A stretch of DNA of 64,000 bases, from NCBI RefSeq assembly GCF_025056915.1, contig NZ_JANWVH010000001.1, positions 1 through 64,000 on the forward strand, in the 5' to 3' direction. How positions within the stretch are numbered: position 1 is the first letter of the stretch; each line of letters begins with the position of its first letter. The position numbers were made by a program, and so were the translations under genes. A model generated the notes under the pieces. That model was not told the origin of the DNA, searched no databases, and saw only the letters and a program-made list of their open reading frames with translations. The DNA comes from Meiothermus sp. (GTDB lineage Bacteria; Deinococcota; Deinococci; Deinococcales; Thermaceae). Positions 1-64,000 of this stretch are shown here, one piece after another.

Positions 1-368
1 TTCACTGGGAGGGGGGGCAGGTCAACCTGAAAAAAGGGGGGATTGCCGCCATCGTGGCCCTGGCGCGGGTGTACGGCCTCGAGGCCGGCAGCCTGGCCCG
101 CCCCACCCTGGAGCGCCTGCGGGCCGCCGCCCTGGCCCGGCTCATCCCCAAGGAAGAAGCCGAAGACCTGAGCGAGGCTTTTTTGTTCCTCTCCCACCTG
201 CGCCTGAAGCACCAGCTAAAAGCCCTGGAGCGGGGCCAGCCCCCCTCCAACCGGGTGGCCCAGGAAGCCCTCAGCCCCCGCGAGCAGCAGATGCTGCGGC
301 AGGTTTTTCTGCGCATCCGCCAGGCCCAGCAGGCGCTGGCGGGGCGGTTTCGGTTGCAGGTCTTATAA
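1..368 (+). CDS. C-terminal part of a CBS/nucleotidyltransferase-type signal transduction protein (DUF294-like substrate-binding region), 5' truncated by window
   Basis: Open frame continues upstream of the listed ORF (HWEGGQVNLKKGGIAAIVALARVYGLEAGSLARPTLERLRAA...), resembling the C-terminal domain of DUF294/CBS proteins. Confidence 0.6.
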   Translation, partial: HWEGGQVNLKKGGIAAIVALARVYGLEAGSLARPTLERLRAAALARLIPKEEAEDLSEAFLFLSHLRLKHQLKALERGQPPSNRVAQEALSPREQQMLRQVFLRIRQAQQALAGRFRLQVL

Positions 369-473
369 AGTGTCCTTTCCCCTGTTGACGTTACCGACGG
401 CCTCACCCCAAGGCTATTTCCTGAAAGCGACCTGAAGACCGGAAAAGCTAAAGGCCGTCGGTAGCGCCAAAGT

Positions 474-506
474 AAAAAACACCCGCCATCAACGGCGAGT
501 GTTTGT
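474..506 (-). terminator. Rho-independent terminator downstream of isocitrate lyase
   Basis: Minus strand AAACACTCGCC-gttgat-GGCGGGTGTTT followed by TTT. Confidence 0.75.
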
Positions 507-535
507 TCCACGTGTAGACGATTTCCTACCAGCCA

Positions 536-1831
536 TTAATGGAACTGCGCTTCCTCCGTCGAGCCCACCAACGCCGCGGTGGAGGCCTGCCCGGCGGTGA
601 TGGCCATCAGCACCTCGTCGAAGTAGCCTGCGCCCACCTCGCGCTGGTGCTTGACGGCGGTGAAGCCATCTTTCTCGGCGGCGAACTCGAGCTGCTGCAG
701 CTCCACAAAGGCGCTCATGCCGCGCTCCTTGTAGCCCTTGGCCAGCTCGAAGGTGCGGTAGTTGAGGTTGTGCCAGCCGGCCAGGGTGATGAACTGGAAC
801 TTGTAGCCCATGGCCCCCAGCTCCCGCTGGAACTTGGCGATGGTGGCGTCGTCGAGGTTTTTCTTCCAGTTGAAGCTGGGCGAGCAGTTGTAGGCCAGCA
901 TCTTGCCGGGGAACTGGGCATGGATGGCCTCGGCGAACTTGCGGGCGACCTCGAGGTCGGGGGTGCTGGTCTCCATCCAGAGCAGGTCGGCGTAGGGCGC
1001 ATAGGCCAGGCCGCGGGTGATGCAGGCCTCGAGGCCGTTGCGAATGCGGTAGAAGCCCTCGGGGGTGCGCTCGCCTTCCTTCACGAAGGGCTTGTCGCGC
1101 TCGTCAATGTCGCTCGTGAGCAGGGTGGCGGCCTCGGCGTCGGTGCGGGCGATAATCACGGTGGACACGCCCATCACATCGGCGGCCAGCCGGGCCGCGT
1201 TCAGGGTGCGGATGTGCTGCTGGGTGGGAATCAGCACTTTGCCGCCCAGGTGGCCGCACTTCTTCTCGCTGGAAAGCTGGTCTTCCCAGTGCACCCCGGC
1301 GGCCCCGGCCTCAATCATGCCCTTCATCAGCTCGAAGGCGTTCAGGGGCCCGCCAAAGCCAGCCTCGGCATCGGCCACGATGGGGGCGTACCAGTAGCGG
1401 TCGGTCTTGCCCTCGCTGCGCTCGATCTGGTCGGCCCGCTGCAGGGCGTTGTTGATGCGCTTGACCACCGCCGGCACCGAGTTGGCCGGGTAGAGGGACT
1501 GGTCAGGATAAGTCTGGGCGCCCAGGTTGGCGTCGGCGGCCACCTGCCAGCCCGAGAGGTAGATGGCCTCGAGGCCCGCCTTCACCATCTGCACGGCCTG
1601 AGCGCCGGTGTAGGCGCCAAAGGTGTTCACATAGGGACGGGTGTGCAGAAGCTCCCACAGCCGCTCGGCCCCCACTTTGGCCAGGGTCTGCTCGGGCAGA
1701 ATGCTGGGGCGCAGGCGCACCACATCCTCGGCGGTGTAGTCGCGCTGGATGCCCTTCCAGCGGGGGCTGGTTTCCCACTCACGACGCAGCTTCTCGGCTT
1801 CCAGTTTCATCTCGGGGGTCAGTTTGGACAT
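536..1831 (-). CDS. aceA: Isocitrate lyase
   Basis: [33 protein letters not shown]..., [18 protein letters not shown] motif; ATG at 1831 with AGGAGG upstream (ORF track start at 1909 is over-extended). Confidence 0.95.
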
Positions 1832-2309
1832 CGCACTTCCTCCTGTTTTGAGTATGGCCCGGACGACAGATTTTCGAGGCGTGTATATTCCAATAAGCGA
1901 CACCTCCAAAAACGTGTACTATTTATTTCGCTACACCTCAAAAGTATTACACCAGTGTGTACCTAGCCAGTTTATACCGGCTGGTTCAACCGGCCAGAAG
2001 CAGGCCTGGCCTGCTTCGGGCCCGGCGCTTATGCTTTCGGACTTTGGGGCGTTGTTTGGGAGTTTGACAAAGGCCGATGGTGGCGGACGATTGAACGCAA
2101 AACACCCTGCGCCCCTTGCCCGAGCCCCGGCGTGCTCCGGCCCTTGAACCCACGGCTTGCGACCGGCATCTTTGCAACGCTGTGCGCTGGGCGCTTCAAA
2201 ACCGCTTTGTTGGTGGCGATTAAGCAGGGCTAAAGAAAGCTGCAAGAACATGAGCCGCATCTGAAGGGGTGTCGGGGTAATGTCGTTAGGGTAAGGAAGG
2301 GGAACCTGT

Positions 2310-3437
2310 ATGAAACGCAACTTCGGCTTGGTGCTGGCCGTAGCGGCTATGATGGCAGGCTGTGGGGAGACCAACGTGGTCGAGAACCCGCCGCCAAGAA
2401 GCGGTGGGGCAACGGCCTCTGCCACCGAGAGCGCAGCGGCCAGCAAAAGCTTCGATGATAGCGCCAGCAAGGTGATGCAGAGCCTGCCAGCCGAGCTGGC
2501 CGGCTACTTACGCAGTCTGAACGCACCGGTCAACCTTGACCTGGGCCGTGTGCTGGGCTTGCCAGGGTCGGGGGCCTCGAGTGCGGCGGTGGAAGCGCCA
2601 GGGGGCGGGGTTTCGCTCCAGGCCACCGAGACCCGCCTGACCCGGGGTAGCTGGGACTGCACCACCGGAAGCTGTGTGCGTACCGACAGCGACGACTACC
2701 TGGTGCGCTGGCGCACCGCCCAGGGCCAGACCGCCGAGCTGCTGCTCGACTGGAACGGCTCCACCAGCGGAACGGCCTCGGCCACCGTGCTGGGGCACTA
2801 CAGCGCCAGCAACGAAGCCCTCTTCGAGGCCCCCACCAAGCTCATCGGGCACATCAAGGTGAATAACGCGGTGGTAGCCAGCCTGAACCGAACCACCGTC
2901 TTTCCCGATAGCCGCTGTGTGACGGGGCGCAAGGTGCTGGACATGCCCGACCAGCTCAAGGCCACAGCTTTCCTTGATAAGGCCGGGGCGGGGCGGCTCG
3001 TTGAGGTCAGGAACCTCGAGTGGAACATCGGCAGCAACCTCACCACCAAGGGCGATATGGTGCTCAAGGGCGGCGGCGAGACCGTGAACCTGAGCTGGGA
3101 CGTGACCACCGGGGGCACCGTGGTTCGGGCGCGCTGTGGCAACTTTGCCAGCATCCTGGCCACCAACATGCGGGCCTTGGCTTCACTGGGCAACCTCAAG
3201 AAGACTTTTGCCCTGGGCTTCGAGGCCACCGAGTTCCGCCGCGACCCCCTGCACATCGCCTTCAGCAAGGGTTCGGTGCAGTTCGATGGCAAGACCGCCG
3301 AATTCCGGGGCGTGCTGGACGATGCCAACCGAAATTGCATCCTGGGCGAGAACCTCTCCTTGAGCTTTGCCGGGGGAGAGACCAACCTCGAGCAATACCT
3401 CATCGCGCACCACGCAGCCAAGCCCTGTTCGCGCTGA
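2310..3437 (+). CDS. Hypothetical lipoprotein
   Basis: 375 aa ORF; N-terminal MKRNFGLVLAVAAMMAGCGE lipobox-like signal. Confidence 0.7.
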   Translation: MKRNFGLVLAVAAMMAGCGETNVVENPPPRSGGATASATESAAASKSFDDSASKVMQSLPAELAGYLRSLNAPVNLDLGRVLGLPGSGASSAAVEAPGGGVSLQATETRLTRGSWDCTTGSCVRTDSDDYLVRWRTAQGQTAELLLDWNGSTSGTASATVLGHYSASNEALFEAPTKLIGHIKVNNAVVASLNRTTVFPDSRCVTGRKVLDMPDQLKATAFLDKAGAGRLVEVRNLEWNIGSNLTTKGDMVLKGGGETVNLSWDVTTGGTVVRARCGNFASILATNMRALASLGNLKKTFALGFEATEFRRDPLHIAFSKGSVQFDGKTAEFRGVLDDANRNCILGENLSLSFAGGETNLEQYLIAHHAAKPCSR

Positions 3438-3614
3438 GGGGGCTAATGGCCGAGGCTCAAAGCAGTCACGATAAGGCCTTGCCGAGGCCAAAAAAACGAA
3501 AGGGTGAACTGCCCGAACCCCTCCTGGTTGGGGGTGGCCTGCGTGTGTCCGGCGGCACGGGGGACTGGTTCTCTGATGAGGCCCTGTTATGATGGGGCAG
3601 ATTTTGGAGGAACC

Positions 3615-4130
3615 ATGAAACGACTTGTGGCCTTGCTGACCTTGGTGATTGGTTTCGCCTTTGCCCAGGCTCCGGCCTACCCCGAAAACACCGTGGGGGT
3701 GGGGTTTGGGATTGGACGCGGGTTGATGGTGCAGGGAAGCCTGGGCCTGCCCTTCAGCCCGCTGGGCATTGATACCGGGCTGGATCTCGAGGTCATCGTC
3801 CCCACCAGCTTCGACAATGTGGAGGTCTGGGCCCTGTTCAAGGCCAACCTGCTGCCGGCCCTTACGCTGGCCGACCTCTCGCTCTCGGCGGGCCTGGGGG
3901 TAGACCTGAGCTTCAATACAGTGGGCAGTGTGTTTGGCTTCCACCTGGGGCCCATTGCCAGCCTCGAGATTCCCGGCGGGGCCATCTCGGGCTATGTGGG
4001 GCTCGGCATTGAGGGGGGCTTCAACCTGGCCTATGGCCTGGGCGGGCGGCTCTACCTGGACCCGGTGGCCCTCGAGGTGGGCCTCTCCGACCGCTATCCC
4101 TTCAAAATTGCGCTGCTGTACCTCTGGTGA
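3615..4130 (+). CDS. Hypothetical exported protein (possible outer-membrane beta-structure)
   Basis: ATG at 3615 with GGAGG upstream; signal peptide MKRLVALLTLVIGFAFAQA; ends ...KIALLYLW. Confidence 0.7.
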   Translation: MKRLVALLTLVIGFAFAQAPAYPENTVGVGFGIGRGLMVQGSLGLPFSPLGIDTGLDLEVIVPTSFDNVEVWALFKANLLPALTLADLSLSAGLGVDLSFNTVGSVFGFHLGPIASLEIPGGAISGYVGLGIEGGFNLAYGLGGRLYLDPVALEVGLSDRYPFKIALLYLW

Positions 4131-4290
4131 GATAGCCGAAGGCCGAGTGCCAAAAGCGCAAAGCATTGGGTTGCAGTTCTTCGCACTTGGCTCGGGTCGA
4201 ACGGCGCCTCACCCCCGCCTTGGGCCCTGATTTGGGCCTTTTGAGCGCCAGACCCAGCTCAAAGCCTGGCCGTTGCGGCACAATACCCCT

Positions 4291-5817
4291 ATGCGCGGGA
4301 TCTGGGCACTGGTGGTTGCGCTGGGCATGGCGTATGGGCAGCCGGTGTGGGTGCTCACGCCGCAGGGGCGCCTGCAGGGGGGCCTCAACCCGAAGGCCCA
4401 GGTGGCCTATTTTCTGGGCATCCCTTATGCGAAAGCCGAGCGCTGGAAAGCGCCCGAGCCGGTTTTGCGGCTCGAGGGGGTCTTCAAGGCCACCGAGCCA
4501 GGCCTGGCCTGCCCGCAGCGGGGAGTTTTTACCACCCGGCTGGGGGGCTACATGCCCCCCCAGGGCGAGGACTGCCTGAACCTGGGGGTCTGGGCACCCC
4601 TGGCCCCACCGCCACCGGAGGGCTATCCGGTGATGGTCTGGGTGCATGGGGGGAGCTACACCGGGGGCAGCTGGGCCGAGCCCCTCTACGACGGCACCTC
4701 GCTGGCCGCCGAGGGCGTGGTGGTGGTGGGCTTCAACTACCGGCTGGGCCCGCTGGGCTGGCTGGCCCTGCCCGCATTGCAAGCCGAAGACCCCAGCCGC
4801 TCTACGGGCAACTATGGGCTGCTGGACATGCTCGAGGCCCTGCGCTGGGTCGAGCGCAACATCCGCGCCTTTGGCGGCAACCCAGAAAACGTAACGCTCT
4901 TTGGGCATTCGGCGGGGGGGATGGCGGTGTGTACGCTGATGGCCCTACCGAGCGCCCGGGGTTTGTTTCACAAGGCCATCCTCCAGTCGGGCGGGTGCGC
5001 TTATGTGCGAACCCTCGAGCAAGGTTTCGCCTGGGGCGCTCGCTGGGCCGCCCAACTGGGCTGCGCTGCCAGCGACCTGGCCTGCCTGCGCCGGATTCCC
5101 CTGGAACGCCTTTTTCCCCCCGAAGACCGCAGCATTGGGGCGCTTTTGCAAAGGGTCGAAGCCGGGGAGTTCGCCGAGGTGCCCTGGAAGCCCCACCTGG
5201 ATGGGGTCTGGCTGAACAAGGTGCCTTTGCAAGCCCTGCTAGAAGGGGCAGCCCAGGGGATTCCCCTGATTGTGGGGGCCACTGCGCAGGAGACCTGGGG
5301 CGAGCGTCTCGCCGGCCCTTCCGACTGGGGCGGCTTTGCCGAGCGGGTCGAGGCCAAGCTCCCCGGTCAGGGGGTTCGGGCGCGGCAGCTCTACCAGGCC
5401 CGCTACGCCTCGCCCGCCGAGGCCTGGGCCTACTTCCAGACCGACCGAATCCTGCTCTGCCCCACGCTGGCAGCAGGGGTTGCTCAGGCCGACCACGCCC
5501 CCACCTACAGCTACCTGGTGACCTGGGCCTCGCCGGTGCTGGAGCTGCTGGGTAGCTTTCACGGGATTGAGCTGCCCCTGCTCTTTGGCACCGAGACCAC
5601 CTGGCCTGCGCTGGCCCTGTTCCTGACCGCTGAGGCCATGGAAAACTCGCGGCCCCTGGCCAGGGCGCTCCGCAGCCAGTGGCTCCACTTCGCCCGCTCG
5701 GGCGAGCCCTATTTGCAGGGCTGGCCTGAGACCAAAAGCGGCTATGCGATGGGCTTTAGCGCTCGGCCCGGCCTGATTCCCGACCCCTACCCAGGGCGCT
5801 GTGGGTTGTTCCGTTAG
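4291..5817 (+). CDS. Carboxylesterase, type B (para-nitrobenzyl esterase-like), secreted
   Basis: [55 protein letters not shown]; signal peptide. Confidence 0.9.
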
Positions 5818-5840
5818 GCCGGGGCGAATAGCATAGAGCC

Positions 5841-6491
5841 ATGCCGGTTCTGAAGGTCTCTGCAGCCGACCAGTTCCTGATTGCCACCGGCGACACGAGG
5901 CTCCTGGAAGTCTGGGAGGCGCTGCCCGAGGGGCTCTTTCCGCCTTTTCCACCGGTGGAGCTACCCGGGGGGCTGGACGGCCTGCTCAAGCGGGGCGGGT
6001 TTGCCCAGACCTTTTTTGTGGGGAGCGAGGTCTTGGGCCTCAAGTTCCAATCGCCCAAAGGCCAGACCATCCAGGCTGGGGGGCTCACGGTGAAAAACGT
6101 GCAGGGCTACGACCTGGTGCGGCCCTTTGTGGGCAGCTTTGGGGCTTTGGGCGACGTGCTCGAGGCCACCCTCAGGCTGCGCCCAGGCCGGGCCTGGGTT
6201 TTTTTGCGCCGCAGGGGCGAGCTGGCCGAGCCTCCCCAGAGGCCGCGCTTCTTGTGGCAGGCGCTGGCCCACACCTATGCTTTTCACTTTGGACATCCCC
6301 TCGAGGTCAGGCGCTTCGCACAAACTTTTGGTGGCGAGGAAGTTCGGGGTACGCTGGACTACACCCCGCTATTCCCGCACGGGATGGGCGTGGGCCCCGG
6401 CAGCCTGATAGACCTGCGCTTTAGCTGGTGCGATGGGGGCGCCAGGCCCCCCATGCCCGAAGCCTACAGGCGCCTGGTGGAAGCCGTTTGA
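5841..6491 (+). CDS. FAD-binding protein, short GlcE-like subunit
   Basis: AGGLTVKNVQGYDLVRPFVGSFGALGDVLEATLRLRP matches the glycolate oxidase GlcE/FAD_binding_4 motif. Confidence 0.75.
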   Translation: MPVLKVSAADQFLIATGDTRLLEVWEALPEGLFPPFPPVELPGGLDGLLKRGGFAQTFFVGSEVLGLKFQSPKGQTIQAGGLTVKNVQGYDLVRPFVGSFGALGDVLEATLRLRPGRAWVFLRRRGELAEPPQRPRFLWQALAHTYAFHFGHPLEVRRFAQTFGGEEVRGTLDYTPLFPHGMGVGPGSLIDLRFSWCDGGARPPMPEAYRRLVEAV

Positions 6492-6572
6492 GCAGGGGAG
6501 AAAGGGAATAGAGGCCTCAAAGCTACATAGTATGGAGAGCCTACCGATAACCCTTGACCGGCAATTGCTTTT

Positions 6573-6607
6573 TGACCCATGACCTGAGACTTGCGACCTG
6601 TGACCGT
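6573..6607. repeat. Degenerate heptanucleotide tandem repeat (5 units)
   Basis: tgaccca|tgacctg|agacttg|cgacctg|tgaccgt. Confidence 0.6.
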
Positions 6608-6651
6608 TGCGGCGAATCCACAGGGCCCAGAAACCAAATCATCAGGAATGT

Positions 6652-7521
6652 ATGAAACCCAAATTTACTGTTCCCGACCATCTGAAACCCTACCAGCGGC
6701 GGGTGACGGCCAACGGGGTGGGCTTGCACCTCTACGACTCGGGCGCGGCCCCCTCGCAAGACCCCCCCTTTGTGCTTATTCATGGGCTGGGGGACGAGGC
6801 CGATAGCTGGCAAAAGGTCTTCCCGCTCCTGGCCGGGCGGGGGCGGGTGGTGGCCCTCGACCTGCCGGGGTTTGGCCGCTCCGACCACCCTAAAAGGGCC
6901 TATACCCTTCCCTTTTTTGCCGATACGGTGGTGGCGCTGCTGGAACAACTGAAGGTTCCGCAGGCGGTGCTGGTAGGTAGCTCTTTTGGGGCGGGGGTGG
7001 CCCTGCGGGTGGCCCTGCGCCGGGCCGACCTGGTGGCCCGGCTGGTGCTGGTGGGCGGCCCCCCTGTGCGAAGCAAGCTGGGCCGGCTTCAGATGATGTT
7101 CTTAATTCCGGGCCAGGGCGAAAAAATCTACAACAGCTTCCGGGTTTCGCAGGAGGCCGCCTACGAAAGCCTGCGGCCCTACTATGGCAACCTGGATGCC
7201 CTCCCCCCCGAAGACCGCCAGTTTTTGCGCGAACGGGTCTGGGACCGGGTCTGGAGCGACGACCAGCGGCGGGCCTATTTCTCGACCTTCCGCTGGCTGG
7301 CCCTGGAGGGGTTGCTGGGCCGGCCCAGTCCGTCCCAGCTGGGCCAGCTCCGGATCCCAACCCTGATTGTTTGGGGTGAGCAGGATCGGGTTATCCCTGC
7401 CGAGGCGGGCCGTACCCTACAGCGCTGGATTCCCGGGGCCAAACTTCAAATCATTCCCGGTTGCGGGCACCTGCCGCAACAGGAAAAACCTCTGGAACTC
7501 GTACGCCTGATTTTGCAGTAG
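6652..7521 (+). CDS. Alpha/beta hydrolase
   Basis: FVLIHGLGDEADSW, VLVGSSFGAGVAL, GEQDRVIP, GCGHLPQQEKP. Confidence 0.88.
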   Translation: MKPKFTVPDHLKPYQRRVTANGVGLHLYDSGAAPSQDPPFVLIHGLGDEADSWQKVFPLLAGRGRVVALDLPGFGRSDHPKRAYTLPFFADTVVALLEQLKVPQAVLVGSSFGAGVALRVALRRADLVARLVLVGGPPVRSKLGRLQMMFLIPGQGEKIYNSFRVSQEAAYESLRPYYGNLDALPPEDRQFLRERVWDRVWSDDQRRAYFSTFRWLALEGLLGRPSPSQLGQLRIPTLIVWGEQDRVIPAEAGRTLQRWIPGAKLQIIPGCGHLPQQEKPLELVRLILQ

Positions 7522-7526
7522 GGGGG

Positions 7527-7919
7527 CTACATTTGGGCCCGGCACTCGGGGCAGACGCCGTGGTACTCGACCTGCACGTCTTCAATCTCGTAGGCGGGAT
7601 AGCGGGTCTTAACCTCGCTCAGCAGGTCGGGTAGGGGCTGCACGATGTCGAAGAAGCGGTTGCACTTGCGGCAGACCATGTGCAGGTGCCCATCCAGGTT
7701 GGCTTCGTAGCGCAGGGCCTCCCCTGGGCGCGAGAGCGGCACCAGGTAGCCCTCTTCGGTCAGGGCCTCGAGGGTGCGGTAGACCGTGCCCAGGCTGATG
7801 CTGGGCACTTTTTTGCGAACCTCTGCATACACCCAAGCGGCATCGGGGTGGTGGCCCTGGGCATGCCGAACCACCTCGAGGACGGCCTTGCGCTGCTTGG
7901 TCAAGCGTTTCATTCCCAT
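7527..7919 (-). CDS. Fur family transcriptional regulator (PerR-like)
   Basis: RLTKQRKAVLEVVRHAQGHHPDAAWVYAEVRKKVPSISLGTVYRTLEAL, HLHMVCRKC, CPEC. Confidence 0.9.
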   Translation of the reverse strand: MGMKRLTKQRKAVLEVVRHAQGHHPDAAWVYAEVRKKVPSISLGTVYRTLEALTEEGYLVPLSRPGEALRYEANLDGHLHMVCRKCNRFFDIVQPLPDLLSEVKTRYPAYEIEDVQVEYHGVCPECRAQM

Positions 7920-8044
7920 GGTGGTACCCAAATCTTCGGACAGTCGGAAACACGCGGGGCATAATCCCGACTGTTAAACTCAAGTTTACTGAAAAGAAAC
8001 ATGGGTGAAAAGGGGGTTGGTTCCGATGGCCCGCAATTTCGCCG

Positions 8045-8938
8045 CTAGCCAGCCTGCACGATGCCCAGCAACTCCCGCCCGCCTTCGGCCAGCAGGTCCT
8101 GGGCCAGGTCGTGCCCCAGCTCGGGGGCCTCCTCGGCGTCGCCCTCAATCTCGGCCCGGATAAGCTCGCGGCCATCGGGCGAGGCGACCACCCCCTGCAA
8201 GACCAGGGTGTCGTCGCCCTCCAGCGTGGCCAGCGCCGCCGCGGCGCATTCGTCCCCCGCACCCAGGGCGCGCAGGAAGGCCCGCTCGGCAGCCACCCGC
8301 ACAAACGAGGCGCGGTGGTTGAGGCTGTAGGCCAGCTCCTCGGCCCAGTCGTCCCCCTGGCGCACCTCGAGGCCCAGGGCCCCCTGGCCGGGTGCGGGCA
8401 GCACAATCTCGGGGTCTATGAGCTGGTCAATGCGGTTGCGCAGGTCGAGCCGCAGCAAACTGGCCGCGCCCATGATCATGGCGTCGTACTCACCGGTGCC
8501 CAGGGCGGTCAGGCGGTCGTCCACATCGCCCTCGAGGTTGCGGATGCAGAGGTCGGAGCGGTAGGCCAGCAGCTGGGCTTTGCGTCGCAGGCTGTTGACC
8601 CCCACCACCGCCCCTTTGGGCAGCTCCTCCAGGCGCTTGGCGCTGCGCCCCACCAGGGCCTCACGGGGTTCCACCCGCTTGGGTACGGCAATCAGGCGAA
8701 TTCCGGGCGTTTCCTGGGTCGGCAAATGCTTTAGCGAGTACACCGCGATATCCACTTCCCGTTTGCTCAGGGCCTGGCGCAGGGCTTCGGCAGCCCCGAC
8801 CTCGGAGGTGTTTTTGGCCTGCACGGTGCGAATTTTGAACTCGGTTTCGGGCCAGTTTTCCTTCAGGCGCTCCACCACCCAGCGGGTCTGGGCCTGTGCC
8901 AGCAGGCTGGCCCTGGCCCCAATTACAATGACGCGCAT
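8045..8938 (-). CDS. hemC: Hydroxymethylbilane synthase (porphobilinogen deaminase)
   Basis: [75 protein letters not shown]. Confidence 0.95.
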
Positions 8939-8979
8939 AACGCCCAATATATTAGCGATAAAACGCAGAATGTGAAGAG

Positions 8980-9246
8980 CTATGCCGAAGGCATTTCCTC
9001 GGCGGTGCGGTATGCCGGGGGGAGCTGGTGGGCCTCGAGTTCAAAGTCCTGGTCTACACGCCAGGCTCGGCCTTCTTTTGCCAGCGCATGCAGGGTCTGC
9101 TGCACGTACTGCTGCACCCGCCGCAGCGGCAGGGCATCGGGGTTCAGTTCGGGCCGGTGCAGGCGCAGGAAAGCCCGGTGAAAGGCCGGCAGCTCGTGCA
9201 GGGGGAGCCGGGCCTCGATGGCCGACCAGCGCACACGTTTGCTCAT
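8980..9246 (-). CDS. Hypothetical protein (88 aa)
   Basis: [55 protein letters not shown]; gene-sized ORF in otherwise empty interval. Confidence 0.5.
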
Positions 9247-9340
9247 CCCCTCCAGTTTAACGGGTTGTCCTTGTTTCGCTCAGGCCGCCCCGTCTGGCTG
9301 AGCCATGCCAGGAGGGCGTGGCCCATATCTGAAGCAGGCG

Positions 9341-9769
9341 CTAGCGGGCCTTGCCGAAGGCAAAGACCAGTTCGTCGCCCTTTCGCACCACAAACAGAAG
9401 GGCGGCCTTGCCGGCACTGTCCAGAAGGTCGTAGCGGGTGCGAATTTCACCTGCGACCTGTGTTTCTTGTTGGTTTTCCACAAAGTAGCCTGCCGCGGCA
9501 AAGCCGGTCAGAATCTGCTGCACAAAACCGGCTTGCAGACGGGCTGCCAGACCCCGGGCGGCGTAGACCTCCAGGTTGAACCGGCTGGCGTCGGGAATCC
9601 GGGCCACAATGGCCTCGCTGCCCCGTCCGGCCCGGAAGGAGCCCGAGGGGAAGCGCACGCTGGCATCGAGGGACGACGCAATGGCGGCAACGGTGGTGAC
9701 TTCCACCAGGGTCTGGCCCAGGGCAGGAGCTCCCAACAGAAGCAGAAAGGAGAGGAAGAAGGCTCTCAT
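9341..9769 (-). CDS. Hypothetical exported protein
   Basis: 142 aa with signal peptide MRAFFLSFLLLLGAPALGQT. Confidence 0.65.
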   Translation of the reverse strand: MRAFFLSFLLLLGAPALGQTLVEVTTVAAIASSLDASVRFPSGSFRAGRGSEAIVARIPDASRFNLEVYAARGLAARLQAGFVQQILTGFAAAGYFVENQQETQVAGEIRTRYDLLDSAGKAALLFVVRKGDELVFAFGKAR

Positions 9770-9866
9770 ACCTCGAGGGTACCGCCGGGCCTGCGAAGGT
9801 TCGGGTCATTTGACGCGGCCATGCGGGGTTTTTGCTTGGGGGGAATGCGGCCCTGCAAAGGGGGCC

Positions 9867-11690
9867 TCAAGGCTCGGTCAGCACCGCCGACTCCCTCGGC
9901 GGTACGGGGGGCAGCCCCAGGGCCTGCCAGCGCTCGTCCACGCGCTGCACGATTTCGGGCGACATGGTGATTTTGGGCGGCCAGCGGCGGGTAAAGCCTT
10001 CCTCGGCCAGCTTGCGGGTGCCATCCAGCACCAGCACCGGCCCCTCCACCCCGCTCATTACCCAGGCGTCGCGCTCGGGGTCTATGTTGTTGAGCACCGC
10101 CCACATCACCTCGTCGAACTCGAGCCGGGTGTCGCTATCGGTCAGGAGCATCAGGCGGATGCCCGCGCTGTGGGGGGCAACCAGCAGGCGCTCGGCGATT
10201 TCCCGGGCCTGGTGGGGGCGGGTTTTCTCCAGCGTGACCATCCAGATGCCGGGCAGTTGCTTCTGGCGCACCCCCGGAATGCCCGGCAGGCTGGGGTGGG
10301 CCTTGGGGGTGAAGGGGAGGGGGCCGCCCTCTTCTTCTAGCTTGGCGGTGCCGTCCACAATCAGCTTGCCGCCGTAGCCCATGGCCCGCGAGGAGTGGTC
10401 GAGCACGTCAATGGGCCCCCTCGAGACCAGGGTGTCGCGCCCCGGCAGGGCGTGTTGCAAAGCGGCTTGCAGGGCCTCAGGGCCTTTGAGCGGGGCCCCG
10501 GCATCCAGCACCACAATCACCTTGGCAAACATCATCTGGCCCAGGCCCAAAAGGCCGCTCGCCACCTTGTAGGCCTGGCCAGGGTAGCGTTTCTCGATGC
10601 TCACGTTCACCCAGTTGTGCGCCACCCCGGCGGGCGGCATGTGGTAGTCGTGGATTTCCGGCAGGATGAGCTGTGCGGCGGGCAGGAAGAGCCGCTCGGA
10701 GGCCTCGATCAGGTAGGCGTCTTCCATGGGGGGGCGGCCCACGATGGTCGCGGGGTAGATGGCTTTTTTGCGGTGGGTGACGGCGGTGACGTGGAAGCGG
10801 GGGTACAGCTCTTCCAGGGTGTAAAAGCCGGTGTGGTCGCCAAAAGGCCCCTCCACCACCAGCTCTTCGGCGGGGTCTACATAGCCCTCCAGCACGAACT
10901 CGGCCTCGGCGGGCACGGGCAAGTCCACCGTCACGCCCTTTGTGAGTTCCACGGGCCGCCCCCGCAGGAACCCGGCCAGGTTGAACTCGTTGACCCCCGG
11001 GATGGGCGGCACCGGCGCGGTGGCGGCGTAGGTCAGGATGGGGTCGCCCCCTAAAGCGACGGCGACCTCGAGCCGCCGCCCCAGCTTTTTGGCCTTGTCG
11101 TAGTGCCGCCGCCCCACCTTGTGCAGCTGCCAGTGCATGGCGGTGCTTTTGCGGTCCAACACCTGCATGCGGTACATGCCCAGGTTCAGTTCGCCGGTCT
11201 CGGGGTCTTTGGTAATCACCAGCGGCAGGGTGATGTAGGGGCCGCCGTCCAGGGGCCAGCACTTTAGGATGGGGATTCTACCGAGATCCACCTGCTCGCC
11301 CCGCCAGATGACCTCCTGCACCGGGCCGCCCCGCACTTTTTTAGGAAAGAAGCCCTTCAACTCGCGCAGCTTGGGCAGCAGGGCCAAGGCCGCCTTGAGG
11401 CCGCCCTTGCCGGGGTTCAGGTTCATCAGGCGGGCCACCCGCTCGGCCAGCTCGTCCAGGCGCCGGACCCCCATGGCCCGCGCGGTGCGCTCGGCTGTGC
11501 CAAAGCCCCCGATAAAGACCGGAAAATCGCGGCCTTCCACGTTTTCGAAGAGCAGGGCCGGGCCACCCAACTTGACCAGGCGGTCGGCGATCTCGGTGAT
11601 TTCCAGCTCGCAGGAGACCCTCTCCCGGACGCGCACCAGCTCGCCCCGGCGCTCGAGGTCTTGTACGAAGGCCTGAAGGTTCTTGTACAT
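9867..11690 (-). CDS. UbiD family decarboxylase (menaquinone biosynthesis-type)
   Basis: MYKNLQAFVQDLERRGELVRV...; GPFGDHTGFYTLEELYPRFHVTAVTHRKKAIYPATIVGRPPMEDAYL; ATG at 11690. Confidence 0.9.
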   Translation of the reverse strand: MYKNLQAFVQDLERRGELVRVRERVSCELEITEIADRLVKLGGPALLFENVEGRDFPVFIGGFGTAERTARAMGVRRLDELAERVARLMNLNPGKGGLKAALALLPKLRELKGFFPKKVRGGPVQEVIWRGEQVDLGRIPILKCWPLDGGPYITLPLVITKDPETGELNLGMYRMQVLDRKSTAMHWQLHKVGRRHYDKAKKLGRRLEVAVALGGDPILTYAATAPVPPIPGVNEFNLAGFLRGRPVELTKGVTVDLPVPAEAEFVLEGYVDPAEELVVEGPFGDHTGFYTLEELYPRFHVTAVTHRKKAIYPATIVGRPPMEDAYLIEASERLFLPAAQLILPEIHDYHMPPAGVAHNWVNVSIEKRYPGQAYKVASGLLGLGQMMFAKVIVVLDAGAPLKGPEALQAALQHALPGRDTLVSRGPIDVLDHSSRAMGYGGKLIVDGTAKLEEEGGPLPFTPKAHPSLPGIPGVRQKQLPGIWMVTLEKTRPHQAREIAERLLVAPHSAGIRLMLLTDSDTRLEFDEVMWAVLNNIDPERDAWVMSGVEGPVLVLDGTRKLAEEGFTRRWPPKITMSPEIVQRVDERWQALGLPPVPPRESAVLTEP

Positions 11691-11748
11691 CTGCTTCAGG
11701 ATAGCCGATGCCCAGCTGGGCAATGTGGCGATAGCTTTCAACTGAGCG

Positions 11749-12078
11749 TTACGGCTCCAGGCGCAGGTGCTCGAGGCGAAACCGCCGGGGCGTTCCGTAA
11801 ACCAGAACCGCCTCGAGGCGCACCGGCAGGTCGTCGCGGCCCAGCAGGTAGTGCGCCGACTGGAAGATGCGGCGGTACTTGGTGGGGGTGAGGGCCTCGA
11901 GGGGCGTTCCAAATGCAGCGTCGCGGCGCTGCTTGACCTCGACGGCCACGTAGGTAGGCCCGTCCTGCATCCAGAGGTCAATTTCGCCGAAGGGGGTGCG
12001 CCGGTTCTGGCCCAGCAGCAGGTATCCTTTGGCCAACAGGTGCTTGCGGGCCAGCGCTTCGGCCCAGGCTCCTTTCAT
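11749..12078 (-). CDS. YraN family protein (UPF0102, endonuclease-like)
   Basis: [50 protein letters not shown]. Confidence 0.9.
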
Positions 12079-13754
12079 AGCGGGCTTTCCAGAACCTGCT
12101 CGCCGTTCACCAGCACCCGCAGCACCGCCGTTCCGCGCACCACAATTTCCTGGCTGAAGCTCCAGGGTTGCTGCACCGGCCCTTCAAACACGGTGTTGAC
12201 CAGCACCTCGTCCTGCACGGTAATCACCACCACCGCATTGGGGATGTTCTCCGGCAGGGTGTAGCTTACGTTGACGCGGCGCTCCTGGGGCCCGGCGGGC
12301 GGGGTGGGCTGGTTTGCGTTGGGGTTGGGTGGTTCTGGGGTTGTTGGAGAGGGAGAGGGCGCTGGTGCAGGCGTTGTGGCGGGAGCGGGCTCAGGGCTTG
12401 GGGTGGGCTCCGGCTCCACGGGGGGCGGTGGGGGCGCGGCCAGACGCGGCGGCTCGAAGGGGGTGGCTTTGGGCAGGGTGGCGACGGGCTGTGCGGCCAC
12501 CAGCACACGCACCACGGTCTCGCGGGGCAGCACCACGCCGGGGCCGGGCTCCTGGCCAATCACCAGACCCTCGGGCGCGCCGGAGGCGACCCGCACCACC
12601 TGGGCCTGAAGCTCGGCCACCGTCAGGATGTAGCGGGCCTCCTCATCGGTCAGGCCGGTCAGGTCGGGCAGGAGGGTCTCGCGCAAGGGAGGCCGGGTTC
12701 CGGTGGAGACCAAAAGGCGCACGCCCTCGCCTGGACGGAGGGGCTGGCCCTCGCGGGGAATGCTGGAGAGCACCGTGTCGGCAGTGTCGCCGGAGGCGAT
12801 GCGGGTAATGCCCGCCACCCGGTAGCCGGAGGCCTCGAGGGCCTGGCGGGCATCCTCCAGAGAGCGTCCGCTCACGGTGGGCACGCTGCCAAAGCGGGGC
12901 TTGTTAATGACCAACTCGAGCTGCCGGCCCGGCTTCACACGGGTGCCGGGGTCGGGGGTTTGCTCCAAAATCTGGTCTTTGGGCAGTGAAACATCGCTCC
13001 CCTCAGCAAACTCCACCTTGAGGCCATAGGTGCGCACGGCCTCGAGGGCCTGCCGGGGGGTTTTGCCGACCAGGTCCGGCAGCACATACTCAGGGGGGTT
13101 CAGGTAGCGGTTGGTCGCCAGCCAGAGCGCTACGCCGCCCAGGGCCAGCATCAAGACGCCCGGCAGCCAGCCAGGCCAGTTCCAGCGGTAGGCGCGCTGC
13201 GGTGGACGGGGCTTGGTGGCTTTGGGGGTAGGGGAGGCTTTGCTGGGTTGGGGAGGCATGGCCGGGCGTGCTTGGACAGAGGTTGTGGGGGGCAACTCGG
13301 AAGGGGGGGCTGGCAGGGTGGGGTTCAGGTCGGGGCGGCTCGAGCCCCCTGGAGCCGGGGTGGTTTGGGGGCGCAGCTTCCCCACCAGGGGCCGCCCGCT
13401 CTCCTCGGTGGCCTCGAGGTCGCTCTCCTGGTAGCCAAAAGGCTCGAGAATTTCCAGCAACGGCTTGAGCCGCCGGGCCTTGAGCGCCGCTTTGGGCTGT
13501 TCGGGCCAGAAAACATAGTAGCGCCCCGGATTGGCCGAGACCAGCACCCCCTGGGGTAAAAAGCCCTGGGCCTCGAGGCGGCGAAGGGCGTTTTTGTAGC
13601 GGTGGAAGGCGGTGCGGGCCTCGGGGGTGTGCACCTCAAACCAATACAACTGCCCCTTCAGACCCTCCTGGGTCTGTACCTGATAGGGGCGCAAAAAACC
13701 CTGGGGGGGCTCTTCGCTCAGAATGGTGAACTTATCGTCCAGTAGCGACACCAC
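12075..13754 (-). CDS. Membrane-anchored PASTA-domain protein lacking a complete kinase domain
   Basis: GTG start; single TM ([19 protein letters not shown]) and three PASTA-like repeats ([27 protein letters not shown]..., [24 protein letters not shown]..., [26 protein letters not shown]...); Pro-rich linker; 4-nt overlap with yraN. Confidence 0.85.
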
Positions 13755-13993
13755 AAGCGATTATACAGACCGCGCAAAGGGCTTTGTGAGGGGAAGTCGG
13801 GAACTTCCGAAACCTTGCCTGGCCCAAGGCTCGCAACCGCAAAGGCCCGCTTTTGTGGTGCTGCACATGCATCAGCCGTCCCGAATGGCGATTAAGCCTT
13901 TCGGAAAGGGTCGGGGCCAAAATTCACACTTGGCTTGATAACTTCGCGGTATGATTTGCAATTTGACACGCCATTGCTATCATAAAACCGAGC

Positions 13994-14788
13994 ATGACGT
14001 CTCATTTCAGTCGGGTGGCCTTTACCTACGACCGCACGCGGTATCATCCGCCCGAGGTTTCCGGGCGTATCGCCACTGCGCTCACGGCTCCCGTCGAAAA
14101 GTTATTCCGCGACCCTTTGTTTCTGGAAGTGGGGGCCGGCACGGGCCGCATTTCGGTGCCGATTATCGCCAGGGGTTACCGCTACATTGCCCTGGATGAC
14201 AACCCGGCCATGCTCGAGGTCTTGCGGCAAAAAGTGGCCGGGGTGGCCCGCAAAGCCCGCCTGGTCGAGGCCGATGCCCGCGAGCTGCCCTTCGAGAAAG
14301 CCAGCCTTCATGCGGTCATTGCAGTGCACTTCTGGCATCTTTTGGACAACTGGCAAAAAGCCTTGCAGGAGTGCTTGCGGGTGCTGCGACCCGGGGGTTT
14401 TCTGTTTGAAGGCTGGGATTTATCCGACCACGAAAGTGAAGACTGGCGCATCCAGCAGAAGTGGAAAGAAATTCTGGCCGGTCTGGGCTATACCCTGGTG
14501 CGGGGCCGCCACCAGGCCCGTCTGGCCGAGGTGGAAAAGGAACTCATGCGCCATGGCCTCGAGCCCAAAGCCAAGACCGTGGCCGACTGGACCGAGATGC
14601 GCAGCCCGCGTACCAGCCTCGAGATGCTGCTGGAGCGCATCTACTCCTTCACCTGGGACGTGCCCGAAGAGGTGTTCAGGCCCTCGGTGGCCGAACTCAC
14701 CCAGTGGGTGGCGGCCACCTACCCCGACCCCGATGCCGAATACCCCATCCACTGGAAATTCGTGGTACGGAGCAGCAGATTGCCATAG
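13994..14788 (+). CDS. Class I SAM-dependent methyltransferase
   Basis: FLEVGAGTGRISVPIIARGYRYIALDDNPAMLEVL, ECLRVLRPGGFLFEGWD. Confidence 0.88.
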   Translation: MTSHFSRVAFTYDRTRYHPPEVSGRIATALTAPVEKLFRDPLFLEVGAGTGRISVPIIARGYRYIALDDNPAMLEVLRQKVAGVARKARLVEADARELPFEKASLHAVIAVHFWHLLDNWQKALQECLRVLRPGGFLFEGWDLSDHESEDWRIQQKWKEILAGLGYTLVRGRHQARLAEVEKELMRHGLEPKAKTVADWTEMRSPRTSLEMLLERIYSFTWDVPEEVFRPSVAELTQWVAATYPDPDAEYPIHWKFVVRSSRLP

Positions 14789-14792
14789 ACCA

Positions 14793-14897
14793 GAGTGCGT
14801 TTCACATATCGAGCCCCCCGACCTCGAGAAAGCTTTGTTCTGGTATAGAGCAGTGGCCGCCTCGATGGGTAGCCGCGTCTGTAGGGAGCCCGATAAG
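14793..14897 (-). repeat. MITE-like palindromic element, copy A (degenerate, inverted orientation)
   Basis: TTCACATATCGAGCC...GAAAGCTTTGTTCTGG...CAGTGGCCGCC...CGTCTGTAGGGAGCCCGATA; matches copy C. Confidence 0.6.
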
Positions 14898-15014
14898 CGA
14901 AGACGCGCCGACCCGGATACAGCGCATGGACGGCGAATGCCCGAAGACTGGCACACCCGATTCCTCACTGCACGCGGCGCGACACCCTCAACAGCCTTTT
15001 CTGCGTTCCTCGTT

Positions 15015-15980
15015 TCAGCGTTGTGAGCATTCAGAAGCAAAGCCAAACCGCTCGAGGCGCCCCCTGACCTCGGCATCCATTGGGGGGCGGGCCCCAAACC
15101 GCCCGATGACCCAGCCGGCGACCTGCACCGCGAGTTGCCCTGCCGCGAGGGCATCCCCTGAGCGCAAGTAATGCCCCAAAAATGCCCCGCCGAACGAATC
15201 GCCCGCGCCTGTGGCATCTACCGGCTGGTCGCGGGTGGCCTGGAGTTCGATCAGGTGGCCCCGGTCAAGAATCAGAGCGCCCTCGGCAGCCAGCTTGAGC
15301 AGAATCATGGCCTCGGGGTAGAGCTTTTGCAGAACCTCGAGCACATCCTTCGGCTCCCTTGCACCGGTCAGGGCCTGACCCTCGTCCAGGTTGGGGAATA
15401 CGAAATCCAGCGAAAGGTCGCGGGTCATCCGGCGGAACTCCTCGCGCCCGATTTCTCGAATCATCTGAAAGGAGCCGGGGTCGAAGGAGATGGTGAGACC
15501 GGCCTCGCGGGCAACCTGCACCGCCTTGAGGGCGGCTTGCCGGGGAGGGTCGGTGAAAAGCGACCAGGCCGTCACGTGCAGGTGCCCGGCCTGCCGAATA
15601 ATCTCAACCGGCACCTCTTCGGGGCGCAGCTCAAAGTCGGCTCCCTGCGAGGTCAGCATGGAGCGCTGCCCGGCTGCATCAATCAAGACCAGAATGACCC
15701 CCGTGGGGGTGCTGCCGTTCCAGATGATGTGCGGTTCCACGCCCTCGGCGGCCAGCTCCTGCACAGCAAACTCGCCGAAGCGGTCTTGTCCGACCTCCCC
15801 TATGAACCCCGCCGGATAGCCCACCCGCGCCGCCCACACCGCCACATTGGCCGCGCTGCCGCCGCCCATGAGGAGCACCCGTCCGGTGGTATCGCCGCCG
15901 GGTAGGAGCAGCGTGTTCGGTTTCGCCAGCACATCCCAGGTGAGGTCGCCAACGGCAATGAGCGGTTTGAGGTCTGCCAT
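15015..15980 (-). CDS. PfkB family carbohydrate kinase
   Basis: MADLKPLIAVGDLTWDVLAKPNTLLLPGGDTTGRVLLMGGGSAANVAVWAARVG; DATGAGDSFGGAFLGHYL. Confidence 0.9.
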   Translation of the reverse strand: MADLKPLIAVGDLTWDVLAKPNTLLLPGGDTTGRVLLMGGGSAANVAVWAARVGYPAGFIGEVGQDRFGEFAVQELAAEGVEPHIIWNGSTPTGVILVLIDAAGQRSMLTSQGADFELRPEEVPVEIIRQAGHLHVTAWSLFTDPPRQAALKAVQVAREAGLTISFDPGSFQMIREIGREEFRRMTRDLSLDFVFPNLDEGQALTGAREPKDVLEVLQKLYPEAMILLKLAAEGALILDRGHLIELQATRDQPVDATGAGDSFGGAFLGHYLRSGDALAAGQLAVQVAGWVIGRFGARPPMDAEVRGRLERFGFASECSQR

Positions 15981-16115
15981 CGGGCCGATTGTACTCTGAC
16001 CAGGCGCTTTTGACCGGTCTCGAGGGCCTGGGGTTGACATCCGTATGTCTCCAAGACAAAATGGGGTTTGCGGAGAGTGATGCCGCTGAAAAATGCGATA
16101 AAAAAGGCAAAACAT

Positions 16116-16192
16116 GGGCCGTTAGCTCAGTCCGGTAGAGCACTCGTCTCCAAAACGAGGTGTCGGAGGTTCGAATCCTTCACGGCCCGCCA
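16116..16192 (+). tRNA. tRNA-Trp (anticodon CCA), with encoded 3' CCA
   Basis: Cloverleaf by eye: GGGCCGT-TA-GCTC...GAGC-A-CTCGT-CTCCAAA-ACGAG-GTGTC-GGAGG-TTCGAAT-CCTTC-ACGGCCC-G-CCA. Confidence 0.96.
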
Positions 16193-16648
16193 GAGGAAAT
16201 TTTTTTAGCGGTGCTGCGGTTTGGTTGCTTGCCGCCTCTACGATGCGAGGAGTGGAGGCCGGGCAGCCTCCCGTGTTTATGTGGTGGTAGCTCCACTGCC
16301 TCTGCGCTTGTCCCGATTAGGCCACATCACCGTCAGATGGGGCGATTGATGGGCGGATGGCCCAATTGCTGTGTAGCTCGAGCGCCAGTACAACCACATC
16401 CTGTACGGTGAGCGAATCAAGTCAATGATGGTCTGGACTCGCTCTGTCCCTCCCCTCCTTTGTAGGGGAGGCCAGGTGGGGTGGCTGACCTGGCCCTTCA
16501 CGCAATCTGTGAGTTGAATGCCTCGCCTAATACCTTCCCCAACCCTTCCTGCGCCGGAGGGAGGGGCTTGAGGGCTGCCACTCTTTGGTATTTGTGCGAG
16601 TGCACGCCTATCTTTACAACTGCCTGCTGCTTCCTTTGAAAATAGTGC

Positions 16649-16679
16649 AGCCCCACCATGCCAAAAGCATGGTGGGGCT
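16649..16679. other. Perfect 13-bp stem hairpin in gene-free region
   Basis: AGCCCCACCATGC-caaaa-GCATGGTGGGGCT. Confidence 0.7.
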
Positions 16680-16810
16680 TGATGGGGCACCAGAGCGGGC
16701 TGCATAAGCGGTAAGCTGGGCGTCCTCGCCGTTGGCACCCCGGCTCGCTTTTGCTCTTGCCAGAGGACGGGCTATGTAATAGTTAGAGGCTTGTGAGCAA
16801 GCCAAAAAAT

Positions 16811-16847
16811 TTGACCTCGAGCGTTTCAATGTGTATACTGTATACAC
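16811..16847 (+). promoter_or_regulatory. Promoter and overlapping operator of GntR regulator gene
   Basis: -35 TTGACC (16811-16816), 17-nt spacer, -10 TATACT (16834-16839); 17-nt palindrome GTGTATAC-T-GTATACAC (16831-16847) covering the -10; ATG at 16851. Confidence 0.75.
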
Positions 16848-16850
16848 TTT

Positions 16851-17510
16851 ATGGCTCACTTCCAGCGACCCCACTCGGTGCGCGAAGCAGCCTACGCACA
16901 CCTGCGGGGTGCGATTCTGGCCGGTTTGTTGCAGCCAGGGACGCGCATCTCCGAGCCAGGGTTGGCCCAGGAGCTCGGCATCAGCCGCACCCCTGTGCGG
17001 GAGGCTTTGCAGCGCTTATCGCAGGAGGGTCTGGTGGAACTGCTGCCCAACAAAGGCGCGCGGGTTCGCGTCCTGTCGGCGGACGACGTGCGCGAGGTTT
17101 ACGACGTGCGGGCTTTGCTCGAGGGCGAGGCAGCGACTCTAGCAGCCCAACACGCCACTCCAGCCGAACTACAACACCTCGAGGAACTCCTAAAAACCCT
17201 GGATTTGCTGCCCAAAGACGATTACAACCGGCAGATGCAGGTTGACTTCGACTTTCACACGGCCCTGGTCGAGGCAGCGCACAACAAGACCCTGGCCCGA
17301 ATTTATGCCGATTTGCGCTCGAGCCTCACGCTTGTTCGCTCCTTTCAGCAAACCCTCTCCCAGCATCCCAAAACCCGCCGGCAGCACCAGGCCATCCTGT
17401 CGGCGCTCAAAGCCCACAACCCCAGGCAGGCCGCCGAGGCTGCGCGGGCGCACGTTTTTTACTTCCGCGATCAGGTGATGCAAAGCCTTCGGGAGCAGGT
17501 CTGGCAGTAG
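16851..17510 (+). CDS. GntR family (FadR subfamily) transcriptional regulator
   Basis: [62 protein letters not shown]. Confidence 0.93.
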
Positions 17511-17520
17511 AGGAGTCCCC

Positions 17521-18444
17521 ATGGATTTTAATCAGACCTACCGTTCGTTTGTGCTGGCCCTGGCCCAGAACCCAAGCATCAAACATCTGGTGCTGACCCG
17601 GGGGCGTAATTTTGCCCGACGCTTCATCGCGGGCGATACCCTGGAGGAAGCCCTGCGGGTGGTGGAGGCCCTCGAGCGCGACCGGGTGCACGCCATCCTG
17701 GATTTGCTGGGTGAGATGGTCACCTCCGAAGCCGAGGCGCGAAAATTTCAGGGCGAGATTGTTCGGCTGGTTCAGGCTTTGGGGGCCCTGCCTTACCCCC
17801 GGTATGTGGCCCTCAAGCTCACCCAGCTGGGCCTCGATTCCTCCGAAGACCTGGCTTTGGCCCTGATGCAGGAAATCCTGACCGAGGCCCGAAAGGTGGG
17901 CTGCTTCGTGCGAATAGACATGGAGGACAGCCCCCGCGTGGAGGCCACGCTGCGGGTTTACCGGCGATTGCGGGAGGCCGGCTTCGACAACACCGGGGTG
18001 GTGTTGCAGAGCTACCTCAAACGCACCGAACAAGACCTGCAAGACCTTATACCCCTCCAGACCCCCGTGCGCATCGTGAAGGGCGCATACAAGGAACCCC
18101 CCGAGGTGGCCTTCCAGGACAAGCGCATGGTGGATGCCCAGTTTGTGGTGTTGTGCAAGAAGGCCCTGGAAAATGGCCTCTATACCGCCATTGCCAGCCA
18201 CGACCCCTTGATCCTCGAGGAGATGAAACGCTGGACAGCCGAGAAAGGCATCGGGCGCGACCGCTTCGAGTTCCAACTGCTGTATGGGGTGCGCCGCGAC
18301 GAGCAGAGAAAACTGGCCGCCGAGGGCTACACCGTGCGGGCTTACGTACCCTACGGCACCGACTGGTACCCCTACTTTTCGCGCCGCATTGCCGAAAGGC
18401 CCGAGAACCTTTTGTTCGTGGCCCGCAGCCTGATTCAGGGATAG
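17521..18444 (+). CDS. Proline dehydrogenase
   Basis: [103 protein letters not shown]. Confidence 0.95.
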
Positions 18445-18446
18445 AT

Positions 18447-18848
18447 ATGGCAGCGAAACTGAATTTGCACGTTCTGGAAGACCTCTATGCGGTTTGCCAG
18501 CTCGAGGCGACCGCCTCCATCCCGGCCTGGGCGCTGGGCGAGGGCTTTCTGAGCATCAGCCGCAGCGAGGAGGAGCTGACCGTGGTCTGTCTGCAGAACC
18601 GCGTGCCCCCCGAAGTCAAGGCCGAACGCAACTGGCGTTGTCTCGGTCTGGCAGGCCCCTTTGATTTTGCCCTCACGGGCATCCTGGCCTCGGTGCTGAA
18701 CCCGCTGGCCAAAGCCGGGGTCGGGATCTTTGCGGTCTCGACCTACAATACCGACTATGTGCTGCTCAAGCACCACCAGCTCGAGCAGGCGGTGGCAGCC
18801 CTCGAGCAGGCTGGACATGTGGTACACGCTGTAGCGCTAAAGCCTTGA
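18447..18848 (+). CDS. ACT domain-containing protein
   Basis: MAAKLNLHVLEDLYAVCQLEATASIPAW...FDFALTGILASVLNPLAKAGVGIFAVSTYNTDYVLLK; in frame within ORF track 18153..18848. Confidence 0.85.
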   Translation: MAAKLNLHVLEDLYAVCQLEATASIPAWALGEGFLSISRSEEELTVVCLQNRVPPEVKAERNWRCLGLAGPFDFALTGILASVLNPLAKAGVGIFAVSTYNTDYVLLKHHQLEQAVAALEQAGHVVHAVALKP

Positions 18849-18882
18849 CCCTGAACCCCAAGCCATCCCCGAAAGGAGCGAT

Positions 18883-20430
18883 ATGACCCCCGAACCCTAC
18901 CGTCCCGAACCCATCGAAACCTTCCAGAGCCCCGAAGCCTTTGAGGCCATGCGCAAGGCCCTGACCGAGGTGCGCGCCCAGTTTGGCCGTCACTACCCCC
19001 TCATCATTGGCGGCGAGAAGGTGCATACCCAGGCCAGCATCACCTCCACCAATCCTTCAAATCCCGCGGAGGTGATTGGGGTGAGCGCCAAAGCGGGCAT
19101 TGCCGAGGCCGACGCCGCCCTAGATGCAGCCTGGCGGGCTTTCAAGAGCTGGAAGGACTGGCCCCAGGAGCACCGCAGCCGGGTGTTGCTCAAAGCAGCC
19201 CAGATCATGAAGCGCCGCCAGCGGGAACTCGAGGCCTGGCTGGTCTATGAGATCGGCAAGAACTGGGTGGAAGCCGCCGCCGATGTGGCCGAGGCCATAG
19301 ACTTCATTCGCTACTACGCCCTTTCGGCCCTCAAGTACAAGGACGGCGCTCCGGTGGTGCCTTACCCCGGCGAGGACAACGAGGCCTTCTACATCCCGCT
19401 GGGGGTGGGGGTGGTGATTGCCCCCTGGAACTTTCCCCTGGCCATCCTGACCGGCATGACCGTGGCCCCCATTGCGGTGGGCAACTGCGTGGTTTCCAAA
19501 CCCGCCGAGGACACCGTGGTCATCGCGGCCAAGCTCTTCGAGATCCTGGAAGAGGCCGGCCTGCCCGCAGGGGTGGCTAACTTTTTGCCGGGGTCGGGCA
19601 GCGAAGTGGGGGCCTATCTGGTGCAGCACCCCCGCACCCGCTTTATCAACTTTACTGGCTCCCTCGAGGTCGGCCTCAAAATCAACGAAAGCGCGGCCCG
19701 GCTTTCGCCGGGGCAGGTCTGGCTCAAGCGGGTTTTCCTGGAGCTTGGCGGCAAGGACGGCCTGATTGTGGACGAGACCGCCGACCTGGCTGCGGCGGCT
19801 CAGGCCACCGTGCAGAGCGCCTTTGGCTTCCAGGGGCAAAAGTGCTCGGCGGCCTCGAGGCTGATTGTGGTGGATGCCGTGCACGACCTCCTGATGGAGC
19901 AGGTGCTGGACCGCACCGAAAGCCTGATTGTGGGGCCTGCCGAAGAGAACCCCGACATGGGGCCGGTGGCCAGCGCCCAGCAGGAACAGACCGTGCTCTC
20001 GTACATCGAGATAGGACAGCAGGAGGCCCGGCTGGCCCTGGGGGGTCGGCGGCTCGAGGGCAGCGGCTTCTTCATCGCGCCGACCATTTTCAATCAAGTC
20101 TCGCCCGATGCCCGCATCGCCCAGGAGGAAATTTTTGGCCCGGTGCTCTCGGTGATTCGGGTGCCCGACTTCGACGCTGCGCTCGAGGTGGCCAACGGCA
20201 CCCGCTTTGGCCTGACGGGCGGGGTGTTCTCGCGCAAGCGCGAGCGCCTGGAGCGGGCCCGCCGCGAGTTCCACGTGGGCAACCTCTACTTCAACCGCAA
20301 AATTACCGGGGCGCTGGTCGGCGTGCAGCCTTTTGGTGGCTTCAACCTATCGGGCACCGATACCAAGGCCGGGGGGCCCGATTACCTGCTTAACTTCCTG
20401 CAAATGAAGAGCGTGACCGAGCGGTTCTGA
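18883..20430 (+). CDS. L-glutamate gamma-semialdehyde (1-pyrroline-5-carboxylate) dehydrogenase
   Basis: [73 protein letters not shown]. Confidence 0.96.
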
Positions 20431-20450
20431 TTGCAAGACAGCCTGAGAAG

Positions 20451-20491
20451 CAAAATACCCCATCAACGCCATCGTTGATGGGGGTATTTTT
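20451..20491 (+). terminator. Rho-independent terminator after the proline catabolism operon
   Basis: AAAATACCCCATCAACG-ccat-CGTTGATGGGGGTATTTTT, one bulge. Confidence 0.85.
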
Positions 20492-20632
20492 GGGCTTGCG
20501 CTCCCGGCTCGAGGTCTTGATGCCAACCTTGCTCGAACCCTTGGCATTCTACTGAAGCGGTGCGTCAAGGCAGAGGTCAGGGCGCAGGGGGCAGGTGGGG
20601 AGACCTACCCCCGCTCCAATCCTTTGTCACCC

Positions 20633-20738
20633 TATCGCGCTCTTCACAGACGTGGCCGTCCATCCAGGCGACCACTGTTCCGTTCAGAATCAGGCTTTTT
20701 CGAACTCGAATGGCTCAGAATATGTGAAGAGCGCTCTA
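20633..20738 (+). repeat. MITE-like palindromic element, copy B (106 bp)
   Basis: TATCGCGCTCTTCACAGACGTGGCCG...TCGAATGGCTCAGAATATGTGAAGAGCGCTCTA. Confidence 0.85.
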
Positions 20739-20954
20739 ATACCAAATCTCCCTCAAAGCGGCACCTAAAGTCAGGATCGGGCCATACAACGTCGAAGCGG
20801 CAGGCGGAATTCTGAAGGCGGCATGTACCCTTGGCTGGAGCACCAACGCCTGGCTGCCGAGTGGTATCGTCCAGCTTGCCAGGGTCAGATAGCTTTGGGT
20901 TCTGGTCTTGGATTCAGGAGGCTTTATGCGTTACCTCGTTGTAGATGTTGGTAT
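20739..20954 (+). repeat. Second repeat family, copy 1 (~216 bp), abutting copy B
   Basis: ATACCAAATCTCCCTCAAAGCG...CCTTGGCTGGAGCACC...TCTTGGATTCAGGAGGCTTTATGCGTTACCTCGTTGTAGATGTTGGTAT; near copy at 33146-33364. Confidence 0.8.
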
Positions 20955-21060
20955 AAGATGCTGGTACGCCTAAAGCCCTGGAGGCTGTCTTTGGAGTTCC
21001 ACAGCACTCCCATTGGCTGGGTCGGCTGGTCGCTGTTTGGTAACCAACCAACCGACCCTG

Positions 21061-21522
21061 TTAGAACTCTTCATCCACCTCGTGCAGCCGCCGGGCCCAG
21101 AGGCTTTGGGGCTGGTGGTGCTCCCGCACAATCTGGGCGACCTGAGGGTCCAGGATCCGCATGGCCGCATACTCGGGATGATGGCGGCGAATCTGCCAGG
21201 CCCCGCGCAGCCCTTTGTCGAGGGGTTCGATGGGCACCTCGAGGCCGACAAGCCCGGTCAGAATCCGCTCCAAGGGCCGGTAGGGGCGCAGGGCCTTGCC
21301 GCTGTCGTGCAGCAGGGCTGCCCGCACCGCATAGCTTGGAGCATCGGGGTAGCGCTCCAACAGCCGCTTGGCTACCCGCACCGCGTGTTCCCGGTCCCGG
21401 ACATCCATCGCCTTGTACAGGTGGGCCTCCTCGATGCTGAGTTCGGCCAGGGCCCAGGCATCATCCGGGGTGGCCTGGGCCGGGGCAAAGGCCTTGTACA
21501 ATCGCTTGAGACGCAACCACAC
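21061..21522 (-). CDS. HD-domain phosphohydrolase-like protein
   Basis: DREHAVRVAKRLLERYPDAPSYAVRAALLHDSGKALRPYRPLER. Confidence 0.85.
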   Translation of the reverse strand: MWLRLKRLYKAFAPAQATPDDAWALAELSIEEAHLYKAMDVRDREHAVRVAKRLLERYPDAPSYAVRAALLHDSGKALRPYRPLERILTGLVGLEVPIEPLDKGLRGAWQIRRHHPEYAAMRILDPQVAQIVREHHQPQSLWARRLHEVDEEF

Positions 21523-21618
21523 CTATTTATCCTACGCATTGGGGCCTGTTCGTTTTGTCAAATCCGGCCAATTGAGGGAACCCCGCCCACTGGGGTAACG
21601 TTATGGCGGGAGGAAAGC

Positions 21619-22269
21619 ATGAACATACGCGCTCTCGTTGCAGAGTTTCTGGGCGTTTTTGCCTTGTGTTTCGTGGGAATTGGGGCTATTGCCTCTACCC
21701 AAGGCGGTGACCTGATGGCGGTGGCCCTGGCCCACGGACTGGCCATTGGCCTTTCGGTGGTGGCCCTGGGGGCCATCTCGGGGGGGCATTTCAACCCTGC
21801 GGTTACCTTTGCCATGCTCATCACCGGTCGCATGACCCCGGTGGGGGCGGTGGGCTACTGGCTCGCTCAACTGCTGGGGGGGCTGGTGGCGGCCTTCTTC
21901 ATTGGCGCTCTTTATGGCGGGAACGCTGTCGCCGAGGGAACCCCGGTGCCCGGCACCAACCACACCGCCATTCAGGCCCTTATGATGGAGGTTTTCCTGA
22001 CCTTTTTCCTGGTCTCGGTGATTTTTGGCTCGGCGGTGTTCAACAACTTTCGTTTTGCGGGTCTGGTCATTGGCCTGGCCGTGACCATGGACATCCTGGC
22101 CGGTGGGGCCATCTCTGGAGCGGCCATGAACCCTGCCCGGGCACTCGGCCCGGCCATCGTAGGGGGCGAGTGGAACGCCCACTGGGTTTACTGGGTAGGC
22201 CCGGTGGTGGGGGCCGGGTTGGCGGCCCTGCTCTACGACTTTTTGTACAGCAAGAAGGCCGAAAGCTGA
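21619..22269 (+). CDS. MIP family aquaporin/glycerol facilitator
   Basis: Both NPA boxes: GGHFNPAVTFA and GAAMNPARALGPA; six hydrophobic segments; ATG at 21619 with AGGA upstream. Confidence 0.95.
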   Translation: MNIRALVAEFLGVFALCFVGIGAIASTQGGDLMAVALAHGLAIGLSVVALGAISGGHFNPAVTFAMLITGRMTPVGAVGYWLAQLLGGLVAAFFIGALYGGNAVAEGTPVPGTNHTAIQALMMEVFLTFFLVSVIFGSAVFNNFRFAGLVIGLAVTMDILAGGAISGAAMNPARALGPAIVGGEWNAHWVYWVGPVVGAGLAALLYDFLYSKKAES

Positions 22270-22297
22270 GGCCCTGAGGTGGGCCCACTGCCAGCAG

Positions 22298-22963
22298 TCA
22301 AGGGCGGTTGGCAAGGCTTTTTGCCCGCTCGAGGATTGCATCGAACATGGCCGCAGTGAGTTTGCCGGTCTGGGTGTTCTGGCGGCTGACGTGGTATGAA
22401 CTCAGCAAGACCTGCCTACCCACACGGTACAGGCTGCCGTGCGCAAAGGGATGGGCTGAGCGGCGCAGGCCGAGGTAATCCAAAAGGGCCTGGTGCGCAA
22501 TCTGACCCAGGGCCAGCAAGACCTTGAGGTTTTTCAGCAGGGCCAGTTCCTGCTGGGTCCAGGTGGCGCAGGTTTTCAGCTCGAGCGGGCTTGGTCTGTT
22601 TTCTGGCGGTGCGCAGCGCACGGCAGCCGTGATGTAAACGTCGTGCAGAACCAGGCCATCCTTTGGGTGGCTCGAGGTGGGTCGGCTGGCGAGTCCGGCG
22701 CGGTAGAGGGCCGGATATAGAAAGTCGCCCGAGGCATCGCCGGTAAAAGGTCGCCCGGTGCGGTTGGAGCCGTGGGCACCGGGGGCCAGCCCAAAAACCA
22801 GGATGCGGGCCTCGGGGTCGCCAAACCCCGGCACAGGCCGGGCCCAGTACTCCTGGTGGCGATAGGCGGCGCGTTTTTCCCGTCCTACCTGCTCGCGCCA
22901 GGCCACCAGCCGGGGGCAGGCCCGGCAGGCGGCCATCTGGGTGTGGAGGGCCTCGAGGCTCAT
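22298..22963 (-). CDS. Family 5 uracil-DNA glycosylase (UDGb-type)
   Basis: ILVFGLAPGAHGSNRTGRPFTGDASGDFLYPALYRAG; CRACPRL...; SYHVSRQNTQTGKLT. Confidence 0.9.
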   Translation of the reverse strand: MSLEALHTQMAACRACPRLVAWREQVGREKRAAYRHQEYWARPVPGFGDPEARILVFGLAPGAHGSNRTGRPFTGDASGDFLYPALYRAGLASRPTSSHPKDGLVLHDVYITAAVRCAPPENRPSPLELKTCATWTQQELALLKNLKVLLALGQIAHQALLDYLGLRRSAHPFAHGSLYRVGRQVLLSSYHVSRQNTQTGKLTAAMFDAILERAKSLANRP

Positions 22964-23193
22964 GCTACCCCCATTAGACCATCCCTTCCCTCGCACGGCC
23001 AGAGCGCCGGGTTTTTTTGCATTCGGCTTCCCCTTTTGGGGGGCGATACAAAAACCTGCCTGCATACCCATTTTGCTTTTCTGTACCCGGTACAGACCCG
23101 CCCGAAGGGGATTTTTGCCTTACGTTCTCACCTGTCCGCGCCGTACAATCAGGCGTCTCGTCTTTAGCCGAGCATTTTTGGAGGTTCGTTCCT

Positions 23194-24669
23194 GTGCAAA
23201 GCGTTTCTAGTTTAGCCCTACCGCGCATAATCCAGGGGGGGATGGGCGTCTCTGTTTCCAACTGGCGCCTGGCCCGCACCGTTTCGATGCTGGGACAACT
23301 TGGGGTTGTCTCGGGTACAGCCATGGACACCGTGATGGTGCGGCGCTTGCAGGATGGCGACCCCGGGGGTCTGGTGCGCCGGGCGCTGGCCGCATTCCCT
23401 TTCCAGCAGTGGGTGGAGCCTGTCTTGAACAGGTATTTCCGGCCCGAAGGCCGCCAGGGGGCGCCTTACAAACGCATCCCCCTGCCGAGTCGCCTGGGTG
23501 ACACCGCATCGCAAATACTGCACGTGCTGGGAGGCTATGTAGAGGTGTTCCTGGCCAAGGAGGGCCATTCGGGCCTGGTCGGGATTAACCTGCTGACCAA
23601 ACTGCAAATCCCAACCCTGGGCACGCTCTACGGGGCCATGCTGGCCGGGGTGGATTATGTGCTGATGGGCGCGGGCATTCCCCGCGAGATTCCGGAGGCC
23701 CTGGACAAACTGGCCGCTGGAAAGACGGCCTCGCTCAAGCTGGACGTGACGGGCTGGACCTCTTCCGAAGCGCCGCGCTTGCAGTTCAACCCGCTGGAAA
23801 TCGCCGGTCAGGCCCAGACCCTGAAGCGCCCCAACTTCTTGCCGATTATTGCTTCCAACTCCCTGGCCACCCTGCTGGCCCGCAAGGTGACGGGCACCAT
23901 CCAGGGTTTCGTGATTGAAGGGCCCACGGCGGGTGGCCACAATGCCCCACCCCGCGGCGCGCCGGTCTTCGACGAGCGGGGGCAGCCGGTGTACGGTGAG
24001 CGGGATGTGGTGGACCTCGAGCAGATCAAAGCCCTGGGCCTGCCCTTTTGGCTGGCTGGCGGCACCGGTTCGCCCGAAGCCCTCGAGCAGGCCCTGGACC
24101 AGGGCGCAGCCGGTATCCAGGTGGGCACGCTTTTTGCCTACAGCCAGGAGTCGGGCTTTGAGGCGGGCCTCAAAGAGCGGGTGCTGGAGCAGGCGGCCAG
24201 GGGTGAGGTCAGGGTTTTTACCGACCCTAAAGCCTCGCCCACCGGTTTCCCTTTCAAGGTCGCGGAGATAGAGGGCACCCTGTCGCAACCGGAGGTCTAC
24301 CGCCGCCGCACCCGAGTCTGTGACCTCGGCTATCTGCGCGAGGCCTATCAGACGCCGGAAGGAAAAATCGGCTTTCGCTGTGCATCTGAGCCCGTTGACC
24401 AGTATCTGGCCAAAGGGGGCGACCCCGCCAACACCGAAGGGCGCAAATGCCTGTGCAATGCGCTGCTGGCGGCGGTGGGGCAGGGCCAGGTGCAGAAAAA
24501 TGGCGACCTCGAGCTGCCCCTCGTGACCAGCGGGGATGACCTCGAGCGCATAGGTCGCTTTGTCAGGCATTTCGGCAAGCGGTACAGCGCCCGGGATGTG
24601 GTGGCTTATCTGCTTGGCAAGCGGCCCATCTCCGAGGCAAACACCCAGCCGTTGGCAGCGGGTGGATGA
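23194..24669 (+). CDS. Nitronate monooxygenase-like flavoprotein
   Basis: RIIQGGMGVSVSNWRLARTVSMLGQLGVVSGTAMD, FVIEGPTAGGHNAPPRG, LPFWLAGGTGSPEAL; GTG at 23194 preceded by GGAGG. Confidence 0.88.
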   Translation: MQSVSSLALPRIIQGGMGVSVSNWRLARTVSMLGQLGVVSGTAMDTVMVRRLQDGDPGGLVRRALAAFPFQQWVEPVLNRYFRPEGRQGAPYKRIPLPSRLGDTASQILHVLGGYVEVFLAKEGHSGLVGINLLTKLQIPTLGTLYGAMLAGVDYVLMGAGIPREIPEALDKLAAGKTASLKLDVTGWTSSEAPRLQFNPLEIAGQAQTLKRPNFLPIIASNSLATLLARKVTGTIQGFVIEGPTAGGHNAPPRGAPVFDERGQPVYGERDVVDLEQIKALGLPFWLAGGTGSPEALEQALDQGAAGIQVGTLFAYSQESGFEAGLKERVLEQAARGEVRVFTDPKASPTGFPFKVAEIEGTLSQPEVYRRRTRVCDLGYLREAYQTPEGKIGFRCASEPVDQYLAKGGDPANTEGRKCLCNALLAAVGQGQVQKNGDLELPLVTSGDDLERIGRFVRHFGKRYSARDVVAYLLGKRPISEANTQPLAAGG

Positions 24670-24678
24670 TTCCGGGGC

Positions 24679-24841
24679 TAGAGGGCTCTTCACATAGAGC
24701 CATTCGACGATAAGAAAGCTTTGTCCTGGACAGAACAGTGGCCGCCTGGAAACTCGAAAACATGCGTCTCGGCCCAGACCCAACGCAGACACTTGTCCCT
24801 TCTCGTTTTCGTGGGCGGCCACGTCTGTGAAGAGCGCGATA
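24679..24841 (-). repeat. MITE-like palindromic element, copy C (163 bp, inverted orientation)
   Basis: TAGAGGGCTCTTCACATAGAGCCATTCGA...GCGGCCACGTCTGTGAAGAGCGCGATA. Confidence 0.85.
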
Positions 24842-24854
24842 GTCCTTCAGGTAT

Positions 24855-25148
24855 TCAGGCTTTGGTCGTATCCAGGGCTTCTGGAATGACCCCGTAGGTC
24901 TCCTCGTAGCGCTGGATGTTCTCGGCCAGGCTGCGCAGGAGGGCTTTGGCGTGCTGCGGGCTGGTGATAACCCGGCTGGTGACTACGGCAACGACCTGGT
25001 TGGGCTGGCTGCCGGGTTGCATCAGAGCAAAGTCGAGGTAGAACTCGTTTTTCTGGTGCGAGAAGATGGCAAAATTGGCGTACTTGCCAAGAGCGGTTTC
25101 GCGGTCGATGTCTACACGTAGTTCGGGTACTTGTGAAACTTCACTCAC
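24855..25148 (-). CDS. DUF3467-like protein
   Basis: LGKYANFAIFSHQKNEFYLDFALMQPGSQPNQVVAVVTSRVITSPQHAKALLRSLAENIQRYEETYG. Confidence 0.75.
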   Translation of the reverse strand: MSEVSQVPELRVDIDRETALGKYANFAIFSHQKNEFYLDFALMQPGSQPNQVVAVVTSRVITSPQHAKALLRSLAENIQRYEETYGVIPEALDTTKA

Positions 25149-25498
25149 GATAAAGCCTCCTGGAGGCGTGGGACACTCTTTTTGAGCTGGAAGCGCACCC
25201 GGCCCAGGCTTTGCATGGAATCCATCAGCACCACCAGTAAATACCCAGCCTCGAGCGGAACCAGCAGCACCGGCCCCTCGGGGTACTCTACCATGACCTC
25301 TTCAACCTCGCCGCGGTTCAGTTCCTGGGACAAAGCCCGTGCAGAAGCCAGGGCAGTGGAGGCCGCGCCGCCCAGGAAATCCACGTCGGGGGCCTCCTCG
25401 GTGCGCAGACTCTCCACCACAAAACCATCCTCGGCGACCAGCGCCGAGGCCAGTACGCCTTTGGTGACCTGCAACTCGCCAAGCACTTCTTGAACCAT
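25145..25498 (-). CDS. Roadblock/LC7 domain protein
   Basis: LGELQVTKGVLASALVAEDGFVVESLRTEE...GPVLLVPLEAGYLLVVLMDSMQSLGRVRFQLKK. Confidence 0.8.
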   Translation of the reverse strand: MVQEVLGELQVTKGVLASALVAEDGFVVESLRTEEAPDVDFLGGAASTALASARALSQELNRGEVEEVMVEYPEGPVLLVPLEAGYLLVVLMDSMQSLGRVRFQLKKSVPRLQEALS

Positions 25499-25508
25499 AG
25501 ATTGACTC

Positions 25509-25835
25509 CTAGATGGACTGCGCCAGACGCAAAGCCAGGCGCGAAAGCTCGTTGCCGATGCTTTTGCGATCGGCGCCCTTCTCAACCACGGCTCCCAGAA
25601 AATAGCCGCCAAAAGCCACCACCAGCACCTCTCGGTGTTCGGTCGCAAGGGTGAAGCGCCGCAGGTCTCCGCCCAGGCTTCGGGTCAGGGTGCGGCTGGC
25701 CCTGGCGAGGGTGGCCAGCTCGGCAGCCAGCAGCTCCGGCTCCGGCGTTTGCTTGCCAACGCTCTCGATGACCAGCCCGTCCTGGCTGGTCAGGATGGCC
25801 TGGCGGACTCCCAGAGATACCAGGGTCTCGAGCAT
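25509..25835 (-). CDS. Roadblock/LC7 domain protein
   Basis: MLETLVSLGVRQAILTSQDGLVIESVG...HREVLVVAFGGYFLGAVVEKGADRKSIGNEL. Confidence 0.75.
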   Translation of the reverse strand: MLETLVSLGVRQAILTSQDGLVIESVGKQTPEPELLAAELATLARASRTLTRSLGGDLRRFTLATEHREVLVVAFGGYFLGAVVEKGADRKSIGNELSRLALRLAQSI

Positions 25836-25948
25836 CTTCACGCGCTCTCCCCCCAATCGTCCCAATCCATACGGGTTTTAGCCTAGCATAGCCCCTGCCT
25901 GGGTTTGGCCCAATTGCACCACCAAGCGTTACGTGGTCTTAGACGGCT

Positions 25949-26053
25949 TATCGCGCCCTTTCCAGGCGTAGCCGCCCGGATGGGCAGCCCCTGTTCTGTC
26001 CAGGACAAAGCTTGCTCGAGGTTGAATAGACCCAACAGGTAAAGAGCGCTCTA
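25949..26053 (+). repeat. MITE-like palindromic element, copy D; its end overlaps the recR stop codon
   Basis: TATCGCGCCCTTTCCAGGCGTAGCCGCC...TGTTCTGTCCAGGACAAAGCTTG...AAGAGCGCTCTA. Confidence 0.75.
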
Positions 26054-26638
26054 CTGATAGCCCCGCCGATTCTCCAGCGCCCGGGCCAGGGTTACCTCGT
26101 CGGCGTACTCGAGGCTCCCGCCCACCGGCAGGCCATAGGCCAGCCGGGTCGAGCGGATGTGCCGCTGGTTCAGTCGTTCGGCCAGATAGCCCGCGGTGGC
26201 CTCGCCCTCCACGGTCATGCCGGTGGCCAGAATGACCTCAGCAACGCCCTCCAGGCGGGCAAAAAGCTTTTCCAGGTTGAGCTGCTCCGGCCCAATCCCC
26301 TCCAGGGGGTTGAGGGCGCCGCCCAGCACGTGATAGAGGCCGTTGTACTCGCCGCTGCGCTCGATGGCCATCAGGTCGGAGATGGTCTCGACCACGCAGA
26401 TGGTCGTTTTGTCGCGCTCGGGGTCGGCGCAGATGGGGCACAGCGCGTCTTCGGCCAGGTTGCCGCACGCCGGGCAGGGATGCAGGGCCCGGGCGGCCTC
26501 CAGGCTGCCCAGCAAATCTCCGGCGGTATCGGGGTTTTGAACCAGAAATAGCCCCAGCTTCTGGGCGCTTTTGGGGCCGACCCCCGGCAGACCGGCCAGG
26601 GCGCGGACAAGTTTTAGGAGCCGCTCAGGGTAGCGCAT
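26051..26638 (-). CDS. recR: Recombination protein RecR
   Basis: MRYPERLLKLVRALAGLPGVGPKSAQKLGLFL, CPACGNLAEDALCPIC, LATGMTVEGEATAGYLAERL. Confidence 0.95.
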   Translation of the reverse strand: MRYPERLLKLVRALAGLPGVGPKSAQKLGLFLVQNPDTAGDLLGSLEAARALHPCPACGNLAEDALCPICADPERDKTTICVVETISDLMAIERSGEYNGLYHVLGGALNPLEGIGPEQLNLEKLFARLEGVAEVILATGMTVEGEATAGYLAERLNQRHIRSTRLAYGLPVGGSLEYADEVTLARALENRRGYQ

Positions 26639-26689
26639 GGGTGGCCCGATGCTGAAGGCCAAAAGCACCAGAGGGCTTCTGGCTCTGCC

Positions 26690-27004
26690 CTAGAACATGC
26701 CCCCCAGCATGTTGCCGATGCCGCCGAGTTCGCGGCTCATCTCTTTTTCTGAGAGGTCGTGGGCCTTTTTTTGGGCATCCTGGATGGCGACCAGGAGCAG
26801 GTCTTCGAGGGCCTCGAGGTCGTCCTTGTCCACGGCTTCGGGTTTGAGCTTGACACCCTGGATCTGCCCGTGGCCGTTGGCCGTAACCTCTATTAAGCCG
26901 CCTCCTGCGCTCCCGACCACCAACATCTGGCCCAGCCTTTCTTGTACTTCAGCCGCTTTTCTCTGGGCCTTCTGGGCCTCCTTCATGATTTTCTGGATGT
27001 TCAT
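26690..27004 (-). CDS. YbaB/EbfC family nucleoid-associated protein
   Basis: MNIQKIMKEAQKAQRKAAEVQERLGQMLVVGSAGGGLIEVTANGHGQIQGVKLKPEAV. Confidence 0.94.
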   Translation of the reverse strand: MNIQKIMKEAQKAQRKAAEVQERLGQMLVVGSAGGGLIEVTANGHGQIQGVKLKPEAVDKDDLEALEDLLLVAIQDAQKKAHDLSEKEMSRELGGIGNMLGGMF

Positions 27005-27058
27005 CTATGCCTCCAGCACAACGCCATCCATTATGGCATCAAGCGGCGCCCCGTACCA

Positions 27059-28273
27059 TTACCCCGGTCTGGCTTCGGCGGGCAAGCGTGGGATGCCACC
27101 CCATAAAAACACCGTGAAGGCCGCCAAAAACACTGCAACGCCGGAAAAGTACAAGACCGTCAGCACCCCCAGGCGCGGCTCCAGAACCCCGGCCAGAAAG
27201 GTGCCGACCAGAACCGCACTCTGCATGGTAGCGCCGAAAGCGGCCATAATCCGGCCCCGCAGCTCGGCGGGCGCAGCCAGTTGAATGATGGAGCGGGCCG
27301 GAACGATAAACATGGTGTTCAGAATGCCCAGGGCAACCATGGCGACCCCGGCCCAGACCGGGACAGGAAAAAGGCCGGTGGAGGCCAGAAAAAGCCCCCA
27401 AGCCCCAAGCCCCAGCAAAAACACCGTCTCGCGGGATAGGCGCTTAATCAGGGGCATGGTCACGAACAAGCCCACGATGGCCCCTCCGGCCATCAGGCCC
27501 TCCAGCACCCCAAAGCCCTGAACCCCAATTTTGAGCGCGCCCACCGCATACACAATCCCCAAAGCGCCCTCCACCGAGCCGAAAGCAGCAGCCAGGGCCA
27601 GGGTGCCAATGGTTCGGCGAAGGGTGGGGTTTTGCCAGAGCGGGCGAAGGCCCTCTGCCACGGCAGCAAAGTAATTGCCTTTGCCTGCCTTGCCCGGCAG
27701 GGGGGGTAAAAGGGTTAGCAGGCCAGCTGCCACCAGGTATGAAGCGGCATCAATCCAGAAAGCGGGCGCAGGGCCCACATTCGCGACCAGAACGCCCGCG
27801 AGGGCTACAAAGGTCACGTCTGCAAAACGATTGGCAAAGTTCATCAGCCCGTTGGCTTCGTCCAGCGCCCTCTCGGGTACGACATCCGGGATGGCGCTGT
27901 TGCTGGCCGAGTAATAGACCGACTCAAAAGCCGACATCAGAAATGCAATGACCATCAGGAGGGGCATCGAGCCAATGGCAAAAAGCGGGATGCAGGCGAC
28001 CAGGAGGGCCCGGGCCAGGTCGGAGAAAACCATCAGGATGCGCCGGTCATAGCGGTCGGCCAGGGGCCCGAGCAGCGGCCCAAGCGCCGCGCTGGCCAGA
28101 AACTGGGCCCCCAAAATCAGGGAGACCCAGACCGCATTTTGCGACTCCTGGTAGGCCACAAAGAGCAGCGCGACGCGGTGGATTTTGCTGCCAACCAGCG
28201 ATATGAGGGTGGATAGGAATAGCCAGCGAAATCCGGGAAGCCACAATGCTTTCCACATAGGTGCAGTCATCAT
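27059..28273 (-). CDS. MFS transporter
   Basis: ~12 hydrophobic segments; GPLADRYDRRILMVFSDLARAL motif. Confidence 0.88.
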   Translation of the reverse strand: MMTAPMWKALWLPGFRWLFLSTLISLVGSKIHRVALLFVAYQESQNAVWVSLILGAQFLASAALGPLLGPLADRYDRRILMVFSDLARALLVACIPLFAIGSMPLLMVIAFLMSAFESVYYSASNSAIPDVVPERALDEANGLMNFANRFADVTFVALAGVLVANVGPAPAFWIDAASYLVAAGLLTLLPPLPGKAGKGNYFAAVAEGLRPLWQNPTLRRTIGTLALAAAFGSVEGALGIVYAVGALKIGVQGFGVLEGLMAGGAIVGLFVTMPLIKRLSRETVFLLGLGAWGLFLASTGLFPVPVWAGVAMVALGILNTMFIVPARSIIQLAAPAELRGRIMAAFGATMQSAVLVGTFLAGVLEPRLGVLTVLYFSGVAVFLAAFTVFLWGGIPRLPAEARPG

Positions 28274-28430
28274 AAACTGTCAAGCATACATCGTAAACAT
28301 AAACCAAGTTCACTCTTTGATGGAAAGCTGACCATTCATAGGGCTGCTTAGGCACACAGGGTGGCCCCACCCTCGCAACGCTTTGCAGGATGCCATCCCG
28401 GCAGAACACCGCCTTTTTTCAAAGCCGTCC

Positions 28431-30230
28431 TCAGGGAACGGCGTGGTTCTGGGGCTGGATGCTAACCAGGCTGTGGGCGACCCGCGCGCCTTCCCGCGCC
28501 AGCACCAATCCGCCTTCGGGCAGCATCCAGATCATTAAGTCGAGCAGTTTGCGGGGCACCAGCCCGGTTGAAGAGACGTAGATGGCATCGTCCTGGTAGC
28601 GCAGTGAAAGCACTGCGCTGCCCTCCTTGATGGTGCTGGGGCTGTCCCCCACGGTTGTGGAGCTGACGTTCTCGCCCAGGGTATCGCGGGAGGGCGGGCT
28701 GAACCCCAGCCACTCGGAGAGCTCGAGCTGCAAAACCTGGGCATAGCTTTCGAGCTCGAGGGCCCGGGCCACTTCGGCCAGATACGCAATCCAGTTCGAG
28801 TGCTTTTCGATGCGGCCCTTGACTACCTCGAGGCCCTTGCGGGCAAAGTCCTGGAGGTTGTCTATGGGCGCTTCGCCATATTTACTGGCCGTTTCGGGGC
28901 TGAACAGCCCGTAGTTGACCTCGCCCTTGAACCGGGCCGAAAGCGCCCGCAGCAGGCGCAGGTAGGCATAGTGGTTTTCCGGCCACATCAGGAAGGCCAG
29001 GACCCGACCCTCGGCCAGGAGATTGGAAAGGGTGGCTGCCTCGCGGGGCTCGATGCGCAGGTGCAGGTAGTCCTGGTAGCGGATCACGTGCAGCTCTGCA
29101 TCCGGCAGGGTCAGGCTGAAGGCCGCATCTTCTTCAATCATGCGCTCCTGCCCGTCCACGCTCAGACCAAAGAGCTTACCGGCCTGCGAGATGCCAATTT
29201 CGTGGTTCCAGAAGTAGAAGCGCTGCGGCATCAGGCGCAAGTTGAGGGCTTTGGCATCGGGGGGAACGCTCTGAAGCCCAAACTCCGGGCTCTGGCTGCC
29301 CAGGATTTTGGGTGGAATTTGGGGCCAGCTGGCCTCGCCCCGGGGGCTGGGCAGGTAGCGGGTCAGCAGGGTGGTCAGGCGCTCGATGGCTGCCGAAAAG
29401 CGACCCCGGTCTTCTTCCATGACCAAAGACATGCGGCGCTCCTCCGCCGCTGCGGCGTGCAGCCGCTCTTCTAAAGCTCGAATTTCGCCGATGCTCAGCT
29501 TCTGGCGGTGGGCCTCCTCCAGCGCCCGCCGCAGGGTTTCTGAGCTGGGCCCGCGGATACTGGTGCGCAGCGAGCCCTCGCTCTCCAGCACCCGCCGGGC
29601 AAAGCGCCGGAGGTACGGCACGGTTTCTTCGGGGGGGAGCTTGAGCTTGCCGGAGAGCGCAAAGGCCTCGCGGAAAAGTTCCAGCAGCATGTTTTTGGCA
29701 ATTTGGATGTCTTCGAGGTGCACCCGGGGGTCCGAGACGCTGGGGATGGGATGGGAAAGGGTAAAGCGCGACAGGTTGTAGTCCTGGGCAAACTGGGGGC
29801 TTCTGGAGTAGGCCTCGAGGTTTTGCAGGATGGCATAGGTCATGCGCAGCTCGTCGCGCTTGCCGTGATTGAAGGTCTTGGCGGTGCGCAGAAGTTCGCG
29901 CTCGAGCCGGCTCCAGTACACGGCCTCGGCCAGCTTTTCCAGGGCCTCTTGCTCGGGGCTGAGTTGGGCCGCCTCCTCTTCGATCAGAATCATGCCCAGG
30001 TCGGGGGCGCTGCCCTCGTCCACGGTGGTCTTGTAGCCGGGTCGGTGGGCCTTGAAGCGCGCATCAATATCCCGAAACTTTTTGGCCAGGGGGCCCGGCA
30101 GGTTGGACTGAATTAAGGTCTGGCGCAGACGGGTCAGGCCCGCCATTCCCCCCTTGGGTTCGGTGCCAGCAACAAGGTCGTCAACCTTGTATTCATATAG
30201 CTCGAGTAATTCAACCAAGCCCGCCTTCAT
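28431..30230 (-). CDS. Conserved hypothetical protein, 599 aa
   Basis: Long single ORF, divergent from the PP2C gene; no domain recognised by eye. Confidence 0.8.
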   Translation of the reverse strand: MKAGLVELLELYEYKVDDLVAGTEPKGGMAGLTRLRQTLIQSNLPGPLAKKFRDIDARFKAHRPGYKTTVDEGSAPDLGMILIEEEAAQLSPEQEALEKLAEAVYWSRLERELLRTAKTFNHGKRDELRMTYAILQNLEAYSRSPQFAQDYNLSRFTLSHPIPSVSDPRVHLEDIQIAKNMLLELFREAFALSGKLKLPPEETVPYLRRFARRVLESEGSLRTSIRGPSSETLRRALEEAHRQKLSIGEIRALEERLHAAAAEERRMSLVMEEDRGRFSAAIERLTTLLTRYLPSPRGEASWPQIPPKILGSQSPEFGLQSVPPDAKALNLRLMPQRFYFWNHEIGISQAGKLFGLSVDGQERMIEEDAAFSLTLPDAELHVIRYQDYLHLRIEPREAATLSNLLAEGRVLAFLMWPENHYAYLRLLRALSARFKGEVNYGLFSPETASKYGEAPIDNLQDFARKGLEVVKGRIEKHSNWIAYLAEVARALELESYAQVLQLELSEWLGFSPPSRDTLGENVSSTTVGDSPSTIKEGSAVLSLRYQDDAIYVSSTGLVPRKLLDLMIWMLPEGGLVLAREGARVAHSLVSIQPQNHAVP

Positions 30231-30252
30231 TCAAACGGTATTATAAGGTGTC

Positions 30253-31011
30253 ATGCGATTGGCACGGCTCGAAATTGCCACAGAATCCAATATCGGTCGT
30301 CGTCGTCGAAACAACGAGGACTTTCATCGTGTGGCGGTGCATCCAACCCCTGCCGGCAACCTGGTTTTGCTGGCCGTAGCCGATGGTATGGGCGGGGCCG
30401 AAGCCGGTGAGCTGGCCAGCAAGCTGGCCATCGAGGGGGTCAGCTCAGCGGCCAAATCCTACGCCGAGCATGCGGCCACGGGCCGCCCTGGGGTGGGGCT
30501 CAACCTGGTCATGGACAAAGCCTTCAAGCTATCCCAGCGGCGCATCTTGCAAGAGGGCGAGCGGGTGCCCTCGCGCAAGGGCATGGGCACCACCCTCACC
30601 GCCGTCATGCTGACCGAGTGGAACCGGCAAGCCGTGATTGGGCATGTGGGCGATACCCGCGCCTACCGCTACTCCTCGGGGCGCTGGACCCTGCTGACCC
30701 AGGATCACTCCTGGGTGGCCCAGCAGGTGCGCCAGGGGGTGCTCACCGCCGACCAGGCCGAAGACCACCCCTGGAAGCACATGCTGACCCAGGCCCTGGG
30801 GCTGTCCGACGTTCGGCACGACATTACGGCGGTGAACTTTGCCCCTGGCGAGGTGCTGGTGCTGGCCACCGATGGACTCTACGGCCTGGTGCCGCCCGAG
30901 GAATGGAGCATTACCGGCGATTTGCAATCGGCCCTGGAGAGCTGGGTCAGCAAGGCCCTGGTGCGGGGTGGCACCGACAACATCACGGTGGTTGCAGCGA
31001 GGTTTAAATGA
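30253..31011 (+). CDS. PP2C-family Ser/Thr protein phosphatase
   Basis: NIGRRRRNNEDFHRV, VLLAVADGMGGAEAGELAS, VIGHVGDTRAYRYSSGRWTLLTQDHSWV, GGTDNITVVAARF. Confidence 0.94.
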   Translation: MRLARLEIATESNIGRRRRNNEDFHRVAVHPTPAGNLVLLAVADGMGGAEAGELASKLAIEGVSSAAKSYAEHAATGRPGVGLNLVMDKAFKLSQRRILQEGERVPSRKGMGTTLTAVMLTEWNRQAVIGHVGDTRAYRYSSGRWTLLTQDHSWVAQQVRQGVLTADQAEDHPWKHMLTQALGLSDVRHDITAVNFAPGEVLVLATDGLYGLVPPEEWSITGDLQSALESWVSKALVRGGTDNITVVAARFK

Positions 31012-33032
31012 GCTACCTGATTGCTTTGTTGTTGGTCGGTGTCTCCGCCGCGCTCATCTTGCGCACGGGACGCACCTGGCTGATGCTGGCGTCCATGGTA
31101 TTGGTGCTGGGCGGTCTGGTGGTGCTGGGGGCAGAGCCTTTGGTGTTGGTGGCCGCACTGGTGCTGGGCCTGGCTTCGATGTGGGTGCCCAAGTCCACCC
31201 GGGTGGCCTTTAAGCCCCGCCCCAAGCCCGCCCCCCGCCCCCCCAAGACCAAGCCCAACTCGAAGGTGTCGCTGGGCAACAGCGTAACCGGCCTCGAGGC
31301 CCTCTACGATATTCAGGAAAAGGTCGGTATTGGCGGCATGGCCACCGTCTACAAGGCCCGCAGCAAGAAAGATGGCCGCCTGATTGCGCTCAAGATTCCC
31401 CAGGAAAAATACATCGGCGACCCGCGCTTTGTGCGGCGCTTTCACCGCGAGGCCGAACTGCTGGCCCACCTCGACCATCCGGGCATTGTGAAGGTTTACG
31501 ACCACGGCAACCAGGGCGACACCCACTACATCGCCATGGAATTTCTCGATGGGGAGGGGCTGGATCGCCTGATTGAGAGCAAGCGCCTGGGCATCAGGAG
31601 CATCGTGGAGGTGATGAGCCGGGTCGCCGAGGCCCTGCAACACATTCATGCCCAGGGCATCATCCACCGCGATATCAAACCTGGCAACATCATGGTGCTC
31701 AAGAACGCCGTGCGCGACGACGGCAGCGTGGATCCTCGAGGCGTGCGGCTGATGGACTTTGGGATTGCCGCCGGTAAAGTGCTGACCCGGCTGACCATCA
31801 CCGGGGCCCGCATCGGCACCCCGGTTTACATGAGTCCCGAACAGGCCAAGGGTCAGCGCATTGACCACAAATCCGACATCTACAGCTTTGGGGTGGTGTT
31901 TTATGAGGCCCTGTGCGGGCAGCCGCCCTTCCAGGGGGCCTACGAGGCGGTCATTCACCAGCAGATTACCCAGATGCCCGCTCCCCCCAAGCAGATCAAC
32001 CCCGATATCCCGCAGGTGCTCTCCGATCTGGTGTACCGCATGCTGGAAAAAGACCCGGATAAGCGCCCCGGCCTGGAAGCGGTGCTGGAGGTGCTGCGCG
32101 GCAAGTGGCAGGAAGACCCGGGCCTCTCGGCCCCCGTCTACCTGGCCCTGGCCGTCGAGACCAAGAAGGGCACCCTGCGCCTGATGGACCTGCACGGCAC
32201 CCTGATGCGGATGTGGAGCGGGGTAGGCAGCGGGCGGGGCATGTTCCCCTCGCCCCCGCTCTCGCTTTCGGTGGACAAGAACGGCGGTTTCTGGATTAGC
32301 CTGTTCGAGTATGGTGGGGGTGCGGTACGGCTGGTGCACCGCTTCGATGTGGAGGGTGAGTTGACCCATTCGATTGCACCTTACGGAATGAAGCTGGGCG
32401 AACTGCTCTACCCCATCTCGCTGGCGGCGGTTCCCGACGGCCTGCTGGTGCTGGACGGCGAGGCCTGCACCATCACCCGCTTCGACCTCGAGGGCAATCC
32501 CGTAACCCGGTTTGGTGGCTCCGGACAGGGCCGGGGTACCTTCGAGTCGCCCCGGGCCTTGCTGGCCAGTCGCAAGTACATCTTTGTTCTTGACTACGGC
32601 AACCGCCAGGTGCAGCGTCTGGAGCATAGCGGCCAGTATGTCTCGCGCTACGCCTTCCGCAAGAGCCGGGAGTCGCAGGAACTGCGGCTGCTGGGCGGCC
32701 TGGGCCTGACCCCCGACGAACAGCTCCTGATCTACGATTCAGACAGCCAGAAAATCCGCAAACTGTCCCTCGAGGGCGAGGTCTTGCTCTCGCTTCCGCT
32801 GCCGGTGGCCGAGGGCGAAGACCCCACCAGCCAGGTGGAGATGGTGGTACACGACGACATCGTCTATGCCATTCGCCGGGGAGGTACCAAGATTCACAGA
32901 ATCAAGCTGAGCGGCGAGACCCTCCCCAGCCTGGAAGCCTATGCCCCCCTGCGGGGCATCGCCTGCTGGCACAACACCCTGAAGGCCAAAGCCGAAGTGC
33001 CCGTTGACCTCTCGGCCCAGGCCTTTGACTAG
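31008..33032 (+). CDS. Membrane Ser/Thr protein kinase with C-terminal NHL-like beta-propeller
   Basis: KVGIGGMATVYKARSKKDGRLIALKIPQEKYIGD, GIIHRDIKPGNIM, LMDFGIAAG, GTPVYMSPEQAKGQRIDHKSDIYSFGVVFYEAL; propeller-like repeats to the end; ATGA overlap with the PP2C gene. Confidence 0.92.
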   Translation: MSYLIALLLVGVSAALILRTGRTWLMLASMVLVLGGLVVLGAEPLVLVAALVLGLASMWVPKSTRVAFKPRPKPAPRPPKTKPNSKVSLGNSVTGLEALYDIQEKVGIGGMATVYKARSKKDGRLIALKIPQEKYIGDPRFVRRFHREAELLAHLDHPGIVKVYDHGNQGDTHYIAMEFLDGEGLDRLIESKRLGIRSIVEVMSRVAEALQHIHAQGIIHRDIKPGNIMVLKNAVRDDGSVDPRGVRLMDFGIAAGKVLTRLTITGARIGTPVYMSPEQAKGQRIDHKSDIYSFGVVFYEALCGQPPFQGAYEAVIHQQITQMPAPPKQINPDIPQVLSDLVYRMLEKDPDKRPGLEAVLEVLRGKWQEDPGLSAPVYLALAVETKKGTLRLMDLHGTLMRMWSGVGSGRGMFPSPPLSLSVDKNGGFWISLFEYGGGAVRLVHRFDVEGELTHSIAPYGMKLGELLYPISLAAVPDGLLVLDGEACTITRFDLEGNPVTRFGGSGQGRGTFESPRALLASRKYIFVLDYGNRQVQRLEHSGQYVSRYAFRKSRESQELRLLGGLGLTPDEQLLIYDSDSQKIRKLSLEGEVLLSLPLPVAEGEDPTSQVEMVVHDDIVYAIRRGGTKIHRIKLSGETLPSLEAYAPLRGIACWHNTLKAKAEVPVDLSAQAFD

Positions 33033-33145
33033 CGAACCTCAAGCTGAAAGCGGCGGTCGAAACCAGGAAAACGCCCGGCGCCTGCGTTCAATATCGGGGA
33101 GGTAGTCTTCCATTTGCGCTTGATGCCTGATGCCAGCTTTTGGTG

Positions 33146-33364
33146 TACGACCAAATCTCCCTCAAAGCGACCCCTAAAGCCAGAATGGGGCCCTACGACC
33201 TCGAAGGGGCAGGCAGAACCCTGAAGGCAGCGGGTACCCTTGGCTGGAGCACCCACGCCTTCTGCCGAGTGGCATCTCGTCCAGCTTGCCGGGGTCAGAT
33301 AACCTTGCTTCTAGTCTTGGATTCAGGAGGCTTTATTTGTTACCTCGTCGTGGATTTTGTGTAA
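33146..33364 (+). repeat. Second repeat family, copy 2 (~219 bp)
   Basis: ACGACCAAATCTCCCTCAAAGCGACCCCTAAAGC...CCTTGGCTGGAGCACCCACGCC...TCTTGGATTCAGGAGGCTTTATTTGTTACCTCGTCGTGGATTTTG. Confidence 0.8.
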
Positions 33365-33407
33365 AGCAATTCATGAGGTCGGACAAGCTGGGAGGGGGCG
33401 ATCGGCT

Positions 33408-33573
33408 TATCGCGCCCTTCACAGGCGTGGCCGCCCATGAAAACGAGAAGGGACTAGTGTCTGCGTTGCGTCTGGGCCGAGGCGCATGTTTTCGAGTTTC
33501 CAGGCCGCCACTATTCTGTCCAGGACAAAGCTTTCTTATATTTCGAATGGCTCTAAATGTGAAGAGCGCTCTA
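33408..33573 (+). repeat. MITE-like palindromic element, copy E (166 bp)
   Basis: TATCGCGCCCTTCACAGGCGTGGCCGCCCATGAAAACGAG...GGCGCATGTTTTCGAGTTTCCAGGCCGCCAC...ATGTGAAGAGCGCTCTA. Confidence 0.88.
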
Positions 33574-33702
33574 GGTTGTGGGCTGGCCGCTGCCTCAGTG
33601 CTTCTGTTGTTTGCACAGGGCCCAAGCAATGGTGGCATGGTTGCGGACTGAATTTAGCCCTGCCTCACAGCCGGGTTTTGGCAAAAACACCATACTGAAC
33701 CC

Positions 33703-34209
33703 ATGAAGTTGAAGCTGGGTGACCCTGCTCCTCTAGTGCAGGTTCAGGACGCTATGGGCCGCACAGTGGATTTGGCGGCGCTGGTCGGGCAGGGGCGTTA
33801 CATTGTGCTGTGGTTCTACCCCAAGGCCAGTTCGCCGGGTTGCACCGCCCAGGGAAAGCAGTACGCCGAGCTGCACGATGCCTTCAGGCAGCTGGGCGCC
33901 GAGGTGTTTGGCGTGAGCGCCGACCCCGCCTCGGCGCAGTGTCGGTTTATAGACCGGCTGGCCTTGCAGGGCGGCATGATTCCCGATCCCTCGGGGGCCT
34001 TGGGGCGTGCTTTTGGGGTGGGCGGTTGGCTGGGCTTTGGCCAGCTGCTGGGGATGTACAACCGCGATACCATTCTGATCAACCCGGAGGGGCGGATTGA
34101 AAAAATCTGGCGCAATGTTAACCCTTTCCAGGATGCCAGGGTGGTGCTGGAATACTTGAAATCGAAGGTGGGTGCGGGCCCCGCTCAGGCCGAGTCTGCG
34201 CCAACTTGA
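33703..34209 (+). CDS. Peroxiredoxin (Bcp/PrxQ-like), cytoplasmic
   Basis: YIVLWFYPKASSPGCTAQGKQYAELHDAFRQLGAEVFGVSADPA. Confidence 0.9.
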   Translation: MKLKLGDPAPLVQVQDAMGRTVDLAALVGQGRYIVLWFYPKASSPGCTAQGKQYAELHDAFRQLGAEVFGVSADPASAQCRFIDRLALQGGMIPDPSGALGRAFGVGGWLGFGQLLGMYNRDTILINPEGRIEKIWRNVNPFQDARVVLEYLKSKVGAGPAQAESAPT

Positions 34210-34257
34210 AGCCTGGCCCACAGCAGGGTGGGCCTCCTTGCGGGCAGACTCGAGGGT

Positions 34258-34755
34258 ATGAAACGCCTGTGGTTCTTGCCCTTGCTGCTGGCGCCCGCGC
34301 TGGCCCTGGCCCCCGGCGACCCGGTCTCCTTGCCCAGAGTGCAGGACTCCTACGGCAGGCCCGTAGACCTGGCGGCGGTCGCTCGAGAAGGGAAGTATCT
34401 GTTGTTCTGGTTCTACCCCAAGGCCAGCTCGCCCGGCTGCACCGCCCAGGGCAAGCGCTACGCCGAGCTATACGGCGAGTTCGACCGGCTCGGGGTGGAG
34501 ATTTTCGGGGTGAGCGCCGACCCCGCCGCCGACCAGTGCAGCTTCATCGAGCAGATGGCCCTCAAAGGGGCCATGCTCCCCGATAAGGACGGCACCCTGG
34601 CCCGGCTCTTCAAAGTGGGAGGGTTTTTGGGCTTTTACAACCGCGATACCATCCTGGTCAACCCCAAAGGCCGCATCGAGCGCATCTGGCGCAGTGTGAA
34701 CGCCTTCCGCGACCCCGATACGGTGCTGGCCTACGTGCGTGAAATCAAGCGATGA
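34258..34755 (+). CDS. Peroxiredoxin (Bcp/PrxQ-like), exported paralogue
   Basis: Signal peptide MKRLWFLPLLLAPALALA; FWFYPKASSPGCTAQGKRYAELYGEFDRLGVEIFGVSADPAADQC. Confidence 0.9.
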   Translation: MKRLWFLPLLLAPALALAPGDPVSLPRVQDSYGRPVDLAAVAREGKYLLFWFYPKASSPGCTAQGKRYAELYGEFDRLGVEIFGVSADPAADQCSFIEQMALKGAMLPDKDGTLARLFKVGGFLGFYNRDTILVNPKGRIERIWRSVNAFRDPDTVLAYVREIKR

Positions 34756-34933
34756 GCGGGCGCCCTTCCGGATGAGCCAAGCCCTGCTGGTTGGCAAAGC
34801 CGCGCCCGAAGGAATAACCGAACCTTTACCTTGCCCTTCACTGGCGGGATGGCCCATCCAGCCGGTCAGCGCGCGGGACAAAGCGGTTTGGGAATCGAAC
34901 CGCGCGTAGCAAGGGCTCCGGGGCTGGCCCCGC

Positions 34934-35042
34934 AATCGTGCTCTACATAGACGTGGCCGCCCACGGAGAATGCGTCTGGGCCGAGACGCTTGTCTTCCAG
35001 GCGGCCACCTCGAATGGCTCAAAATATGCGAAGAGCGCTCGA
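34934..35042 (+). repeat. MITE-like palindromic element, copy F
   Basis: AATCGTGCTCTACATAGACGTGGCCGCCCACGGAGAATGCGTCTGGGCCGAGACGCTTGTCTTCCAGGCGGCCACCTCGAATGGCTCAAAATATGCGAAGAGCGCTCGA. Confidence 0.8.
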
Positions 35043-35096
35043 GTTTGTAACCATTCCGTAAGTCTTGGGTCGCTTTAAACCGCAGAATGTGAAGGG

Positions 35097-36626
35097 ATGA
35101 AAGTGGTGGTGATTGGCGCGGGGGTGGGGGGCCTCACCACCGCTGCGCTGCTGGCCCAGGCGGGCCTCGAGGTCACGGTGCTCGAGCACCATACCTACCC
35201 CGGCGGCTCGGCAGGCACCTTCTGGCACCGGGGCTTCCGCTTCGATGCGGGGGCGACCCTGCTGGCCGGTTTCGACGAGGCGGGGGTTTTTACCCGGCTG
35301 GAGCGCCGCTTGGGGGTTCGTTTTCCGGTGCGTCGGCTGGCCCAGGGCCAAACGCTGATGGAGGTCTGGCTGCCCGATGGCCGGGTGGTGCCCCGTCCGG
35401 TGGGGCGCGCGCACGAGCTCGAGGCCCAGGAGCAGGCCTTTGGCAGAGGCGTGCGGGGCTTCTGGGCCTGGCAGGCCCGGCGGGCCGAGGCTTTGTGGGG
35501 GCTGGCCCAGGGCCTGCCCTTTCCCCCCGCCAATGCCCAGGAGTTGCGGCGGCTCTTGCACAAAGGGCTGCCCTGGGCGCTGGGCCACCTGGCCGACCTG
35601 CCCGGCATTCTGGCCGATCTGCTGCGCCGCACCGCGGCCCATGCGCCCGCGAACCCCGCCTTCAGGCGTTTTCTGGACGCCCAGCTGTTGATTGCCGCCC
35701 AGACCGATGCCGGGGGCACCTATGCCCTCTTTGGGGCGGCGGCGCTGGATCTGCCCCACCGGGGCCCCGCCATGCCCCTGGGGGGGATGGGCGCGGTGGC
35801 CGAGACCCTGGCCGAGGCCGTCCGGCGCTACGGGGGCCGGGTGCTCTACCGCCACCGGGTTGAACGGCTCTGGCTTCGCCGGGGACGGGTGGTGGGCGTG
35901 GAGGTGGCCCTGGGCGGGCGGCGGCGGGGGGAGCGCGAGGTGCTGGAGGCCGACCTCTTCATCGCCAACCTGACCCCCGGCGACCTAGCCGCCCTGGTGC
36001 CGGAAGGCCCCCAGCAGCCCCCCCCGGCCGATGCCTGGGGGGCTTTCATGCTGCATGCGGTGGTGCCCGAGGGCCTGGTTCCGCCGGGCGCCCCCTACCG
36101 GCAGTGGGCGGGGGCCGGCGAGTGGACCTTTGTGAGCCTGGCCGAGCCCGGCGATTCCTTGCGCGGCCCGGCGGGCCTGCGGGTTCTGTCGGCCTCGGTG
36201 CACACCCGGCTGGCCGAGTGGCAGGGCCTTGGCAAGGAGGCCTACCAGGCCCAGAAACAAGCCTGGCAGGAGCGGGTCGCGCGTCAGGTGGAGCGGCTCA
36301 TTCCCGGCTTCCGGGCCTCGGCGGCGCTGCTGCTGGGGGCAACCCCCCGCACCTACTGGTTTTACACAAGGCGGCAGAGCGGCTGGGTGGGCGGGTATCC
36401 GCAGGTGCATCCCTTCCGCACCCCCAGCCCCCGAACCCCCTTCCCAAACCTGTGGCGGGTGGGGGAGACCATCTTCCCGGGGCAGTCGGTGCCGGCGGTG
36501 GCCATGGGGGGCGAGCGGGTGGCTGCGCTGGTGCTGGCCCGGCTGGGCCTGGAGCCTGCCGCGCCCTTTGCAGACGGAGCCGCCCACCCTGGCTGCTCTC
36601 TACAGGACAGAGCCTCCTCGGAGTAA
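35097..36626 (+). CDS. FAD-dependent oxidoreductase, phytoene desaturase/CrtI-like
   Basis: KVVVIGAGVGGLTTAALLAQAGLEVTVLEHHTYPGGSAGTF; C-terminal LWRVGETIFPGQSVPAVAMGGERVAALVL. Confidence 0.85.
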   Translation: MKVVVIGAGVGGLTTAALLAQAGLEVTVLEHHTYPGGSAGTFWHRGFRFDAGATLLAGFDEAGVFTRLERRLGVRFPVRRLAQGQTLMEVWLPDGRVVPRPVGRAHELEAQEQAFGRGVRGFWAWQARRAEALWGLAQGLPFPPANAQELRRLLHKGLPWALGHLADLPGILADLLRRTAAHAPANPAFRRFLDAQLLIAAQTDAGGTYALFGAAALDLPHRGPAMPLGGMGAVAETLAEAVRRYGGRVLYRHRVERLWLRRGRVVGVEVALGGRRRGEREVLEADLFIANLTPGDLAALVPEGPQQPPPADAWGAFMLHAVVPEGLVPPGAPYRQWAGAGEWTFVSLAEPGDSLRGPAGLRVLSASVHTRLAEWQGLGKEAYQAQKQAWQERVARQVERLIPGFRASAALLLGATPRTYWFYTRRQSGWVGGYPQVHPFRTPSPRTPFPNLWRVGETIFPGQSVPAVAMGGERVAALVLARLGLEPAAPFADGAAHPGCSLQDRASSE

Positions 36627-36635
36627 AGGAGAGAA

Positions 36636-38393
36636 CTAGCGGGCGGCCAGCTCCTGCCCCACCTTCCAGTAGGCAGCCATGACCTTGCGCGCAGCGGGCA
36701 GGGCCACCCCGCTGCCCTCGCCGCCGTTCTCGAAAAAGGCCACCACCACCAGGGGGGGGCGGGGGTCGGCGGGGTCTACCGGGCCGTAGCCCATGTACCA
36801 GGCGTGCTCGAGGCCAGCGGTGAGGGTTTCGTTCTGGGCGGTGCCGGTCTTGCCCGCTGTAGCCACCGGAAAGCTGCCCAGCACGTGCCGGGCGGTGCCC
36901 CAGGTGACGGTTTTGCGCAGCCCTTCCTGAAGCTCCTTCCAGTACTGGCCGGCCACCGAGGTATGGGGCCTGCGGACGGCCTGGTTGCCAATCCGCAGCA
37001 CCATGTGCAGCTCGGGTTGCTGGCCGCTTTGGGCGATGGTGGCCAGCATGCGGGCAATCTGCACCGGGGTGGCTTTGTTGTAGCCCTGCCCGATGGCAAT
37101 CGAGAGGGTCTCGCCGGGCCACCAGCGGGGGTCTTGGGGGAGGTTCTGTCGCTTCCACTGCAAGGTGGGCACAATGCCGTTCTGCTCGCCAATTTCCAGC
37201 CCGGTGGGGCGGCCTATCCCCAGCTCCAAGGCCCGCTTGTGGAGCCTGTCCACCATGCCGATGGGGTCCAGCATGGCCACCTGGTAGTACCAGGTGTTGC
37301 AGCTTTGGGCAATGGCCTCCTTGACGGTCATCATGCCCATATCCACCCGCGCCCAGTTGCGCCGGATGCCGCCAAAAACGATGTACGGGCTGCAACGGTA
37401 GGCAGTGCCGGGGCTCACGTAGCCGCTTTCCAGAGCCAGGCTCGAGGTCACCAGTTTGTAGGTGGAGCCGGGGGGGTAGGCATTGACCGCCCGGTTCAGG
37501 GTGGGCCTGTCCTTGTCGGCGAACAGCGCGCGAATCTGGTCATTGGGGCGGGGCCGGCGGCCAAACAGGTTGGGGTCGAAGGCCGGGGCGGTGGCCATGG
37601 CCAGCACCTCGCCGTTGCGCGGGTCGAGGGCCACAATGGCCCCCTTGGCCTGGCGGGCCAGCGGAAGCCCGTAGCGGAGGCGAATTCGATTAATGTCCTC
37701 AACTCCCTCCCGCAAGGCCTGCTCGGCAGCTCGTTGCAGATTCAGGTCGAGGGTCAGGTACACGTCGGAACCGGCCTGGGGCTCTTTGAGTTCCTCGAAG
37801 CGCACCCGCTGGCCCCGGGCGTTGACCTCGGCCAGCACCACCCCTTTGATGCCCCGCAGATGGGTTTCCAGGGCGGCCTCGAGGCCCGCCGCTCCGACCA
37901 GCTCTTCGGGGTCGTAGCCTTCCTTGAGCTGTTCCTGGGAGGGCAGCGCCGTGTATCCAATCACCGGCCCGGCAATGGGGTTGGGGTAGACCCGCTCGAT
38001 GCGCTCCAATAGCTTCAGGTTGGGCTCCCCGGCGGTGAGTTCGGCCAGGGTGGGCACCAGCGCCTCCGGAATGTTCACCAAGAGCTCCACCGGCTCCCGC
38101 TCCACCTTGGGCAGCTCCTTGAGCCCCAGCAGGGCCAGGATGCGCTCCTTGAAATGCACCTCTCCACCCGTATAAATCAGATCCACCGCCAGCCGGTTGG
38201 CCGCAATCACCCGTCCATTGCGGTCCAGAATGCGGCCCCTGGGCGCCAGCGAGGTTTCGGTGCGAAGGTAGTTGCCCTGGCTGCGGGTGGCATATTGCTC
38301 GTACTGCAATACCTGCAACTGCCAAAGCCGCCCCACAAACAGCAGCAGTATCAGGTAAAAAAGCCCCAGCAGGATCCAGACGCGGCTGTTCAC
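36636..38393 (-). CDS. mrdA: Penicillin-binding protein 2 (peptidoglycan transpeptidase)
   Basis: GRILDRNGRVIAANRLAVDL, YPPGSTYKLVTSSLALESG, AIAQSCNTWYYQVA, ATAGKTGTAQN; GTG start. Confidence 0.94.
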   Translation of the reverse strand: MNSRVWILLGLFYLILLLFVGRLWQLQVLQYEQYATRSQGNYLRTETSLAPRGRILDRNGRVIAANRLAVDLIYTGGEVHFKERILALLGLKELPKVEREPVELLVNIPEALVPTLAELTAGEPNLKLLERIERVYPNPIAGPVIGYTALPSQEQLKEGYDPEELVGAAGLEAALETHLRGIKGVVLAEVNARGQRVRFEELKEPQAGSDVYLTLDLNLQRAAEQALREGVEDINRIRLRYGLPLARQAKGAIVALDPRNGEVLAMATAPAFDPNLFGRRPRPNDQIRALFADKDRPTLNRAVNAYPPGSTYKLVTSSLALESGYVSPGTAYRCSPYIVFGGIRRNWARVDMGMMTVKEAIAQSCNTWYYQVAMLDPIGMVDRLHKRALELGIGRPTGLEIGEQNGIVPTLQWKRQNLPQDPRWWPGETLSIAIGQGYNKATPVQIARMLATIAQSGQQPELHMVLRIGNQAVRRPHTSVAGQYWKELQEGLRKTVTWGTARHVLGSFPVATAGKTGTAQNETLTAGLEHAWYMGYGPVDPADPRPPLVVVAFFENGGEGSGVALPAARKVMAAYWKVGQELAAR

Positions 38394-38402
38394 CAGGCAC
38401 CC

Positions 38403-38879
38403 CTATTTGCTGCGCACCGCATAAAGCTGCCGGGAGAGCTGAATCACCAAAGGCGCAATCAGCAACGTCAGCAGCATCTCCGGTAAGATAACCGACCACA
38501 GCGTGAGAGGGTTGAAGTTGCCCAAACGCAGCCAGAAGGCCACCAGCAGGATGCCCAGCCATTTGGCTACAAAGCTACCTCCCAGAATGACGACCTGGCC
38601 GGCCAACTCGTCCCAGTGCACCAGGCGCGAAAGACGGTAGTAAGCATAGGCGGCAAAAAGCAACCCCACCGCATGTAACCCTGGGTAACCTGCCGAGAGC
38701 AAGTCTTGCAGCAATCCCAGGGCAAAGGCCAGCGGCAAGCCCACATAGGGCGATGTCGAAGCCACCAGCAACAAGGTGGCCAGATAAATCAAATCGGGGG
38801 GCGAAAAACTATCCCCCAACAAGCCGGAAACAAAGCCCTGGAGTACGAAAGCCAGTCCGCTAATCAAAAGGATTCGCAT
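38403..38879 (-). CDS. mreD: Rod shape-determining protein MreD
   Basis: Small multi-TM protein between mreC and mrdA; MRILLISGLAFVLQGFVSGLLGDSFSPPDLIYLATLLLVASTSPYVGLPLAFALGLLQDLLS. Confidence 0.85.
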   Translation of the reverse strand: MRILLISGLAFVLQGFVSGLLGDSFSPPDLIYLATLLLVASTSPYVGLPLAFALGLLQDLLSAGYPGLHAVGLLFAAYAYYRLSRLVHWDELAGQVVILGGSFVAKWLGILLVAFWLRLGNFNPLTLWSVILPEMLLTLLIAPLVIQLSRQLYAVRSK

Positions 38880-39126
38880 AGTGGGCCAAGAATGGGTTTG
38901 CCGTCGCGCCTTGCACGGTGTGGCGCATCGGCACGGCAACAACGGCTGCGCCGGGTGTTCGCAGGCTGCGCTTTGGACAACGGCGGAGCAGAGCCACAGG
39001 GCATGAAAATTGGGGCTGCTGCAAGGCCGGTTCCCAACCGATTATCAAAAGACCGCATCACCCAGGCCTGGCGATACGGGGTGAAAAAGAACCAGGAGGC
39101 GCGTTGGAGGGGGGTCTCGTGTGCAT

Positions 39127-39918
39127 TCATAACGGCTTGAGCACCTGCACTTCCTCCAGCAGCGAAAGTTGCACGGAGGGCCGTACAATCAGGACCTTCT
39201 TCAACGCGCCGGGTGAAACAGGCAAGACCTGCTCCACCGTCCCAACCGAGATGCCCGCGGGGTAGAGGCCCTGCAAAGCGCCGGTCACCACCTTGTCACC
39301 GGGATTGACCTGGGCCTCGGGGGCGATTTCCACCCGCAGCCTGCGGGGAGGGGCGCCATAGGCAATGCCCCGACCCGGGGCACTGGCGAGCCGCACCCCT
39401 ACCCGCGACTCAGGGTCAAGCACCGTGCGAACCACGGCATTGTTTGGCGTGACCTCGGTGATGACCCCCACCAGTCCGCTGGCGGTGGTTACCGGCATGC
39501 CGACCCGCAGCCCCTGGGCCGAACCTGCTCCCAAAAAGAGCCTGCGGTAAAGGCCCGAAGGATCATCGTCAATCACCGGTGCTACCGCGACCACGCCCAG
39601 GCCCTGCACAGCCTGCACCCGCAGGGTGGCCTGTAGTTTGCGGTTTTCCAGTCTCAGGCGCTGGTTTTCTTGCCTGAGCTGCTGCAACTCGGCCTGCACC
39701 TGTCGCAGTTCGGCCCGCAGGTCACGGCGGTCAAACACGGCAGCCAAGCTGGCCCTGGCGTTTTGGCCTAGGCGAAAGGAGAAGCCAAACAAAGGGGCGG
39801 TGCGCGCGGCAAACTCGCCCGGCAGGCTAGGGGCCGATTGCCGGGTCAGGGTGGCGAGCAATACCCCCAGCACCATTAAGCCAATCAGCAAGGCCCTGCG
39901 AATAACGGTATCGCTCAT
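39127..39918 (-). CDS. mreC: Rod shape-determining protein MreC
   Basis: N-terminal TM, coiled coil (LRQVQAELQQLRQENQRLRLENRKL), VTTASGLVGVITEVTPNNAVVRTVLDPESRVGVRL. Confidence 0.92.
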   Translation of the reverse strand: MSDTVIRRALLIGLMVLGVLLATLTRQSAPSLPGEFAARTAPLFGFSFRLGQNARASLAAVFDRRDLRAELRQVQAELQQLRQENQRLRLENRKLQATLRVQAVQGLGVVAVAPVIDDDPSGLYRRLFLGAGSAQGLRVGMPVTTASGLVGVITEVTPNNAVVRTVLDPESRVGVRLASAPGRGIAYGAPPRRLRVEIAPEAQVNPGDKVVTGALQGLYPAGISVGTVEQVLPVSPGALKKVLIVRPSVQLSLLEEVQVLKPL

Positions 39919-40232
39919 GGTCTACCGCCAGTCGAGGGGTGCAGGAAACGATGGTCTGTGCTGCAAAGCTTCAAAAAACCCAACTCCCAAACCAGAGTTT
40001 AGCGCATGGCTCCACCGAGCCTGCTTCACTATACAGAACCCTAGAATGCAGTTCAGATTGGGACACCTGCCTCCAGGTTTCACTTCACGGCTTTCGGCAG
40101 AGGGTGGAGCCCCAGAAAACACCCATGCCCACCGTTTTGGCGTGGCCATTTTGCATGGGCCAGTAAACACCCCTTGGTTAGCCAGCCAGTTTGCTTTCGG
40201 AAAGGCTCGCTCACCGGCTCGAGGGGCCGGCG

Positions 40233-40994
40233 CTACGTCGCCTGGGGCCTGGGCTGGGCCCCCACGTAGCGGCTAGCCGTCCATATCAACACAACCGCGA
40301 ACAGCAGGCGCAGCCATAGTTCAGGCAGTTGATTGGCCACCAGACCCCCTGCAAAGGCCCCGACCAGAATGCCCACCACCAGCCCTGGCACATAAGCCTG
40401 CGACAGATTGCCGTGGCGATAGTGGGTGTAGGACCCCACCAGGGCCGAAGGAATCATGGCCAGCAGCGAGGTGCCCTGGGCGGTGTGCTGCTCGAGGCCC
40501 ACCAGCAACACCATGATCGGCACGGTGATGGTGCCGCCGCCCACCCCCAGCATCCCCGAGGCAAAGCCCGCCAACCCCCCCGTCAGAAGCAAGGGCAGCA
40601 CCCGCACCCAGCCTTGCAGAGGCTCTTCCACGTGGGGAATGTAGGGCTTGAGCAGCAGCGACAAAGCCACAAAAACCAGATACCAGCCAAAGACCCGCTT
40701 GAGTTTCCACTCGGGCAGGCGGTTGGCAAACCGGGCTCCCAGGTTGGCGGTGACCATGGCCGTCGGGACAATCAGCAAGGCTGCTACCCAGTCCACCGTT
40801 CCATGAGCGGCGTAGGAGAAGGCACCCGCCAATCCGGTAAAAACCACCATTACCAGGCTGGTGGCTACGGCTTCGTGCTGGGTGAGCTTCAGGAAAGCGA
40901 CCATCAGGGGCACAGCCACGACGCCCCCGCCCAGGCCGACCAGGCCCCCAAAGGCCCCGGCGACCAGGCCAATCCACAAACTTGGAAGATTCAC
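40233..40994 (-). CDS. TauE/SafE family sulfite exporter-like membrane protein
   Basis: VAGAFGGLVGLGGGVVAVPLMVAFLKLTQHEAVATSL and second half ASGMLGVGGGTITVPIMVLLVGLEQHTAQGTSL. Confidence 0.9.
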   Translation of the reverse strand: MNLPSLWIGLVAGAFGGLVGLGGGVVAVPLMVAFLKLTQHEAVATSLVMVVFTGLAGAFSYAAHGTVDWVAALLIVPTAMVTANLGARFANRLPEWKLKRVFGWYLVFVALSLLLKPYIPHVEEPLQGWVRVLPLLLTGGLAGFASGMLGVGGGTITVPIMVLLVGLEQHTAQGTSLLAMIPSALVGSYTHYRHGNLSQAYVPGLVVGILVGAFAGGLVANQLPELWLRLLFAVVLIWTASRYVGAQPRPQAT

Positions 40995-41088
40995 AGCCTC
41001 CGTTATACCACAACAAGTGAGATTTTAGATTCAAAATCTGGCCTGGTTACCTGCCGCCGGGTTCAAAACCCGCCTTCGACCGCTGTTT

Positions 41089-41134
41089 TATCGCGCTTAC
41101 AGACGAGGCCGCCACGTTTGTGAAGAGCGCGATA
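41089..41134 (+). repeat. MITE-like palindromic element, copy G (46 bp internally deleted form)
   Basis: TATCGCGCTTACAGACGAGGCCGCCACGTTTGTGAAGAGCGCGATA. Confidence 0.75.
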
Positions 41135-41162
41135 TGTGTTACCTCGTTGTAGATTTGGTATT
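41133..41162 (+). repeat. 3' tail of second repeat family
   Basis: TATGTGTTACCTCGTTGTAGATTTGGTATT matches the last ~30 bp of the 20739-20954 copy. Confidence 0.7.
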
Positions 41163-41294
41163 ACAGGCTAAAACGGAACTCAAGGTTCATATCGTATTCG
41201 GTGACCCCTCCCCAGGGCCAACCGGGAAGATGGGCGGAGAGGGCCTCCCCGGATTGTGGGCACGGGGGCGCCTCAGGTGTCTGCTTGGCAGGGT

Positions 41295-42290
41295 TCAGGG
41301 CAGGGCGGTTTGTAACCAGCGCAGCCAGTTCTCCCCCAGCACCCCTTGCTTGAAGGGTTCTGGAACCAAACCGCCTATTTTTTGCAGGTCGCCGGGCTGG
41401 TCTAGCCCCTCCGGGTTTTCGTGCAGGCCGAAGCCCCCGTCAAAGTCGGAGCCGATGCCCACCTTGTCCCAGCCCACCAGGCGGGCGGTGTGGGCCATGT
41501 GCCGCCCAACTACTTCCAGCTTGACCCGCTCCATACCGCGCTGCCAGGTGGGTTCCAGGAAAAACCCAAAGAGCACCGTGCCAATCACGCCGTTTCGCTG
41601 GCCGATGGCCCGAATCATGGCATCGCTCAGGTGTCGGTTGGCATATGGGGGGCCTTCGCCGCCCAGCAGGGCCCTGGGGTTGCTGTGGGTGGCGCAGACC
41701 GCCCCATCAAAAACCTCCAGGGCCTGCCAGAAGGCCTGTTCGTCCATGTGCGAGAAGTCCAGGGCCAGATGATTCTCCCGCATGGCCCGCATGAGTTCAA
41801 AGCCCAGTTCGCTCAGGCCGCCGGGTTCACGGGTTCCGCCCGCATAGCGGGTGCGGTTCCAGGCGGGGCCGATGAGCCGCACCCCCTGCGCTTTCCAGAA
41901 CCCCACCTCGTTTGGCTGGCGGATGCACTCAGCGCCCTCAATCAGGATGACCAGGGCCGTAATCCCATCCTCCGGCCACAAAGCCAGATGCCGCTGCAAA
42001 TCGGCCCGATCGCGCAGAATTCGCACCAGCCCCTGTTCCTCCCAGCGCAAATACACCTCCAGTTGCCGCAGGGCTTGCTGGTAAGCGCTCTGGGGGTCGG
42101 TGTGCTGGCGTGGGTCCACCCAGAGGGTGGCAAAACAGATACCCACCTTGCCTTCTCGCAAGGCTGGTAGGGTCACGACGGGCACATCGGGATGGGCGTC
42201 GCACTTGCGTAACTCTGCGAGCGGCAGGGTGAGGTCGCGCCCCAGGTCGACCACATTGTGGGCCAGGTCGAGGTGGGCATCTACAATCAT
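41295..42290 (-). CDS. Membrane dipeptidase (renal dipeptidase, M19 family)
   Basis: MIVDAHLDLAHN, LDFSHMDEQAFWQAL, ATHSNPRAL, GIGSDFDGGFG. Confidence 0.94.
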   Translation of the reverse strand: MIVDAHLDLAHNVVDLGRDLTLPLAELRKCDAHPDVPVVTLPALREGKVGICFATLWVDPRQHTDPQSAYQQALRQLEVYLRWEEQGLVRILRDRADLQRHLALWPEDGITALVILIEGAECIRQPNEVGFWKAQGVRLIGPAWNRTRYAGGTREPGGLSELGFELMRAMRENHLALDFSHMDEQAFWQALEVFDGAVCATHSNPRALLGGEGPPYANRHLSDAMIRAIGQRNGVIGTVLFGFFLEPTWQRGMERVKLEVVGRHMAHTARLVGWDKVGIGSDFDGGFGLHENPEGLDQPGDLQKIGGLVPEPFKQGVLGENWLRWLQTALP

Positions 42291-42400
42291 GGCTCACATC
42301 TTATCGGTTTGCGCCCTGGTGGTATCCTGTCTGGAAGCACGCCAGCGGATTAGGAGCCTGGCCCCAAGTTTTGCGCGGGCTTATCGAGAAAAATGCACCT

Positions 42401-43747
42401 ATGAATCTGGTCTGGCACCGCGCCGATTTGCGCCTGCACGACAACCCCGCCCTTGGCCAGGCCCTGAAGGAGGGGCCCGTACTGGGTCTGGTTGTATTGG
42501 ACCCCAACATTTTGCAAAACACCAGCCCACGCCGGCGGGCCTGGTTTTATCAGAACGTGGCTGCGCTGCGCGAGGGCTACGCCCGACGCGGGGGGGTATT
42601 ACTGGTTCGCCAGGGCCTGCCCTGGGAGGTATTGCCTCAGATGGTCGGGGCGCTCGGTGTGAAGCAGGTCTATGCCGTTCGTAACTTCACCCCTTATGCC
42701 CGCTTTCGCGATCAGAAGGTGGGGTCGGTGCTGCCGGGTCGAGTGAACTGGCTGGACGGACAGTACATCCACGAGCCCGGCGCCATCCTCAAGCCGGAGG
42801 GCGGCCCTTACACGGTCTTTACGCCCTTCTCCAAGCGCTGGTGGGCCGCCCGCAAGCCGGTTTTGCTCGAGGCCCCCCCCCACCTTCCGGCTGTGTCCCT
42901 ACCGCCCGGCTTCGACCTGGGCGTCATCCCCGAGGAAGCCTCGGATGTGCCGTTGCCGCCGGTGGGTGAGGAGGCGGCCCTGGGGGCGCTCGAGGTCTTT
43001 TTGCGCGACAAGCTGCCCCGGTATCACCAGACCCGCGACGGGCTGGCCGGGGAGGGGGTCTCGAGGCTTTCCTACTACTTCACCCTGGGGGTTCTGTCGC
43101 CCCGCCTGGCCGCCCGAAGGGCCTTGCAGGTAGGGGGTGAGGGCGCCCTTAAGTGGGTGAACGAGCTGTGCTGGCGCGACTTCAGCGGCGATCTGCTCTA
43201 CCACCGCCCCGAGATGCTCACCCAGGCCTTCGACCCCCGCTGGAACGACCTCCCCTGGAACGACGACGGCGAGCTGTTTTCGGCCTGGCTGCACGGCCAG
43301 ACCGGCATCCCGGTGGTGGACGCCTGTATGCGCGAATTGCGGGCCACCGGCTTTTTGTCCAACCGGGGGCGCATGGTGGTGGCGCAGTTTGCGGTCAAGC
43401 TGGCCCTTTTGCCCTGGCAGAAGTGCGAGCGGGCCTTCCGCGACCTGCTGCTTGACGGCGACAACGCCTCCAACCTGCAAGGCTGGCACTGGGCGGGGGG
43501 CTTGGGGGTGGATGCGGCGCCTTATTTCCGGGTTTTCAACCTGGTGACCCAGGCCGAGACCCACGACCCCGGCGGTGCGTGGCTCCGGCGCTGGGTGCCC
43601 GAGTCGGGGGGCCGCCCTGAGCCCTACAAAGCCCAGGCGCTGGATCTGGACTTGGCCCGCCGACGCTACCTGGCCGCCGCCGGGCAGATTGCCAAAAAGC
43701 CTGACTGGGCCGCCAGAAGCCGGGAGGCAAAGGCCAAAAGCCCGTAG
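42401..43747 (+). CDS. phrB: Deoxyribodipyrimidine photolyase (CPD class I)
   Basis: MNLVWHRADLRLHDNPAL; LCWRDFSGDLLYHRPEML, GQTGIPVVDACMRELRATGFLSNRGRMVVAQFAVKLALLPWQ, DGDNASNLQGWHWAGGLGVDAAPYFRVFN. Confidence 0.96.
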   Translation: MNLVWHRADLRLHDNPALGQALKEGPVLGLVVLDPNILQNTSPRRRAWFYQNVAALREGYARRGGVLLVRQGLPWEVLPQMVGALGVKQVYAVRNFTPYARFRDQKVGSVLPGRVNWLDGQYIHEPGAILKPEGGPYTVFTPFSKRWWAARKPVLLEAPPHLPAVSLPPGFDLGVIPEEASDVPLPPVGEEAALGALEVFLRDKLPRYHQTRDGLAGEGVSRLSYYFTLGVLSPRLAARRALQVGGEGALKWVNELCWRDFSGDLLYHRPEMLTQAFDPRWNDLPWNDDGELFSAWLHGQTGIPVVDACMRELRATGFLSNRGRMVVAQFAVKLALLPWQKCERAFRDLLLDGDNASNLQGWHWAGGLGVDAAPYFRVFNLVTQAETHDPGGAWLRRWVPESGGRPEPYKAQALDLDLARRRYLAAAGQIAKKPDWAARSREAKAKSP

Positions 43748-43804
43748 GATTCCATCAGACCGACGACCCCGGAGATTACACAGCGTTTCTGCCCCATTCA
43801 AGGG

Positions 43805-43966
43805 ATGCATATGCGGCTCAGAGGCTTCAAAGCGCACCTGCCGGTGAAGGTTTGTGCTGTGTGCGGCCGGCCTTTCCAGTGGCGCAGGAAGTGGACCCAG
43901 AACTGGCCGGAGGTCAAGTACTGCTCGGAACGCTGCCGGAATGAGGCCCGGGGGAGGAAGGCTTGA
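43805..43966 (+). CDS. DUF2256 domain protein (53 aa), missing from ORF track
   Basis: [53 protein letters not shown]; CxxC...CxxxC. Confidence 0.85.
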
Positions 43967-44331
43967 GCGAACTGGCCGGAGAACGCATAGCCCAGCAACT
44001 GCTGCTGTGGGCGCTGGTGTGCTGGGGGGGCGCTCTTTTTGGCTTATGGCGTACCCGGCATGAGTTTTGGAGGCCCTTCTGGTTCATGACCGGGGTCTGG
44101 GCCTTGGTCAATGCGGCGATTGCCTATGGAGGCTGGCTGGGGGCCGAACCGGACCCGGCCTCCCTGCGACGGCTCCTCTGGATTAACGCCGGCCTGGACG
44201 TTTTGTACATGGCCATTGGTTGGGGTCTGTGGACGCGCCCCAAGCCGGTACTCAAGGGTTTTGGCTTGTCTATCGTAGCACAGGGCCTGTTCTTGTTTTT
44301 CTTCGATCTGTTCCATGCCCTACAAATATGA
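43963..44331 (+). CDS. Small integral membrane protein, coupled to the DUF2256 gene
   Basis: TTG start overlapping the upstream TGA; four hydrophobic segments. Confidence 0.75.
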
Positions 44332-44373
44332 ACGTAACCTGTACAAATATTGTACCTACCCTTTACAAGTATG
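44319..44373. promoter_or_regulatory. Array of phased repeats upstream of DUF4397 genes (putative operator)
   Basis: TACAAATAT (44321), TACAAATAT (44342), TACCTACCC (44353), TACAAGTAT (44364); includes inverted repeat GTACAA-ATA-TTGTAC. Confidence 0.45.
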
Positions 44374-44516
44374 TTGGTCTTGCACACGGTAGGGGGATGT
44401 TGCAAGGGCCTGGTCGAGAGCGTGGGCAAAAGAGTCGAGCAAAAGATGCTTCGCGACCGCAGCCGTGCGACCCTACCTCCAGGGCCTAAAACCCCTGGCT
44501 GCAAGGGAGGCAAACC

Positions 44517-45176
44517 ATGAGGAAGTTGTTGGCATTACTGGCGGTACTGGCTATCGGTCTAGGCTTTGCACAAAGCAACAACGCGATGGTGCGCGTGGCC
44601 CACCTTTCACCCGACGCACCGGCGGTAGATGTCTGGGTCAACGGCGCTCGAGCCCTGCAAAACGTGCCCTTCAAGGCCGTCAGCAACTACCTCTCGCTGC
44701 CCGCCGGAGAAATTACCGTATGGGTGGTGCCTGCAGGTGCGACCACCCCACGGGTGATTGATGCCAAAGCCACCATTGCCGCCGGCAAGATGTACACCAT
44801 TGCGGCCACCGGCCTGCTCAACGCCACCGGCAACCAGCCCAAGCTCGGGCCCACCATCATCGAAGACGTGTTGCCCACCCTGGCGGCGGGCCAGGCCGGC
44901 ATTCGGGTCGTCCACACCTCGCCCACGGCCCCCGCAGTGGACGTGGCGATTCGCGGCGGCGCGGTCGTGGTGCCCAACCTGGCTTTCCCCAAAGCCTCGG
45001 GCTACCTGACGGTGCCGGCTGGTTCCTACAACTTCGACGTGCGCGCTGCCGGAACCACCACCGTGGCCCTGCCGCTCAACAACGTGGCCCTGGAAGCAGG
45101 CAAGGTTTACACCGTTTTCGCGGTCGGTGGTACCACCGCCCAACCTCTGAGCGTGGTCGTAGCGGTCGATAAGTAA
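44517..45176 (+). CDS. DUF4397 domain-containing exported protein
   Basis: MRKLLALLAVLAIGLGFAQSNNAMVRVAHLSPDAPAVDVWVNG...VRVVHTSPTAPAVDVAIRGG...AGKVYTVFAVGG. Confidence 0.92.
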   Translation: MRKLLALLAVLAIGLGFAQSNNAMVRVAHLSPDAPAVDVWVNGARALQNVPFKAVSNYLSLPAGEITVWVVPAGATTPRVIDAKATIAAGKMYTIAATGLLNATGNQPKLGPTIIEDVLPTLAAGQAGIRVVHTSPTAPAVDVAIRGGAVVVPNLAFPKASGYLTVPAGSYNFDVRAAGTTTVALPLNNVALEAGKVYTVFAVGGTTAQPLSVVVAVDK

Positions 45177-45202
45177 GCCTGAGCTCAACTGAAACCGCCT
45201 TT

Positions 45203-45236
45203 GGGGTGGCCCTGGTTCGGGGCCACCCAACTTTTA
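45203..45236 (+). terminator. Rho-independent terminator
   Basis: GGGTGGCCC-loop-GGGCCACCC followed by AACTTTT. Confidence 0.7.
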
Positions 45237-45459
45237 CCCTGCAAGGCGACATTTTCTGTGCCTAGACCATAACACCAACTTTGCATGAAGGTTTTGCATC
45301 TATCGAAGCCTTGCGTCCAAGCAGTGGGCCGGTGGATTTTGTTTGCCAATTCGCTGTTCATGCGATGAACCTCACGGTATGATGACAAAGCAACAGTACA
45401 AAGCAGGATGGGCCTGGTCAGGCAGATCCCGACTTTGGACAAACGAAAGGAGTGTAGAC

Positions 45460-46110
45460 GTGAAAAAGTGGCTTGTTTTGGTCGCACTGGCTTTGATGGG
45501 GTTTTCCTTGGCCCAGGGCAACACTGCTTTCGTCCGCTTCGCGCATCTGGTGCCCGATGCGCCGGCGGTGGACATTGTTTCGGGTGGCAGCAAGGTGTTT
45601 GAGGCCCAGGCTTTCAAAGATGTAACTTACTACGCCGAGGTGCCCGCTGGCAGCCTGACCCTGACCGTGCAGACCACCGGGCAGAACCCGGCCAAGGTTG
45701 CCGATGTGTCCATCCGTGTGCAGGCGGGCAAGTACTACACGGTGATGGCCCTGGGCACGCTCTCGACCCTGAAGGCCCGCCTGGTCGAAGACCGCCTCGC
45801 CCCCGCCGAAGGGGTGGCGAAGGTTCGCATTGTTCATGCTTCGCCGGATGCCCCGGCGGTGGACGTGGCGCTAAAGGGGGGGCCGGTGCTGTTCCGCAAC
45901 CTGGCCTTCAACCAGATTTCGGGCTACGGCACGGTTCCGGCGGCTGCCTACAACCTCGAGGTGCGCCCCACCGGCACCACCAACGTGGCCCTTCCGCTCG
46001 AGGGGGTGGCGTTTGAAGCCGGCAAGGTTTACAGCGTGTTTGCGGTGGGCTTGCTGGCCGGACAAACCCTCGAGGTGATTGTGGTCGAGGATAGTTTTGG
46101 TAGTCCATAG
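45460..46110 (+). CDS. DUF4397 domain-containing exported protein (paralogue)
   Basis: GTG start after AAAGGAG; VKKWLVLVALALMGFSLAQGNTAFVRFAHLVPDAPAVDIVSGG...VRIVHASPDAPAVDVALKGG...AGKVYSVFAVGLLAG. Confidence 0.92.
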   Translation: MKKWLVLVALALMGFSLAQGNTAFVRFAHLVPDAPAVDIVSGGSKVFEAQAFKDVTYYAEVPAGSLTLTVQTTGQNPAKVADVSIRVQAGKYYTVMALGTLSTLKARLVEDRLAPAEGVAKVRIVHASPDAPAVDVALKGGPVLFRNLAFNQISGYGTVPAAAYNLEVRPTGTTNVALPLEGVAFEAGKVYSVFAVGLLAGQTLEVIVVEDSFGSP

Positions 46111-46127
46111 ATGGAAGGCGGGCTCGA

Positions 46128-46152
46128 GGGGGGCTTCGGCCCCCCTTTTTTT
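46128..46152 (+). terminator. Rho-independent terminator with C(UUCG)G tetraloop
   Basis: GGGGGGC-TTCG-GCCCCCC-TTTTTTT. Confidence 0.9.
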
Positions 46153-46202
46153 GTGGGCTTTGGTCAAGTCTGAACCCCAGGCTGGCCTCAGGATAAAAGG
46201 GT

Positions 46203-47492
46203 ATGCGAGGGTGGATGGTTCTGGGGTTGGTTCTGTGGGGCCTGGGTCTGGCTCAGAGCGTGCGCTGGACGGGCCAGCCCGAGTATCGGGCCGTTCCGGG
46301 GGCTTCAACGGCAGCAGGGGCGGCCCTGGATAAGAGCTATGTGCTGGTCTATCCGGCCCAGGGAACGCCGCGCGGCACCATCGTGTTTGTGCCGGGATTC
46401 TTGGGGGGCGCCACCAATTTCGACGCCCTGGCCCGGCGGCTGGTGCTGGCGGCCCCCGGCTGGGCGGTCTGGGCCTGGGACCGGCGGGCCAACGGCCTCG
46501 AAGACCGCCGAGGCTTTACCTCGCCCGACCCCTGGGCCTACTACCAGAACTACCGTGTGCCCGATTTGCCCTTCCTCAAGGACTGGGGCCTGAGGGTACA
46601 CCTGGACGACCTCGAGCAAGTCGTTGACCAGGCCCGGAGCAGCGGCCCGGTGGTGCTGGCCGGGCACTCGCTGGGCGCCAGCCTGGCCTCGCTGTTTGCG
46701 CTGTACCGGGGCGATAAAATCAGCGGCCTGATTTTGCTGGATGGCGCGCCGCGCCTGGTGCCCCTCACCCGGGAGCAATACTTTGGCGGCACCGAAGGGG
46801 GCTTTGGGCGGCTGGCCGGGCTCAACGAACTCCTGGAAGGCCGGGCCCCGCCCTACATCAACGCCTTTGGGCTTAACCCGGTGGGCTTTGCCCAGGCCGA
46901 AGCGCAGGCCTTCATGACCGCGCAGAACCCCCAGGCCGATGCGCCCCCAGGCTGGGCGCCCTACCGGGCGAGTCGGCTGGCGGCGGCCCTTGCCCGCGTG
47001 GACGACCGCTATGCCCTGTCGTCTATTTTTTCGGTCTCGGTGGGCCAGTCCACCGGGCGCGAGGGGATCAGCCTGTTCAGCCTTTTTGTGGGCAGCGTGG
47101 TCTATACCGTTCGGGGCCCAAGGGGGGGGCGGGTGGAGTGGCGCGACAGCGGCGAGGCCACCGACCCGCTGGAGTTCATCTCGCTGTACGCCAACCCCAC
47201 CACCGGCTTCTCGGAGTGGTTTTTCCCTTACCGCCTCTCCCTCGACATCTCGGCCTACGAGGTGGCCATGCCCGAGCTGAGGCCGCGCTCGGTGGCGTAT
47301 CCGGTGCTGGCCCTGGGCGCAGGGCGGGGGTTGCTCCCGCAAGCCAGCAACTTTCGCAGCGTGGGCGAGGCTTTCCCCAATACCCGGGTAGAAGTTCGAA
47401 TCCTGCCGGGCCTCACCCACCTGGACATCCTGACCAGCCGCAGCGGGGATGCGGTCGGCCCCATTGCGGCTTATTTGCAAGGGGTGCGCTAG
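46203..47492 (+). CDS. Alpha/beta hydrolase, exported
   Basis: Signal peptide; GTIVFVPGFLGGATNFDALARRL, VVLAGHSLGASLASLFAL, LPGLTHLDILTS. Confidence 0.82.
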   Translation: MRGWMVLGLVLWGLGLAQSVRWTGQPEYRAVPGASTAAGAALDKSYVLVYPAQGTPRGTIVFVPGFLGGATNFDALARRLVLAAPGWAVWAWDRRANGLEDRRGFTSPDPWAYYQNYRVPDLPFLKDWGLRVHLDDLEQVVDQARSSGPVVLAGHSLGASLASLFALYRGDKISGLILLDGAPRLVPLTREQYFGGTEGGFGRLAGLNELLEGRAPPYINAFGLNPVGFAQAEAQAFMTAQNPQADAPPGWAPYRASRLAAALARVDDRYALSSIFSVSVGQSTGREGISLFSLFVGSVVYTVRGPRGGRVEWRDSGEATDPLEFISLYANPTTGFSEWFFPYRLSLDISAYEVAMPELRPRSVAYPVLALGAGRGLLPQASNFRSVGEAFPNTRVEVRILPGLTHLDILTSRSGDAVGPIAAYLQGVR

Positions 47493-47501
47493 TCGCCGGG
47501 T

Positions 47502-48998
47502 ATGACCCTCTGGATTCTGGGCGACCAGCTCAACCACGCTGCTGTGGAGCAGCTCGCACCCCGGCGGGTGCTGCTGGTAGAGGCCTACGAGCTGGGGCGC
47601 ACCCCGCCCATGCACCCGCAAAAGCTAGTGCTCTTCTTCAGCGCCATGCGCCATTTTGCAGAGGAACTGCGGGCGGGCGGCAGAGAGGTCATCTATCTTC
47701 AGGCCGAGACCCTGGCCGAAGCCCTGGAGCAGTTTTTCCAGGCCTACCCCGGCGAGACCCTGGCTCAGATGCAGCCAGCCGACTTTGGCTTCGCCGAACG
47801 GGCCAAAGCCCTGGTGGAAGGCCGGGGCGGGCTGTACCGCTTGCTGCCCAACCGGCTCTGGCTCTTGCAGCCGGAGGAGTTTGACCGCTGGGCCGGGAGC
47901 CGCCAGACCTACCGCCTCGAGTACTTCTACCGCTTCATGCGCCAGCGCACCGGTTACCTGATGCAAAAAGGCCAGCCGGTGGGGGGGGCCTGGAACTACG
48001 ACGCCGAAAACCGCAAAGCCCCGCCGCCGGGCTACCGGCCCCCCGCCCCGCTGCGCTTCGCCCCCGATGCCCTCACCCAGGGGGCCATCGAGACCGTAAA
48101 GGCGCGGTTCCAGGGGCATTTTGGGGCCCTCGAGGGCTTCGAGTGGCCGGTGACCCGCCAGCAAGCCCTGGAAGCCCTGGAAGATTTCGTCCAGAAGCGC
48201 CTGGCGGCCTTTGGCCCCTACCAGGATGCCCTGGTGGAGCAAAGCTGGAGCCTGCACCACTCGCTTTTGTCGCCAGCCCTCAACTTAGGGCTTCTGCACC
48301 CCGCCGAGGTGGTGGAGCGGGCCCTGGCCGAGTACGAAAAAGGCGGCGTTCCACTGGCCAGCATCGAGGGCTTTGTGCGGCAGGTGATGGGCTGGCGCGA
48401 GTACATCTACCACGTTTACCGCCGCGAGATGCCGGGGCTCTTGCGGGCCAACCAACTGGCGGCCCAAGCGCCCCTGCCCCCGCTTTTCTGGGGGGCGCCT
48501 ACCCGGATGCGCTGCCTTTCAACCGTCATCACACGGGTTCGGGCGCGCGGTTACGCCCACCACATCGAGCGGCTGATGGTGCTGGCCAACTTTGCGCTCC
48601 TCTATGGCGTCGAACCGCAGGCCCTGAATGCCTGGTTTGTGGCGGCCTTTGTGGACTCCGCCGACTGGGTGATGGTGCCCAACGTGCTGGGCATGGGGGT
48701 TTTTGCTTCACCTATTCTCTCCTCCAAGCCCTATGCGGCCAGCGGAAAGTACATCGCCCGCATGGGCAACCACTGCCAGCACTGCGCCTTCAAGGTAAGC
48801 GAGACCCTGGGCGAGCAAGCCTGCCCCTTCAACAGCCTGTACTGGGACTTCATGGCCCGGCACCGGGCCTTGCTGGAGGGCAACCCCCGTCTGGCGGTGC
48901 TGTACAGGTCCTGGGACAGGCGCCAACCGCAGGAGCAAAGAGCTATTCGCCATCGGGCCGAAAGCCTGCGGCAGGGCATTGCGCAGGGTGAAGTTTGA
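47502..48998 (+). CDS. Cryptochrome/photolyase-related protein of the FeS-BCP / prokaryotic (6-4) photolyase type
   Basis: MTLWILGDQLN...VLLVEAYELGR; NHCQHCAFKVSETLGEQACPFNSLYWDF with C-x2-C-x12-C plus upstream MRCLST cysteine. Confidence 0.92.
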   Translation: MTLWILGDQLNHAAVEQLAPRRVLLVEAYELGRTPPMHPQKLVLFFSAMRHFAEELRAGGREVIYLQAETLAEALEQFFQAYPGETLAQMQPADFGFAERAKALVEGRGGLYRLLPNRLWLLQPEEFDRWAGSRQTYRLEYFYRFMRQRTGYLMQKGQPVGGAWNYDAENRKAPPPGYRPPAPLRFAPDALTQGAIETVKARFQGHFGALEGFEWPVTRQQALEALEDFVQKRLAAFGPYQDALVEQSWSLHHSLLSPALNLGLLHPAEVVERALAEYEKGGVPLASIEGFVRQVMGWREYIYHVYRREMPGLLRANQLAAQAPLPPLFWGAPTRMRCLSTVITRVRARGYAHHIERLMVLANFALLYGVEPQALNAWFVAAFVDSADWVMVPNVLGMGVFASPILSSKPYAASGKYIARMGNHCQHCAFKVSETLGEQACPFNSLYWDFMARHRALLEGNPRLAVLYRSWDRRQPQEQRAIRHRAESLRQGIAQGEV

Positions 48999-49283
48999 AT
49001 GATAACCCCCTCAAGAATGGGTAAAGCCAGCGTTACACGTAAATACCCTGGCCCTGGCTGCCTGGCCAAATCCTGTGCAGGTCTAGGTTTTGCTCGTGAC
49101 GCCGCAAAGGGTTGCAGCGTTACCTGATGCAGCCATGTGAATAACGTCCTGGGAAGTAGATTTCTCCTGTAGACTCACACCGTGCCATCCTGGCGTTCGA
49201 CGGGCGCAGTGGATTGGGTTGTGTACCCAGACCCGGGGTTGGGTGGGCCCTGGATGGGATGATGCGGATTGGAGGGTGAATTC

Positions 49284-51782
49284 TTGCTTTCAGCGGCGAC
49301 GACCTGGCTGGCGCAACGAAGACTCGAGCTCTGGACGGGTCTCCTGATGCTTGGGGTGTATGGGCTTTCCTTTCCGCAACTTTACCAGACCTTCGGCAAC
49401 AATCTGCTGATTCTGGGGTTTCCCGGGCTGTTGCTTTTGAGCTGGGGGCTGGGCCTGTGGGGGGCGGCGCTGGTGGGCCTGCTCAATGTTCCGATGCAGG
49501 TGCTGCTCCTCAACCTGGGCGCTGCTCAGTGGGACGCAGGGCTGAGGGAAGTTGTGCAGCTCATGACCGGAACCGGCCTGGCCGCATGTCTGGCCATGGG
49601 GTTGTTTCGTTTTCAGTATGACCGCCGCTCGAGCGCCGAAGCAGCCATGCGGGAAAGCCAGGCCCAGGCCCAGGACCGCAACCTCGAGCTCTCCCTCTTT
49701 TCGAGGGTGCGCGACGGGCTGACCCGCGACCTCGAGCCCACCGCCTTAATGCGGGGGGTGGTGGACGCCCTGCACGATCACCCCCGCTTCGATAGCGTGG
49801 CTGCCTACCAGCCCGATGGTGAGGGGCTGCGTCAGGTCTGCTCGGGCGGAAAACAAACCCTGCCCGAGCAGTTTGGTCCGGCCCACGAGGTGGTCTATCG
49901 GGCAGCCCGGTCTGCCGAGACGGTGGTGCTGTACACCACCGAGGAGCGCAGCCATGCCGGCGTGCTGGGGGAGCGGAGCCTGATTGCGGTGCCGTTGCTG
50001 GTGAAGGGAAGCGTGCAGGGGGTGCTGGTAGCGAGCTGTGGGGCCTCCGACCTCGACCCGCGCGATGTCCGCTTTTTGGAAGGGGTGGCGGGGCAGCTAA
50101 GCCTGGCCATTGACCGCGCCCAGGTATACGAGGCCCTGCGCGAACAGGAGGCCACCTATCGAACCCTGCTGGAGACCCTGCCCGACGCGGTGGCCCTGTA
50201 CGACGGCTCGAAGCTGCTCTACCTCAACCCGGCGGGCCTGCGCGGGCTGGGCTACCAGCGGCTGGACGAGGTGGTGGGGCAGCCCCTCACGCTCTTCGTG
50301 CACCCCGATTCGCTGCCGCGGGTGGCCGAGCGGGTGCAGCGGATTCTGGGGGGTGAGCCCGACGCGCTCGAAGAGATTCGCCTGGTGGCCCGGGACGGGC
50401 GCGAACTCGAGGTCGAGGCCCTGGGCTTCCTGGTGCAGATTGCGGGCCACAAACAGGTCATGATCTCCATCCGCGATGTGGGCGAGCGCAAACGCCAGCA
50501 GGCCCGCATCGAGTACCTGGCCTACCACGACCCCCTGACCGACCTGCCCAACCGCCGCAAGCTGTGGGCGGTGGCCGAGACGGTCTTTGTGGCCGACCGC
50601 CGCAAGCGTGAAACCCCGGCCCTGATCTACCTCGACCTGGACAACTTTAAAGTAGTTAACGACACCCTCGGCCATCAGGCCGGCGACGAACTTCTGCGCC
50701 AGATAGCCCTGCGGATCAAGGAGGTGCTGCGCCAGGGCGACCTGCTGGCCCGCATGGGGGGCGACGAGTTTGCGGTGCTGCTTCCATCTGCCGACCGTGC
50801 CTCGGCGACTGCTGCCGCTCGCCGGGTGAACGGGGTGTTTGAAACCCCCTTCAACCTGGGCGACCACGCCATTCACGTCCAGGCCAGCCTGGGGGTGGCG
50901 CTTTACCCCGAACACGGCCAGACCCTCGACGAGCTGGCCCGCGCCGCCGATGTGGCCATGTACCAGGCCAAGCACGCCCGCACCGGAATCGCCATCTACG
51001 ACCCCACCCAGGACCTTAATTCCCTCGAGCGCCTGGAGACCGTGCAACAGCTCCGCCAGACCATCCAGGAGGGCCGCTTCCTGATCCAGTACCAGCCTAT
51101 TCTGAACATCCAAAGCCGCTTTGTGAGCAAATGGGAGGCCCTGGTGCGCTGGGAGCACCCCACCCGGGGCCTTCTGCACCCCAGCGAGTTTGTGCCGCTG
51201 GCCGAAGAGGCCGGTCTGGTAGGAGAACTCGACCTGGCCGTGCTCAAGCAGGCCGTGCAGGATCAGCGGCGGCTGGGCGGTGAGCTGGCGATCAATTTTT
51301 CCGCCGTGACCCTGGCCCACCCCAACTGGGTGCGGGAGGTGGTGCGTTCGCTGGTCGAAGAGACCCTCCAGCCCAGCCTGCTGTGGCTCGAGATCACCGA
51401 GTCGGCCCTGCTGCCCGAGCGGCAGAAATGGCTGGGGGGGCTGGTGGCCTTGCGCGGGCTGGGGGTGCGGGTGGCGCTGGACGACTTCGGCATCGGCTAC
51501 TCGTCGCTGGCCCACCTCAAGCAGGTGCCCGTTGACCTCATCAAGATAGACAAAAGCTTCATCGGTGAAATCGGCAGCAACCGGGCCGCCGAGGACATCC
51601 TGCGGGCCATGCTGCAACTGGCCAATGCGTTCGGCCTCAAGACCCTGGCCGAGGGGGTGGAAAACCGGGCGCAGCTCGAGTGGCTGGCCCGCCACGGCTG
51701 CCACTACGCCCAGGGCTACTACATCGGCCTGCCCATGTCCGCCGATCAAGCCGCCAGAGAGGTGTTCACCAAGGCCTTCTGA
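49284..51782 (+). CDS. Membrane GAF-PAS-GGDEF-EAL cyclic-di-GMP signalling protein
   Basis: N-terminal TM segments; YHDPLTDLPNRRKLWAV, MGGDEFAVLLPSADRA; KWEALVRWEHPTRGLL, ALDDFGIGYSSLAHLKQVPVDLIKIDKSFI; TTG at 49284 preceded by GGAGGGTG. Confidence 0.94.
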   Translation: MLSAATTWLAQRRLELWTGLLMLGVYGLSFPQLYQTFGNNLLILGFPGLLLLSWGLGLWGAALVGLLNVPMQVLLLNLGAAQWDAGLREVVQLMTGTGLAACLAMGLFRFQYDRRSSAEAAMRESQAQAQDRNLELSLFSRVRDGLTRDLEPTALMRGVVDALHDHPRFDSVAAYQPDGEGLRQVCSGGKQTLPEQFGPAHEVVYRAARSAETVVLYTTEERSHAGVLGERSLIAVPLLVKGSVQGVLVASCGASDLDPRDVRFLEGVAGQLSLAIDRAQVYEALREQEATYRTLLETLPDAVALYDGSKLLYLNPAGLRGLGYQRLDEVVGQPLTLFVHPDSLPRVAERVQRILGGEPDALEEIRLVARDGRELEVEALGFLVQIAGHKQVMISIRDVGERKRQQARIEYLAYHDPLTDLPNRRKLWAVAETVFVADRRKRETPALIYLDLDNFKVVNDTLGHQAGDELLRQIALRIKEVLRQGDLLARMGGDEFAVLLPSADRASATAAARRVNGVFETPFNLGDHAIHVQASLGVALYPEHGQTLDELARAADVAMYQAKHARTGIAIYDPTQDLNSLERLETVQQLRQTIQEGRFLIQYQPILNIQSRFVSKWEALVRWEHPTRGLLHPSEFVPLAEEAGLVGELDLAVLKQAVQDQRRLGGELAINFSAVTLAHPNWVREVVRSLVEETLQPSLLWLEITESALLPERQKWLGGLVALRGLGVRVALDDFGIGYSSLAHLKQVPVDLIKIDKSFIGEIGSNRAAEDILRAMLQLANAFGLKTLAEGVENRAQLEWLARHGCHYAQGYYIGLPMSADQAAREVFTKAF

Positions 51783-51848
51783 AAGCGCAACGGCCCGATT
51801 TGCTTCTGCCCCACGGTGTGAAACCCGGCCCCACCTTACCCTCGAGCT

Positions 51849-52490
51849 GTGAATGCGCTCTTGCTGGGAGCTACGGGCGGCATTGGGCAGTCGCTGGCCC
51901 GACATCTGGGAGGCCGGGTGGGCCGGTTGTGGCTTTCGGGGCGCAACGGCCAGATGCTGGCCAGCCTGGCCCGCGACCTGGGGGCGCTGGCAGCCCCCGC
52001 CGAGCTGGGCCATGAGCTCGAGGTGCAGGCGCTGGCCGAAGAGGTAGGGCCCTTAGACTTGCTCCTGTATGCGGCGGGCGCGGTGCAGAAGGCCGGCCTG
52101 CGCGAACAGAACCTGGCCGACCTCGAGCGCCTCGCCGCCGCCAACCTGGGGGGGCTGGCCCTGATGCTTAAGTACGCCCGCTTCAACCCCCAGGCGCGGG
52201 TGGGGGTGCTGGGGGTCTACCCCGACCTCATCAGCGTTCCTGGGCTTTCAGCGTATGCCGCAACCAAGCTGGGGGCCGAAGGATTGGTCAACGTGGCCCG
52301 CAAGGAGTTCCGCCGCGAGGGGGTGCGCTTTTGCCTGGTGCGCCTGCCCGCTGTGGCCACCAACCTCTGGGCCCCGCTGGGCGGGCCGCCCAAAACGGCC
52401 CTGCATCCAGATCTGGCGGCGTTGCGTATTCTGGAAGGCATCCTGGCCGAGCCGATGCCGGAGGTTCTGGAGATTCGCCAGGCGATGTGA
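51849..52490 (+). CDS. SDR family oxidoreductase
   Basis: LLLGATGGIGQSLARHLGGRVGRLWLSGRN, LLLYAAGAVQKAG, SAYAATKLGAEGLV; GTG start. Confidence 0.88.
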   Translation: MNALLLGATGGIGQSLARHLGGRVGRLWLSGRNGQMLASLARDLGALAAPAELGHELEVQALAEEVGPLDLLLYAAGAVQKAGLREQNLADLERLAAANLGGLALMLKYARFNPQARVGVLGVYPDLISVPGLSAYAATKLGAEGLVNVARKEFRREGVRFCLVRLPAVATNLWAPLGGPPKTALHPDLAALRILEGILAEPMPEVLEIRQAM

Positions 52491-52504
52491 ACGGGGGTAA
52501 AGCC

Positions 52505-53044
52505 ATGAAGCCTTGGAAAACGCTCGGACTCCTGCTGCTGGGGGTGTTTTCCGCTGGGTCGCAGGCCCAGACCAACCAGTATGCCATCGAGGGGCGGGTG
52601 ACCTATGCAGCGAGCTACAACCTGGGCCGCTGGGAGGGGGTCAACACCAGCGTGCGCGGCACCGTGCGCTGGAACAGCCAGAGCGGTGAGGCCTCGGGTC
52701 AGGTATGTGTGGACCTGGGCCGCTTCGACTCGGGCAACCCCCTGCGCGATGCCGATGCGCGGGGGGTTTTCGACGTCAACCGCTTTCCCCAGAGCTGCCT
52801 CGAGCTCGAGCGCCTGCTGCAAACCGGCGAGGATGCCGTGCTCAGCGGCACCCTGGAGATTAGCGGTACCCGGCGGGCGGTGCGGATTAGCGGCAAGCTG
52901 ACTCGAGAGGGCAGCGGCTACCGGTTTGTGGGCGCTTTCAACACCAGCTTCTCGGAGTGGCGGCTTACACCGCCGAGCCTGCTGTTTTTGCGGGTCAACG
53001 ACCCGGTGGAGGTGCGCCTCGAGGCACGGGCCATCTTGCGTTAA
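52505..53044 (+). CDS. YceI-like exported protein
   Basis: Signal peptide MKPWKTLGLLLLGVFSAGSQAQ; FDSGNPLRDADARGVFDVNRFPQSCLELERL...VLSGTLEISGTRRAVRISG. Confidence 0.75.
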   Translation: MKPWKTLGLLLLGVFSAGSQAQTNQYAIEGRVTYAASYNLGRWEGVNTSVRGTVRWNSQSGEASGQVCVDLGRFDSGNPLRDADARGVFDVNRFPQSCLELERLLQTGEDAVLSGTLEISGTRRAVRISGKLTREGSGYRFVGAFNTSFSEWRLTPPSLLFLRVNDPVEVRLEARAILR

Positions 53045-53115
53045 GTAAAGCAAAACTAAAGAGCTCCTTGAACCTCGACCTAAGGTGGGCTGATAGGCTC
53101 GGAGTGGAGGTTCCC

Positions 53116-54132
53116 ATGCGGAAACAGACCTTCCTGCTTTGGGCCTTGGTTTCACTGCTGGCCTGCAACGCGCCCGAGGCCAGCCCCCCGGCCCCCCCGC
53201 CCGGTCAGCCCGCACCGGTGGCGGGGCAAGCCTGCCCGGACTGGGTTCACAACCGGCACACCGTGCGCGGCCCCGACGGGGAACTGTATCCAACCTGGCA
53301 TCCTCAAGTGGACCCCGAGTACCGCTGCTACTTCACCCACGACCACGGCGACGACCCCCGCACCAGCCTGGCCAACCCCGAACTGCCGCCCTTCGGCTAC
53401 GTGGGCAAGCTGGCCGGCATGCCCGAGGCCCACGAGGGCTTCAAGGTGTTTGTTTCCAATCGGGGCACCCGCAACGACGAGGACCGCATTGCCCTGACCA
53501 GCACCCGCATCGTGGCCCACATGGGCACCGGTGGGGTGCGGCGCTACAGCGTGCGCCAGCACTCCCTGATGTTCGACCTGGTGGCCCCCAGCGGACACCG
53601 GGTGAGCGTGCAGGGCATGGCCGACACCGGCCTGGTCGGCTCCATCTGTGAGCGCGACCCCACCCTCAACGACGCCGACCCCAACAACGACATTGGCCGC
53701 AGCGTGATGACCCTTCCCGGAACCGGCTGCCACAGCCAAAACCCCGGCTCCCTCTACGAAATCTGGTCCTTCAAACTGCGCCTGGCCGATAAAGCCGAGG
53801 TGATTGCCTCGACCGCCGTCTTCGACCCCATCACCACCATGAACCCTTCCAACCCAAGCGAACTGCACTACACCGAGCAGGTGTTCAGGGGCTTTAGCGA
53901 GTTGCGGGGGTGCAATCGAGAGGCCTACCACGGGCCGGTCTACTGGTACAACTCAAGCGGCCCCGAGGTGTTTTTCACCGATGCCTTCGGCAGGCCCGGG
54001 GGCCCCATCCGGCAGTTCGTCTCCCGCCACAACGACATCGGCATCTGGATGGCGCAGCGCTCAGATGGTTTCCTGAACCAGTTCAAGCTGCCCAAAAACC
54101 ACTGTGCGCCTGGGCTGGGCCTTCTGAACTAG
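53116..54132 (+). CDS. Hypothetical lipoprotein
   Basis: MRKQTFLLWALVSLLACNAPEASPP lipobox; 338 aa. Confidence 0.75.
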   Translation: MRKQTFLLWALVSLLACNAPEASPPAPPPGQPAPVAGQACPDWVHNRHTVRGPDGELYPTWHPQVDPEYRCYFTHDHGDDPRTSLANPELPPFGYVGKLAGMPEAHEGFKVFVSNRGTRNDEDRIALTSTRIVAHMGTGGVRRYSVRQHSLMFDLVAPSGHRVSVQGMADTGLVGSICERDPTLNDADPNNDIGRSVMTLPGTGCHSQNPGSLYEIWSFKLRLADKAEVIASTAVFDPITTMNPSNPSELHYTEQVFRGFSELRGCNREAYHGPVYWYNSSGPEVFFTDAFGRPGGPIRQFVSRHNDIGIWMAQRSDGFLNQFKLPKNHCAPGLGLLN

Positions 54133-54167
54133 CCTCCTGACCCAGTCGAAGTTGTCGGGGCTATCTT

Positions 54168-54317
54168 TATCGCGCTCTTCACAGACGTGGCTGCCCACGA
54201 AAACGAGCATGCGTCTGAGCCGAGACGCATGTTTTCGAGTTTCCGGGCGGCCACTGTTCTGTTCAGAACCCGGCTTCCTCCAACTCGAATGGCTCACAAT
54301 ATGTGAAGAGCGCTCTA
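54168..54317 (+). repeat. MITE-like palindromic element, copy H (150 bp)
   Basis: TATCGCGCTCTTCACAGACGTGGCTGCCCACGAAAACGAGCATGCGTCTGAGCCGAGACGCATGTTTTCGAGTTTCCGGGCGGCCAC...TCGAATGGCTCACAATATGTGAAGAGCGCTCTA. Confidence 0.9.
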
Positions 54318-54480
54318 TTCGGCACCACACCAACTCCAGACCTACAAGTAACTTTGTGGGAGGTAGGAGGCAGGTAGTGGGTTCGTTCGGCGCATCGCGC
54401 TGTCGGCGTTCCCTCCCACAATGGCATGGGGGAGGTATGGGGTGCCGGGCGAATCATGCCAACTTCAGGCGTCCGGGCAA

Positions 54481-54600
54481 CTTTCAAGGGTACACAGGAT
54501 GGGCGTGGATGGTGGGTCTCCAGCGCGTGCCCTAACCCCAAACCCTGCTCCCTGCCTCATTGCTCATACAGTTTGTGGAGTGTTGAAGCAAGGATGGTAT
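54481..54600. repeat. Third, degenerate intergenic repeat family, copy 1
   Basis: TTTCAAGGGTACACAGGATGGGCGTGG...CCCCAAACCCTGCTCCCTGC...GAAGCAAGGATGGTAT; similar to 59115-59220 and 60781-60903. Confidence 0.5.
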
Positions 54601-55949
54601 CAATCGAAAATTTTTCCTGGGTTGAGCAGGTTCTGAGGGTCGAAGAGCTGCTTGATCTGCCGCATCCAGGCCAGGGCGGGGCCGTGCTCCTGGAGGAGAT
54701 ATTTTTTCTTGCGCAGCCCCACCCCGTGCTCGCCGGTGCAGGTGCCGCCCAGGGCCAGGGTGTGCTCGACCAGCCGTTCGGAAAAGGTTTCCGCACGCGG
54801 GTCGCCGGGTTCGTGCACCACCAGGGTGTGAAAATTGCCATCGCCCACATGACCCAGGATGTTGCCGGTAAGGTTCATCTCCCGCAACAGGCGGCTCGAG
54901 TACGCCACCAGCTCGGGCATCTTGGAGATGGGCACGGCGGTATCGGTGGAGAGGTATTCCTTGCCGGGAAACAGGTTGACCAAGGCCCAGTAGGCCTGGT
55001 GCCGGGCCTCCCACTGAGCAGTGCGTTCCTCCTGGGTGCGGGCGCTGTCAATGCTAAGGGCTCCGGCCTCCCGCATCAGCCCCAGCGCCATACCTGACTC
55101 GGCTTCCAGGGCTTCTTTGGTCGAAGAGTGAAACTCCACAAACAGGGCCGGTTTTTCAGGGTAGCTGCGGCCCAGGTAGTGGTTGATGGCCTGGATGCCC
55201 ACCTCGTCCACGAGCTCGAGCCTGGCCACCGGCAGCCCGCTGGCCATCACCGCGTAGGCGGCCTGGGCGGTGTCGGAAAGGTCGTTGAAAAAGACCCGAA
55301 GGGTGTGGATGTGCTCGGGGATGGGGTGCAGCCTGAGGGTCAGCCGGGTGATGATGCCCAGGGTGCCCTCGGAGCCGATGAACAAGTCCTTGAGGTCGTA
55401 ACCGGCGCTGGTTTTGCGAACCCCCCGGCCTAGCTCGAGCACCTCGCCACTGGCCAGCACCACCTGCAAAGCCAGGACATTCTGCCGCATGCCACCGTAA
55501 CGCACGGTGGTGGTGCCCGAGGCGTTGGTGGCGGCCATGCCGCCGAGGCTGGCATCGGCCCCGGGGTCTACCGGGAAGAACAGCCCGGTGCCCTTGAGGG
55601 CCTCATTGAGGGCTTTGCGGGTCAGGCCCGGCTCCACCACCACCATGAAGTCCTGGGGCCGGACTTCCAGAATTCGGTTCATCCGGGAAACATCCAGCGA
55701 GAGGGCTTCGCCCTGGGGGATCACGTGCCCTTCGATGCTGGTACCGGCGCCAAAGGGCACCACCGGGACGTGGTTGGCCCGTGCCCAGGCCAGGGTGGTC
55801 TGAATGTCGGCGGGGCTTTCGGCAAAAACCACGGCCAGTGGGGGTTTGCGCAGAGGGTAGCTTTCATCTTTGCCGTGGGTCTCGAGGTCGGCGGGGGCGG
55901 TGCTGACCTTCTGGGGCAGGAGGTGTTTTAGGCTTTCCAGCATGACCAT
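54600..55949 (-). CDS. FAD-binding oxidase/dehydrogenase, GlcD / D-lactate dehydrogenase-like
   Basis: PVVPFGAGTSIEGHVIPQGEALSLDVSRMNRI, DPGADASLGGMAATNASGTTTVRYGG, GHVGDGNFHTLVV, GGTCTGEHGVGLRKKKYL. Confidence 0.92.
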   Translation of the reverse strand: MVMLESLKHLLPQKVSTAPADLETHGKDESYPLRKPPLAVVFAESPADIQTTLAWARANHVPVVPFGAGTSIEGHVIPQGEALSLDVSRMNRILEVRPQDFMVVVEPGLTRKALNEALKGTGLFFPVDPGADASLGGMAATNASGTTTVRYGGMRQNVLALQVVLASGEVLELGRGVRKTSAGYDLKDLFIGSEGTLGIITRLTLRLHPIPEHIHTLRVFFNDLSDTAQAAYAVMASGLPVARLELVDEVGIQAINHYLGRSYPEKPALFVEFHSSTKEALEAESGMALGLMREAGALSIDSARTQEERTAQWEARHQAYWALVNLFPGKEYLSTDTAVPISKMPELVAYSSRLLREMNLTGNILGHVGDGNFHTLVVHEPGDPRAETFSERLVEHTLALGGTCTGEHGVGLRKKKYLLQEHGPALAWMRQIKQLFDPQNLLNPGKIFD

Positions 55950-56101
55950 AGCCTAACCCGACGGCAGGTTGGGCAGCGTGACCTGTCGCCCGCTGGGTTG
56001 GTGATATTTGGCCCACATAAGGAGGCGGAGCGTTAAGTAAAACACCTTGGTGACGAATGGGCCAAACCATCCGGCGCAAACTGCTACCCTGACCCATAGC
56101 G

Positions 56102-56533
56102 ATGAGCACCCTGACCGACGTGGATCAGCCGATTGTGCGCGAAAACCTGCATCAACTCCTCAAAGATGCCTGGATAAAACTTGAACAGCAACCCCTGGAA
56201 GCAGCGGTTCTGGCGCGAAGGGTAGAACATCTGGCACGGCGCTACGGGAACAATCGGGCCTGGGCCCAGAGCCTTTTTATCTGGGGGGTGGGCAGCCTGT
56301 ACGGCGGGGATGCCCAGGAAGCCATTGGACTTTTGTCGAGGGCGCTGGCCGTCTATCGTTTTTTGGACGACGAGCAGGGGCAGTGGTCGTGCTTGAAGGC
56401 CATTGCCCTGGCCTGGAGCAGTCTTGGCGATGCGGCTCAGGCCCTCGAGACCCATTGCCACGCCAATGCCTTCAAGCGCCGCGCCGAGTTTGCGGCTAAG
56501 GCAGGTTGGTTGCGCTGGTTTGCCCACAACTGA
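56102..56533 (+). CDS. TPR-like protein
   Basis: RAWAQSLFIWGVGSLYGGDAQEAIGLLSRALAVYRFLDDEQGQWSCLKAIALAWSSLGDAAQALE. Confidence 0.7.
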   Translation: MSTLTDVDQPIVRENLHQLLKDAWIKLEQQPLEAAVLARRVEHLARRYGNNRAWAQSLFIWGVGSLYGGDAQEAIGLLSRALAVYRFLDDEQGQWSCLKAIALAWSSLGDAAQALETHCHANAFKRRAEFAAKAGWLRWFAHN

Positions 56534-56653
56534 GATTTTTTCCAAATCCTGACACTTTTGATGCCCGAGTGTCAGCATAAGAAGTGGCGTATAGTTCGTC
56601 TGGCACGGGTTATTTTCGCTTGACCGTTGGCTTGCCTTGTTGCAAGCTGAAGT

Positions 56654-57052
56654 ATGGCGAGTGCTGTGAAACGTGAAGTTTGGCAGGACGTAGAGGTGAA
56701 TCTGGAGCTTTCGCTCGAGTTCGACCCCGAGGAGTTTTTGCGGCGCTACCCAGGGCTCTCGCTGGTTCTGGCAGAGCTGCTGATCGGGCCACCCCGGCGC
56801 TGGCGCGACCCGGCTGAGCTGCTGCCCTATGCCGGTTGCAAGAGCCTCGAGGCCCGGCTGCCCCGCCTGCGCTTCAGCCCCCTGGAAACCCGCCCGTTGG
56901 GTCAGGCCCTCGACCGCCTGTTTACAGCCCTGGAGTTTAGCATCGTCGGGCACAAGGTGATGGCGGTTCCACCCCCGAGCAAAGCCCTCGAGTTGCCCGA
57001 AGGGTGGCGGGCACAAACTGGGGTGTGGCTGTGCCACCAGCCGCTCCGATAG
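56654..57052 (+). CDS. Hypothetical protein (132 aa)
   Basis: Gene-sized ORF between two TPR-like genes; no recognised domain. Confidence 0.55.
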   Translation: MASAVKREVWQDVEVNLELSLEFDPEEFLRRYPGLSLVLAELLIGPPRRWRDPAELLPYAGCKSLEARLPRLRFSPLETRPLGQALDRLFTALEFSIVGHKVMAVPPPSKALELPEGWRAQTGVWLCHQPLR

Positions 57053-57380
57053 AGGGCCCGCCTCACCCGGCGGTGTCCCATTGGAAGCGTAATCTCCCGA
57101 AACGCGCTCGCGGTATCGGCCCCGTGTATCCACCCCAAATTCCAGACCCGAAGGCTTGTTTGGGCCCCTTGCAGTTATGCAAAAGGCCTGTATACCTGAC
57201 TAATCTTGCTCTCAGTTCCTGAGGCTTGCCGCAGGACGAACAGCCCGGAAAGCATACCCAGTATGGGTATCCTGCTTTTTTTGCGGATATTAAAGGCGAA
57301 TGCCTGCTGCAGCTGCTATACTCAATAGGTTGCTGTGGAAACGCTTTTATGGCGTTTCTTGCAGTAATAAGGAGTTTGAA

Positions 57381-57830
57381 GTGGGTCGCTCGTTTTTAGT
57401 TGAAAGTAAGGCCACCACCGAGCAGGTGGAAGCGCTGGTGGCTCAAGCCTGGCAACTCCTGGTCAACCCTGTGGAGGGCCTCGAGTACAAAAACACCGTT
57501 CGGGAACAAGGGCTGGAAATCGAAAAACAAGCCCGTAGCCTGGGCTCTGAAAGCATCTTCGCCATGTCGCAGCTGATCCTTGGAGTTAATGCCCTGGATC
57601 GCAACCAACCGGATGAGGCCCTTCAGCGCCTGACCACAGCCTTGACCCGCTTTCGCTGGCAGTCCGATGTAGCAAACCAATGGTATTGCCTGGCTGCCAT
57701 TGCCCAGGCCTGGTATCTGCTGGACGATTACGAACAGATGCACGAAACCCTGGTCGGGGCCAAAAACCTGAGCCAACCCAGCACCCAGGACAAAATCCGC
57801 TGGCTGGATCGGGTCGGCATGATTTGCTGA
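57381..57830 (+). CDS. TPR-like protein, paralogue of 56102..56533
   Basis: GTG start after AAGGAG; ALDRNQPDEALQRLTTALTRFRWQSDVANQWYCLAAIAQAWYLLDDYEQMHETLV. Confidence 0.7.
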   Translation: MGRSFLVESKATTEQVEALVAQAWQLLVNPVEGLEYKNTVREQGLEIEKQARSLGSESIFAMSQLILGVNALDRNQPDEALQRLTTALTRFRWQSDVANQWYCLAAIAQAWYLLDDYEQMHETLVGAKNLSQPSTQDKIRWLDRVGMIC

Positions 57831-57908
57831 AGGGAAGCGCCCCTGGCCATTCGTCAATAAACCAGAAATGCCCTAATCTGGAAAGGCGCAGCATCGGCTG
57901 CGCCTGAT

Positions 57909-59006
57909 ATGCCGCAACGAATACTGCTGGTTTACACCAAGGCAGGGGGGGGGCACTTTGCCCTGGCCCAGAACCTCTACAACCTGCTGACAGAACTCGA
58001 GCCTGAATCCGAGGTGCGCCTGTTCAACTTTTTTGATGTGGGGCCGCGCTGGATTGGCCAGGCCATTCAAGATGGCTACAATTTTGCCGTCAACAAGCAG
58101 CGCTGGCTTTTTACGGTGTTCCAGGCCTTTTACCAGACCCGCCCGGCCATTCAGTCCTTTGCCCGGGTGCTGGGGATGCGGCTGGCCCCGGCCATCAACG
58201 AATACCTGGAGTCGTTTCGTCCCGACAAAATTATCTACTGCTATCCGGTGAACCACGGGTTTCGCCGGCTGCCCTACGTGCGAAAGCACAAGCCCAAAAC
58301 CCTCACAGTGGTGAGCGATATTTTCAGCCCGCACCTGTACTGGTTCATTGACACCAAAGACCAGTATGTGGTGGCCAGCCCCGAAGCCTACAGCATTGCC
58401 CGCCGCTACCGGGTGCCCCCTGAAAACCTGCACTACTTCCAGACCCTCATTGACCCTAAATACAACCAACCCCTAGACGCTGCCGAGGTAGCACGTTTAC
58501 GTGAGGAATGGGGTCTCGCTCATCCTTACACGGTTCTGGTTACAGGGGGTGGAGCGGGTCTCAAGATTAGCTTCAAGCTGGTGCGCGAGCTGGTCAGAAT
58601 TGAGGGCATCAACGTGGTGGTGGTGTGTGGCTACAACCAGAAGCTCTACCGCCAGCTCGAGGCCTTCAAGCAAAAGAACCACCTTTCCAACCTGATTCTG
58701 TTTGGCTTTACCAGGCAGATGTACGAACTGATCAACGTCTCCAATGTGGTGGTTTCCAAGGCCGGCCCCGCGACCATCGCCGAGGTGCTCTCGCAGCACA
58801 AAGATCTGATTGTGTGCGACTTCGTGTGGCCGCAGGAGTACGGCAACGTCGAGCTCATTCGACACGAGAAACTGGGATACTATATTCGCCAGCCCCGCAA
58901 AATTGCCGAGAAGATAAAGGAACTCAAGGCCCGCCCCTTCGAGCGCAAAACCCTTAACCTGCAAAACGACATCGTTCGGCTGGCCAAGTACATCCTTGCC
59001 TTGTGA
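57909..59006 (+). CDS. MGDG synthase/MurG-like glycosyltransferase (GT28 type)
   Basis: ILLVYTKAGGGHFALAQNL, VLVTGGGAGLKISFKLVRELVRIEGINVVVVCGYNQKLYRQL, SNVVVSKAGPATIAEVLSQ. Confidence 0.9.
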   Translation: MPQRILLVYTKAGGGHFALAQNLYNLLTELEPESEVRLFNFFDVGPRWIGQAIQDGYNFAVNKQRWLFTVFQAFYQTRPAIQSFARVLGMRLAPAINEYLESFRPDKIIYCYPVNHGFRRLPYVRKHKPKTLTVVSDIFSPHLYWFIDTKDQYVVASPEAYSIARRYRVPPENLHYFQTLIDPKYNQPLDAAEVARLREEWGLAHPYTVLVTGGGAGLKISFKLVRELVRIEGINVVVVCGYNQKLYRQLEAFKQKNHLSNLILFGFTRQMYELINVSNVVVSKAGPATIAEVLSQHKDLIVCDFVWPQEYGNVELIRHEKLGYYIRQPRKIAEKIKELKARPFERKTLNLQNDIVRLAKYILAL

Positions 59007-59114
59007 AGCTGAGGCCCGGAGCCAAAGGCCAAAAGCAAAACATCGTCCGGCAAATACCACCAGGTTTCCGCACCAGCACGCCGCAAAGGGGTTTGTAAGC
59101 CTTCTTTGCACGCC

Positions 59115-59220
59115 AGTTTCAAGGATGCACAAGGTGAGCGTGGGGGGTCGGAGGTGGCTCTGTGACCCCTGCACCCCGCCTCACCGCTCCAGTTGGGTGC
59201 AGGCGTTTGCAGCAAAGGTG
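59115..59220. repeat. Third, degenerate intergenic repeat family, copy 2
   Basis: GTTTCAAGGATGCACAAGGTGAGCGTGGGGGGTCGG...GTGACCCCTGCACCCC... Confidence 0.4.
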
Positions 59221-59269
59221 GAGAGGTGGCAGGCACGGAAGCTTGAGGAGAGACGCCGGATTCAAAAAA

Positions 59270-59462
59270 TATCGCACTCTTCTAGAGACGGGGTCGCCCG
59301 CCAAAACTAGAATGCGTCCCCTACCAGACGCACGCGACGCACTCAGCGTGGCCGGGCCCGGCCCAGGGGGAGCTTGGGTTTCAGGTTTCCAGGCAGCCAC
59401 AGTTCTTTAGAGAACTAGGCTTTCTGGAGGTCGAACGGCTCAGAATACTAAAGAGGGCTCTA
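59270..59462 (+). repeat. MITE-like palindromic element, copy I (193 bp, diverged); its end overlaps a stop codon
   Basis: TATCGCACTCTTCTAGAGACGGGGTCGCCCGCC...GGCAGCCACAGTTCTTTAGAGAACTAGGCTTTC...TCGAACGGCTCAGAATACTAAAGAGGGCTCTA. Confidence 0.7.
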
Positions 59463-60416
59463 TTCTTTACCCAGAATCTTCTCGATGCGCTCGAGAGCTT
59501 CCTGCGGCAAATCGACTCCCGCCGCTCCCAGGCTTTCCTTGAGCTGTTCGGGCTTGGTGGCCCCGGTAATGGCACTGCTCACGCCTTTTTGCCGCAAGAC
59601 CCAGGCCAGGGCCAGTTGGGTGCGGGAGAGGCCCAGCTCGGCGGCCACTTTCTTGAGCGCCTTGACCCTTTTCACGTTTTCATCGGTCAGGAACCGGCTG
59701 CCAAACTGCGGGTAGCGCTCGAAGCGGCTGTCTTTGGGGATGCCCTTGTCGTAGCGTCCGGTGAGCATGCCCATTGCCAGCGGGCTCCACACCACCATAC
59801 CCAGCCCGAAGCGTTCGGTTTCGGGCAGGATTTCCTGTTCGACGCGCTCCCGGTAGAGCATGGAGTACTGCGGCTGCTCCACGGCTGGCGGGTGCAGTCC
59901 GTTGGTTCGGGCAAACTGCACCGCCTCCGCAATGCGGGCTGCCGGCCACTCCGAAGTGCCCCAGTAGAGCACCAGACCCCGGTCAATCAGGTTGCTCATG
60001 GTGGTTACGATCTCTTCCATGGGCACCTCGGGGTCGTAGCGGTGGCAGAAGTAGAGGTCGAGGTAGTCGGTGCCCATGCGCTTCAGGCTGCGCTCCAGGC
60101 TTTCCCGCACGTGCTTGCGCGAAAGGCCCCGCCCGTTGGCGTCGTCGCTGGTTGGCCAGAAGACCTTGCTGGAGAGAACCAGCTCGTGCCGGGGGAACTG
60201 TTCCAGCAAGGCCTTGCTCATCAGCTCTTCGGCCAGCCCTTTGGCGTACACATCGGCGTTGTCGAAAAAGTTGATGCCCCCCTCGTAGGCGATGCGGGTG
60301 ATGTGTTTGATGCGCTCGAGGTCGCTTACGGCATCACCGTAGGTGACCCAGGCTCCGAGCGAGATTTCTGAGACCTTCAAGCCCCACTGACCAAGTTTGC
60401 GATAGCGCATGGGCAT
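59460..60416 (-). CDS. Aldo/keto reductase
   Basis: MRYRKLGQWGLKVSEISLGAWVTYGD, FFDNADVYAKGLAEELM, DYLDLYFCHRYDPEVPMEEIV. Confidence 0.94.
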   Translation of the reverse strand: MPMRYRKLGQWGLKVSEISLGAWVTYGDAVSDLERIKHITRIAYEGGINFFDNADVYAKGLAEELMSKALLEQFPRHELVLSSKVFWPTSDDANGRGLSRKHVRESLERSLKRMGTDYLDLYFCHRYDPEVPMEEIVTTMSNLIDRGLVLYWGTSEWPAARIAEAVQFARTNGLHPPAVEQPQYSMLYRERVEQEILPETERFGLGMVVWSPLAMGMLTGRYDKGIPKDSRFERYPQFGSRFLTDENVKRVKALKKVAAELGLSRTQLALAWVLRQKGVSSAITGATKPEQLKESLGAAGVDLPQEALERIEKILGKE

Positions 60417-60499
60417 GCTAACCTCCGCCCGCTATCTTATGGCTTGTTGGGGGGCCCAGTGTGTTTTTGCTCTCTTTGGGCTTGAGCGAGCCAGATGGT

Positions 60500-60715
60500 C
60501 TAGGCGTCGGTCTTGAGTTCGATAACCGCGGCAGGAGCCACAAAACCGGCGGTCTTATGGCTTCCGTCACAAAAGGGCTTGTTGGCCGAGTGACCGCAGC
60601 GGCACAGCGAGACTTTGGGCTTTTCGATGAGAACCTCCTGCTCGCCCTGCCGAAGCACCAGCGTGCCGCCGGTTTCGATGCCGATGGAGCCATTTTCCCT
60701 GAACTCAATCTTCAT
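60500..60715 (-). CDS. CDGSH iron-sulfur domain protein
   Basis: EKPKVSLCRCGHSANKPFCDGSHKTAGF. Confidence 0.95.
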   Translation of the reverse strand: MKIEFRENGSIGIETGGTLVLRQGEQEVLIEKPKVSLCRCGHSANKPFCDGSHKTAGFVAPAAVIELKTDA

Positions 60716-60780
60716 AACCTGAATTGTAGCGCCCAGCCAGGTGTGGGAAAAGAGCACCTGCTGATACTCGCTTGTGGCGT

Positions 60781-60903
60781 TCAAGCCACACTGGAGGTGA
60801 GGGTGGGTGGTTGGAGGCAGGCCGTGCGACCGTGCGACTCCAGCACCGACCCCCAAACCCCTGCTCCCTGCAAGTGTGCAAGCAAACAAGCAAAGATGGT
60901 ATG
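60781..60903. repeat. Third, degenerate intergenic repeat family, copy 3
   Basis: TTCAAGCCACACTGGAGGTGAGGGTGGGTGG...CCCCCAAACCCCTGCTCCCTGC...AAGCAAAGATGGTAT. Confidence 0.45.
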
Positions 60904-60917
60904 TGGCCCATCCGGGT

Positions 60918-60946
60918 TTGACCGCTGGCCCTGCCCCGCTCAGAAT
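60918..60946 (+). promoter_or_regulatory. Leaderless-type promoter of VOC protein gene
   Basis: TTGACC (60918-60923), 17-nt spacer, CAGAAT (60941-60946), ATG at 60954. Confidence 0.55.
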
Positions 60947-60953
60947 ACGCTTG

Positions 60954-61352
60954 ATGTACACGACCCGGCTGGTCTACGTTCACCTGACCGTGCGGCATCT
61001 GGAATCTGCCGTGACCTTTTACACCCGGTTTCTGGACTTGCAGCTAGCGGAGCGTTTTGGCCCGACCGCGCTGCTGGTTTCCTCTGAAAACCAGGCGCAC
61101 TACGAGCTGGCCCTGACCGAAGGCGAGCCTGCCGGAAGCGTCCGGCTGGGTTTTGAGCTAGCCTCCGAGGCCGATTTCGAGGCAGCCAGAGCGTTTGTGA
61201 GGCTCGAGGAGGTGCCCTGGAAGCTGGAAGATCGGGGCATCGCGTACGTGCTGAGCCTGCACGACCCCGACGGCAATACGGTGGAGCTTTTTTTGGACCG
61301 GCGCCGGCGGGGAGGACGGGCCTTCTGGCGGGGAGAAAGCGAGCCGGTTTGA
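60954..61352 (+). CDS. VOC/glyoxalase-fold protein
   Basis: LVYVHLTVRHLESAVTFYTRFLDLQLAERFG...AYVLSLHDPDGNTVELFLDRR. Confidence 0.88.
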   Translation: MYTTRLVYVHLTVRHLESAVTFYTRFLDLQLAERFGPTALLVSSENQAHYELALTEGEPAGSVRLGFELASEADFEAARAFVRLEEVPWKLEDRGIAYVLSLHDPDGNTVELFLDRRRRGGRAFWRGESEPV

Positions 61353-61403
61353 GCCGTGCTCCAGCGGCCCGGCCTTATACTGAGGCGCAAAGAGGGAGGA
61401 AGC

Positions 61404-63740
61404 ATGCGCTGGCTGTGGTGGATGGGACGGCTGCTACTGGCTTTGGTGGGATTGGTGCTGCTTTTGGGGGTGGGCGGCTGGTTCTGGCTGCGCGGGGCAA
61501 CCCTTCCGCAACACGCAGGACGGCTGGCCCTCAAAGGGCTTTCGGCCCCGGTGGAGCTGAACCGCACCGCCGAAGGGGTGCTCCACATCAAAGCCCAGAC
61601 CGATGCCGATGCCTTTTTTGCGCTGGGGGTGGCCCATGCCCAGGATCGGCTGTGGCAGATGGAGTTCCAGCGACGGGTCGGGGCGGGGCGGCTTTCGGAG
61701 GTGCTCGGAAAAGCCACCCTTGCACAAGACCGCTTTTTGCGCACCTGGGGCTTCTACCGGGCAGCCGAGCAGGCCTACGGGGGTCTGGGTTCCGAGGCCA
61801 GGGCGGTGGTGGACGCCTACGTGGCGGGCATCAACGCCTACCTGACCACCAACCCACCCCTGCCCCTGGAGTTCCGCTTGCTGGGCTTTAGGCCCGAGCC
61901 CTGGAAGCCCGCCGATGTGCTGGTCTGGGCCAAGATGATGTCCTACGACCTCTCGGGCAACTGGCGCAGCGAGTTACAGCGGCTGCAATGGGCGGCCCAG
62001 GGCATGAGCCCGGAGCGCATGGCCCGGCTCAAGCCACCCTACCCTTCGGATGCCCCTACTGTGCTCCAGGCCGAAGACTTCCAGCAGCCCCCGCCCCCCC
62101 GGCCCGATGGGGAGTCGGCCCGCACGCTGCTGAGCCTGGCCCAGCACCTGCCCAGAGCACTTCACCTGCCCGCCGAGCCGATGGCCCGGGCCTCCAACAA
62201 CTGGGTGATTGGGGGAGGCCGCACCGTGAGCGGCAAGCCCCTGCTGGCCAACGACCCCCACTTAGGCCTGGGCGCGCCCTCGGTCTGGTACCTGGTGCAC
62301 ATGGAGGCCCCCGGCTACAAGGCCATCGGCAGCAGCTTTCCCGGGCTGCCTGCGGTGGTGATTGGCCGCAACGAGCGCATCGGATGGGGGGTGACCACGG
62401 TGGGCGCCGATGTGCAGGATCTCTACATCATGGAAGAAGCTCCAGGCGGCTACCGCTACAAGGGCAGGGTGGAGCCCTGGCGCATCCGTACCGAGGTGAT
62501 TAGGGTCAAGGGAGAACCTGACGTGACCCTGCGGGTGCGGGAGAGCCGCTATGGCCCGGTTATCAACGATGTGGTCAGCAACCCCGGGGCAAGGCCGCTC
62601 TCGCTGCGCTGGACCAGCCTGGACGCCACCGACCGCACAATTGAGGCCTTCCTGGGCATCGCCCGCGCCCAGAACTGGGCACAGTTCAAGGCTGCCCTGG
62701 CCCTCTACAATGCCCCCAGCCAGAACTTTGTCTATGCCGATGTGGACGGCAACATCGGCTATATGGCCCCGGCCCGCTTTCCCATTCGCAGGCCGGGCCA
62801 TTCGGGCCTGATGCCCGTACCGGGCGATGGCAACTGGGACTGGCAGGGCTACCTGCCGCAAGACCAGTGGCCCCAGGTGTATAACCCCAAGGAAGGATTC
62901 ATCGTCACCGCCAACAATAAGGTGACCCCGCCCAACTACCCCCACCCCATCTCCCTCGAGTGGGAGGAACCCTACCGGGCCGAGCGCATCCGGCAGCTGA
63001 TTCTTTCGAAGGAAAAGCTCTCGCCAGAGGACATGGTGGCCATGCAGCAAGACCTCACCAGCCTGCTTTTTCGGGAGTTCAAACCGGTGCTCGAGGCCCT
63101 CAACCCCCTCTCGGAGAACGCTCGAGGGTGGAAGGCCCGCCTGCTGGCCTGGGACGGGGTGATGCGGGCCGAGCAGACCGAGCCCACGGTTTTTCAGGCC
63201 TGGTACACCGAGCTTACCCGCCTGCCCAGCAAGGAGGTGGGCCAGGAGTTCTGGGAACAGCCCCGCTACCTGCTCGAGGCCATGCGCCAGGGCGACCCGG
63301 CCTGCCGCACCAGCGATACCCAGACCTGCCTGGACTTTGCGGCGCTGGCGCTGGATCGGGCCCTCGACCGCCTGGGCAACCCCCCGCGTTGGGGTGAAAT
63401 CCACCGGGCCACCTTTCCCCATGCCATTTTGACCAATGTCGCCCCCCTCAACCGCCTGGCCGACCGCGCGGTGCCCCACGGTGGCGACCGCTACACCCTG
63501 AACCGCGCCTCGTACGACCCCAGCAGCTTCAAGATGACCGTGGGCAGCAGCTACCGCCACATCCTGGATTTCGCCGACCTCGAGCGCTCCCTTTTCATTC
63601 ACCCCATGGGCCAGTCGGGGGCTTTGCTCTCCGGCGACTACGACAGCCTCCTAAAGAAGTGGGCCACAGGTCAGTACCTACCCATGCGGATGGGCGAGAC
63701 CCGCTTCAAAACCCGGCAGACCTTAGAGCCGCTGCGATAG
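61404..63740 (+). CDS. Penicillin acylase family protein (Ntn hydrolase), membrane-anchored
   Basis: AFFALGVAHAQDRLWQMEFQRRVGAGRLSEVLG, ASNNWVIGGGRTVSGKPLLANDPHL, YADVDGNIGYMAPARFPIR. Confidence 0.95.
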   Translation: MRWLWWMGRLLLALVGLVLLLGVGGWFWLRGATLPQHAGRLALKGLSAPVELNRTAEGVLHIKAQTDADAFFALGVAHAQDRLWQMEFQRRVGAGRLSEVLGKATLAQDRFLRTWGFYRAAEQAYGGLGSEARAVVDAYVAGINAYLTTNPPLPLEFRLLGFRPEPWKPADVLVWAKMMSYDLSGNWRSELQRLQWAAQGMSPERMARLKPPYPSDAPTVLQAEDFQQPPPPRPDGESARTLLSLAQHLPRALHLPAEPMARASNNWVIGGGRTVSGKPLLANDPHLGLGAPSVWYLVHMEAPGYKAIGSSFPGLPAVVIGRNERIGWGVTTVGADVQDLYIMEEAPGGYRYKGRVEPWRIRTEVIRVKGEPDVTLRVRESRYGPVINDVVSNPGARPLSLRWTSLDATDRTIEAFLGIARAQNWAQFKAALALYNAPSQNFVYADVDGNIGYMAPARFPIRRPGHSGLMPVPGDGNWDWQGYLPQDQWPQVYNPKEGFIVTANNKVTPPNYPHPISLEWEEPYRAERIRQLILSKEKLSPEDMVAMQQDLTSLLFREFKPVLEALNPLSENARGWKARLLAWDGVMRAEQTEPTVFQAWYTELTRLPSKEVGQEFWEQPRYLLEAMRQGDPACRTSDTQTCLDFAALALDRALDRLGNPPRWGEIHRATFPHAILTNVAPLNRLADRAVPHGGDRYTLNRASYDPSSFKMTVGSSYRHILDFADLERSLFIHPMGQSGALLSGDYDSLLKKWATGQYLPMRMGETRFKTRQTLEPLR

Positions 63741-63841
63741 GGCTTTGCCCCGAGGTGGCGGGGGTGAACCAGGCCCCACCCCCGCGCTCACAATGCGTCT
63801 GACACTTTTGACTCAAACTTTCCTGGAGTGAGGTAGGAGCC

Positions 63842-64000
63842 ATGTGGGATGTTCTGTTCCAGACCCAACGCTTTTTTGAGGCCCTGGCCGAGCGCAAACC
63901 CGATCTGGCGGCTCCATTTTTCATTGTGATCGCCAGCACGACGGCCTCGTCGTTGGGGCAGGTTTTGCTGACACGCCTGTTGCCGAGTGGGGTGCCGGGG
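63842..64000 (+). CDS. Probable membrane protein (Yip1-like), 3' truncated by window
   Basis: MWDVLFQTQRFFEALAERKPDLAAPFFIVIASTTASSLGQVLLTRLLPSGVPG... Confidence 0.5.
   Translation, partial: MWDVLFQTQRFFEALAERKPDLAAPFFIVIASTTASSLGQVLLTRLLPSGVPG

Follow-up and report, generated by a model that had tools for sequence, protein, structure and literature searches.

An IS630-like MITE set against an abundant palindromic repeat in Meiothermus: a probable scar of nested insertion

At about 20.6 kb of the window, as the whole stretch of 64,000 nucleotides of Meiothermus DNA analysed here is called, a short palindromic repeat (A) is directly followed by a member of a second repeat family (B). Do such contacts arise because the two repeats travel together, or because they are inserted into the same kind of place? 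The source genome is a 3.02-Mb draft in 191 contigs, and the locus lies within a contig of 136 kb. The following features were assigned there:

20521..20626, plus strand: repeat E, the third interspersed repeat of the locus; its left end is of the TACCAAC type but degenerate (also on contigs C134, C147, C166 and C169)
20633..20738, plus strand: short form of repeat A, bounded by TA on either side and comprising profile positions 1-28 and 90-165, from the HMM; its left edge is common to the relatives G007 and G020
20737..20739, plus strand: left target duplication TAA of B, the TA portion being the right end of A (sequence reading)
20740..20953, plus strand: repeat B, an IS630-like MITE, TACCAAATCT...AGATGTTGGTA (genome search, IS alignment and IS protein matches)
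20954..20956, plus strand: right target duplication TAA of B (sequence reading)

The preliminary description had let the palindromic element end at 20738 with another repeat directly after it, and this is what we find: A begins with the TA at 20633, its final TA ends at 20738, and no gap is present at 20738/20739. The start of the second repeat at 20739 marks the boundary correctly, but this base is the last one of the TAA duplication, and B in the strict sense is TACC...GGTA at 20740-20953. The left TAA reuses the terminal TA of A. The imperfect terminal inverted repeats that had been quoted for B are present in the sequence. Repeat E, which the preliminary description had overlooked, is flanked by TGA (20518-20520) and TCA (20627-20629), which look like a decayed 3-bp duplication; G007 and G020, which have no E at the same place, read GTCTTGACCG(T/G)CC, then TATC. 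Sites of E with TACCAAC-type ends are window 20521-20626, C147:61660-61758, C134:17173, C166:5589 and C169:32330. The order E-A-B is seen again at C147, where A seems to have entered E at a CTAA site.

A profile HMM of A was built from 30 copies and run on an 833-kb sample of the genome. It revealed 86 loci, corresponding to about 310 per genome, and A covers about 9% of the crude intergenic sequence. The ends of A are TATCGCGCTCTTCAC and GTGAAGAGCGCTCTA, the target logo is YTA...TAR, and folded copies form long stems. A has the features of a palindromic MITE-like element: terminal inverted repeats, TA at either end, a high copy number and an intergenic position. The repeat is present in several relatives of the same genus, and the nearest named genome found with a matching sequence in a pattern search is that of an uncultured Meiothermus. 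Among 30 DDE_3 loci of the genus no autonomous element with the ends of A was found. Long A copies of the relative G015 were considered as the autonomous parent; those inspected are nested composites and contain no IS.

The genome search with B revealed 11 near-full copies plus shorter matches, and the ten near-full copies besides the window copy are 77-91% identical to it. Together with the outcome of repeat finding and the A loci counted above, these copies show that both repeats are real and not a product of chance. A complete IS with the same ends is found in the relatives G009 and G015, with 1106 bp between TACC and GGTA. Two ORFs of this IS match the NCBIfam IS630 model NF033545 over positions 1-132 and 145-298 of 299 (E 9e-22 and 1e-15, each alone below the cut-off). 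Its transposase contains an HTH_33 domain above the Pfam cut-off and matches DDE_3 with 27.2 bits compared to a cut-off of 28.6. Canonical IS630 elements duplicate TA. Four complete copies of the IS (L055, L057, L063 and L068) show 3-bp duplications of TTA or GAA instead, and the parent is therefore called IS630-like and not a canonical member. In comparison to the IS of about 1.1 kb, B comprises only about 216 bp. It matches only IS positions 1-45 and 958-1111, that is about 45 bp of the left end and about 150 bp of the right end including C-terminal codons of the transposase, it has its terminal inverted repeats in common with the complete IS, and it encodes no complete transposase. B is therefore an internally deleted, non-autonomous derivative (MITE) of a 1.1-kb IS630-like IS. 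The 3-bp duplications of B are TGA, TAA or TTA, and usually of the form TNA. Pieces of the IS ends are located at contig ends of the source genome, and several partial B matches there are probably the ends of a larger element that collapsed in the assembly. A genome-wide sequence-pattern search with B gave no match in a named genome, and an Rfam search of the window matched only a tRNA, and neither A nor B. A compound B element of about 400 bp occurs at C136:37888-38268 and C114:39786-40197 (L008, L011, L018). It consists of B, another repeat of about 120 bp (TGTCATTCCGAG...) and a second left end of B, which is in the same orientation or degenerate; at C114 TAA is found on both sides.

The order of events at the 20.6-kb locus was addressed by comparison with relatives. 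The locus is an expanded intergenic region in this lineage; 0-30 bp separate the flanking genes in G005 and G018. In G007 and G020 the terminator is the same and is followed by the same short A, which begins at the identical base, and B is absent. Their A holds another MITE, D, at GGCTCT(A/G)A, with the target duplications TAA and TGA and in opposite orientations. The right flank of the orthologous A consists of other DNA in G007 and G020; orthology is based on the left edge and the short form. Since these relatives carry A without B, and D inside A, A was, as judged by sequence comparison, there first and was struck later by IS630-type MITEs, independently by species (by B in the source genome). 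In G007 (L243, contig C122) the D inside A has three tandem copies of a unit of about 45 bp (AAGTTATCCGCGTAGCGGAGGGC..).

Further copies of both repeats are found elsewhere in the window:

24679..24839, minus strand: further full-length A (HMM)
33148..33362, plus strand: second copy of B, 85% identity, with decayed ends and no clear duplication (repeat finding, genome search)
33408..33573, plus strand: full-length A (TATCGCG...GCGCTCTA); 45 bp separate it from the second B, which lies upstream (HMM)
41089..41134, no strand: minimal A of 46 bp, comprising both ends and the stem only (HMM)
41133..41160, plus strand: solitary fragment from the right end of B; the junction with A is at B position ~187 (TTTA^TGTG) (genome search)
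54170..54317, plus strand: further full-length A (HMM)

The second copy of B previously placed at 33146-33364 was recovered at about 33148-33362, and the opposite relative order reported for this locus was also seen, A being downstream of B here and upstream at the first locus. However, the two do not abut there, as 45 bp of other DNA (33363-33407) lie between them. A further exact contact, overlooked before, is located at 41133, where an A hairpin of only 46 bp is directly followed by the final ~28 bp of B. In the relatives examined, A and B are absent from the 33-kb and 41-kb loci. Next to the 33-kb pair the window contains tandem related genes (33703-34209 and 34206-34586), which are 72% identical over 110 bp.

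For the whole genome, intergenic TNA sites served as the null, with the intergenic space derived from crude gene calls. A lies no more than 10 bp away from 9.1% of these sites and no more than 50 bp away from 12.5%. Five of the 11 near-full B copies are at most 50 bp away from A, compared to 12.5% expected (P 0.007); three (the window copy, L005 inside A, and L009) are at most 10 bp away, compared to 9% expected, which alone is not significant. Outside the near-full copies and the IS ends, all four solitary right ends of B abut A at a TA, with A in both orientations. Further contacts occur at L010, at C111 and with an extra fragment at L002. At L005 a B with the target duplication TGA is nested in a copy of A, and deleting B restores A; this is the only near-full B seen inside A in this genome. 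At C191 the left end of B is retained on the far side of A, so that here A is nested in B. Right-end pieces of B beside A, with non-B DNA beyond A, are located at C99:37994, C114:34774 and window 41133; at C99 the contig ends in A and the far side is not visible. The association of A and B is real, and modest for intact B copies. The possibility named earlier, that the two repeats occur independently genome-wide with no association, does not agree with these counts, although the excess of near-full B over the intergenic null is modest.

The use of A as a target can be followed best in G015, a relative assembled in three contigs. Long A copies of this genome contain two MITEs: D, which occurs as a 124-bp element and in longer versions, and C, which measures 340 bp and has ends resembling those of L150, an element of the IS630 family. 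A recognisable GATTCTTA^G site or a near variant is present in 27 A copies within the first 1.2 Mb of G015 contig 1. This CTTA^G site is filled in 19 of the 27 (nine times by D, ten times by C) and empty in eight, and each MITE occurs in both orientations; a single insertion followed by copying is therefore excluded as the whole story. Of the 26 D copies that retain both ends, 25 are flanked by perfect 3-bp duplications of the form TNA, and 11-12 are at A (one of the twelve may be a chance match), compared to 4.2% of the intergenic TNA sites being inside A. One site of A is thus used repeatedly in G015, and the fixed-position insertion into A, similar to that known for REP sequences, is seen there for both C and D. 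At L179 (G015:C1:670900-672100) a 503-bp piece of the parent IS of B, 100% identical to L055, lies inside A beside D. The inner part of C (100-214, with two CCTCCCTACGC-type palindromes) is matched by window 16449-16565 and recurs alone in at least ten places of the genome sample, which suggests a small repeat that was captured by C.

Under linked mobilisation, A and B would be transposed jointly as a single composite. The two A-B contacts in the window, and the recurrence of the order E-A-B at 20.6 kb and at C147, could be read in that way. A composite A::D::C of 795 bp, 99.5% identical at two sites of G015 with unrelated flanks and ending at the terminus of A, demonstrates that unit transposition or gene conversion of composites happens too. 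Some nested units therefore spread together, which could inflate the G015 counts. A tree of the host A copies was tried for composite transposition in G015 and set aside, as the copies were too similar and the labels unclustered. For the A-B pair, however, at least five junction geometries exist in the genome (end-to-end, 4 bp apart, 45 bp apart, B in A, and A in B at two positions), the B at 20.7 kb has a TAA duplication of its own, and the orthologous site in G007 and G020 carries A without B, which largely refutes the idea for this pair. Because junctions and orientations vary, A plus B does not move as one unit, and we regard linked mobilisation as very improbable. Of the two explanations offered in the preliminary description, target preference stands, supplemented by a shared tolerance of intergenic space, and linked mobilisation of A and B is not supported at these loci.

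Could tolerance alone be sufficient, so that both repeats without any target preference just pile up in the same few permissive intergenic spots? As A alone covers about 9% of the intergenic DNA some contacts are expected, and in this lineage the intergenic regions concerned are expanded. On the other hand, one CTTAG site of A is reused exactly by two MITE families in G015, the CTTAG sites make up ~0.35% of the intergenic TNA sites yet take a large share of the D copies (those 11-12 of 26), and A reuses one TA of B at four loci. An absence of preference is therefore unlikely, without being far-fetched.

Junctions might also be produced by recombination between A copies or by the assembly, and not by insertion. 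The assembly is indeed broken at these repeats (191 contigs, with several IS ends at contig ends), and solitary halves of B beside intact ends of A fit A-A recombination. Three solitary B ends keep just one half of B beside A, where simple insertion predicts both halves, and it may be speculated that A-A recombination produced them. As a general explanation this is most improbable, since intact 3-bp duplications are present at L001, L003, L004 and L005 as well as in the 25 of 26 D copies of the 3-contig relative, and the window locus is located inside its 136-kb contig.

The composite is thus very probably a scar of nested insertion by independent mobile elements, shaped by target preference and tolerated intergenic space. 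A, which is MITE-like, old and very abundant, occupies TA sites. B, which duplicates 3 bp, came to be placed directly at the TA end of an A that was already present, its target TAA being composed of this terminal TA and the next base, and the transposase of the IS would presumably mobilise B in trans. IS630-type MITEs strike internal sites of A again and again, and A for its part enters B-type elements. Contacts recur because both kinds of elements need short TA or TNA targets, because intergenic DNA is where such targets and the room to tolerate insertion are mostly found, and because A makes up a large and neutral share of this DNA that carries TA. A is a recurrent landing pad for small mobile elements, rather than a co-traveller with its neighbour, and probably has no function of its own in these insertions. 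It is doubtful, and rather improbable, that A acts as a carrier, whose internal CTTAG site captures IS630-type MITEs and, at least at L179, a piece of the IS itself, and whose ends then spread the composite. If that were true, one mobile family would disperse several others.

The phenomenon as such is already known from REP sequences as IS targets and from the nesting of RUP and BOX, and the Meiothermus case is a new example. RUP, BOX and SPRITE are short intergenic repeats of Streptococcus pneumoniae, which insert into one another and into IS copies; RUP has a TA target and is thought to be mobilised by IS630-Spn1 (PMC3049150, PMC2229807). The repeats described here resemble them in being short and intergenic, in mutual insertion and, as for RUP, in an IS630-type parent and a TA target. 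Host and elements are different, B and D duplicate 3 bp and not TA, and two other families reuse one internal site of the palindrome A. REP/BIME palindromes are insertion targets of IS1397, IS621, ISPpu9 and others, the REP-targeting elements belonging to the IS3, IS110, IS4, IS256 and IS5 families (PMC1525189). Both cases have in common that mobile elements prefer to insert into an extragenic palindrome of high copy number, but the visitors to A are IS630-like MITEs, A itself looks like a transposon-type element, and the targeting is partial and not 100%. Correia elements/NEMIS and ERIC are palindromic repeats of small size that carry TA at either end and occur in many copies (PMC2229807). 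A is likewise palindromic, TA-ended and of high copy number, a likeness of form for which the sequence comparison is the Rfam search mentioned above, with no match to A or B.

Literature searches on Meiothermus as a thermophile genus found no description of such elements. The loci preserve a natural history of insertions that took place repeatedly and independently at one palindrome site, in several species and with target duplications that can still be read, and they document an IS630-like lineage with a 3-bp duplication in place of TA. They make the question whether bacterial repeats cluster due to a shared target taste or a shared tolerance testable in a thermophile genus.
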